From assembly GCA_016207825.1 (NCBI GenBank), contig JACQZI010000026.1, forward strand, positions 1 to 41,557: DNA of 41,557 bases. Reading direction: 5' to 3'. The translations under genes were made by a program, and so were the position numbers. The stretch comes from Planctomycetota bacterium (lineage in GTDB: Bacteria; Planctomycetota; MHYJ01; JACQXL01; JACQZI01). The notes beneath the pieces were generated by a model. It saw nothing but the letters and a program-made list of their open reading frames with translations, was not told the origin of the DNA and did no database searches. Below, in pieces: positions 1 to 41,557 of this stretch; positions within the stretch are counted from its first letter, which is position 1; each line of letters begins with the position of its first letter.

Positions 1-672
1 GACAGTATTCCTGATGAGGTTACCTATCTATCCAAGATAGCCGAGCCTTCGGAACAGGCGTTCCGCAGTGTGCTCAATCCTGCCTTTATCAGCCGTTCAG
101 GCAAGGATTTGAACAGCATTAACATCACGCAGGCTTATAAATCCAAGAACGCCTGGAAGAAGTATAAACGGAACTGGGCCCACCAGTTTGAGACCGTTGA
201 CGGCGTCCCGGCAAAGCGCTTTAAGGACAGCGTAAAAGCCGCTGAAGATACGTTTGCGGAAAAGATAAGCGGAAGCACACTTGCCTTTACCGGATTGAAA
301 TCCCTGGAAAGTGGACCGATAAGGATTGCCGTTTATTGGTTGACCGGCGACCCCAAAGGCAGGGGATTGCTCCGGCAGGCGGATAGGATAATCGTCCCAA
401 GCGAGCCTTTCAATATTACAAAGGTGGAGCAGAGAAACTCACTGAGGTCGCTGGTGAATTCACGGTTGATACAAAGCGGAATGGCGATTATGCACGCCTC
501 GCTTTCCATGCCGGTAATCACGGCGATGAATACTCTGGATAATTCTCTTATTCAGGGGTTCATTGACCCTGCATTAGGGCTTGAATCCTTCACTCCGGGC
601 GGTGCGAGCCACCTTGATTTCATTAAAGAGAATGAGCAGTTGTTCCTGTCGGTTAAGGTTTCTCAGGTCTAA
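1..672 (+). CDS. Unrecognised protein, 3' end only (5' truncated by window)
   Basis: The frame is open from base 1 to the TAA-type stop ending at 672, giving about 223 residues. A GTG at 70 is the first start-like codon, but the in-frame residues before it (DSIPDEVTYLSKIAEPSEQA) read as normal protein, so the gene most likely begins outside the window. The product has no transmembrane stretch or cysteine pattern and no motif I recognise. Its last part, around SFTPGGASHLDFI, looks like a folded soluble C-terminus. It is followed by a short heptad repeat and a terminator-like hairpin, and it converges on gpmI. No function can be assigned from this fragment. Confidence 0.6.
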   Translation, partial: DSIPDEVTYLSKIAEPSEQAFRSVLNPAFISRSGKDLNSINITQAYKSKNAWKKYKRNWAHQFETVDGVPAKRFKDSVKAAEDTFAEKISGSTLAFTGLKSLESGPIRIAVYWLTGDPKGRGLLRQADRIIVPSEPFNITKVEQRNSLRSLVNSRLIQSGMAIMHASLSMPVITAMNTLDNSLIQGFIDPALGLESFTPGGASHLDFIKENEQLFLSVKVSQV

Positions 673-676
673 CGGA

Positions 677-710
677 AGTTAAAAGTTAAAGGTTACAGGT
701 TACAAGTTAG
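677..710. repeat. 7-bp tandem repeat in the 3' leader after the first gene
   Basis: The stretch reads as successive heptamers AGTTAAA, AGTTAAA, GGTTACA, GGTTACA and a partial AGTTAG directly after the stop codon of the first gene. It lies between that stop and a terminator-like hairpin. No function is evident; it is a degenerate microsatellite. Confidence 0.6.
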
Positions 711-711
711 G

Positions 712-745
712 GGGCGGGGTAAAATCCGCCCTCTTCTTTTTTATA
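712..745 (+). terminator. Probable rho-independent terminator of the first gene
   Basis: GGGCGG (712-717) can pair with CCGCCC (726-731) across an 8-nt A-rich loop, and the T-rich run TCTTCTTTTTT follows. The element overlaps the last codon of the convergent gpmI gene, so it can end transcription of the plus-strand gene at the junction. Confidence 0.55.
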
Positions 746-2423
746 TTAGCAGGCTTTGGCCATCCATTTCTTTTGGCTTGGGGATGTTTAGGAGTTCAAG
801 AATAGTCGGGGCGACGTCGCAGAGTTTGCCCCCGGAGCGGAGCCTTCGGCCTTTATGCCCGTCGCTTACCAGTGTGAACGGAACCGGATTTGTCGTGTGA
901 TAGGTATGTGCTCCCCCACCGTGCTCAATATCAATCATCTCCTCGGCATTGCCGTGGTCTGCGGTTATTAATGTTATTCCACCGACCTTTTTTACCGCGT
1001 CCACAATCTTTCCGACGCATTCATCCACGGTTTGCGCCGCCTTTATCGCTGCCTCCAGAATTCCCGTATGCCCAACCATATCACAGTTGGCAAAGTTAAG
1101 GACAATAGCATTATATTTCCTAGAGCTAATTGCTTCCAATACCTTTCTCGTCACTTCCGGTGCGGACATTTCCGGCTGTAAATCATAGGTCGCGACCTTG
1201 GGTGAAGGCACGAGCATCCGGTCTTCTCCCTTAAACGGGGTTTCTTCTCCCCCGTTAAAGAAGTAAGTGACGTGGGCGTATTTTTCCGTCTCGGCTATGC
1301 GCAGTTGTTTCAGGTTATTCTGAACCAATAGCTCCCCCAATATGTTTTTGAGGCGCACCGGCTTAAAGGCAACCCGCCTGAACGACGCAGTCGGGCAGGT
1401 AGGCAGAGTAAAATCTTCTTCATACTGGGTCATGGTCGTGTAGAAAACCTTTGGGAACACCTTGCGCTTAAATCCTATCCCGCTCCCCCCGCTGGGGCGG
1501 GGTTCGGGGACGCCCGATAATTTAGAATCATCGAATGGGGCGAACCCTGGCTCTGTAAGCGTTCTGGTAATTTCCCTTGCCCGGTCTGCGCGGAAATTGA
1601 AGAAGATAACGGAATCATTATCCCTGATTCGGCTCGTATTCTTTAGAACAATGGGCTTGATAAATTCGTCGTTTTCCCCGCGCGCGTAGGCGTTTTTCAT
1701 GGCAGTAATCGGGTCGTCTTCGACAACTCCATCGCCATTGGTTAATGCGTCATAAGCCAGTTGGACCCGTTCCCAGCGTTTGTCGCGGTCCATCAAATAA
1801 TACCTGCCTGATATGGTGGCAATCCGTCCGATATCAAGTTCCCGCATCTTAGCAATAATCTTTTCAATATAACCGACACCGCTGGTCGGGGGCGTGTCGC
1901 GTCCGTCCATTGCGGCGTGGAAGAAAACCTGATTGGACTTTAGTCCCATCTCTTTCGCCATTTCCAGAAGGGCGAAGTAATGGCGGTCCGAGCTGTGGAC
2001 TCCTCCATCAGAGACTAAACCCATAAGGTGCAGGTTAGTATTATTCTTTTTAGCATGATTCATGGCGGCAACCAACTCCGGATTGGTGAAAAAAGTGCCT
2101 TCTTCTATAGCTTTATCTATGCGTGTAATTTCCTGCCAGACAATTCTTCCCGCGCCCAGGTTCAGGTGCCCGACCTCGGAGTTTCCCATCAAACCCCTCG
2201 GCAAACCGACATCGAATCCGGAGGCCGAAAGCTCGGTATGGGGGTAGGTTTTCTCAAGGAGTGAAATGCTTTTACAGTTGGCCAGACGGATGGCGTTGCC
2301 CCGCTCCGCTACGCTCCGCGGGACGATAGGGAGTCCCCCGACCGCGTCGGGGGCGCCCTCTGTTTTGGAATTCACGCCCCAGCCGTCCATAATGAGCAAA
2401 AACACAAGCTTATCGGAAATCAT
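741..2423 (-). CDS. gpmI: 2,3-bisphosphoglycerate-independent phosphoglycerate mutase
   Basis: This glycolytic/gluconeogenic enzyme interconverts 3- and 2-phosphoglycerate using two Mn ions and a phosphoserine intermediate in the cytoplasm. Family motifs occur in order: MDGWG near residue 12, MGNSEVGHLNLGAGR with the nucleophile at Ser82, SDGGVHSS, AMDGRDTPP, NFRADRARE, NFANCDMVGHTG, and ITADHGNAEE near the C-terminus. At 560 aa it is about 50 residues longer than usual (near 510). The excess lies in two insertions: residues 23-42, just before the NAI motif, and about 299-322, before the KVFYTTMTQYE segment. Ser82 is displaced by 20 from the Bacillus Ser62. Both insertions are encoded by GC-rich, partly palindromic DNA. 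It appears to be the last gene of the parA-parB-ispF-kinase operon, 35 bp after the kinase. No clear Shine-Dalgarno is visible at the ATG. Confidence 0.95.
   Translation of the reverse strand: MISDKLVFLLIMDGWGVNSKTEGAPDAVGGLPIVPRSVAERGNAIRLANCKSISLLEKTYPHTELSASGFDVGLPRGLMGNSEVGHLNLGAGRIVWQEITRIDKAIEEGTFFTNPELVAAMNHAKKNNTNLHLMGLVSDGGVHSSDRHYFALLEMAKEMGLKSNQVFFHAAMDGRDTPPTSGVGYIEKIIAKMRELDIGRIATISGRYYLMDRDKRWERVQLAYDALTNGDGVVEDDPITAMKNAYARGENDEFIKPIVLKNTSRIRDNDSVIFFNFRADRAREITRTLTEPGFAPFDDSKLSGVPEPRPSGGSGIGFKRKVFPKVFYTTMTQYEEDFTLPTCPTASFRRVAFKPVRLKNILGELLVQNNLKQLRIAETEKYAHVTYFFNGGEETPFKGEDRMLVPSPKVATYDLQPEMSAPEVTRKVLEAISSRKYNAIVLNFANCDMVGHTGILEAAIKAAQTVDECVGKIVDAVKKVGGITLITADHGNAEEMIDIEHGGGAHTYHTTNPVPFTLVSDGHKGRRLRSGGKLCDVAPTILELLNIPKPKEMDGQSLLI
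2335..2353. repeat. Palindromic insertion inside gpmI
   Basis: CCCCCGAC and GTCGGGGG form a perfect 8-bp stem with a 3-nt loop. It sits in the DNA coding for the extra residues 23-42 of GpmI, next to a second GC-rich repeat-like string (2300-2323) containing CCGCTACGCTCCGC. The placement inside an otherwise conserved region suggests an in-frame palindromic element insertion. Confidence 0.6.
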
Positions 2424-2458
2424 GTGGTTAATATAGCATTAAAGCAGTGTGATAGCAA

Positions 2459-4123
2459 TTATTTTTCAGGTGGTTCAGCGGAAGCAAAAGGCAAATCGTG
2501 TTGCTGGCCGGGCATCAAGTACCACTCATTTGATTGGAAAACCCACTGCAGGGTTTGGAGTTTAGTGTCCCGTTTATTATCTTTTTTGAAGTGATAGATA
2601 ACGTTTATTTCCGCGATGGGCGTAGGGGCGTTTAAATCCAATTTAAGTTCATCTTTGCTCAAGGTGTATTTTTCTATTTCAATCTGGTGTGATTTGAAAT
2701 AATCGACAACCCGTTTAAGGAATCCTTCCAGCTTTTTAAGCGCTAATCTGGTTAGTTTATCGCTGTTGAAATAGGAAAGCATTGCCCGGTCATTGCCGTT
2801 CTTGAATGCTTCACAAAAGCCGTTACAACGGGTGAGCAAAGCCGCTTCCAGCTGCTTTTGTTTTCTATGCTTTTCATACTCTTTTTTAAGGCGGCTGATT
2901 TCGTCTTTTATTTTCGGAGCCAGCGGGTCGTCCGGATATGCCAAAAGAATTCCCTCGAAGTTATCCATGCTTTCCTTGTATTTAGTCGGGTTTTGGTCGA
3001 GGAAATCCCTTGCTTCTTTGAGCATATCGTTGAAAGGTTTTTTAACGGGGAAAGACGGTTTCTTTTCCGGTTCTTTTTGAGCCGTATCAGGCGGTTTCTG
3101 GTCTGGTTTTTGGTCGCGTTTTCGGCCTATTTTGGATATAAACATAAGCGCCAATAACACCAAAATAATTATGCCGGCAATCTTCAATCCCTTTTTTAGT
3201 TTAGGCGCAGAGGTTTTGGTGGTCGGCAGTGGCGTATAAGTAACCGTCTTGGCGGTAGAACTCATCGCAGACGGAGTTTCTATGATGAAATTATCCAAAT
3301 CATTTAGCAGGTCTTGTGCTGATTGGTAACGTGATTTCGGATCCTTAGCCATCATCTTAAGGAGTATTTTTACCAGGTTTTTTGGAATATCCGGTGCGAA
3401 AAGAGTGGGGTCAGGAGGTTCTTCGTTCAGGTGTTTCATGATTACGGTTACCGGAGTGGCGCCGTCAAACGGACGTTTGCCGGTAAGGGCATAGTAAAAG
3501 GTTATTCCGAGTGCATAAATATCAGCCCGGTGGTCAATCGGTTCGCCTTTTGCCTGCTCAGGCGCCATGTAATGCGGCGTTCCCATGATGTCGCCGGCAG
3601 AGGAAATACTGCTGGAGGAATCCCCGATTCTTGCCAGTCCGAAATCCATGAGCTTTATTTCACCGTTCTTTGAAAGCATGATATTTTCGGCTTTGATATC
3701 GCGGTGGATGATGCCCATCGAATGCGCAGCGCCAAGGGCGCTTGCGGCTGACTTGATGATCCGGATTGCTTCTGGAATAGGAAGCTTTCCCTGTTTTTTT
3801 ATCCGCATATCCAAATTGTCGCCATCTATATATTGCATGATGATGAAATAAAAGCCGCCCGGTTTGGCCAATTGGATATCGAAAATCTGGATGATATTCG
3901 GGTGGTCAAGTTTGGCTGTGGAACGCGCCTCGCGTACGAAGCGCTTGACCCGGTCTTCTTCCTTGGAGAAGGAAACGGGCAGTATTTTAACCGCTACGTT
4001 TTTATCCAGCCGCTTGTGGTGGGCAAGATAAACCGCGCCCATGCCTCCTTCCCCGATCTTTCTCATGAGTTCGCAAGTGCCCAGGTCCCTGCCTATAAAC
4101 GAATCTTTTAGTTCTTCTACCAT
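2459..4123 (-). CDS. Membrane-anchored Ser/Thr protein kinase with C-terminal extracytoplasmic domain
   Basis: The protein is a eukaryotic-like Hanks-type kinase of 554 aa. The kinase domain spans about residues 15-285: glycine loop GEGGMGAVY (24-32), ATP Lys46, HRDIKAEN with catalytic Asp142, DFG at 160-162, and the activation-segment GTPHYMAPEQ. A proline/lysine-rich linker leads to one transmembrane helix (about 313-333, IAGIIILVLLALMF). A charged region rich in Lys, Glu and Pro follows. The final 120 residues or so, starting near LLTRCNGFCEAF, look like an NTF2/SnoaL-type alpha+beta fold with a WVFQSNEWYLMPG end; that fold call is inference. There are no PASTA repeats. The gene is 40 bp downstream of ispF and 35 bp upstream of gpmI, apparently in one operon with parAB. 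Its substrate is unknown. Confidence 0.9.
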   Translation of the reverse strand: MVEELKDSFIGRDLGTCELMRKIGEGGMGAVYLAHHKRLDKNVAVKILPVSFSKEEDRVKRFVREARSTAKLDHPNIIQIFDIQLAKPGGFYFIIMQYIDGDNLDMRIKKQGKLPIPEAIRIIKSAASALGAAHSMGIIHRDIKAENIMLSKNGEIKLMDFGLARIGDSSSSISSAGDIMGTPHYMAPEQAKGEPIDHRADIYALGITFYYALTGKRPFDGATPVTVIMKHLNEEPPDPTLFAPDIPKNLVKILLKMMAKDPKSRYQSAQDLLNDLDNFIIETPSAMSSTAKTVTYTPLPTTKTSAPKLKKGLKIAGIIILVLLALMFISKIGRKRDQKPDQKPPDTAQKEPEKKPSFPVKKPFNDMLKEARDFLDQNPTKYKESMDNFEGILLAYPDDPLAPKIKDEISRLKKEYEKHRKQKQLEAALLTRCNGFCEAFKNGNDRAMLSYFNSDKLTRLALKKLEGFLKRVVDYFKSHQIEIEKYTLSKDELKLDLNAPTPIAEINVIYHFKKDNKRDTKLQTLQWVFQSNEWYLMPGQQHDLPFASAEPPEK

Positions 4124-4163
4124 AATATAAGTAACACTATAATAACGATATAGTTGCGGAAGT

Positions 4164-4664
4164 TCAAGTTTTATTGGATTTTTTACCCGACCTGCCGGTA
4201 GGGATAATCGTTACCAAGGCAAGCGAGGCGATGGCCTTTTTCCCGCCGATCGGACCAAGTCTTTCCATGGTCTTTGCCTTAATATTTACTTTGCCATTGC
4301 TGAGTTTTAATATCCGGGCGACGGATTCACTTATTTTCCGCTTAATGGGCCCGAGCTTCGGCGCTTCGGCGAATATGATGGTGTCAACGGAATTGACTTT
4401 CAGCTTCCGTTTGGAAAGCATCGCCAGGATCTCCCGGATGAAAATCTTGCTGTCGATTCCCTTGAATCTCGGGTCGGTATCCGGAAAGAGGTCTCCGATA
4501 TCGCCCATTCCCGCCGCTCCTAAAATTCCGTCGCATATAGCATGTAGAAGGGCATCGCCGTCTGAATGGCCGAGAAGCCCGTGAGTATGTTTAATCTTTA
4601 ATCCACCCAACAGCAAAGGGCGTCCTTTGACCAAGCGGTGGATATCAAAACCCAGTCCAATCAT
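4164..4664 (-). CDS. ispF: 2-C-methyl-D-erythritol 2,4-cyclodiphosphate synthase
   Basis: The enzyme is the MEP-pathway (isoprenoid precursor) zinc enzyme that cyclises CDP-ME-2-phosphate with release of CMP. The 166-aa protein shows GFDIHRL with the metal ligands Asp7/His9, GHSDGDALLHAICDGILGA with the third ligand His, the DLFPDTDP loop, and TMERLGPIGG near the C-terminus. The C-terminal tail (TGRSGKKSNKT) is longer than usual and is encoded over a small palindrome, CCTGCC/GGTAGG at 4191-4202. The gene lies 29 bp after parB and 40 bp before the kinase on the same strand. ispD is not adjacent. Confidence 0.95.
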   Translation of the reverse strand: MIGLGFDIHRLVKGRPLLLGGLKIKHTHGLLGHSDGDALLHAICDGILGAAGMGDIGDLFPDTDPRFKGIDSKIFIREILAMLSKRKLKVNSVDTIIFAEAPKLGPIKRKISESVARILKLSNGKVNIKAKTMERLGPIGGKKAIASLALVTIIPTGRSGKKSNKT

Positions 4665-4693
4665 ATTAATACAAGTCCTTATTAATTAAAGTG

Positions 4694-5668
4694 TTATTTA
4701 GATTCAAGCAGTTCCAAAATACGCTGGAAATCATCATTGGTAAAAAAGTGTATCCCTATATAACCCTTTGATTTATAAGCTGTTATGGTTATCTTGGTTC
4801 CGAATTTTCTCCGCAATCTTTCCTCCAGCTCTTTCAGGTATAAATTCTGCGATGGTGGCTGTGCGGATTGAGTTTGTTTGCGGTTAAGATAACTGATATT
4901 ATATTCAAGTTTCCGGACGGACATTCCTTCCTTTTTGATCCTTTGGGCGAGTTTTATCTGGGTCTGTTTATCGCTGACTCCGAGTAGCGCCCTGGCATGC
5001 CCCATCGTAATAGTTCCACGTGAAACCTCATCCTGGATTTCCTTGGGCAGTTCCAAGAGCCGAATAAAGTTAGTTACGGTTGAGCGATCCAAGCCAATCC
5101 GTTTACCAACCTCTTCATGGGTTAGTTTAAAGACATCCGCGAAATCTTTATACGCCCTTCCTTTTTCAATCGGGTTCAAATCCTTCCTCTGGGTGTTTTC
5201 AATAATTGCCCATTCAAGCATGGTCCGGTCATCGGCCTGTTTTATTATGGCAGGAGCTTTCTCCAGTTTTAAAATCTGGCATGCCCTCCAACGCCTTTCC
5301 CCAGCTATCAGTTCATATTTACTACCCGCGGCTCTGACCAACAAAGGTTGTATAACACCGCTTGCCTTAATGGACTCTGCGAGTTCGTTTAATGCCTGGG
5401 GGTCAAATTCCTTTCTGGGTTGGAATCTATTAGGGATAATATCAGCTATGTTTAGTGTATCTACCCCACTAGTAACCTTAGTCGGTAATACCTTTTCAGG
5501 TGAGTGGGTGTCTTTTAACTCTGGTTTAGCCTCAAGTTTTATGCTAATTGGCCTAGGTAGAGGTGCTATACTGGTGTTATTTAGGAATGGTATCATCTCA
5601 GGTTTAGCTGATATCTTGGGCTGGTTAGATATGATATCCCCTAATCCCCTGCCTAGTTTCTTTGCCAT
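4694..5668 (-). CDS. parB: Chromosome-partitioning protein ParB (CTPase clamp, parS binder)
   Basis: ParB binds parS and spreads as a CTP-dependent sliding clamp to segregate origins with ParA. The 324-aa protein starts with MAKKLGRGLGDII, the classic N-terminal ParA-interacting motif. A Pro/Ser-rich linker of about 75 residues follows, then the CTP-binding N-domain with GERRWRACQ and ENTQRKDLNPIEK. The helix-turn-helix comes next, with GKRIGLDRSTVTNFIRLLELP and TMGHARALLG. The C-terminal dimerisation domain ends the protein. It follows parA by 24 bp. A near-consensus parS lies within the coding sequence (5012-5027). Confidence 0.95.
   Translation of the reverse strand: MAKKLGRGLGDIISNQPKISAKPEMIPFLNNTSIAPLPRPISIKLEAKPELKDTHSPEKVLPTKVTSGVDTLNIADIIPNRFQPRKEFDPQALNELAESIKASGVIQPLLVRAAGSKYELIAGERRWRACQILKLEKAPAIIKQADDRTMLEWAIIENTQRKDLNPIEKGRAYKDFADVFKLTHEEVGKRIGLDRSTVTNFIRLLELPKEIQDEVSRGTITMGHARALLGVSDKQTQIKLAQRIKKEGMSVRKLEYNISYLNRKQTQSAQPPSQNLYLKELEERLRRKFGTKITITAYKSKGYIGIHFFTNDDFQRILELLESK
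5012..5027. promoter_or_regulatory. parS-like ParB binding site inside parB
   Basis: AGTTCCACGTGAAACC matches the bacterial parS consensus TGTTNCACGTGAAACA at all but the two outermost bases and keeps the palindromic core TTCCACGTGAA. Sites within the parAB genes themselves are common in other bacteria. Confidence 0.75.
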
Positions 5669-5692
5669 TAGTCCAATCTCCTGTATACTAGC

Positions 5693-6457
5693 TTAATTAC
5701 GGCTTAAAATCTCCCTGGATAGTTCGACATAGCCGAATGTTCCACATGAAACAGGGTTATAAACTACCCCGGGTTTCCCAAAGCTGGCTGATTCAGCTAA
5801 AGAAACATCACGTCTAATCTTTGTTTTAAACGTAAGGTCCGGAAAGTGTTTGATAACCTCTCCGGCAACCTCTTTGGAAAATTCAATCTCAGGCTCGAAC
5901 ATGGTAAGGACAATTCCGTTAACCTTTAACTCTGGGTTATATTTATTGCGAATATCTTCAATAATGGAAATCATCTGTGTCAAGCCCTCCATCGCGAAAT
6001 ATTCGCATTGGATAGGTATCAAAACTTCCTGCGCGGCAATCAGGGCGTTGAGCGAGAATGTCCCGAAAGACGGGGGGCAATCTATAATAATATACTCATA
6101 AATTTTGCCGACTTCTTTTAGGGTATTTTTAAGCCTCAAAGGGCCGATCTGACGCAAGAGACCCTGTTGTTCGAGGTCGTTTAAAAGCGGGCTGGAAACC
6201 AGGATATCAAGCCCGCTGTAAGGCGAGCTGGTGATTGCTTTATTGATTTGGTTAGCCCCGGTTATGACGGAATAAACGCCGATAGTGTGTTCCGTTTTGG
6301 AGCCGATTCCGCTGGTGGCGTTTGCCTGCGGATCCATATCAACTAATAGGCACGGTTTTTCCGCCAGGCTCAGGCAATATGAAAGGTTAATCGCAGTGGT
6401 TGTTTTTCCCACGCCGCCTTTTTGGTTTGTTACGGCAATAATTTTCATACAGGACAT
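5693..6457 (-). CDS. parA: Chromosome-partitioning ATPase ParA (Soj)
   Basis: ParA is a Walker-type P-loop ATPase that forms nucleoid-bound gradients driving ParB-parS complexes. The protein has the deviant Walker A KGGVGKTTT, the switch DMDPQANATSG, Walker B YIIIDCPPSF, and the C-terminal PGVVYNP typical of Soj. It is 254 aa if started at 6457 (MSCMKII) and 251 aa from the internal ATG at 6448 (MKIIAVTNQ). The latter fits family N-termini better, so the start is uncertain by three codons. It is the first gene of the minus-strand operon and is divergent from clpC. A second parS-like site (5738-5753) lies near its 3' end. Confidence 0.95.
   Translation of the reverse strand: MSCMKIIAVTNQKGGVGKTTTAINLSYCLSLAEKPCLLVDMDPQANATSGIGSKTEHTIGVYSVITGANQINKAITSSPYSGLDILVSSPLLNDLEQQGLLRQIGPLRLKNTLKEVGKIYEYIIIDCPPSFGTFSLNALIAAQEVLIPIQCEYFAMEGLTQMISIIEDIRNKYNPELKVNGIVLTMFEPEIEFSKEVAGEVIKHFPDLTFKTKIRRDVSLAESASFGKPGVVYNPVSCGTFGYVELSREILSRN
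5738..5753. promoter_or_regulatory. parS-like ParB binding site inside parA
   Basis: TGTTCCACATGAAACA matches the parS consensus at 15 of 16 positions (one G-to-A change in the centre). With the site in parB, 711 bp away, it makes a local pair of ParB loading sites and suggests the replication origin is nearby. Confidence 0.8.
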
Positions 6458-6496
6458 ACTTTACATAATCGGGCGTTGCATTGCAATATTTTTCTC

Positions 6497-6524
6497 TTGA
6501 CTTTTTGGATTTATTTGTTATGAT
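6497..6524 (+). promoter_or_regulatory. Sigma70-type promoter for clpC-fabG
   Basis: TTGACT (6497-6502) and TATGAT (6519-6524) are separated by 16 bp in the divergent parA-clpC intergenic region. This predicts a start near 6531 and a leader of about 100 nt before the clpC ATG. Confidence 0.6.
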
Positions 6525-6560
6525 AACTGCCGTTTAAATCTGGTTATCGGATAGATGTTT

Positions 6561-6603
6561 TTATACATGCATAACTCCTTTGTTTTCAAGATGTTATGTA
6601 TAA
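6561..6603 (+). promoter_or_regulatory. Inverted repeat in the clpC leader
   Basis: TTATACAT (6561-6568) and ATGTATAA (6596-6603) are perfect 8-bp inverted arms, and imperfect pairing of GCATAAC with GATGTTAT extends them inward. The element lies downstream of the predicted promoter and directly before the AAGGAG ribosome site of clpC. It could be a repressor operator or an RNA hairpin. It does not match the CIRCE consensus or the CtsR heptad repeat. Confidence 0.5.
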
Positions 6604-6633
6604 GGCAAAACCAAACAAGAAGGAGCAATAAAC

Positions 6634-9198
<2,565 letters not shown>

Positions 9199-9200
9199 CT

Positions 9201-9938
9201 ATGCTTAAAAATAAGGTTGCCATCGTTACCGGAGGCGGGCGCGGAATCGGGCGCGAAATTGCCCTTGCCTTAGCCGCACAGGGCGCCAATATCGTCCTCG
9301 TGGATGTGGATGAAAAGACGCTTTCCGAAACCGCTAAAGAAATAGAATCAAAAGGCATCAAGGCTATGACTGCCAAGGCCGATGTCACCAGTTCCACTGA
9401 TATGGAAAAATTGGCTGATGAGGCCATGGCCAAATTCGGGAGTATTGATATCCTTATCAACAACGCCGGCATCACCCGCGACAACCTGATTATGCGGATG
9501 AAGGAAGACGAATGGGACAAGGTTTTATCCATAAACCTAAAAGGCATTTTCAACTGCACCAAGTCAGTTTCCAGATACATGATGAAGCAGAGGAGCGGAC
9601 GGATTGTCAACATTGCCTCGGTAATCGGGATTGCGGGCAATGTCGGGCAGGCGAATTATGCCGCCTCAAAGGGCGGAGTGATTGCCTTTACCAAATCCGC
9701 CGCGCGCGAATTCGCCCCGCGGAATATCAATGTCAATGCCGTTGCCCCGGGCTTTATCCAGACCGCCATGACCGAGGTTCTGAATGAAGACGTCAAGTCA
9801 AAGATGATGGAGCGAATTCCCTTGGCGCGCTTGGGAACTCCCAAAGACGTGGCAGACGCGGTCGTGTTTCTGGTCAGCGACGCCTCAAGCTATATCACCG
9901 GACAGACCCTCGTCGTCGACGGCGGAATGGTGATGTAG
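9201..9938 (+). CDS. fabG: 3-oxoacyl-[acyl-carrier-protein] reductase
   Basis: The product is an NADPH-dependent short-chain dehydrogenase of fatty acid elongation. From ATG 9201 it has 245 aa with TGGGRGIG (cofactor loop), NNAG, a catalytic Ser within NIASVIG, the YAASK Tyr/Lys pair, and [10 protein letters not shown], all at family-typical spacing; the C-terminus is VVDGGMVM. An upstream in-frame extension to 9132 overlaps clpC and is not needed. AAGGAG at 9184-9189 gives the correct ribosome-site spacing. The gene is probably cotranscribed with clpC. No acpP or fabD/fabF lies nearby, so a different short-chain dehydrogenase role cannot be fully excluded. Confidence 0.9.
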
Positions 9939-9982
9939 CTATTCGCGAACAGTTTCAGTTTGCAGCAACTCATCAATTTTAT

Positions 9983-10012
9983 TTGACCTTTTATGTTTTA
10001 TGTGGATATAAT
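9983..10012 (+). promoter_or_regulatory. Sigma70-type promoter for the carboxylase operon
   Basis: TTGACC (9983-9988) and a perfect TATAAT (10007-10012) are spaced by 18 bp, about 33 bp upstream of the carboxyltransferase ATG. This is the clearest promoter in the window. Confidence 0.65.
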
Positions 10013-10044
10013 GTTTCCTCACATAATTAAATACAGGGAGCTTT

Positions 10045-11589
10045 ATGAAAGATAAAATCAAGATATTCAAAGACAAGCGCGCCGAAGCCCTTCTGGGCGG
10101 AGGCAAGGACCGCATCAAGAAACAACATGAGCAGGGCAAGCTAATCGCCCGCGAACGGATTGAACACCTCCTCGATAAAGGCAGCTTCCACGAACTCGAT
10201 ATGTTTGTGGTTCACCAGTGCACCCACTTCGGACTGGAAGACAAGAAATATCCGGGCGACGGAGTAGTCACCGGTTACGGGACGATAGACGGCAGATTGG
10301 TTTATGTCTTCTCTCAGGATTTCACAGTATTCGGCGGAGCGCTGGGCGAAGCCTTTGCCAATAAGATATGCAAGGTCATGACCCTGGCGATGAAGGTCGG
10401 CGCGCCGGTCATCGGCATCAATGATTCCGGTGGCGCGCGCATACAGGAAGGCGTGGTCTCGCTGGGCGGTTACGGGGAAATCTTCTTCAGGAATACCATC
10501 GCATCCGGCGTTATCCCGCAGATTTCCGCCATCATGGGACCATGCGCGGGCGGCGCGGTTTATTCGCCTGCCTTGACGGACTTCATCGTCATGACCAAAG
10601 GGACTTCCCACATGTTCATTACCGGGCCGGAAGTGATTAAGTCCGTGACCAAGGAAGAAGTAAGTTTTGAAAACCTGGGCGGCGCAGACGTCCATATGAC
10701 CCGCTCCGGAGTGGCGCATTTTTCCGCGGAGAGCGAGGAAAAAGCCCTTGCCTTCATCCGCAAGCTCTTATCTTATATCCCGTCCAATAATATGGAAGAC
10801 CCGCCTTATGCCAAACCGGAAGATAAGCCCAACCGGATGGATAAGGAACTGGTGAATATTATTCCGGATGATTCTGATAAGCCTTACAATATGGAAAAGG
10901 TGATTAAGGCGGTGTTTGATGACGGCGATTTCCTGGAGGTGCAGGAAGATTGGGCGAAGAACATCATCATAGGATTCGGAAGACTGAACGGACATTCGGT
11001 TGGAGTAGTCGCCAACCAGCCGAACTTTCTTGCCGGATGCCTTGATATAAACGCCTCGATTAAAGCCGGTCGGTTCGTCCGCTTCTGCGACGCCTTTAAT
11101 ATTCCTTTAGTTACCTTTGTGGATGTGCCGGGCTTTTTGCCGGGGACGGCGCAGGAATACGGCGGCATTATCCGTAACGGCGCGAAACTCCTTTATGCCT
11201 ATTGCGAGGCGACAGTCCCTAAACTTACCGTGATTACCAGGAAGGCTTACGGCGGCGCTTACGACGTCATGTGCAGCAAGCACGTCCGGGCGGATATGAA
11301 TTTTGCCTGGCCGACGGCGGAGATAGCCGTGATGGGGCCATCAGGCGCGGTCAATATTATTTTCCGGAAAGAGATTTCCGAAGCCAAGGATAAAGAAGCC
11401 ACCCGGGAAAAGCTGGTCGAGGAATACGCGGAGAAGTTTGAGAATCCTTATATCGCCGCCGAGCGCGGTTATATCGACGAGGTCATCGAGCCGCAGGAAA
11501 CCCGGCCTAAGCTGATTGCCGCCCTGGAAAGCCTGATGAATAAAAGGGAATCCCGTCCGCCCAAAAAGCACGGGAGCATCCCATTATAA
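10045..11589 (+). CDS. Acyl-CoA carboxylase / methylmalonyl-CoA carboxyltransferase beta subunit (PccB/12S type)
   Basis: This 514-aa crotonase-fold carboxyltransferase moves CO2 between carboxybiotin and an acyl-CoA, probably propionyl-CoA/methylmalonyl-CoA. It carries [13 protein letters not shown] and [17 protein letters not shown], which form the acyl-CoA oxyanion pocket. In the second half it has [20 protein letters not shown] and [14 protein letters not shown] (biotin side). The length equals that of PccB, MmdA and the transcarboxylase 12S subunit, which cannot be separated by eye. The ribosome site AGGGAG lies just upstream of ATG 10045. The next genes are a small protein and a biotin-carrying OadA-type subunit; no biotin carboxylase is present here. 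Confidence 0.9.
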
Positions 11590-11617
11590 TAGTAAAGATT
11601 AAATATCAAATATAAAA

Positions 11618-11851
11618 ATGGAAACGCAGAAAGACATTGCGGTTGTTATAGCGGCGGTTACGAGGTACCTGGAAATCCCGATAGAAGAAGATTGGGTGAT
11701 TGACGTTATGGAGCAGCGTGATAAGAAGCGCGGATTTGAATATAGCGCGCCTAGCTGGAAATGGGCTTCGGACCTCGATTCGAGGCGAAACGATAAGATG
11801 ACTTCCTGGAGGCAGGCGACTTTTACTGCTAACAGGTTGCAGAGCAGGTAA
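11618..11851 (+). CDS. Small carboxylase-associated protein, OadG/MmdD tail-like
   Basis: The 77-aa soluble protein lies 28 bp after the carboxyltransferase gene and is followed by the OadA-type gene. It begins METQKDIAVVIAAVTRYLEI, then has SAPSWKWASDLDSRR. The pattern IAAAV.AYL followed by S.W...GR is what I remember from the soluble C-terminal part of oxaloacetate decarboxylase gamma and methylmalonyl-CoA decarboxylase delta subunits. Here there is no transmembrane segment. A role in holding the carboxylase complex together is inference. It could also be an unrelated small protein; the operon position is the main support. Confidence 0.5.
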   Translation: METQKDIAVVIAAVTRYLEIPIEEDWVIDVMEQRDKKRGFEYSAPSWKWASDLDSRRNDKMTSWRQATFTANRLQSR

Positions 11852-11897
11852 ATACTAACAGTTAATGACATTTGAATTTGGATATGTTTTCCGTAAG

Positions 11898-11967
11898 TGT
11901 CACTCCCGCGAAAGCGGGAGTCTAGAAAGATAGATTAGTCTGGATTCCTGCTTACGCAGGAATGACA
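11898..11967. repeat. Double-hairpin palindromic repeat element between carboxylase genes
   Basis: Two hairpins stand side by side: CTCCCGC-GAAA-GCGGGAG (11903-11920) and ATTCCTGC-TTAC-GCAGGAAT (11944-11963). They are bounded by TGTCA on the left and TGACA on the right, which form short terminal inverted repeats. This is the structure of the small interspersed palindromic elements common in bacterial genomes. It separates the small gene from oadA and might trim or stabilise the transcript. Confidence 0.75.
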
Positions 11968-11979
11968 GAATAGTATGAT

Positions 11980-13881
11980 ATGAAAGTAAAAATTACGGAA
12001 ACGGTATTACGGGACGGCCACCAATCATTAATCGCCACCCGAATGTCCACAGGCGAGATGCTTCCGATACTGGAAAAGCTCGACCAGGTCGGCTATTTTT
12101 CCCTGGAGATGTGGGGCGGGGCTACCTTTGATGTCTGCCTGCGGTTCCTGAACGAAGACCCATGGGAGCGTCTGCGCCAGATAAAAAAGGTTGTTAAGAA
12201 TACCAAGCTTCAGATGCTTTTACGCGGGCAGAATCTGGTCGGCTACCGCCATTATCCGGATGATATCGTCAATCGGTTTGTCGAGAAGGCCAAGGAAAAC
12301 GGGATAGATATCTTCCGCATCTTCGACGCGGTCAATGACATACGCAACATGACCGCCGCCATCAAGGCCGCCAAGCGGGTCGGCGGAATTGTCGAAGGCG
12401 CGATTTCCTACACCATCAGCCCGGTGCACACCATAGAGAAATTCATCAAGTTCGCCATGGAATTGAAAGACCAAGGCGTTGATATAATTTGCATCAAAGA
12501 TATGGCCGGCCTTATTTCTCCGGCCGCGGCATTTGATTTGGTGAATCATTTGAAAAAGGAAGTGAAACTGCCGGTGCACCTGCATTCGCATTGTTCAAGC
12601 GGTATGGCGCCGATAGCGTATCTCACCGCCTGCGAAGCCGGGGTGGATATTCTGGATACGACGGTTTCTCCTTTTGCATGGGGCACTTCCCAGCCGCCGA
12701 CTGAAACCATCGTCGGCGCGCTCAAGGATACGCCGTATGATACCGGGTTGGATATGGAAAAAATTCTCGAAGTGACCGAATATTTCCAGAAGATTAAACA
12801 GGGCTATAAGCATATTCTCGACCCGATTGCCGAACGTGTTGACCCGAAAATAATGCTGCATCAGATACCGGGCGGGATGCTTTCCAACCTGATTTCGCAA
12901 CTGAAGCAGCAGAATGCAACCAACCGATACGACGAGGTGTTGAAAGAAACCGCCGAGGTAAGGAAAGATTTAGGATATCCTCCGCTTGTCACGCCGACCA
13001 GCCAGATTGTCGGGACGCAGGCGGTGGTTAATGTTTTAACCGGGGTGCGCTATAAAATTATCCCGAAAGAAATCAAGGACTATTTCAGGGGACTTTACGG
13101 CCAGCCGCCCGGACCGGTTAATGAAGAGATTAAGATGAAGGCAATAGGCGATGCCGAGCCGATTAAAGGCCGCGCCGCGGACGGTTTGGCGCCTGAACTG
13201 GATGCCGCGCGCCAGGCGGTCAAGGCTTATAACGGGACCGAAGAAGATGCCCTTTCTTACGCGCTTTTCCCGCAGGTGGCGATTGACTTCTTCAAGAAGC
13301 GGCTCCAGGGAATCGGTCCGACTCCGGCAAGCGAGTTTATGCCTCCTTCCGCGACGGGAGAAGAGAAGATAAAAGAGGCGTCGGATGTTAAGATGAAACA
13401 AGGAAAAGAACCCAGGGATTACATTATTAATCTGGGCAATAAAAGATTTGACGTAACGGTTTCGCGCGGCGGGGAGAATTCAGTTTATGTTGATTTCGGG
13501 GGAAAAAGGTACGAAGTTAATTTGGATTCGTCCGTAGCGGCTCAGGCTGTTCAAGGCGCCAAGGGGCAGGCGGAGATTCCGGCAGCTAAGCCGAAAATTA
13601 CGGAACCGAAACCGGAAGTAAAGAAAGTTGAAGAGAAAACCGTCAGGATAACTCCGGGCGCAGGCCAAGATGTTAACGTTCCGATGCCCGGCAAGATAGT
13701 TGATATCCGGGTAAAGGTCGGCGACAGTGTCAAGCGTGGCGACATATTGTTTATTCTGGAAGCCATGAAAATGCAGAACGAGATAGATTCTCCCGTCGAT
13801 GGAGTGGTCAGCGAGGTTAACATCACAATCGGCGCCAATGCGGACACCTCTGCTCCGGTAATGAAGATAAATCCTGCCTAA
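11980..13881 (+). CDS. Biotin-dependent carboxyltransferase, OadA/PycB type (5S + biotin carrier fusion)
   Basis: The 633-aa protein has an N-terminal HMGL-like TIM barrel with ETVLRDGHQSL (metal Asp), MLLRGQNLVGYRHY, the lysine motif CIKDMAGL, and the HLHSH metal ligands. A conserved PYC/OADA domain occupies about 300-470, followed by a Pro/Lys/Glu-rich linker. The C-terminal biotinyl domain (about 563-633) carries EAMKMQNEI with the biotinylated Lys597, 36 residues from the end. It transfers carboxyl groups between biotin and pyruvate/oxaloacetate. With the upstream PccB/12S-like gene it could form a transcarboxylase. Otherwise it is subunit B of a two-part pyruvate carboxylase or the alpha subunit of a Na+-pumping decarboxylase. 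No membrane beta subunit or biotin carboxylase is nearby. Starts at ATG 11980; no strong ribosome site. Confidence 0.92.
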   Translation: MKVKITETVLRDGHQSLIATRMSTGEMLPILEKLDQVGYFSLEMWGGATFDVCLRFLNEDPWERLRQIKKVVKNTKLQMLLRGQNLVGYRHYPDDIVNRFVEKAKENGIDIFRIFDAVNDIRNMTAAIKAAKRVGGIVEGAISYTISPVHTIEKFIKFAMELKDQGVDIICIKDMAGLISPAAAFDLVNHLKKEVKLPVHLHSHCSSGMAPIAYLTACEAGVDILDTTVSPFAWGTSQPPTETIVGALKDTPYDTGLDMEKILEVTEYFQKIKQGYKHILDPIAERVDPKIMLHQIPGGMLSNLISQLKQQNATNRYDEVLKETAEVRKDLGYPPLVTPTSQIVGTQAVVNVLTGVRYKIIPKEIKDYFRGLYGQPPGPVNEEIKMKAIGDAEPIKGRAADGLAPELDAARQAVKAYNGTEEDALSYALFPQVAIDFFKKRLQGIGPTPASEFMPPSATGEEKIKEASDVKMKQGKEPRDYIINLGNKRFDVTVSRGGENSVYVDFGGKRYEVNLDSSVAAQAVQGAKGQAEIPAAKPKITEPKPEVKKVEEKTVRITPGAGQDVNVPMPGKIVDIRVKVGDSVKRGDILFILEAMKMQNEIDSPVDGVVSEVNITIGANADTSAPVMKINPA

Positions 13882-13926
13882 GCATTCATCATCAAGTTCG
13901 ATTGATTGGGATAGAAATATTTGCCG

Positions 13927-15435
13927 TTAGATGCGTGGCGGGTTAAAGAGCGACCCCTTTTCATAAGCCGAGTTAAAAGCGGCGACCACTTTCGGGTCGA
14001 ATTCAGTTCCGCCCTGGCTTTGAATCTCGGTAAGGGCTTCTTTCACCGGGATGCCCTGTTTTTTGGCGCCGCCGTAAGAAATCAGATTATCAAAGACATT
14101 GGCGACGGCGATGATTCTGGCACCGATGGGAATTTTTTCCCCTTTAAGATTATCCGGGACGCCCGTGCCGTCAAACCGTTCGTGATGGTGTTTGATAGCC
14201 GGGAGAATCTCTTCCACATCGGAAAGCTGCTTCAGCAGTTTTTCAGCAGCCAGGACGTGAGCTCCTTTGTCCATCAAAGCGCCGGTATCACCCGGTTCCC
14301 CGGGTTTATTTAAAGCGATTTTACCGACGTCGTGGAGCAAGCCGGCCAGATGCAAATAGCGGACTTCTGTTTTAGGCAAGGCGAGTTCTAAGGCGATGGC
14401 GCTGGAGTAGTTTGCGACGCGTTCGGCATGTCCCTGTGATTTTGGGTTGCCGATTTCGCTGGCAGTAACCAATATTTTTACCGTGGTCATCAATGTTTTA
14501 TGGGCTTTTTCCGTGGCGGAAAGGGATGAAAAGACGATGCCTGTTTGAAGTCCGGCCATAGTAACAAGCTCCAAATCAGATTCGGAAAAATTCCATTCCA
14601 GCTTATCGCTTTCCAGGTAAAGGACCACCTCGCCTTTAGGGGTGGAAAGCATCGGAACGCAGATGACGGATTTGATATTGGACATCATAACGCTGTGGCT
14701 GGGTGCTAAGCGGGCATCCAGCATGGCATCCGAGGTGAGAAGCGGGCGGATGTATTGCGCCACGCGTTTAACAATCGTCCGGCTGATTTTCATTTGCTTG
14801 ACTTCTTTGGGATGCATCATCCGGGCGGAAATTTTGTCGTCTATGTTATTCCAGAACAGTATATAACCCTGGTCTGCCTTAGTCGCTTCAACTAATATAG
14901 TTAATATCCGTTTCATCAAGTTATTAAGATCTTTTTCCGTTGACATTATCTTGGAGATTTCATAAAGGGTGGCTAATTTCGGGGCGCTTAATTCTTTTCC
15001 GCCTTTTAAGGCCAGCTCGCCTGATTTGGTTTTATCTTTATCCAATTGTATTTCAACGGTAGAGCTGCCCATATAATTTTCTTCCCCGTTTTCTTCCGTA
15101 ATTTCAGCTTGGCTGGTATCGGCCTCGGTTCCTGCTTGGAGGCGGGCTTTTTCTTCGAACACTATTTTTAGGTCGCCGATTTTAAAATAGTCATTATGTT
15201 TTAATGAACATTCGGTTATCCGATCGCCGTTCAGAAGCGTGCCGTTGCCGCTTTTGAGGTCTTTTAAGAAATAACTGCCGTCCAGGTAATAAATTTCGGC
15301 GTGGCGCCTGGAAACTTTAGAATCATTAACCGACAGGTTGCAGTTGGGCTCCCGCCCGATAAGAAATTTGTTGTCCGTGTTAAGTTCGAATGTTTTTCCT
15401 TTTGCTTCACCCCCGACCACTTTTATGAAGGGCAT
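13927..15435 (-). CDS. FHA-GAF-HD-GYP-type signalling phosphohydrolase
   Basis: The 502-aa protein joins three domains. A forkhead-associated domain (about 5-95) has IGREPNCNL, SKVSRRHAEI and SGNGTLLNG and would bind phosphothreonine. A GAF domain (about 155-310) is a sensor or dimerisation module. A C-terminal HD domain (about 335-495) has HAERV, GLLHDVGKIAL, HHERFDGTG and IPIGARIIAVANVFDNL. The HD part resembles HD-GYP c-di-GMP phosphodiesterases, but the signature GYP reads GVP. The FHA domain makes it a plausible target of the Ser/Thr kinase in this window (inference). It is the last gene of the lysS-lolC/E-lolD cluster, 12 bp after the ATPase gene. Confidence 0.88.
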   Translation of the reverse strand: MPFIKVVGGEAKGKTFELNTDNKFLIGREPNCNLSVNDSKVSRRHAEIYYLDGSYFLKDLKSGNGTLLNGDRITECSLKHNDYFKIGDLKIVFEEKARLQAGTEADTSQAEITEENGEENYMGSSTVEIQLDKDKTKSGELALKGGKELSAPKLATLYEISKIMSTEKDLNNLMKRILTILVEATKADQGYILFWNNIDDKISARMMHPKEVKQMKISRTIVKRVAQYIRPLLTSDAMLDARLAPSHSVMMSNIKSVICVPMLSTPKGEVVLYLESDKLEWNFSESDLELVTMAGLQTGIVFSSLSATEKAHKTLMTTVKILVTASEIGNPKSQGHAERVANYSSAIALELALPKTEVRYLHLAGLLHDVGKIALNKPGEPGDTGALMDKGAHVLAAEKLLKQLSDVEEILPAIKHHHERFDGTGVPDNLKGEKIPIGARIIAVANVFDNLISYGGAKKQGIPVKEALTEIQSQGGTEFDPKVVAAFNSAYEKGSLFNPPRI

Positions 15436-15447
15436 AAAACTTTCCTT

Positions 15448-16170
15448 TTAATCGCATTGTTTTATAGGGTTTTCGACCGGAACTATTTTTCCATCCACCA
15501 ATCTTATCATACGATGCGCCTTTTTGGCAATATTTTCATCATGTGTGACTATGACAAAAGTTTGTCCGGAGTTTTTATTCATTTCCCATATAAGCGCCTG
15601 GATTTCCTGGCTGGTTGTCTGGTCAAGGTTCCCGGTCGGTTCATCGCAGAATATTATTTCCGGTTCGGTGATAAGTGCCCGGGCAATGGCTACTCTCTGG
15701 CTCTCTCCTCCGGAAAGCTGGTTTGCCCGATGGTTTAAACGTGCGCCCAATCCCAGTTTTTCCAATAAGTCATACGCGCGTTTGTATAAACCTGATTTAT
15801 TGATAAACCAAGAAAAGTAAGAATGCTTAATCATAAACGGAAGGACGGCGTTTTCCACGACCGTTAATTCCGGGATAAGATGGTAAAACTGGAAGACAAA
15901 GCCGAAAGTGGTATTGCGCAAGAAGGCTGCTTGTGAGGCCGAAAAAAGCGCCGTATCCTGCTCCTTGAACAATATTTTTCCCGCCGTCGGTTTATCCAAT
16001 AACCCCATAAGATGTAACAAAGTGCTTTTACCCGCACCCGAAGGCCCGACAATGGAGAAAATTTCTCCCTTCCTTATCTGGAAAGAAATTTCCTTGAGGA
16101 CAGCCAGTTTGCTGTCACCGCTGGGGAATTCTTTCCCTGTATTTTTTGCCTGTATAATGATATCACTCAT
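15448..16170 (-). CDS. lolD: ABC transporter ATPase, LolD/MacB family
   Basis: The product has the complete nucleotide-binding domain of the lipoprotein-release/FtsE-MacB group: Walker A GPSGAGKSTLL, Q-loop VFQFYHLIPELTVVENA, signature LSGGESQRVAIARAL, Walker B IIFCDEPTGNLD and the switch IVTHD. With the adjacent permease it probably extracts lipoproteins from the inner membrane or acts as a MacB-like exporter. ATG 16170 (MSDIIIQ, 240 aa) overlaps the permease stop by 8 bp in an ATGA-type junction, as expected for translational coupling. An upstream ATG at 16185 (MKHCVMS) would add five residues and is less likely. Confidence 0.9.
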   Translation of the reverse strand: MSDIIIQAKNTGKEFPSGDSKLAVLKEISFQIRKGEIFSIVGPSGAGKSTLLHLMGLLDKPTAGKILFKEQDTALFSASQAAFLRNTTFGFVFQFYHLIPELTVVENAVLPFMIKHSYFSWFINKSGLYKRAYDLLEKLGLGARLNHRANQLSGGESQRVAIARALITEPEIIFCDEPTGNLDQTTSQEIQALIWEMNKNSGQTFVIVTHDENIAKKAHRMIRLVDGKIVPVENPIKQCD

Positions 16171-17467
16171 AACGCAATGCTTCAACCGGCTCCATCCTGG
16201 CTGCTTTGATTGCCGGGTAAATACTGAAAATAATACTAACGCTTACAGTTGCGATGGTAATTATTATGATTGTAGGAACATCAATTTCCCATGGAATTTT
16301 ATCTATTCTGTAAATATTAGTGGGAAAAACCTCAAGCCCAAACCAGCTCTTCAGAAGAAATTGTATCTTGTTTAGATTGATTGTAAAAAGATATCCGCTG
16401 ACGACTCCAAAGAGGCATCCCAGGAACGAGATAATCAATCCCTGGCATAAAAACAACTGCATGATGCCGTAGCGAGTGCTGCCTAAGGAAGAAAGGATTC
16501 CGATATCCTTGGTTTTTTCCACCACCCTCATCGTAAGCATTGCCAGTATGTTAAAGCAGGCGACGATTACCACGCAGAAAAGTATGATGGCGTTGATTCT
16601 TTTTTCCACAGTTACCGCGGTGAGAAACGTTTCTTTTTCTTCTTCCCATGTTCTTACCTGAAAGTAACGTTCCCTTTTGCTGTTACCGAGGATTTCGTTA
16701 ATTCGGCGGATAACTACTTCAGCGTATTTATAATCGGTCAGGCGGATAGTGATTTTAGTTATATCCGGTGTTTTAAGGAATGACTGTGCTTGGTGTAACG
16801 GCAGGTAGAGCGCGACGCTGTCCTGATCAAAAAGTCCGCTATTAAATTCATCGACGATGGTAAATTCTCCTTGTTGGGTTTGTAACATGCCGTCACGGCT
16901 TAATACTGTGGTTAGGGCAATGGTTTGTCCTTTTTCCCAGTTTATGAACTGTGTTTCAGGTTGTCCCGTGCCCAGTTCGAACGCGCCGACATAGCGTCCG
17001 ACGATTGCGCCTGGCGGATTCGGGTCTTTGCCTTCAAGGCGGAAATCAGTCGTTGGTTGATAAACCAGATATTTGGATAAGTTGCTGACTTTATCTTCGG
17101 TTGCCGGTTCTATGCCGATTACCATTACCGGAGCGCCGCGGTTATCTTTGGTTGAAAGCATTGCCCCCCATTCCAGCCTAGGTGAGGCGTAAGCTACGTA
17201 AGATATGGCGCGTATTTCCGCAAGAAGCTGTTGGGAATCTACTTTGTAATCACCGAAAAATCTGGAAAAAGTCTTGAATTCATCCGATACCGAAACGGAC
17301 ATGTCTGATGAAATACCCCGGATTTTCTGGCGGACGTCCCGTACGAACCCTCCCATTACAGAGGTAACGATGATTAAAACCATCACGCCCACGGCTATGC
17401 CGGCGATGGAGAAGAAAATAATCTTGCGTGAAAGCAGGTAACGCCAGGCTAAGAATAGTTTATACAT
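16163..17467 (-). CDS. ABC transporter permease, LolC/LolE family
   Basis: The 434-aa permease has the LolC/E topology: a first transmembrane helix near the N-terminus (SIAGIAVGVMVLIIVTSVMG, about 20-40), a large periplasmic MacB-type domain (about 45-290), and three C-terminal helices (about 295-315, 340-365, 395-420). The N-terminal FLAWRYLLSRK is typical. The C-terminus IKAARMEPVEALRYE is the FtsX/LolC signature. Only one permease gene is present, so the transporter is probably a homodimer, as in single-LolF systems. It lies 19 bp downstream of lysS and overlaps lolD. Confidence 0.9.
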   Translation of the reverse strand: MYKLFLAWRYLLSRKIIFFSIAGIAVGVMVLIIVTSVMGGFVRDVRQKIRGISSDMSVSVSDEFKTFSRFFGDYKVDSQQLLAEIRAISYVAYASPRLEWGAMLSTKDNRGAPVMVIGIEPATEDKVSNLSKYLVYQPTTDFRLEGKDPNPPGAIVGRYVGAFELGTGQPETQFINWEKGQTIALTTVLSRDGMLQTQQGEFTIVDEFNSGLFDQDSVALYLPLHQAQSFLKTPDITKITIRLTDYKYAEVVIRRINEILGNSKRERYFQVRTWEEEKETFLTAVTVEKRINAIILFCVVIVACFNILAMLTMRVVEKTKDIGILSSLGSTRYGIMQLFLCQGLIISFLGCLFGVVSGYLFTINLNKIQFLLKSWFGLEVFPTNIYRIDKIPWEIDVPTIIIITIATVSVSIIFSIYPAIKAARMEPVEALRYE

Positions 17468-17486
17468 AAGGTTAGATACTTTTTGA

Positions 17487-18908
17487 TTACTTATCCCGTA
17501 ACGTAGGGAACAGTATCACATCCCTGATAGACGGCGCATTGGTCAGGACCATTACCAGCCGGTCAATCCCGATTCCCAAACCCCCGGCAGGGGGCATGCC
17601 GTGTTCCATCGCCGTGATGAAATCTTCATCCAGTTTTACCGAGCCGTCTGCCTTGCGCGCCAGTTGTTCTTCAAATCTTTTTCTCTGGTCTAAGGGGTCG
17701 TTCAACTCGGTAAAGGCGTTCGCCATTTCCATCCCGCAAATGAACATCTCAAACCGCTCGCATATTTCTGGCGTTCCTGCTTTTGCCTTGGTCAGGGGGC
17801 AGATGGCAGTCGGGTATTGCGTCAGGAAAACCGGGCCCTCAAGGTGCGGTTCGACCACCTTTTCAAATAAGTCATTCGCTATCGCATCGGCAGATTTGCC
17901 TTTTATGTCTATTCTCAATTCCTTTGCCTTGGCAAGCACTTTTTCCGTATCTTCCCAATTGCATCCGGCGTATTTTTGGAAAAGTCCCATATAACTTTGG
18001 CGTTGCCAGGGAGGGGTGAAGTCAATCTCCTTCTCCCCGTATTTAATTTTGTATGCCCCATGGATTTCTTTTGACAGGTTGACGAATAACTGCTCGGTTA
18101 ATTCCATCATGTCGTTGTAATCGCCGTATGCCTGGTAGACCTCCATCATGGTGAATTCGGGATTATGCTTGGTGTCAATCCCTTCGTTGCGGAAATTGCG
18201 GTTGATTTCGTAGACCTTTTCCATCCCGCCGACCAAAAGTCTTTTTAGGTATAATTCCGGGGCGATTCTTAAATATAAATCCATGTCAAGTGTATTGTGA
18301 TGGGTGATGAACGGCCGTGCTGTAGCGCCGCCCGGAATCGGATGCATCATCGGCGTTTCCACTTCCATAAAACCTTTGGAAGCCATGAAATTGCGGATGT
18401 AATTTATGATTTTAGTCCTTTTGAGGAAGACATCCAGGACCTCATCGTTCACAATCAAGTCCAAGTAGCGCTGACGGTACCGGAGATCCACATCCGTAAG
18501 CCCGTGCCATTTCTCAGGCAGAGGCAGTAATGATTTGGAAAGCATGGTAAAATCTTCTGCGAAAATAGTAATTTCACCGGTCTTGCTTTTGGCAAGCGCA
18601 CCTTTAACGCCGACGATATCGCCCAGGTCGAAAGTCTCATAAAGCTGGAAGAGTTTGTCGCCGACTTTATCCTTCTTTATATAGACCTGGATTTTGCCGG
18701 TCCAGTCTTTCATATCGAGGAAGGATGCTTTGCCGTGCTTGCGGATGGCGAGAATTCTGCCTGCGGCCGTAACCGTCTTGGATTCCTCGTAATTATCCTT
18801 GATGGTTTTGATAGCGGTGGTTGCCGGAAATTTTACGCCAAAAGGGTCAAAACCCAATACTTTTACTGCCTCCAAGTTTTTGATACGTTGTTGTTGTTGC
18901 TCGTTCAT
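17487..18908 (-). CDS. lysS: Lysyl-tRNA synthetase, class II
   Basis: The enzyme charges tRNA-Lys with lysine. The sequence has an N-terminal OB-fold anticodon-binding domain (about 45-150, with GRILAIRKHGKASFLDM), motif 1 in the region MEVETPMMHPIPGGATARPF, motif 2 FRNEGIDTKHNPEFTMMEVY, and motif 3 GLGIGIDRLVMVLTN near the end. From ATG 18908 (MNEQQQQRIKNLEAVK) it has 473 aa, close to the usual size. An upstream ATG at 18932 would add eight hydrophobic residues that do not fit the family. It begins a minus-strand cluster with the Lol-type transporter and is divergent from the ATPase operon. Confidence 0.96.
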   Translation of the reverse strand: MNEQQQQRIKNLEAVKVLGFDPFGVKFPATTAIKTIKDNYEESKTVTAAGRILAIRKHGKASFLDMKDWTGKIQVYIKKDKVGDKLFQLYETFDLGDIVGVKGALAKSKTGEITIFAEDFTMLSKSLLPLPEKWHGLTDVDLRYRQRYLDLIVNDEVLDVFLKRTKIINYIRNFMASKGFMEVETPMMHPIPGGATARPFITHHNTLDMDLYLRIAPELYLKRLLVGGMEKVYEINRNFRNEGIDTKHNPEFTMMEVYQAYGDYNDMMELTEQLFVNLSKEIHGAYKIKYGEKEIDFTPPWQRQSYMGLFQKYAGCNWEDTEKVLAKAKELRIDIKGKSADAIANDLFEKVVEPHLEGPVFLTQYPTAICPLTKAKAGTPEICERFEMFICGMEMANAFTELNDPLDQRKRFEEQLARKADGSVKLDEDFITAMEHGMPPAGGLGIGIDRLVMVLTNAPSIRDVILFPTLRDK

Positions 18909-19023
18909 AAGGGTATAGCATAGTAAATTCACCCGATTAAATCAATATATATTGCTATAGTCCTGAGTCGGACAAGTGGGGACAAAGGGCAAGCGATAAA
19001 AACACGGAAGTTAAATTTTAGGC

Positions 19024-19052
19024 TTGATCTTAATTTACAGCAATGATATTAT
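19024..19052 (+). promoter_or_regulatory. Possible promoter of the F-ATPase operon
   Basis: TTGATC (19024-19029) and TATTAT (19047-19052) are 17 bp apart in the 220-bp lysS-atpC divergent region, about 75 bp before the atpC ATG. The match is moderate. Confidence 0.4.
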
Positions 19053-19128
19053 TATATAAGGATTATTACAGGTTTTACCGATTAAAATAAGTGTTCTTAG
19101 CGGATGGATTCTATCCGCAAAGGAAAGT

Positions 19129-19368
19129 ATGCTTAAAGTGGTGCTGGCAAAACCAGATGAAATCCTCTACGAAGGGTTGGCGGAATCGGTCTTTCTGCCC
19201 GGCGAATACGGCGAGTTTGAGATATTAACTTTCCACGCGCCGGTTATGAGCGTCTTGAAAAAAGGTTTGGTCAGGATTGATGACCGTATTTTTAGTATCA
19301 GTGATGGAATAGCCAAATTCGATGAAAATAATGAATTGGTGATTCTTGCCGGTTCGGGGACGGCATAA
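19129..19368 (+). CDS. atpC: F-type ATPase epsilon subunit, short form
   Basis: The 79-aa protein corresponds to only the N-terminal beta-sandwich of F1 epsilon: MLKVVLAKPDEILYEG, FLPGEYGEFEILTFHAPVMS and a final LVILAGSGTA. The C-terminal helical hairpin that inhibits ATP hydrolysis is absent. Usual length is 130-140 aa, though short forms without the hairpin exist in some other phyla. No frameshift explains it, since only 26 bp separate the stop from the next gene and they hold no continuation. AAAGGA precedes the ATG. It is the first gene of the operon, which is unusual because epsilon normally follows beta. Confidence 0.88.
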   Translation: MLKVVLAKPDEILYEGLAESVFLPGEYGEFEILTFHAPVMSVLKKGLVRIDDRIFSISDGIAKFDENNELVILAGSGTA

Positions 19369-19394
19369 TTAAGGGATAAGGAGAATGGTTTAAT

Positions 19395-19631
19395 ATGAGT
19401 TTTGAACAGGCAATTTTGGCGGTTTTAATATTGCTTTCCGTTACCATCGGGCCGTCTTTTATCATCGGTGTGGTTGGTTATGCGAGTATCCAGGCTTTAG
19501 GCCGTAATCCTTCCGCCGCGCCGAAAATCCAGCTTGCCATGATTGTTTCCTTTATCTTTGCCGAAGCAATCGCGATTATTGCTTTGCTTGTTGCTTTTAA
19601 CTTGTTCCTGCCGTCGCCGCCGGCGAAGTAA
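19395..19631 (+). CDS. atpE: F-type ATPase subunit c
   Basis: The 78-aa two-helix proteolipid forms the rotor ring in the membrane. Helix 1 runs about 7-30, the polar loop is GRNPSAAPKIQ (an RNP variant of the usual RQP), and helix 2 carries the ion-binding Glu in FIFAEAIAIIALL. By alignment with the Ilyobacter Na+ ring, the helix-1 Gln and the Ser after the Glu are replaced by Ile and Ala. The ring is therefore predicted to bind protons rather than Na+. The GxGxGxG packing motif is mostly lost. A ribosome site AAGGAGAATGG lies 9-17 bp upstream. The next gene is separated by 93 bp with a palindrome. Confidence 0.9.
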   Translation: MSFEQAILAVLILLSVTIGPSFIIGVVGYASIQALGRNPSAAPKIQLAMIVSFIFAEAIAIIALLVAFNLFLPSPPAK

Positions 19632-19687
19632 CGCTTTGGTATTATTCAATATGGGGCAGGGGAAAAAGTTAGTTTTTTGAGCAGGAG

Positions 19688-19717
19688 TCCGCCAAAGGCG
19701 GATCCTCCTATGGAGGA
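19688..19717 (+). promoter_or_regulatory. Two hairpins before atpF, the second sequestering its ribosome binding site
   Basis: TCCGCC-AAA-GGCGGA (19688-19702) is followed at once by TCCTCC-TAT-GGAGGA (19703-19717). GGAGGA (19712-19717), 7 bases before the atpF ATG, is the Shine-Dalgarno and is fully paired with TCCTCC in the second hairpin. This should lower translation of atpF relative to atpE, consistent with the needed excess of c over b subunits. Confidence 0.65.
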
Positions 19718-19724
19718 ATAAAAA

Positions 19725-20474
19725 ATGCCGACAGAAATGATTGTTGCCGTGGTCATTTTAAACGTGTTTATCTTTGCCGGCTTGATTTTCGTGATGAGGC
19801 GGATTATGGGAGGCCATGCCGAAAGAGCCGTCCAGAGGCTGCAAAAGCTTAATGAAGAAAACCTCAGGCGCGAGCTTGAATTGAAGCGCAAGCTGGACGA
19901 AGCGGAAAAAACTTATAAGCAGCGCGTAAGCGATGCAGAAAAGACCGCCGAAAAAATAAGGGAAACCGCCCAGAAAGAAGCCATGGAAATGAAGGAAAGG
20001 ATTACCAGCCGGGCGAATGATGAGCGCAATGAAATCATCGCGGATGGACGGGATGAAATCAAGGAAATCAAGGCGCAGGCGCTTAAGGAAACGGAAATTT
20101 CCGCCCTGGATAAAATGGGGGATGCTTTCAGGCTGACGCTTTCCCAGGAGTTGAATAAATCTCTCCATGATTATTTCCTGAATAAAATACTGGGGGAGCT
20201 CGCCTCCATAAAATTATCTCCGGATTTATTGGGCAAAGAGGTACATGTTACTTCTCCGTATCCGTTGGATGCCGAGCAGAAAAGAAAACTTCAGCAGGAG
20301 TTGGAGACCAAGATAAAACGCAAGACGGATTTTAAGGAAGAGATTGACCCAAAATATATGGCAGGGCTTTATATCAGAATCGGCGATGTCGTAATTGACG
20401 GCACGCTTTATAATAAAATCAGGCAAACAGTGGATTCATTAAAAGGCCCCGCTCCACTGCGTTTTCCGCCATAG
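19725..20474 (+). CDS. atpF: F-type ATPase b-delta fusion subunit (peripheral stalk)
   Basis: The 249-aa protein has an N-terminal transmembrane helix (about 5-25, IVAVVILNVFIFAGLIFVM), then a long charged coiled coil (about 30-150, b-subunit dimer stalk). The C-terminal domain (about 165-240) reads VHVTSPYPLDAEQKRKLQQ, then YIRIGDVVIDGTLYNKI. That last part matches the C-terminal domain of the delta subunit (OSCP), so b and delta functions are joined in one chain. A separate atpH is absent. Fusion of this kind is known from N-ATPases and some other alternative F-ATPases. The last codons (PAPLRFPP) are encoded by a palindrome and look added. The ribosome site is within a hairpin. Confidence 0.87.
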   Translation: MPTEMIVAVVILNVFIFAGLIFVMRRIMGGHAERAVQRLQKLNEENLRRELELKRKLDEAEKTYKQRVSDAEKTAEKIRETAQKEAMEMKERITSRANDERNEIIADGRDEIKEIKAQALKETEISALDKMGDAFRLTLSQELNKSLHDYFLNKILGELASIKLSPDLLGKEVHVTSPYPLDAEQKRKLQQELETKIKRKTDFKEEIDPKYMAGLYIRIGDVVIDGTLYNKIRQTVDSLKGPAPLRFPP

Positions 20475-20494
20475 GCGGAAATAATCGGGGCCTT
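20443..20494 (+). repeat. Compound hairpin spanning the atpF stop codon
   Basis: Outer arms AAGGCCCCG (20443-20451) and CGGGGCCTT (20486-20494) are perfect 9-bp complements. Inside them, TTTCCGCC (20463-20470) and GGCGGAAA (20474-20481) pair around ATA. The core CCGCC-AtA-GGCGG resembles the palindrome before atpF at 19688, so both may be copies of one small repeat family. It could act in mRNA processing or partial termination between atpF and atpA. Confidence 0.65.
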
Positions 20495-20584
20495 CGGCAG
20501 TATGGGGGCAGGGAGTCCCAGAATAGGGTGGTGTTACGGCACAATCTAGGAGTGACCGCTGAGGGCCGGTATAAATTTATTAAT

Positions 20585-22084
20585 ATGGAAACAAGTCAAA
20601 ACGCGCTAAGGCATAATGGCCTTATAGAGATTAAGGAAACCGGGATAGTTAAAGATATCCGGCAGGGCATTGCCCGTATTGAAGGGTTTCCGTCATGCAT
20701 CTTCGGCCAGATAGTCCGTTTTAGCGGCGGCGCAAAGGGTATTGTTATTGGCTTTAATGAAAAGGACGTTATGGTTCTGGTTCTAGGCGATGGAACTTCG
20801 GTCCGTTCAGGTGAGGAAATCTCAAGCCAGGTGGAGCCCTTCAGGGTGCCGGTCGGGACAAACTTTGTCGGCCGCGTGGTAAACGCCCTGGCCGAGCCCA
20901 TAGACCGCAGAGGCTCGATAGAATCTTCCGATTATTATCCCTTATTCCGCGAGGCAGTCGGTGTCATTGACAGGATGCCTATCGAAGAAGGATTGGAAAC
21001 AGGGATTAAAATAATAGATACTTGTTTGCCTATCGGCCGAGGTCAAAGGGAATTAATTATCGGTGACCGCATGTCCGGTAAAACCACCATTTCACTGGAT
21101 ACGATTCTTAACCAGAAAGGCAAAGACGTCACTTGCATATATTGCTGTATTGGCCGCAGCCACAGCTCGCTTTTAAAGATTATACAATTGTTGCAGGAAC
21201 ACAAAGCCATGGATTATACGATTGTCGTGGCGGCGACCGGCGCTGATTCGGCCAATGCGCAATATCTCGCCCCGTATACGGCCGCGGCGCTGGGCGAATA
21301 TTTCATGTTCAATGGTAAACACGTTTTTGTTACCTTTGACGACTTAACACGCCACGCCTGGGCATGGCGCCAGGTGGCGCTTTTGATGGACCGCTCTCCC
21401 GGGCGCGAGGCGTATCCCGGAGATATTTTCTATACGCATTCGTCGCTTTTGGAAAGGGCCGGTAAATTAAATAAAGCCATGGGTGAAGGCTCGATGACTT
21501 TTTTCCCCATTGTTGAAACCCTCCAGGGAGATTTTTCCGGATATATCCAGACCAATCTTATTTCCATAACCGACGGGCAGGTTTACCTTTCCACACAGCT
21601 TTTCTTTGAAGGGTTCAAGCCGGCTATAGACTTGGGGCTATCGGTTTCCCGTATCGGCAGCAAGGCCCAGTGCCCGGCAATAAGGGACGTCAGCAAGATG
21701 TTGCGCCTGGAATATGTGCAATACCGCGATCTCCTTAAAATGACGCGTTTGCGGACCCGTTATTCGCCCGAAGTGGAAGCCAAACTAAAACGGGGCCAGA
21801 TATTGACAACGCTTTTAACCCAGGATAAATCAAAGCCGTTATCGGTCGTGGAGGAAATTATCCTGTTTTATGCTTACAAAATACACATGTTGGATTTGTT
21901 ATCACCTGAGGACATACAGCTTTTTAAAACCAATGCCTTGCAGGTGATTAAAGATAATTATCCTTATCTTGTGGCGACTCTTGAGAAAGACAAGAAATTG
22001 AACCCTGAAATTACGACACAGCTGGACAAGGCATTGATGGAATTAATGAAGCGCCTAAAAGCCAAAAAAGAGCAGGCGGTCTAA
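20585..22084 (+). CDS. atpA: F-type ATPase alpha subunit
   Basis: Alpha is the non-catalytic nucleotide-binding subunit of F1. From ATG 20585 (METSQNALRHNGLIEIKETG) it has 499 aa, the normal length. It contains a P-loop GDRMSGKTTISLDT near residue 160 (usual GDRQTGKT), TFDDLTRHAWAWRQ, SPGREAYPGDIFYTHSSLLERA, and SVSRIGSKAQ with the arginine finger retained. Substitutions such as GRSHSS for the usual GQKAS mark it as a divergent, alternative-type alpha. GTG codons at 20528 and 20552 are in frame, but the extra residues fit no homologue; the start is uncertain because no good ribosome site precedes 20585. Confidence 0.93.
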   Translation: METSQNALRHNGLIEIKETGIVKDIRQGIARIEGFPSCIFGQIVRFSGGAKGIVIGFNEKDVMVLVLGDGTSVRSGEEISSQVEPFRVPVGTNFVGRVVNALAEPIDRRGSIESSDYYPLFREAVGVIDRMPIEEGLETGIKIIDTCLPIGRGQRELIIGDRMSGKTTISLDTILNQKGKDVTCIYCCIGRSHSSLLKIIQLLQEHKAMDYTIVVAATGADSANAQYLAPYTAAALGEYFMFNGKHVFVTFDDLTRHAWAWRQVALLMDRSPGREAYPGDIFYTHSSLLERAGKLNKAMGEGSMTFFPIVETLQGDFSGYIQTNLISITDGQVYLSTQLFFEGFKPAIDLGLSVSRIGSKAQCPAIRDVSKMLRLEYVQYRDLLKMTRLRTRYSPEVEAKLKRGQILTTLLTQDKSKPLSVVEEIILFYAYKIHMLDLLSPEDIQLFKTNALQVIKDNYPYLVATLEKDKKLNPEITTQLDKALMELMKRLKAKKEQAV

Positions 22085-22093
22085 TAAATAATT

Positions 22094-23035
22094 ATGCGTT
22101 CCATTATAGAGCTGAAAAAAGACATATTGTTTAACCGCGAAATGGGCGAGTTGATTGACATTTTAAAGAAAACCGCCGTTTCGCAGTTCCAATCTTTGTT
22201 TAGCAGGAAAAAAACATTGACTATTCCGGAACGCTATTTGCATCTTATGGAAAGCATGTTTGATATGATTAATTTCACCCGGATACACCACCCGGCCTTG
22301 GTAAACCCCGTTGAAAACGTCATGTCCATTCTCATTACTTCAGACATGGGATTTCTGGGCGGGGTCAATTCGGCGATTATTGATGATGCCATGAGGAATA
22401 TTAAGCGAAATGATAAAGTTGTTTTCTTTGTCATGGGCGAAAAAGGCAGGGATTACCTATTAGATTCAGGCAAGGATTACGATTTTCTGCCGGCCATCAG
22501 CGACGAGGTAAAATTAAGCGAGGCGGAAACGGTCGGGCAATATATCTTTTCCACCTGCATCAGGAATAAAATCGGCCGTGTGATTATTACTTACCCTAAG
22601 TTTTTCTCTTTCGGCCATCAGGAGATAGAAACCCTGCAATTATTGCCGCGCCAGAAACCGGAGCCGGTTAATGAATCTCCGGACGCTAAAACAAGTGGAG
22701 AGGAGCAGAAAGATAAAACTGCTTCGCCCGAACCTAAACAAATGGCTGCTGATTTTTACAATAGGATTATTTATGAGCCGTTTATCGACCGGACGGCGGA
22801 TTATCTTTTAAGGAAGTGGCTGGTCCACCGTCTTTATGATATATTCTGGCACAGTAAGCTTTCCGAGTTTGCCGCCCGGGCAAACCATCTGGAAGGAAGT
22901 ATTAAAGAGCTTGAAGATATCAAAAAGGCTTTGTCCTTCCAGTATTTTCGTAATAAGCGTGAAATAACAGACCGGACTTTGCGCGATATATTCGGCGGAA
23001 AGATTTCGGTCAACCGGGCAAAGACAAATAACTGA
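22094..23035 (+). CDS. atpG: F-type ATPase gamma subunit, divergent
   Basis: The 313-aa protein sits between alpha and beta, exactly where gamma belongs. It shows the gamma architecture: an N-terminal helix (MRSIIELKKDILFNREMGEL), a Rossmann-like middle with ILITSDMGFLGGVNSAII, and a C-terminal helix ending KREITDRTLRDIFGGKISVN. The canonical C-terminal E.xARxxAMxxAxxNA is relaxed to SEFAARANHLEGSIKEL. A charged, low-complexity insertion lies at about residues 195-230 (EPVNESPDAKTSGEEQKDKT), in or after the Rossmann part. It probably rotates within the alpha-beta ring of this alternative ATPase. The gene begins 9 bp after atpA. Confidence 0.82.
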   Translation: MRSIIELKKDILFNREMGELIDILKKTAVSQFQSLFSRKKTLTIPERYLHLMESMFDMINFTRIHHPALVNPVENVMSILITSDMGFLGGVNSAIIDDAMRNIKRNDKVVFFVMGEKGRDYLLDSGKDYDFLPAISDEVKLSEAETVGQYIFSTCIRNKIGRVIITYPKFFSFGHQEIETLQLLPRQKPEPVNESPDAKTSGEEQKDKTASPEPKQMAADFYNRIIYEPFIDRTADYLLRKWLVHRLYDIFWHSKLSEFAARANHLEGSIKELEDIKKALSFQYFRNKREITDRTLRDIFGGKISVNRAKTNN

Positions 23036-23044
23036 AAAAGATAA

Positions 23045-25482
<2,438 letters not shown>

Positions 25483-25533
25483 AATGGAATTAATTTATAT
25501 TATCTATTTCTCTGCTGGTCAAGGAAATTCGTT

Positions 25534-25751
25534 GCCACCAAGGCACGAAGGCACTAAGTACGGCAAATCATAATTAGGTGCCCGAAATCAGAGTGTAGCG
25601 TCCCGATGGATATCGGGGCATCTGTGTCCCGACGTAACGTCGGGGCGCTGCTTTGTAAGGACATGCATAGATCTTTTTGGATACTTATTTATGATTTGCT
25701 GTGCTAAGAAGATAAAGAAGAAAATTAAATTTCTCTTTGTGTCTTGGTGGC
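25534..25751. mobile_element. Foldback (MITE-like) repeat element, no coding capacity
   Basis: The 344-bp pheS-lipoprotein intergenic region is mostly one foldback element. Outer arms GCCACCAAGGCAC (25534-25546) and GTGTCTTGGTGGC (25739-25751) are inverted and match at 12 of 13. Inner arms GCAAATCATAA (25563-25573) and TTATGATTTGC (25689-25699) are a perfect 11-bp inverted pair. The centre holds two further palindromes, CCCGAT-GGAT-ATCGGG (about 25602-25617) and CCCGACGT-A-ACGTCGGG (25628-25644). The latter continues into a 20-bp string found again inside bioF. There is no transposase; it may be moved in trans or be a decayed remnant. Confidence 0.65.
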
Positions 25752-25826
25752 TAAGGGAAAAAGATTGACAAACCCACTTCATAAGGATATTATGTAGTAA
25801 TCAATAACGATTAAGGAGGATGTTTT

Positions 25827-26681
25827 ATGAAGCGTTTATGCACGATACTGTTTGTGGGAATGATTGCCTTATTCTTGACTGGTTGCGTGGTTTATTCCCA
25901 TCCGGCTCACTACCCGACAACCACTCACTTCGTTTACACGGATATGGAATGGGTCGTCTGGAATTATTACGATTGGGATTACGATACGGTCGTCAGAATC
26001 CATTCATACAACTATTCACCGGAGTATGTCAACCTGATTCTTTTCCTGGCGTATCACAGCCACGTCGACCCGGTGCTTATCATAGGTTGGCACAGGGAAG
26101 GCGTTTCCTGGGTGGAAATCACCACGCGCCGCCTGAGGCTTGACCCGGTGATTTTCTTCGCACATATTCCTCCTGATACAAAACTCGGGTCGCCTTACGG
26201 GAAGGCATACGGCCATTACTGGAAGAATCCGCGCGCCATTGTTCTGACCGAACACGATATGATAAACCTGGTGCACCTCAAGGTAACCTGCGAGGCGTTC
26301 CACATACAACCCGTAGATGTCATCAGGCATCACGAACGTGGTGACGATTTCAATAGAATAGTCCGGCGGGAGATTGATTCGGACAGGAAAATAAAATCAG
26401 TCAAGGGGCATGAATGGGATAAACATTCTTACGAACAGGATAAAGAAAAGCACGGCAATAATCGCCCCGGAAAAGACAAGCCGGGCAGGGAAAATAAGCC
26501 TGACAAGGACAAACCGCATCAAGGCAAATCGGATAAGGTTGAGCCGGGCAAAGACAAGCCTACCAAGAATGATTCCGGCAGTCCCGACAACGGTCGGGAT
26601 AAACCCGGTAAGGACAAGCCAGGTAAGGATAAACCGGATAAGGACGATAAAGACCACGGCAAAGGTAAGGATAAGAAATAA
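25827..26681 (+). CDS. Lipoprotein with Lys/Asp/Pro-rich repetitive tail
   Basis: The 284-aa precursor starts MKRLCTILFVGMIALFLTGC, a lipoprotein signal with lipobox LTGC, so Cys20 would be lipidated and the protein exported. The folded part (about 21-185) is rich in Tyr, Trp and His (MEWVVWNYYDWDYDTVVRIH) with no family I recognise. From about residue 190 to the end it is a highly charged tail of repeated GKDKP and PDKD units (RPGKDKPGRENKPDKDKP), probably disordered. A strong AAGGAGG precedes the ATG. It is preceded by the foldback element and followed after 5 bp by the endonuclease gene. A role at the cell surface is inference. Confidence 0.8.
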   Translation: MKRLCTILFVGMIALFLTGCVVYSHPAHYPTTTHFVYTDMEWVVWNYYDWDYDTVVRIHSYNYSPEYVNLILFLAYHSHVDPVLIIGWHREGVSWVEITTRRLRLDPVIFFAHIPPDTKLGSPYGKAYGHYWKNPRAIVLTEHDMINLVHLKVTCEAFHIQPVDVIRHHERGDDFNRIVRREIDSDRKIKSVKGHEWDKHSYEQDKEKHGNNRPGKDKPGRENKPDKDKPHQGKSDKVEPGKDKPTKNDSGSPDNGRDKPGKDKPGKDKPDKDDKDHGKGKDKK

Positions 26682-26686
26682 ATTCA

Positions 26687-27535
26687 ATGTTGTTATTCGG
26701 AACGGCAGGAGTACCCCGCTCCTCTAAAGAAGGAAATACCATTTCCGGTATCGAGCGCATCAAGGAGCTCGGTCTCGATGCCATGGAGCTCGAATTTGTC
26801 CACGGGGTAAATCTCTCATCTCAGCTTGCGGAAAAAGTCCGTGAAGCCAAAGAGCGCCTCGGTATCCGCCTGACCTGCCATGCTCCGTATTTCATTAATC
26901 TAAATTCAGACGAGAAGCCAAAATACGAAGCCAGCATCAAGCGCATTATGGATAGCGCCAGAATCGGCTTTATAGCGGGAGTGGAAAACGTTACCTTCCA
27001 CGCCGGGTTTTACCAAGGGGGCGAACCGGAAGCGGTATATCAGAAGATTAAAGGCGGATTTGAGAAAATACTGAATGGCTTGGCTAAAGAGAAAATCAAA
27101 ATCAGGCTTACTCCTGAACTTACCGGAAAGGGTAGCCAGTTCGGGTCACTTGAAGAGTTATTGAGATTGGCAAGTGAATTGGCTCGTGGTGAGCTAGCCG
27201 AATCCATTGGCGTTGGCTTATGCCTGGATATCTCCCATCTGCACGCCAGAAGCGGCGGCGCGTTTAATACCAGGGCGGAATTTGACAGCGTCTGGAAACA
27301 GATTAAAAAGTCGCTGGGCGCGAAGGGGCTGGAAGACATACGAATTCATATTTCCGGCATCAGGTATTCGGCTAAGGGCGAGTTAGAGCACCTTAACTTG
27401 AAAGATAGCGATTTTAATTATAAGGATTTTGTCGAGTCTTTGAAAGCGAATAAAATCGGCGGTATCGCCATCTGCGAAAGCCCGAACCTTGAAGGCGATG
27501 CCCTGATGCTTAAGAAACTTTATACGCAAAGGTAG
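26687..27535 (+). CDS. nfo: Endonuclease IV family protein (AP endonuclease, TIM barrel)
   Basis: The 282-aa product resembles zinc-dependent apurinic/apyrimidinic endonuclease IV, which nicks DNA 5' of abasic sites. The barrel's metal-ligand series is visible in order: TCHAPYFINL, TFHAGFYQGG, TPELTGKGSQFGSLEEL, CLDISHLHARSG, IHISGI, EHLNLKDSDFNY and ICESP. These correspond to the His, Glu and Asp zinc ligands of the family. It begins MLLFGTAGVPRS, typical of the archaeal/short Nfo branch. It lies 5 bp after the lipoprotein gene, with no clear ribosome site. A sugar isomerase-type TIM barrel is possible but less likely. Confidence 0.85.
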   Translation: MLLFGTAGVPRSSKEGNTISGIERIKELGLDAMELEFVHGVNLSSQLAEKVREAKERLGIRLTCHAPYFINLNSDEKPKYEASIKRIMDSARIGFIAGVENVTFHAGFYQGGEPEAVYQKIKGGFEKILNGLAKEKIKIRLTPELTGKGSQFGSLEELLRLASELARGELAESIGVGLCLDISHLHARSGGAFNTRAEFDSVWKQIKKSLGAKGLEDIRIHISGIRYSAKGELEHLNLKDSDFNYKDFVESLKANKIGGIAICESPNLEGDALMLKKLYTQR

Positions 27536-27738
27536 GTATGTAGGCTTATTATAGACCTCTTTTATCTCAAATCCGTTTATATTAATATTTAATCGTAGAA
27601 ATAGAACTTAAAGGAAAATGCTGGGACGGCTCTGCCTGGCGTATCTCAAGAATACATCCCCTCATGAATCCTGCTGTTAGCTTTCCCCCTAACACCAATA
27701 AATACAAGCTGTTATAAAGAGGGGGGCTACCCCTACAC

Positions 27739-27892
27739 CCTTGTATTAGTATTCCTACACTCTGCTAACCTAAGGCCTTAACCTGGCTAACCTAACTCCT
27801 ACACCTGGCTAACCTAAGGCATACACCTTGCTAACCTAACCCATTAACCTCGATAACCTAACTCCTGCACCTTGATAATCTTACCTAATACA
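27739..27892. repeat. 22-bp periodic tandem repeat array 1
   Basis: Seven successive 22-bp units fill the interval. The best five (27761-27870) share GCTAACCTAA or GATAACCTAA at the same offset and end in TACAC, TTAAC or TGCAC. Units alternate between CTAACTCCTACAC and CTAAGGC-type second halves. Read on the minus strand each unit contains GGTTAGC. There are no spacers, so it is not CRISPR. The array lies between nfo and coaB. Confidence 0.8.
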
Positions 27893-28214
27893 CCCCCTAA
27901 AAAATAAAGCTCCCTGCCTTGCCCTATTCCCTATGGGGGCTGTCTTGCAAAGGTTTGCCCGGATGATGGAGGGGGTAGCCCGGAACATTCCCCCTATGTT
28001 CGCCCTTATGGTTCAGAATGACACTTTTAATATGGCCTAAATGGGAATTTTATGAACAGGCTCTTTAGTTCCAACATCTTATATAACAAAGAGTTATCGT
28101 TTGTTTCCATGCTTGACTATGTGCCATTCTATACTATCCCCGAACTCTTAGGACGTCGCTTCGCTACGCATTAAGACACCGGAACAGTTAAACGACTGTT
28201 CAGACTTGTTAAAG

Positions 28215-28279
28215 CTTTACTTGACATTTGAAGTTTATTATTGTAAGTTTGCATTGTAATTGCAAATATACAAGTAAAG
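28215..28279 (+). promoter_or_regulatory. Promoter with nested inverted repeats upstream of coaB
   Basis: TTGACA (28221-28226) and TAAGTT (28244-28249), 17 bp apart, resemble a promoter. CTTTACTTG (28215-28223) and CAAGTAAAG (28271-28279) are perfect inverted arms. Inside them TTTGCA (28248-28253) and TGCAAA (28261-28266) form a second pair overlapping the -10. This looks like an operator or a structured leader, about 90 bp before coaB. Confidence 0.5.
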
Positions 28280-28365
28280 GGTAATATGAGTAAGGCATAA
28301 GTAAAAGCGTTCCCTTTTAGTGATTTTATAGGGATGATATAATTCATCCTGTTTGATAACAGATT

Positions 28366-29004
28366 ATGAAATTCCTGATTACAGCCGGGCCGACACGCGA
28401 GCCGATTGACGCGGTGCGCTATATCTCCAACTTCTCCTCAGGCAAGATGGGCTACGCGCTGGCAAAGGAGGCGGTAAAGAGAGGGAATAAAGTAATATTG
28501 ATAAGCGGCCCTGTAGCCACGGAGACACAGAGCTCACAGAGAAAAGCATCTGTAAGTTTAATAAAAGTGGAAACAACAGAACAGATGCGCAAGACGGTTC
28601 TTAAATACATTCCAAAGGCGAATTGCCTGATAATGGCCGCGGCTGTGAGCGATTACCGCCCGGCTCACACACTCCAAGGCAAAATGAAGAAAACACAGGA
28701 TAAAATCAGCCTCAAACTGGTGCGCAACCCCGATATACTTAAAGAAATCGGCGCCAAAACCCGAAATAAGATATTAGTGGGGTTTGCGCTGGAGACAAAG
28801 AATCTCCTTAAATACGCCCGCGCCAAGGCGCGGGAAAAACGGCTGGATTATATCGTGGCTAATCCGGCGTCGGTTATCGGCAGGGATTCAAGCGATGCCA
28901 TGGTCCTGGATAGCCAGGGCCGTATTATCAAGCAGTTCAGGCAAGCCTCCAAGGCAACCATTGCCAGATTTATTATAAGGCTGGCAGAAAAAAGTAGCGA
29001 GTAG
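28366..29004 (+). CDS. coaB: Phosphopantothenate-cysteine ligase (stand-alone CoaB)
   Basis: CoaB joins cysteine to 4'-phosphopantothenate in coenzyme A synthesis. The 212-aa protein contains only the CoaB half of the usual CoaBC: MKFLITAGPTREPIDAVRYI, the nucleotide-loop NFSSGKMGYALAKEAVKRG, LIMAAAVSDYRPA, KLVRNPDIL and LVGFALET. Residues about 52-63 (ATETQSSQRKAS) are about five longer than in homologues and come from a repeat-like string (GCCACGGAGACACAGAG). The CoaC half is a separate gene at 38838, about 10 kb away. It is followed by a hairpin and uppP-ftsK on the same strand. Confidence 0.93.
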   Translation: MKFLITAGPTREPIDAVRYISNFSSGKMGYALAKEAVKRGNKVILISGPVATETQSSQRKASVSLIKVETTEQMRKTVLKYIPKANCLIMAAAVSDYRPAHTLQGKMKKTQDKISLKLVRNPDILKEIGAKTRNKILVGFALETKNLLKYARAKAREKRLDYIVANPASVIGRDSSDAMVLDSQGRIIKQFRQASKATIARFIIRLAEKSSE

Positions 29005-29061
29005 CGAGGATGGAGTAGAGAGCCTTTCCTCAATACACGCTACACACTACTCGATACTTTT
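28990..29061 (+). repeat. Inverted repeat between coaB and uppP
   Basis: AAAAGTAGCGAGTAG (28990-29004) and CTACTCGATACTTTT (29047-29061) are inverted with one mismatch in 15. The left arm contains the coaB stop codon, and the right arm ends 2 bp before the uppP ATG. The arms are internally repetitive (GTAGCGAGTAGCGAG). The hairpin would bring the two genes' ends together on the mRNA and leaves no visible ribosome site for uppP. Confidence 0.6.
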
Positions 29062-29063
29062 AT

Positions 29064-29849
29064 ATGTCCTTTTTCGAATCATTTATATTAGGCCTCATCC
29101 AGGGCATTGCCGAATTCCTGCCCATCAGCAGTTCGGGCCATTTGGCTATCGGCGAGGCGGTCTTCGGTATGAAAGACCCTGAGGCCAACCTTGCCTTTAT
29201 CGTATTCCTCCATCTTGTTTCCGTCCTGGCAATCCTTGTCGCCTTGTTCGATGAGATAAAGGATATTATCTTTGGAATGAGGTTCAAGGCGGTTTTATGG
29301 GTAATAGTCGGGACGATTCCGGCCGGCGTTATCGGGCTCTTGTTTAATGATAAGGTGGATAAGTTATTCGACCCGGCGCATCTCTATCTGGTCGGGATAG
29401 CCTTAATCATTAACGGGTTTATCCTCCTGGCAGGCGAGATTAGCGGCTGGGGAGAAGGAGCCAGTGTGGATAAGGTCGGATTCAAGAATTCACTGCTTAT
29501 CGGTATCGCGCAGGCAATCGCCATTATTCCGGGGATTTCGCGCTCCGGCTCGACCGTTTCAGGCGGGCTGGCCTTTGGCTTAAAGAAAAAGGACGCGGTG
29601 GTATATTCGTTTTTACTGGCGATTCCGGTGATTCTGGGCGCGGCATACCTGGAGCTTAAAGATTTCGGTAAATTTAAGGAGACTTTCCAGCCGATACCTA
29701 TAATTACGGCAGGGATAACCTGCTTTATTACCAGCATTATCGCCATAAAGATTTTGATGCGGGTGGTGCAGAAAAGCAAACTGCATTACTTCAGCTTCTA
29801 TTGCTTTTTCGCGGGCGCGGCAACGATAATCTGGTTTGTATTGAAGTAA
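29064..29849 (+). CDS. uppP: Undecaprenyl-diphosphatase (BacA family)
   Basis: The integral membrane phosphatase recycles undecaprenyl pyrophosphate, the lipid carrier for peptidoglycan and other polymers. The 261-aa protein has the two signature regions: GLIQGIAEFLPISSSGHL near the N-terminus (catalytic Glu and Ser-rich loop) and IIPGISRSGSTVSGGLAFGL in the second half. About seven hydrophobic helices follow the BacA pattern. It directly precedes ftsK (3-bp gap), suggesting cotranscription of envelope and division functions. Confidence 0.95.
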   Translation: MSFFESFILGLIQGIAEFLPISSSGHLAIGEAVFGMKDPEANLAFIVFLHLVSVLAILVALFDEIKDIIFGMRFKAVLWVIVGTIPAGVIGLLFNDKVDKLFDPAHLYLVGIALIINGFILLAGEISGWGEGASVDKVGFKNSLLIGIAQAIAIIPGISRSGSTVSGGLAFGLKKKDAVVYSFLLAIPVILGAAYLELKDFGKFKETFQPIPIITAGITCFITSIIAIKILMRVVQKSKLHYFSFYCFFAGAATIIWFVLK

Positions 29850-29852
29850 AAA

Positions 29853-32198
29853 ATGTCTAAAGAAGAGAACAATAAGAAATCCGTAGGCAAGCAAAGGCTA
29901 TTAGGGGTATTCCTCTTTTGCTTCGGCTTGTTCCTGATGCTTTCGCTGGTGACGTATTCTCCGCATGATTATGCCGACGTGGCGTATCCGGTCAATAAGA
30001 CCGTTGCCAACAAGGCCGGGAGCATCGGGGCGTTTCTGGCGTATTACGCGTTTCTCTTTTTCGGGATAGTGGCGTTTGTCGCAGCAATCTTTATCTCGTT
30101 CTGGGGAATCCTGCGTTTTGCCAAAAGGGAAATACCTTCCTTTGCCATTAAGATAGCCAGCCTGGCCATATTCATATTCTCGTCTTGCATGCTGGTGGCT
30201 TTGATGACGCCGGAGAGCTTCACGGCATGGAATTTATCCGTTAAGATGGAAAGCTTCGGCGGGTTTATCGGGCAGGCGTTAAGCTCGACTGCGACAGCAT
30301 ATTTCGGATATTTCGGCAGTTATATCCTGGCGTTATTCCTGATGGTGATTGCGGCGACGCTGGCAACCGATTGGATAGCTTATTACGTGGCGCTCTGGTT
30401 CTACCAGGCGGCCTTAAAGCCTTTGGGCGTGAAACTCATGGCGAAGATAGCCAATCGCTTTAAACCTAAGCCCGTGATTAACTTCCCCGCTCCGACTATC
30501 GGCTCGGGCGGCGGAACGGCCGTGATTACAGCCGCACCGGAAGGTGCGGATGATAAGGATGACTCCGCTGTCGCTACGGAGGATGAGGAAGAGAATAATA
30601 TAGAGGAAGAAGAAACGAATGAGGATTCCGAAGAGGCCGAAGGGGTGACTTTCGGGGGAGAATTAGCGCCAGCGGCAACGGCAGATGTTCCCGCAGGGCC
30701 GAAGCCCAAAAAGGCGCCTAAGGCAGTGCAGCCGATTTCCGAGTTTATCCTGCCGCCGATTGATTTATTGGAAGATGCCGAGGCGCTGGATACCGCCAAT
30801 GATGAGAAAGCCATACGGGATTGCATTCTGGTTATCGAATCCACTTTGAGCAACTTCGGCGTGGTGGCGCGGGTGACCCACGTGGAAAAGGGCCCGGTCG
30901 TGACGAGCTACGAAATAGAGTTGGGGCCGGGAATCAGCGTCCACAAGATTGCCGGGATGGCGGATGATTTCGCGATAGCGCTTAAGGCGCCTAATGTCCG
31001 GATCGTCGCGCCGATTCCGGGGAAATCAACCGTCGGGATAGAAGTGCCGAATGCCTTTAAGGGAATCGTCCGCGTCAAAGAGCTCCTGCTTGCCAATCCG
31101 GAAGCCAGCCAGAAAGCGGCGCTGCCTTTGTTTATCGGGAAAGACGCTTCGGGAGCGCCTTTGATTAAAGACCTGGCGGATATGCCGCATCTATTGATTG
31201 CCGGGACGACCGGCTCGGGAAAATCCATCTGCGTTTCCAGCATCATACTTTCGTTATTAATGACCAAGACGCCGGAGCAGATGAAGTTGCTTTTGATAGA
31301 CCCGAAGATGGTCGAGCTTTCGGCGTTTAAGGATATCCCTCATTTAATCAGCCCGGTGGTGACGGATATGCGCCGCGCGCCGTTGGTTCTCAAATGGATT
31401 GTCCGGACGATGGATGAGCGATATGAACTTTTCTTAAGGACAGGCGTTAAGAAGATAGAAAGTTATAACCAGTTGAGCGAGGAGAAAATCAGGGAAAAGC
31501 TTTCCGAAGACGGCGAAGCGCCGGTGGATGTGCCGATACGCCTGCCGTATATCGTGGTCTTTATAGATGAACTGGCTGATTTGATGATGGCGGCATCGGA
31601 CGATGTGGAAACGGCCATAACGAGGATATCGCAGAAATCCAGGGCGGTCGGGATTCATTTAGTGATGGCGACCCAGCGCCCGAGCGTGGATGTGATTACC
31701 GGACTGATTAAATCCAATATGCCGGCGAGGATTGCCTTTAAGGTAGCCTCCAAAATAGATTCGCGCACCATACTTGACCGGAACGGCGCGGAGAAACTGC
31801 TCGGACAGGGCGATATGCTGATGTTACAGCCTTCGTCAACCGACCTCATCCGCACGCAGGGGACATTTGTGAGCGAGAAGGAAAGCCGCGAGGTGATGAA
31901 CTTCCTTAAGAAACAGCGCGAGCCCATCTTTGACGACGAATTGCTGGAGCTGGAAAATAAGGATGCCATGGAAGAAATCGAAGCCGACCCCTTATTTGAA
32001 GAGGCCGCCAAGATAGTGCTGGAGACCCAGCGCGGAAGCGTTTCGCTTATCCAGCGCCGCCTGGCAATCGGCTATACGCGCGCGGCAAGATTGGTTGACA
32101 TGATGGCGCGGGTCGGAATCGTCGGCGCATACAAAAACAGCAAGGCGCGCGAAGTGGTAATGACCCTTGATGAATGGACCCAGCGGAAGAATAACTGA
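29853..32198 (+). CDS. ftsK: DNA translocase FtsK/SpoIIIE
   Basis: FtsK pumps chromosomal DNA through the closing septum. The 781-aa protein has four N-terminal membrane helices (about 20-185), then an acidic linker (about 225-275, EDEEENNIEEEETNEDSEE). The motor domain has Walker A AGTTGSGKSICV near 450, LLLIDPKMVELSAFKDIPHL, Walker B IVVFIDELADLMM, and THLVMATQRPS-like HLVMATQRPSVDVITG. The C-terminal winged-helix gamma domain has SLIQRRLAIGYTRAARLVDMM and would read KOPS-type DNA polarity signals. The acidic linker is short compared with E. coli FtsK. The gene converges on the HEAT-repeat gene. Confidence 0.96.
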   Translation: MSKEENNKKSVGKQRLLGVFLFCFGLFLMLSLVTYSPHDYADVAYPVNKTVANKAGSIGAFLAYYAFLFFGIVAFVAAIFISFWGILRFAKREIPSFAIKIASLAIFIFSSCMLVALMTPESFTAWNLSVKMESFGGFIGQALSSTATAYFGYFGSYILALFLMVIAATLATDWIAYYVALWFYQAALKPLGVKLMAKIANRFKPKPVINFPAPTIGSGGGTAVITAAPEGADDKDDSAVATEDEEENNIEEEETNEDSEEAEGVTFGGELAPAATADVPAGPKPKKAPKAVQPISEFILPPIDLLEDAEALDTANDEKAIRDCILVIESTLSNFGVVARVTHVEKGPVVTSYEIELGPGISVHKIAGMADDFAIALKAPNVRIVAPIPGKSTVGIEVPNAFKGIVRVKELLLANPEASQKAALPLFIGKDASGAPLIKDLADMPHLLIAGTTGSGKSICVSSIILSLLMTKTPEQMKLLLIDPKMVELSAFKDIPHLISPVVTDMRRAPLVLKWIVRTMDERYELFLRTGVKKIESYNQLSEEKIREKLSEDGEAPVDVPIRLPYIVVFIDELADLMMAASDDVETAITRISQKSRAVGIHLVMATQRPSVDVITGLIKSNMPARIAFKVASKIDSRTILDRNGAEKLLGQGDMLMLQPSSTDLIRTQGTFVSEKESREVMNFLKKQREPIFDDELLELENKDAMEEIEADPLFEEAAKIVLETQRGSVSLIQRRLAIGYTRAARLVDMMARVGIVGAYKNSKAREVVMTLDEWTQRKNN

Positions 32199-32241
32199 TT
32201 GCTGCCCGCCTTGACCTTTCAAAACAACCTTCCAGAAACAG

Positions 32242-33996
32242 CTAATCCGGCTTGCTTACGGCAATATGGTCCATGATATTCAGCCAGATATTGTAATTAG
32301 TATCCGCGGTCAACGCGTATAGCGGGTTGACTTTCTGGACGTCCAGGATAAAGCCCAGGGCGAAGATGATATACATCCTTAAATCCATGTTCTGTTCGTT
32401 TTTATAGGCTTTAATGAGGGTATCCACGGATTCTTTATTGCCGACATAGGCCAGCCCGTGAGCGGCCCTTTGCAGTATCTGCATGGGCGCTTTTTTCTCC
32501 TTAAGGTGCTTGTGCAATATTTCCAGCACCTCTTTCTTTTTGCCAAGCATGCAAAGAGCGACGGTCAGGTTATTATAAACCGGGTTTGCGATATTCAGGT
32601 CTTCCTGCGCCTTTTTATAAAGGGCTTCAAGCGGCGGCACAGCCTGTTCATCGCCAATCATCCCTAAAGCCTGGATGGCGTATATGAAAGAGACCGGGTC
32701 GGCGTATTGCTCGTTTTTAACCGTGTTAATAAGCGGCTGGACGGATTTTTTGTCCTTAAGAATCCCAAGCGCGACAATAACAGCCGGGCGGACCAGGCGT
32801 TCCTTTTTATCGGCGAGCAGTTCCCTGAGCTTGGCGGCTGATTTTTCGTCCCCGATGATTCCAAGCGCGATTATGCAAAAACCTTTTACCATGTAATCGG
32901 TTTTCTTGGAGCTGATAAGCTGGACCAGAGGGTCATAGGCCGTTTTATCCCCTAATTGAGCCAGGGCGATGGAGGCAAACTCAAGAACCGAGCTGTCTTT
33001 ATCGCTTTGGAGAAGATTAAGGATATCTTTTTTGGCATCAGGAGTTTTTAATAATCCTAAAGCTATTGCAACAGAGGCCCTGATAGCGCCGGTTTTATCG
33101 GACAGGGCCTTTCTTAATTCGGGAAGGACTTCAGGTTCTTTAATCCGGCCCAAGGCTAAGGCGGCATAGGCTCGTTCCTGCAGCGTTTTTTTTGTATCGG
33201 TAAGTATCCCCGATAAAAGCGCGATAGCAGATTTTTCCTGCAGATTGCCCAGGGAAAGAATGGCCGAGCAGGTTACGTTTATGGGCGTCTTTTTATCCTG
33301 TTTTAAAACGTCTTTCAAGGCTTCCGTAGCCGCCGGGTCCTTGATATAACCTAGCGCCAAAGCCGCGTAAGATTTGCTTATTTCCGTGGAATCAGAGGAA
33401 AAAAGGAAAGTTTTGATCGCATCGATAGAAGTCGTATCTCCGTATATGCCCAAAGCCAGATACGCCGTGTTTTTGACATCATAGTTAGGATGCATCATGG
33501 CTTCTTTTAAATAGGGCAGTCCGTTTTTTTCCCTGAATTTTCCCAGCGCCAAAGCGGCCATTGCCTGCGCCAGCGGGTTTTTATCGTTTTTTAGCGCATC
33601 GGCTAACGTATCGATTATTTCTTTTACGGCATTCAAGCTTACGCTTTGGGTTTCGTTCCCGTCACCTATTTCTTCCTTAAGCTTCACCGGTTCTTTAAAG
33701 GGAAGATGATTCAGGCGGTTTCTTATCCACCATATTTCCCATGCGGCCAGAAGGGTGTTTGTCGGAGGGTTAAATACTTTCGGTTCGAGCCCTGTGCTTG
33801 GGCCCGGCCTGCTTGCGGGCGTTGGGGTCGGCGTTGGAGTAATTTTTTGTTCCGGAGGAGGTCCCGGGGGCGGAAGAGTATTGCCTTCGTCACCGGCACT
33901 CGGGCACCAGCCTAAAACCTGATTGATATTATCGCTTTGCAAAAACAATATCATGGCAAGCAGCATGGCCGTAAGTAAGACGGTTTTTCTTATCAT
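32242..33996 (-). CDS. Secreted HEAT-repeat protein, downstream paralog
   Basis: The 584-aa protein starts with a signal sequence (MIRKTVLLTAMLLAMILFLQ), followed by a Pro/Thr-rich linker (about 35-75, PPGPPPEQKITPTPTPTP). A conserved AWEIWWIRNRLNHLPF segment comes next. The rest is an array of about twelve HEAT/PBS-lyase-type helical repeats of roughly 35-40 residues (ALGKFREKNGLPYLKEAM, ALGIYGDTTSIDAI, ALGYIKDPAATEAL). It ends FALGFILDVQ...LNIMDHIAVSKPD. Such scaffolds mediate protein contacts outside the cytoplasmic membrane. It is a tandem paralog of the gene at 34034-35752, with 37 bp between. Partner and function are unknown. Confidence 0.88.
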   Translation of the reverse strand: MIRKTVLLTAMLLAMILFLQSDNINQVLGWCPSAGDEGNTLPPPGPPPEQKITPTPTPTPASRPGPSTGLEPKVFNPPTNTLLAAWEIWWIRNRLNHLPFKEPVKLKEEIGDGNETQSVSLNAVKEIIDTLADALKNDKNPLAQAMAALALGKFREKNGLPYLKEAMMHPNYDVKNTAYLALGIYGDTTSIDAIKTFLFSSDSTEISKSYAALALGYIKDPAATEALKDVLKQDKKTPINVTCSAILSLGNLQEKSAIALLSGILTDTKKTLQERAYAALALGRIKEPEVLPELRKALSDKTGAIRASVAIALGLLKTPDAKKDILNLLQSDKDSSVLEFASIALAQLGDKTAYDPLVQLISSKKTDYMVKGFCIIALGIIGDEKSAAKLRELLADKKERLVRPAVIVALGILKDKKSVQPLINTVKNEQYADPVSFIYAIQALGMIGDEQAVPPLEALYKKAQEDLNIANPVYNNLTVALCMLGKKKEVLEILHKHLKEKKAPMQILQRAAHGLAYVGNKESVDTLIKAYKNEQNMDLRMYIIFALGFILDVQKVNPLYALTADTNYNIWLNIMDHIAVSKPD

Positions 33997-34033
33997 ATTA
34001 AGGCGCTCCTTTTCGTTATACTAAAGAATTTGG

Positions 34034-35752
34034 TTAATCCGGTTTATTGAGAGAAATATGATCCATGATATTAAGCCAGATAAAGTAATTATTATCTGCA
34101 GTAATATCATAAAGCGGATTAATTTTCTGGGGGTCCAGTATAAATCCTAATGCAAACATGATATACATCCGGACATCCTGATTCTTTTCGTCCTTATAAC
34201 AATTGATTAGGTTTGTAACGGATTCCTTGGTGCCGACATAGGCCGTTCCGTGAATGGCTCTTAGCAGAATCTGGGAAGTTGCTTTTTTATCCTTCAGGTG
34301 TTTGTGCAATATTTCCAGGACTTCTTTCCGTTTACCCAGCATGGCAAGCGCGACCGTCAGATTGTTATAAACAGGAACGGCAATATTTAAATCTTCCTGC
34401 GCTTTTTTATAGAGGGTTTCGAGCGTTGGGACGGCTTGTTCATCCCCGATCATTCCCAAAGCCTGGACAGTATATAAAAAAGCGACCGGGTCTGACATCT
34501 GTTCTGTTTTCAGGGTGTTAATCAGCACCGGGACGGCTTTTTTATCCTTAAGGAGCCCGAGTCCTATAATGGATGCCGGGCGCAGGAACGGGTCTTTTTT
34601 GCTTGAAACGGTTTCCCTTAAGAGATCAGCCGATTTTTCATCTCCCATAATGCCGAGTGCAATTATAACAACCCCTTTAACGTTATAGTCCAGCTTTTTA
34701 TCGGTAAGCATTTTTCGTAGGGCGTCACAAACGGATTTATCGCCCAACTGGGCCAATGAAACGGCGGCAAACTGTCGAACACGGGAATCTTTATCATTTT
34801 GAAGCATGTTAAGCAAGTCGTTTTTGGAATCGGGCGATTTGATTAGTCCAAGTGCGATTGCCACGCTGGAGCGGATATCCCCTGTTTTATCCTGCATGGA
34901 TTTCTTTAGTTCCGGTAAGGACTCCGGGGCTTTGATTCTGCCCAAAGCCAGTGCGGCGTAGGCGCGTTCCTGCATAGTCCGTTTCTGGTCATTAAGAATA
35001 CCGGAAAGGAGCGGGATTGATTCTTTTTCCTGAAGGTTGCCTAAAGCAAGGATTGCCGAACACATTGCGTTTTGGGGTGTTTTGGAATTCGGGTTTAATA
35101 TTTCCTTAAGCGCTTCGGTTGATTTGGGATCCTTGATATAACCGAGTGCCAAAGCGGCGTATGCTTTGGTTATGTCCGTTGATTCGCTTGAAAACAGGAA
35201 TTGTTTTATCGTATCAAAAGAAGAAACATCCCCGAAAACGCCGAGGGATAAATACGCCATATTCTTTACGTTATAATCAGGGTCATTTAAGGCTTCTTTA
35301 AGGTATTGAAGCCCGTATTTATCCTTGAATTTACCGAGTGCCCAGGCCGCCATACCGCGGGCTAGCGGAAACTTGTCGCTTTTCATGGCGTTTGCAATGG
35401 CGTCTATAATCTCTTTGGTCTGGTTCATTTTTTGGGCTATTGTTTCGTTTTCGCCCGCATTTACTTCTTCTCTCCACACCAAAGGTTCTTTAAAAGGCAG
35501 GTGTTTTAACCTGTTCCTGATCCACCACATTTCCCATGCGCCTAGAGGCCCTGTGTTAGGCGGGTTGAAAACAAGCGGTTCCAGCCCTGTATTCGCAGGC
35601 GGGCGGGTGGGAGCCGGAGGCACCTGAGGCGTAATCGGGGTGATGGTGTTGCCACCGCTGCCTCCGCTTGGGCAATTAGCATTACTATAATCCGTTAAAA
35701 AATAAATTGCTGTGACACATAGTATTAATACAGAAACGATCCTTGTTTTCAT
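34034..35752 (-). CDS. Secreted HEAT-repeat protein, upstream paralog
   Basis: The 572-aa protein has the same plan as its neighbour: a signal sequence (MKTRIVSVLILCVTAIYFLT), a Cys-Pro-Ser-Gly motif after it, and a Pro-rich linker (PQVPPAPTRPPANTG). Then come AWEMWWIRNRLKHLPF and about twelve HEAT repeats, ending FALGFILDPQ...LNIMDHISLNKPD. The two proteins align end to end with colinear repeats, so they arose by whole-gene duplication. The linkers diverge most and the helical array least. The pair appears to be an operon transcribed from the 254-bp AT-rich region shared with secG. Functional assignment beyond scaffold is not possible. Confidence 0.88.
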   Translation of the reverse strand: MKTRIVSVLILCVTAIYFLTDYSNANCPSGGSGGNTITPITPQVPPAPTRPPANTGLEPLVFNPPNTGPLGAWEMWWIRNRLKHLPFKEPLVWREEVNAGENETIAQKMNQTKEIIDAIANAMKSDKFPLARGMAAWALGKFKDKYGLQYLKEALNDPDYNVKNMAYLSLGVFGDVSSFDTIKQFLFSSESTDITKAYAALALGYIKDPKSTEALKEILNPNSKTPQNAMCSAILALGNLQEKESIPLLSGILNDQKRTMQERAYAALALGRIKAPESLPELKKSMQDKTGDIRSSVAIALGLIKSPDSKNDLLNMLQNDKDSRVRQFAAVSLAQLGDKSVCDALRKMLTDKKLDYNVKGVVIIALGIMGDEKSADLLRETVSSKKDPFLRPASIIGLGLLKDKKAVPVLINTLKTEQMSDPVAFLYTVQALGMIGDEQAVPTLETLYKKAQEDLNIAVPVYNNLTVALAMLGKRKEVLEILHKHLKDKKATSQILLRAIHGTAYVGTKESVTNLINCYKDEKNQDVRMYIMFALGFILDPQKINPLYDITADNNYFIWLNIMDHISLNKPD

Positions 35753-36006
35753 ATAAAAAGCCCTTCTTTATAGCTTGGATGCAACCTTTCTAATATATAA
35801 TACAATTTTAAAGCCCCAAAGTTTTATAAAAAATAATATCAGAGAGAAATTTTTTATGCCTTGCCTGTATTTTATGTAAGACCAACAACTGTTATTAAAT
35901 CAAACGGGCTTGTTTCTGTCAACATATACTATAAAATATGGAGGAAAATACTGGACATTACGACAGTTTATTTATAATATCATAGTTTGTTTAAAGGAGG
36001 AATGAC

Positions 36007-36375
36007 ATGGGGGTGCTACTATCTGTCTTGATGGCTATTTTCATGCTGGTCAGCATTTTGCTTATCGTGATTGTTTTAATCCAGCCGCACCACAGTGAAA
36101 GCGGCCTGGCAGGCGCATTTGGCGGCGGCGGAAGCGATTCGTTTTTCGGCGCTAAGGCGATTACCGTTGCCACGCGTATTACCGTAATCCTGGCGATAAT
36201 ATTCTTCATACTTGCTATCATTATTAATAAAATTCCCCATGAAAACCCTTCAAGGATGGATGGTTATAAACCGCCAGCCCCGGCGAGCTCTCCGAATACT
36301 CCGCCTGCGACAACGCCTCCGGCGGAACAGCCTGTTCCGGCACCGGCGCCTCAACAGCCGGTAACCCCGTCCTAA
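36007..36375 (+). CDS. secG: Preprotein translocase subunit SecG with proline-rich tail
   Basis: SecG is the accessory subunit of the SecYEG export channel. The 122-aa protein has two membrane helices (about 4-26 and 55-77) with the family loop LIQPHHSESGLAGAFGGGGS and FFGAKAITVATRIT between them. A C-terminal extension of about 40 residues is almost all Pro, Ala, Thr and Ser (PPAPASSPNTPPATTPPAE). Such tails occur in SecG of several phyla. AAAGGAGG precedes ATG 36007. It starts a plus-strand run with pyrE and yicC. Confidence 0.93.
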   Translation: MGVLLSVLMAIFMLVSILLIVIVLIQPHHSESGLAGAFGGGGSDSFFGAKAITVATRITVILAIIFFILAIIINKIPHENPSRMDGYKPPAPASSPNTPPATTPPAEQPVPAPAPQQPVTPS

Positions 36376-36404
36376 TATTAGTATTTTGTGAAAAGGATTC
36401 TTTC

Positions 36405-36986
36405 ATGCATAATAATGATGCGATATTGAATACTTTCAAAAGACTGGGTGCCGTCCAGACGGGACATTTTATGTTAACTTCCGGTAATCATAGCGATACC
36501 TACGTCCAGTGCGCGCGCATTCTGGAAAACCCGCGGATTAACGCCAGGTTATGCAAAAAACTTGCCCAGCCGTGGATGAAAAGCCGGGTGGATATTGTGG
36601 CCGGGCCGGCCGTGGGCGGGATTATCGGCGCGTACGAACTGGCTCGGGCGCTCAAAGCCCGTGCGATTTACCTGGAACGGGTTGATAACAAGCTCGTTTT
36701 AAGGCGCGGGTTTACCATTAATAATGGAGAGAACGTCCTTGTCATAGAAGATGTCGTAACTACCGGCGGTTCGGCGCAGGAAGTCGTAGAGGTGATAAAG
36801 GAAAACAAGGGTAAAGTTGTCGGCGTGGTGTCTTTGGTTGACCGAAGCGGCAAAGCCGAATCTCCTTTTAACGTTAAATTCAATGCCCTGCTTAAAGTTA
36901 ATCCGCCTATCTATAAACCTGAAGAGTGTCCTTTGTGTAAAAAAGGAATCCCGGTAGCCAAGCCCGGCTCCAGAGGATTGAAATAG
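36405..36986 (+). CDS. pyrE: Orotate phosphoribosyltransferase
   Basis: The pyrimidine-biosynthesis enzyme converts orotate and PRPP to OMP. The 193-aa protein has the type I PRTase fold with HFMLTSGNHSDTYVQ, DIVAGPAVGGIIGAYELA, and the PRPP-binding motif VLVIEDVVTTGGSAQEV. The C-terminal ECPLCKKGIPVAKPGSRG with CxxC is typical of one PyrE subgroup. It lies 29 bp after secG and 10 bp before yicC. Confidence 0.94.
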   Translation: MHNNDAILNTFKRLGAVQTGHFMLTSGNHSDTYVQCARILENPRINARLCKKLAQPWMKSRVDIVAGPAVGGIIGAYELARALKARAIYLERVDNKLVLRRGFTINNGENVLVIEDVVTTGGSAQEVVEVIKENKGKVVGVVSLVDRSGKAESPFNVKFNALLKVNPPIYKPEECPLCKKGIPVAKPGSRGLK

Positions 36987-36996
36987 AGGATAAACT

Positions 36997-37911
36997 ATGC
37001 GTAGTATGACCGGTTACGGAAAATCAAGCGCACGAGTCAAGGATATGAATATCCGGGTCGAGGCGCGCTCGGTCAATCATCGTTTTTTTAACTGCCAGCT
37101 GAACCTGCCGGAAGTATTTTCCGGCTCCAATGCGCGTATCGAAGCAATTATACGCCAGTATATCCCGCGCGGGGCGATTAATCTTTCTATAAAACTTGAG
37201 CCGGTTAACCAGAAACCGGTTTACGAATTCAATATCCCGGTTATCAGGGAATACCATAACCGGATAAAAGCGCTTCAGAAAAAGCTGGGGTTGAAAGACC
37301 CGCTTTCAATAAACACACTGCTTGCCTTACCAGGAATACAGCAGTTGATTCAACTGAGACCTGCGGAAATAAAACCGGATTGGACTGGTACGGAAAAAGT
37401 TATCGGGAGTGCTTTGAAAAACCTGGTGAAGATGCGTTCAAGCGAGGGAAACCGCCTGAAGAAAGCATTGGAAGCGATTCTTAAAAGGGTCTGGTCTTTA
37501 AAAGAAGAGGTGAGAAAGCGGATTCCCGAAGTGAAAAGCCAGTATGAGGCGACGCTTTCCAAAAGAGTGGCCGAAATACTTGCCAAAATAAAACCGGAAA
37601 TTGTCGGGGCGAATCAATGCGCTGATGCAAACAATATTAACCAGCGCATTGCCGAGGAGGTCGCCTTTTTCGCCCAGAAGATTGATATTACCGAGGAAAT
37701 CAACCGGCTGGAATCGCACCTGGAAGAATTCCGTAAGACCATAAAACAGGATGGCGAATCCGGCAAGAAACTGGATTTCCTGACGCAGGAAATATTGCGC
37801 GAGGTTAATACCATGGCATCAAAGGGTAATGACAGCAAGATTGCCCATTATACTATCGCGCTAAAAACGGAGATAGACAAGCTTAAGGAACAGGTTCAGA
37901 ATATTGAATGA
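36997..37911 (+). CDS. yicC: YicC family endoribonuclease
   Basis: The 304-aa protein has the YicC signature N-terminus MRSMTGYGKSSA, VEARSVNHRFFN, and the C-terminal DUF1732 part with DITEEINRLESHLEEF, GKKLDFLTQEILREVNTM and SKGNDSKI. E. coli YicC is an RNase implicated in RyhB turnover. Conserved linkage to gmk and rpoZ, seen here, is common across bacteria. Its last codons and stop are part of the first unit of the 29-bp tandem repeat that separates it from gmk. Confidence 0.93.
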   Translation: MRSMTGYGKSSARVKDMNIRVEARSVNHRFFNCQLNLPEVFSGSNARIEAIIRQYIPRGAINLSIKLEPVNQKPVYEFNIPVIREYHNRIKALQKKLGLKDPLSINTLLALPGIQQLIQLRPAEIKPDWTGTEKVIGSALKNLVKMRSSEGNRLKKALEAILKRVWSLKEEVRKRIPEVKSQYEATLSKRVAEILAKIKPEIVGANQCADANNINQRIAEEVAFFAQKIDITEEINRLESHLEEFRKTIKQDGESGKKLDFLTQEILREVNTMASKGNDSKIAHYTIALKTEIDKLKEQVQNIE

Positions 37912-38020
37912 AATGAAATCCCCATAGCGGGATCGAATGAAATGAGACCCTCGTAGACGGGTTGAGTGAAACGAAATCTCCGAAGGTGGTTGAATGAAAT
38001 GAAACCATCGAAGCGGGGTT
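37906..38020. repeat. Four tandem 28-29-bp units between yicC and gmk
   Basis: Units run 37906-37934, 37935-37963, 37964-37991 and 37992-38020, each starting GAATGAAATGA or GAGTGAAACGA. Each carries a small inverted pair in its second half, such as ATCCC/CGGGAT in unit 1 and ACCC/GGGT in unit 2. Units 1 and 2 differ in arm sequence but keep pairing. The first unit includes the yicC stop. Confidence 0.75.
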
Positions 38021-38031
38021 GAATAAGTAAA

Positions 38032-38595
38032 ATGGCTAATCCCGATAAAGTGCTGGTTGTTTCCGGGCCTTCGGGCGTGGGCAAGACCACTTTGTGCGAC
38101 CGGTTGCTTAAGGATGAGCCGAGGGTGAAAGCCTGCGTCACGGCAACGACCAGGGCGCCGCGGCCCGGGGAAACAGATGGAAAAGATTATTATTTCGTCT
38201 CCAAAGAAACCTTTAAGAATTGGCTGGAAAAAGACGAAATCATAGAGCATACGGAATTATACGGGGAGTTTTACGGAACCCCAAAGAAATCGGTAGATGA
38301 AATATTTGCCCAAGGGTGTTATCCTTTGTTGAGAATAGACGTTGACGGGGCGGAAAACCTAAGGAATAAAGGGTATAAAGGCGTTTTTATTTTCATTATG
38401 CCGCCGAATGTCCAGGCGTTAAAAGAAAGGCTTATGAAACGCAAAACCGCAACCGGTGATATGAAAAAACGCCTGGCGCGGGTTGACGAGGAATTGAAAC
38501 GCAGTAGCGAATACGATTTCCGGGTGGTAAATGATGATCTGGAAAAGGCCCTGAAAGAGATGAAAGGTATTTTAGCCAGTAAATTATTTAAATAA
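38032..38595 (+). CDS. gmk: Guanylate kinase
   Basis: The enzyme phosphorylates GMP to GDP with ATP. The 187-aa protein has the P-loop SGPSGVGKTTL near the N-terminus, TTRAPRPGETDGKDYYFV, EIIEHTELYGEFYGTP for GMP binding, RIDVDGAENL, and the lid RMKRKTATGDMKKR-like region. Length and order are typical. It follows the tandem repeat and precedes rpoZ by 24 bp, the usual gmk-rpoZ-coa arrangement. Confidence 0.95.
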   Translation: MANPDKVLVVSGPSGVGKTTLCDRLLKDEPRVKACVTATTRAPRPGETDGKDYYFVSKETFKNWLEKDEIIEHTELYGEFYGTPKKSVDEIFAQGCYPLLRIDVDGAENLRNKGYKGVFIFIMPPNVQALKERLMKRKTATGDMKKRLARVDEELKRSSEYDFRVVNDDLEKALKEMKGILASKLFK

Positions 38596-38619
38596 ATTAG
38601 ATATGAAAAGGAGAATCGC

Positions 38620-38841
38620 ATGAATATACAAAAAATAGACGCAATTACGGAAAGTGCCCACGGGCGTTTTAAGGCGACATCGGTCGTCCGGATAAGGCTT
38701 CAGGAAATGATGCGCGCCGGGATTATGTCCAAGATGAACAAAAGCGTTGATGAGTCAATTGAAACCATAATGGATGAAATATTGTCCGGCGAGATTACCG
38801 TTAAGAAAGAGGAAGAAGAGAAAAAAGGCAAAGGGAAATGA
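38620..38841 (+). CDS. rpoZ: RNA polymerase omega subunit
   Basis: The 73-aa protein corresponds to omega, which helps assemble RNA polymerase. The conserved N-terminal part is IQKIDAITESAHGRFKATSVVRIRLQEMM, followed by a charged KKEEEEKKGKGK tail. It is divergent from E. coli omega, but the length and the gmk-rpoZ-coaC context support the call. A ribosome site AAGGAG lies before ATG 38620. Its TGA overlaps the coaC ATG by 4 bp, suggesting translational coupling. Confidence 0.78.
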   Translation: MNIQKIDAITESAHGRFKATSVVRIRLQEMMRAGIMSKMNKSVDESIETIMDEILSGEITVKKEEEEKKGKGK

Positions 38842-39401
38842 AATTAAAAGGCAAAAACATATTGATAGGCGTGACCGGCGGGATTGCCGCCTATAAGGCC
38901 GCGGAAATCGTTTCCCGGCTCCATCAGAAAGGCGCCAGTGTCAAGGTCGTTATGACCAAATCCGCCGCGGAATTCGTCACTCCCCTTACTTTCCAGACGC
39001 TTTCCCATAACCAAGTCTATACGGAAATGTTTAGCGGATACGAAGCTAACCCGAAACATATTTCGTTAGCCGATGAAGCGGATTTACTGCTGGTAGCGCC
39101 TGCCACCGCGAATATCATCGGCAAAATTGCCCACGGCATTGCGGATGACCTCCTTTCCACCGTAGTCATGTCCCTGCCTCGCCGGCAGGCGGGCGTTAAG
39201 TGCCCGGTCTTGATTGCCCCGGCAATGAACGATATGATGTATAAAAACCCGATAGTTCAGGAAAATATAAAGAAACTGCAAAAGCTAGGCTACAAATTCA
39301 TTCCGCCTGAAAAAGGTTACTTAGCCTGCCAGAAAGTTGGCGAAGGTCGCTTGGCGTGCCTGGATACAATTCTCTCGTCAGTTGAAAAAGCGCTCTCTTA
39401 A
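38838..39401 (+). CDS. coaC: Phosphopantothenoylcysteine decarboxylase (stand-alone CoaC)
   Basis: This flavoprotein decarboxylates phosphopantothenoylcysteine in coenzyme A synthesis. The 187-aa protein has GVTGGIAAYKAAEIVSRL, the active-site His in HISLADEADLLLVAPATANIIGKIA, PAMNDMMY, and the C-terminal lid KVGEGRLA. It ends without the CoaB half, which is encoded at 28366. An extra SLPRRQAGV segment before CPVLIAPAMN comes from a small palindrome (39173-39189). Confidence 0.93.
   Translation: MKLKGKNILIGVTGGIAAYKAAEIVSRLHQKGASVKVVMTKSAAEFVTPLTFQTLSHNQVYTEMFSGYEANPKHISLADEADLLLVAPATANIIGKIAHGIADDLLSTVVMSLPRRQAGVKCPVLIAPAMNDMMYKNPIVQENIKKLQKLGYKFIPPEKGYLACQKVGEGRLACLDTILSSVEKALS
39173..39189. 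repeat. Small palindrome inside coaC
   Basis: CCTGCC-TCGCC-GGCAGG is a 6-bp stem coding part of an extra SLPRRQAG segment in CoaC. A related CCTGCC/GGTAGG string lies at the extended 3' end of ispF (4191-4202). Both look like traces of the same kind of in-frame palindromic insertion as in gpmI and bioF. Confidence 0.45.
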
Positions 39402-39413
39402 ACTCTTAGGCTT

Positions 39414-40640
39414 TTAGTCTCTTAGACTTTTAACCAGGCATTCCAGCATCCAATCCAGTTCTTTCCTCGTATGCATCGCCGTGATGGTGATGCGCAGTCG
39501 GCTTTCGCCGTGCGGAACCGTCGGCGGGCGAATTGCCGGAATGAATAATCCTTTATTCCAGAGGTATTGTGAGATGGCTAATGTCTTTTTGGCGTTGCCC
39601 CGCCCTTTTATATTAATTGAGTGGCGAGGCTCGCCCCGACGTAACGTCGGGGCGGCGACCATTATCGGGATAATCGGGGTTATCGAGCCCCTGAAATCGA
39701 AGTTCAACTTCTTTAATCGTTCCTTGACATAGTTCGTATTATACCAGAGTTTCTTTCTTAATGACGGCATATCCCTGATTATTCTTAATCCTTCTATTCC
39801 GGCGGCACAGGCGGGCATGGGAAGAGCGGTTGTGAAAATAAACGGACGGCTCTTGCTTTTAAGGTAGCTTATAAAATTCCTGCTTCCGGTGACAAAGCCC
39901 CCGATATTTCCGGCCGCCTTGCTTAATGTTCCGATGGAAATATCAACCTGCTTTTCTAGTCCTAAGTGCTCGGCTAATCCGCGGCCGTGTTTCCCCAAAA
40001 CGCCTGTCCCGTGTGCTTCATCCGCAATCGTGACTGCCTTGTATTTCTTTGCCAGGCGGGTTATCTCTTTTAAGGGCGCGGCGTCTCCGTCCATGCTGAA
40101 GATGGCGTCGGTTATAATATAGATATTAGATTTTAGTTTATAGTTGTTAGATAGTTTCTTTAGCCCCTCTTCAAGATGGGAAGCATCTCGATGTTTATAT
40201 ATGTATAGACGTGCCTTAGTGAGGCGCGCGGAATCCACGAGGCTCGCGTGGTTAAGTTCGTCGCAGAAGATGATATCATCCTTTTTTACCAGTGTCGTGA
40301 TGACGCCGAGATTTGCCGCGTAGCCGGAGGTGAAAAGAAGCGCGCTTTGGGCGCCTTTAAAGCGGGCGATTTCTTTTTCCAGTTCTTTGTGGTAGCTGAA
40401 TGTCCCGGCCATCAGGCGCGAGGCGCCCGAACCCCAGCCGACCTCTTTTAAGGCGCGCCGGGCGGCTTCTATCACCCGCGGGTGCTGGGATAAGCCCAGG
40501 TAATCATTCGTGCAGAAAGAAACATACCACTTTCCGCCAATCTTAACCCGGCTTCCTTTGATTGCCGAAATGGCTTTGAATTCCCTGATTAATCCGGCCT
40601 GCCGAAGGCTCTTTAACTCACGTTTTACGAAATCTAACAT
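39414..40640 (-). CDS. bioF: 8-amino-7-oxononanoate synthase (or close alpha-oxoamine synthase)
   Basis: This PLP enzyme joins pimeloyl-thioester with alanine in biotin synthesis, cytoplasmic. The 408-aa protein has YVSFCTNDYLGLSQHP, GAQSALLFTSGYAANLGV, CDELNHASLVDSARL, TIADEAHGTGVLG, GTLSKAAGNIGGFV with the PLP lysine near residue 240, and FIPAIRPPTVPHGESRLRITI. The last motif favours BioF over Kbl. It is about 20 aa longer than usual because of an insertion at about residues 326-345 (APTLRRGEPRH) encoded over a palindrome. No other bio genes are near. It begins 4 bp after the helix-turn-helix gene and could make biotin for the OadA-type carrier in this window. Confidence 0.92.
   Translation of the reverse strand: MLDFVKRELKSLRQAGLIREFKAISAIKGSRVKIGGKWYVSFCTNDYLGLSQHPRVIEAARRALKEVGWGSGASRLMAGTFSYHKELEKEIARFKGAQSALLFTSGYAANLGVITTLVKKDDIIFCDELNHASLVDSARLTKARLYIYKHRDASHLEEGLKKLSNNYKLKSNIYIITDAIFSMDGDAAPLKEITRLAKKYKAVTIADEAHGTGVLGKHGRGLAEHLGLEKQVDISIGTLSKAAGNIGGFVTGSRNFISYLKSKSRPFIFTTALPMPACAAGIEGLRIIRDMPSLRKKLWYNTNYVKERLKKLNFDFRGSITPIIPIMVAAPTLRRGEPRHSINIKGRGNAKKTLAISQYLWNKGLFIPAIRPPTVPHGESRLRITITAMHTRKELDWMLECLVKSLRD
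39632..39654. repeat. Palindromic repeat inserted in bioF
   Basis: Arms CGCCCCGACGT and ACGTCGGGGCG are perfect 11-bp complements around one A. The 20-bp string CCCGACGTAACGTCGGGGCG (39635-39654) occurs again exactly at 25628-25647 inside the foldback element. A second palindrome GGCGAG-G-CTCGCC (39623-39635) overlaps its left edge. In BioF it codes for residues missing from homologues. Confidence 0.75.
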
Positions 40641-40644
40641 AGAA

Positions 40645-40914
40645 TTAATATTTTATTCTCTTAAATACCCGTTTACCCCTCAATCCTTCCACGCCTTTTT
40701 TCCGGTAGGCATCCAGCCATTTCCAGACACTGCGTTCGCTTGTCTTTAATTGCTGAGCAATCTTAGCAACCGTCCAGCCATAATTAGACCAGTAAACTGC
40801 CTGCCCCCGGCGGCGCGCCCGCATGTTTCTTTTGCTTAAGGCATCCTTTAAAAATCCGTCTAAAGATTTGGATTCTTCAGGCGAAAGCTTGATAAAAAAG
40901 TTGCAACGGGACAT
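40645..40914 (-). CDS. Small IS630-like helix-turn-helix protein
   Basis: The 89-aa protein resembles the N-terminal DNA-binding part of IS630-family transposases: RRGQAVYWSNYGWTVAKIAQ, then QQLKTSERSVWKWLDAYRKKGVEGL. It ends in KRVFKRIKY with no DDE catalytic domain anywhere downstream, where bioF starts 4 bp later. A strong GGGAGG ribosome site precedes ATG 40914. It is either a remnant of a transposase or a domesticated small regulator. The close coupling to bioF and the inverted repeat just upstream favour a regulatory role, but that is inference. Confidence 0.7.
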   Translation of the reverse strand: MSRCNFFIKLSPEESKSLDGFLKDALSKRNMRARRRGQAVYWSNYGWTVAKIAQQLKTSERSVWKWLDAYRKKGVEGLRGKRVFKRIKY

Positions 40915-40928
40915 TTTCCCTCCCTTAT

Positions 40929-41035
40929 TAAGTTCAAGATTAAGCCGTGGAATCTTGAACTTAACGCCCGGAACTCGATTATATTGATTTCTACATCTTC
41001 ATTATATTACATTTCCGGCCCTAAAGTTCAAGATT
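40929..41035. promoter_or_regulatory. Operator-like inverted and direct repeats upstream of the helix-turn-helix gene
   Basis: TAAGTTCAAGATT (40929-40941) and AATCTTGAACTTA (40951-40963) are perfect 13-bp inverted arms with a 9-bp spacer, 15 bp upstream of the helix-turn-helix start. A third copy, AAGTTCAAGATT, lies at 41024-41035 in the same orientation as the left arm. The arms begin and end with TA. They could be binding sites for the small protein or a minimal transposon end pair. Confidence 0.6.
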
Positions 41036-41155
41036 AATAGGTAACTCGTTTATCAAATTCCCCCATATGCGCAAATAAACGAATATTAGGCGCGTTATAA
41101 CGAAGATAAGCCAAATTTCTTCGCTATATGATAGATTCAGGCTTTGGAAATAATA

Positions 41156-41421
41156 GGGGGTAGGGTAGGGATGTAGCTATTCGGTTAATGAAGCATAGCC
41201 CCTGAAGCAATCAACCGTTACCACTAAAATAATGGTTCGTTGCCTGACCATAAATAATTCGTTGCCATTAAAATAATCAGGCATTACCCGCGAAATAATG
41301 ACGCATAGCCTTTGATGGAATTAAGAATTGCCATTGAAAGAATGGCTTGTTACCTTCGCATAAATAAATCGTTACCCTTAAAATTCTTTAATCCAAACGG
41401 AGGTAGGGTAGGGGCAACCCT
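41156..41421. repeat. Ten-unit 22-bp repeat array 2 with G-rich flanks
   Basis: Ten uninterrupted 22-bp units run from 41172 to 41391. All start with a T.RCY-type heptamer: TGTAGCT, CATAGCC, CGTTACC, CGTTGCC, CGTTGCC, CATTACC, CATAGCC, AATTGCC, TGTTACC, CGTTACC. Units 2 and 7, 3 and 8, 4 and 9 are more alike than neighbours, giving a 110-bp super-period. The array is flanked by GGGGGTAGGGTAGGG (41156-41170) and GGTAGGGTAGGGG (41402-41414). Confidence 0.85.
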
Positions 41422-41472
41422 GCTTTGTTGAATAATTATTTTGAGGAGTGATATAAAAGTTAAAGTAAAACA

Positions 41473-41535
41473 GGGTCATAGACGAAAATACTTGTAGAGA
41501 ACAGTATTTTTATAAGGAGAACCCGTCTATGACCC
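41473..41535 (+). promoter_or_regulatory. Leader hairpin covering a start codon
   Basis: GGGTCATAGACG (41473-41484) is a perfect 12-bp complement of CGTCTATGACCC (41524-41535). The right arm contains the ATG (41529-41531) of the last gene, and the AAGGAG ribosome site (41514-41519) lies in the loop. As RNA it would occlude the start codon; as DNA it could be an operator or element end. Confidence 0.6.
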
Positions 41536-41557
41536 CTGATTTATTATGTGAATCGGC
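41529..41557 (+). CDS. 5' end of an unidentified gene, cut by the window
   Basis: ATG at 41529 follows AAGGAG with 9-bp spacing and reads MTPDLLCES to the end of the window. The frame is open, but only nine codons are visible, so the product cannot be named. The inverted repeat around the ATG and the dense repeats upstream raise the possibility of a mobile-element gene; this is speculative. Confidence 0.4.

What the first reader, a model, noticed from the sequence alone, without database searches (positions are those of the whole stretch)
41156..41421. Ten exact 22-bp units with a 110-bp super-period and telomere-like G-rich flanks
Ten contiguous units of exactly 22 bp, with no indels, share a T.RCC-type heptamer at the same phase while the rest varies. 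Units 2/7, 3/8, 4/9 and 5/10 match at about 14-16 of 22, so a five-unit block was duplicated. Strict 22-bp phasing, two helical turns, despite heavy divergence suggests selection on spacing, as in a multi-site protein-binding scaffold or a structured RNA, rather than a fresh slippage repeat. Both sides carry GGTAGGGTAGGG. I know of no named element of this form.
Basis: partly seen in the sequence, partly recalled or inferred. Interest (0 to 1): 0.75.

Follow-up and report, generated by a model that had tools for sequence, protein, structure and literature searches.

The report
Genome-wide phase-locked 22-bp repeat arrays
The odd repeat is one of roughly a hundred short non-coding repeat blocks scattered through this uncultured bacterium: their DNA letters are mostly unrelated, yet every block repeats at exactly 22 letters with almost no slips, so spacing rather than sequence is what has been preserved.

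Summary
Window 41172-41391 holds ten contiguous 22-bp units with a 110-bp super-period (lag 22: 0.46, lag 110: 0.53, shuffles 0.26). A second 22-bp array with an unrelated unit lies at 27744-27885. About 877 kb of the same Planctomycetota genome ("Ca. Brocadiia") gave 26-34 such arrays, suggesting roughly 90-110 per genome. All are intergenic. Other non-codon periods gave 0-1. Unit sequences are mostly unrelated between arrays, and no motif is shared in phase. Array cores show 4 phase shifts against 2049 substitutions, whereas ordinary intergenic DNA of this genus shows 43 indels against 219. A few arrays exist as 90-97% identical dispersed copies with sharp edges. Array ends are enriched in G/C runs. 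Arrays are abundant in 4 of 9 genomes of the order and absent, by one pattern, from 383 other phylum genomes. Coding, a shared RNA fold, curvature, CRISPR adaptation, TIGR-Tas, reverse transcription and Y1/REP explanations were tested and not supported. Best reading: dispersed non-coding elements selected for two-helical-turn phasing, probably protein-assembly scaffolds; the partner is unknown and scaffold function is inferred. The window array ends in an IS-like end at about 41421.

The parts
41156..41170 (+). left G-rich end block, GGGGGTAGGGTAGGG
   Evidence: sequence; same block punctuates other arrays of the genome, e.g. C18, C21, C38
41172..41391 (.). array of ten 22-bp units without indel; 110-bp (five-unit) super-period
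41194..41303 (.). units 2-6, first five-unit block
   Evidence: lag-110 match with 41304-41391; 75% identity 41186-41274 vs 41296-41384
41304..41391 (.). units 7-10, duplicated block, incomplete
41398..41413 (+). right G-rich end block, GGAGGTAGGGTAGGGG
41421..41557 (.). IS-like element end (TGCTTTGTTGAATAATTATTTTG...), not part of the array; flanks it
   Evidence: identical 137-146 bp at ends of contigs C4, C9, C16 and C42 and in a G001 contig end, with unrelated sequence before it except in the C42/G001 pair
27721..27740 (+). G/C-rich end block of the second array, GGGGGGCTACCCCTACACCC
   Evidence: same block starts the related array L098:229
27744..27885 (.). second 22-bp array in the window, about 6 units, unit unrelated to the first
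   Evidence: TRF period 22/44
27886..27897 (.). C-rich end of the second array (ACACCCCC)
   Evidence: shared with L098 right end

Best explanation
The region is one member of a lineage-restricted class of dispersed, intergenic, non-coding elements of about 300 bp. Shown: each is typically 10-14 direct repeats of exactly 22 bp; ends are enriched in G/C runs; unit sequence is particular to the array or a small copy family; copies spread as discrete blocks; the 22-bp register resists indels while the sequence drifts. Inferred: the register is kept because a DNA-binding protein, or a set of paralogous proteins with the same assembly geometry, loads at two-helical-turn steps to form a nucleoprotein scaffold. 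Arrays would re-homogenise by whole-unit block duplication, so their sequences diverge from one another while the spacing is held.
For: Period 22 is unique among non-codon periods: 34/29/26 runs at three settings in 877 kb of G000, 6 in G001, 4 in G003, with other periods 0-1; TRF agrees. 2049 substitutions against 4 phase shifts in 382 units, versus 219 against 43 in intergenic and 8900 against 197 in ORF alignments of this genus. 60 substitutions and no indel between dispersed copies. Unit identity is almost flat with distance, 0.66 at offset 1 and 0.615 at offset 8. Columns vary more unevenly than under uniform rates (mean z 1.45, 14 of 33 arrays above 2), as expected of constrained sites. 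No array in the refined count exceeds 14 units. No gene-orientation bias and no common neighbour.
Against: No motif shared across arrays, so a single sequence-specific protein cannot serve all of them. No binding protein identified. No 11-bp sub-period (lag 11 = 0.253) and no predicted curvature excess. Array cores were chosen by in-phase similarity, which lowers the indel count somewhat. No expression or binding data.
Confidence: 0.4

Rival explanations
1. A duplication process with a built-in 22-nt ruler (an integrase, nuclease or polymerase acting at G-rich sites) makes tandem 22-bp copies of whatever sequence is present; the arrays have no function.
For: Same period in unrelated sequences; G/C runs at ends; whole-unit block duplications of 44, 66, 88 and 110 bp.
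Against: A ruler at birth does not explain why indels are then avoided while units diverge to about 63% identity, uneven column constraint, or an upper size near 14 units. Two ruler-type candidates do not fit the distribution: Cas1 is absent from G003, which has the most matches, and reverse transcriptase is absent from G000, G003 and G007.
Confidence: 0.2
2. Non-autonomous mobile elements (MITE-like) in which the 22-bp repeats are stacked transposase- or integrase-binding sites; different families follow different transposases.
For: Discrete 90-97% identical dispersed copies with sharp edges, one truncated; locus turnover between congeneric genomes; patchy presence in the order. Works like a bacterial minisatellite-bearing MITE (PMC4596501).
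Against: No common terminal inverted repeat or target duplication seen; most arrays have no detected relative in the sample; no carrier transposon with such ends found. Y1 transposase distribution does not match.
Confidence: 0.2
3. Recognition depends on self-similarity rather than on any sequence: units pair or are compared with each other through double-helix homology in helical register, as proposed for homology sensing in Neurospora (from memory).
For: Explains unrelated sequences with fixed spacing and preserved unit-to-unit similarity.
Against: No precedent known to me in bacteria; uneven column conservation is not predicted; no data.
Confidence: 0.07
4. Transcribed guide or small-RNA arrays (CRISPR- or TIGR-like).
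For: Tandem arrays with conserved and variable positions.
Against: No repeat/spacer alternation; no Nop-domain protein in any of the 9 order genomes; Cas1 absent from array-rich G003; no common RNA fold or strand preference.
Confidence: 0.05

Closest known systems
BrickBuilt MITE of Porphyromonas gingivalis (PMC4596501)
   Same: Intergenic tandem repeat of 23 nt without spacers, leader and tail blocks, about 19 dispersed copies, imperfect units
   Different: One consensus shared by all copies with IS5-type terminal inverted repeats; here most arrays have unrelated units, the same exact 22-bp period, and no common TIR
Plasmid and phage iteron arrays
   Same: Direct repeats of about 17-22 bp at helical spacing with replicon-specific sequence (general knowledge); viral contigs pulled by a 22-bp pattern show short arrays of this look
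   Different: Usually one cluster of a few near-identical repeats next to a rep gene; here of the order of a hundred chromosomal intergenic arrays of 10-14 diverged units with no common neighbour gene
TIGR arrays (PMC12045711)
   Same: Tandem array of short units, locus-specific repeats
   Different: 36-nt units with two 9-nt spacers beside a Nop-domain tas gene; neither is present here
Intergenic TAACTGA direct repeats of Beggiatoaceae (PMC4679880)
   Same: Abundant dispersed intergenic direct repeats of unknown function
   Different: One fixed heptamer, mostly just upstream of start codons; here sequence varies and gene orientation is unbiased
Par centromeres such as parC/ParR (from memory)
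   Same: Arrays of about 10-20 bp repeats as nucleoprotein scaffolds, with plasmid-specific sequence
   Different: One per replicon beside par genes; no par-gene association found here

Membership tests
BrickBuilt-type minisatellite MITE | Common consensus unit across copies | tested here: not met
   Median best-rotation similarity between arrays 0.29, permuted null 0.28; only about 7 small families of 2-3 copies
BrickBuilt-type minisatellite MITE | Common terminal inverted repeats matching an IS | tested here: inconclusive
   Ends enriched in G/C runs but orientation mixed; no shared TIR or target duplication seen by inspection
BrickBuilt-type minisatellite MITE | Dispersed intergenic copies | tested here: met
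   Copy pairs with sharp borders, all intergenic
CRISPR array | Identical repeats alternating with unrelated spacers | tested here: not met
   Units are contiguous and similar along their length
CRISPR array | Cas1 present where arrays are | tested here: not met
   Cas1 in G000 and G006 only; absent from G003, the genome with most matches
TIGR-Tas | Nop-domain Tas protein | tested here: not met
   PF01798 in 0 of 9 genomes of the order; controls positive
Iteron origin | Adjacent rep initiator gene, replicon function | tested here: inconclusive
   30 proteins near arrays scanned: housekeeping or unknown, no rep family; replication not testable
REP/RAYT or IS200-IS605 derived repeats | Y1 transposase co-occurs; palindromic units | tested here: not met
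   Y1 in 8 of 9 genomes without relation to arrays; no common fold
DGR, retron or telomerase-like RT system | Reverse transcriptase | tested here: not met
   PF00078 absent from G000, G003, G007; 55% transitions, no A-specific bias
Protein-coding tandem repeat | Open frame through the array | tested here: not met
   Longest open fraction 0.67, permuted null 0.66; fully open 5 of 37, null 18%
Phased DNA-binding scaffold | Indel-free helical register under divergence | tested here: met
Phased DNA-binding scaffold | Cognate protein bound at each unit | not testable with these tools
   needs pulldown or ChIP

The most novel reading that the evidence does not exclude
A bacterial chromosome-wide system whose information is purely geometric: about a hundred arrays with arbitrary sequence, recognised through self-similarity at two helical turns (by a phase-reading protein or by direct helix-helix homology) and used to organise or mark the chromosome.
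Probability: 0.1. Interest if true: 0.95.

Novelty: categorically new. Interest (0 to 1): 0.8.

Why it matters
Known bacterial repeat families are defined by sequence. Here the conserved property is a period, shared by dozens of mostly unrelated intergenic sequences and protected from indels even more strictly than in ORF alignments of the same genus. That implies either a phase-reading machine or a length ruler not described in the papers I could search. Presence or absence within one order (4 of 9 genomes, split within one family) makes a comparative search for the responsible gene directly feasible. The literature check covered open-access PMC papers only.

Tried and rejected
Shared in-phase motif: information 4.88 against reversed null 4.79 +/- 0.08. 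11-bp sub-period: lag 11 = 0.253; the harmonic at 11 in column variability (z 3.5) is largely expected from neighbour smoothness. Uniform RNA or ssDNA fold (a few arrays, such as L129 and L107, are palindromic). Micro-inversion as the source of GGG/CCC swaps: reverse-complement swaps no commoner than reversed or complemented controls. Coding. Promoter or terminator role from gene orientation: 23 co-directional, 5 convergent, 4 divergent against 253, 40, 45 background. Rfam: no match. Clean empty sites between G000 and G001: synteny too broken at the loci held. A viral search with the 22-bp pattern returned short iteron-like arrays, circular by selection (at least 120 stretches against 94 for 23-bp spacing).

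Full report
Observation. The window array is as described: ten 22-bp units at 41172-41391 with a five-unit super-period and GGTAGGGTAGGG on both sides. Lag-22 and lag-110 matches lie far above dinucleotide shuffles. The right side ends in an IS-like terminus near 41421; the same 137-146 bp recurs at the ends of contigs C4, C9, C16 and C42 and of one G001 contig, so it is a collapsed mobile-element end and not part of the array.

It is not alone. A second array with a different unit and its own G/C-rich ends lies at 27744-27885. The genome (G000, 2.89 Mb; the nearest public relative found is a "Candidatus Brocadiia" MAG, DeMMO3_52) was sampled over about 877 kb. A period scan gave 34, 29 and 26 runs at period 22 at three settings, and 0-1 at each of eleven other periods between 16 and 32 that are not multiples of 3. 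TRF independently returned periods 22, 44, 66, 88 and 110 for most arrays, the rest being mainly multiples of 3. In the stretches there are about 12 in 388 kb, so roughly 90-110 per genome; this is an extrapolation. The arrays were also found in G001 (same genus) and G003 (another family of the order). With the pattern (GGTA N18) repeated, matches are 53, 40, 276 and 132 in G000, G001, G003 and G007, and 0-3 in the five other genomes of the order; a stricter form gave 0-2 in 383 further Planctomycetota. That pattern sees only arrays with a conserved GGTA, so absence elsewhere is strong but not complete.

What is conserved. Consensus units of different arrays are no more similar than permuted ones (median 0.29 against 0.28), except for about seven small families, and no in-phase motif is shared. 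Yet in 382 core units there are 2049 substitutions from consensus and only 4 phase shifts. Alignments between G000 and G001 give 219 substitutions to 43 indels in intergenic DNA (1225 aligned bases) and 8900 to 197 in ORFs. Three pairs of dispersed copies differ by 60 substitutions and no indel over 814 bp. The within-array figure is helped by choosing arrays in phase; the between-copy figure much less so. Unit identity hardly falls with distance (0.66 to 0.615), and columns vary more unevenly than under uniform rates in 14 of 33 arrays, both pointing to constraint on each unit.

Anatomy. Refined counts are 5-14 units, 25 of 34 arrays between 10 and 14 (short arrays are under-sampled). G5 or C5 runs occur at 59% of array ends, 15% of intergenic windows and 19% of array interiors. 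All arrays are intergenic, without bias in the orientation of flanking genes, and neighbours are assorted housekeeping or unknown proteins. Copies move as blocks: L096/L102, L078/L074/L073 (the last truncated after four units), L098/window 27744 and L124/L131 share array and end block and then lose similarity abruptly. Loci turn over quickly: the window 27744 array is missing at the G001 locus (L135), and beside rlmN both genomes carry an array but with different units.

Mechanism. Shown: period lock, indel avoidance, sequence independence, dispersal, lineage restriction. Inferred: the lock reflects a phase-reading protein assembly at two helical turns. Because no motif is shared, either several paralogous proteins with the same geometry are involved, or recognition is not of sequence. 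A length-ruler duplication process explains the common period but not the later indel avoidance and uneven constraint. A mobile-element reading explains dispersal and is compatible with the scaffold reading; common ends are lacking.

Known systems. TIGR-Tas, CRISPR adaptation, reverse-transcriptase systems and Y1/REP elements were tested by family presence across the order and do not match. The nearest described object is the BrickBuilt minisatellite MITE (PMC4596501), which has one consensus. Iterons and par centromeres work similarly in principle but are single-locus systems. I therefore rate the phenomenon as a new kind, with function open, limited by an open-access literature search and by the lack of any expression or binding data.

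Noticed in passing
window 41421-41557; L065:1-145; L071:1-140; L077:13109-13247; L084:18150-18286; L126:6852-6941: IS-like end TGCTTTGTTGAATAATTATTTTG (resembles IS903/IS5-type ends, from memory) with an internal inverted repeat CAGGGTCATAGACG...CGTCTATGACCCCTG; all six junctions carry a run of G about 6-12 bp before the element, suggesting a G-run target preference.
   Followed up: partly
window 40645-40914: Orphan 89-aa HTH_23 protein beside the array, preceded by an inverted repeat (TTAAGTTCAAGATTAA / AATCTTGAACTTAA); a similar CTTGAACTTAA stretch lies about 200 bp before the C18/C21 arrays.
   Followed up: partly
L131:1077-1132 and about 20 places in G000: Another dispersed repeat of about 56 bp (CACCCGATAATAGGGAGTCCCTGAATGGGG...) common to both congeneric genomes.
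   Followed up: no
L083, L086, L070, L087 right flanks: Recurrent TTATAAATCA(C)AAGATGATACAAAT-like stretch just outside several arrays.
   Followed up: no
L138:1-310 (G003): Near-identical young array of 14 units of ACCCCYACCCAGGGTGAAGATT at a contig end; the order member G003 has the most pattern matches.
   Followed up: no
L065:309-8962 (C42): Cluster of PAS/GAF histidine kinase, sigma-54 response regulator and MEDS sensory proteins on the contig sharing the IS end.
   Followed up: no
G000:C8:263558-264511: A Cas1 gene (605-aa open frame) in this genome; no CRISPR analysis done.
   Followed up: no
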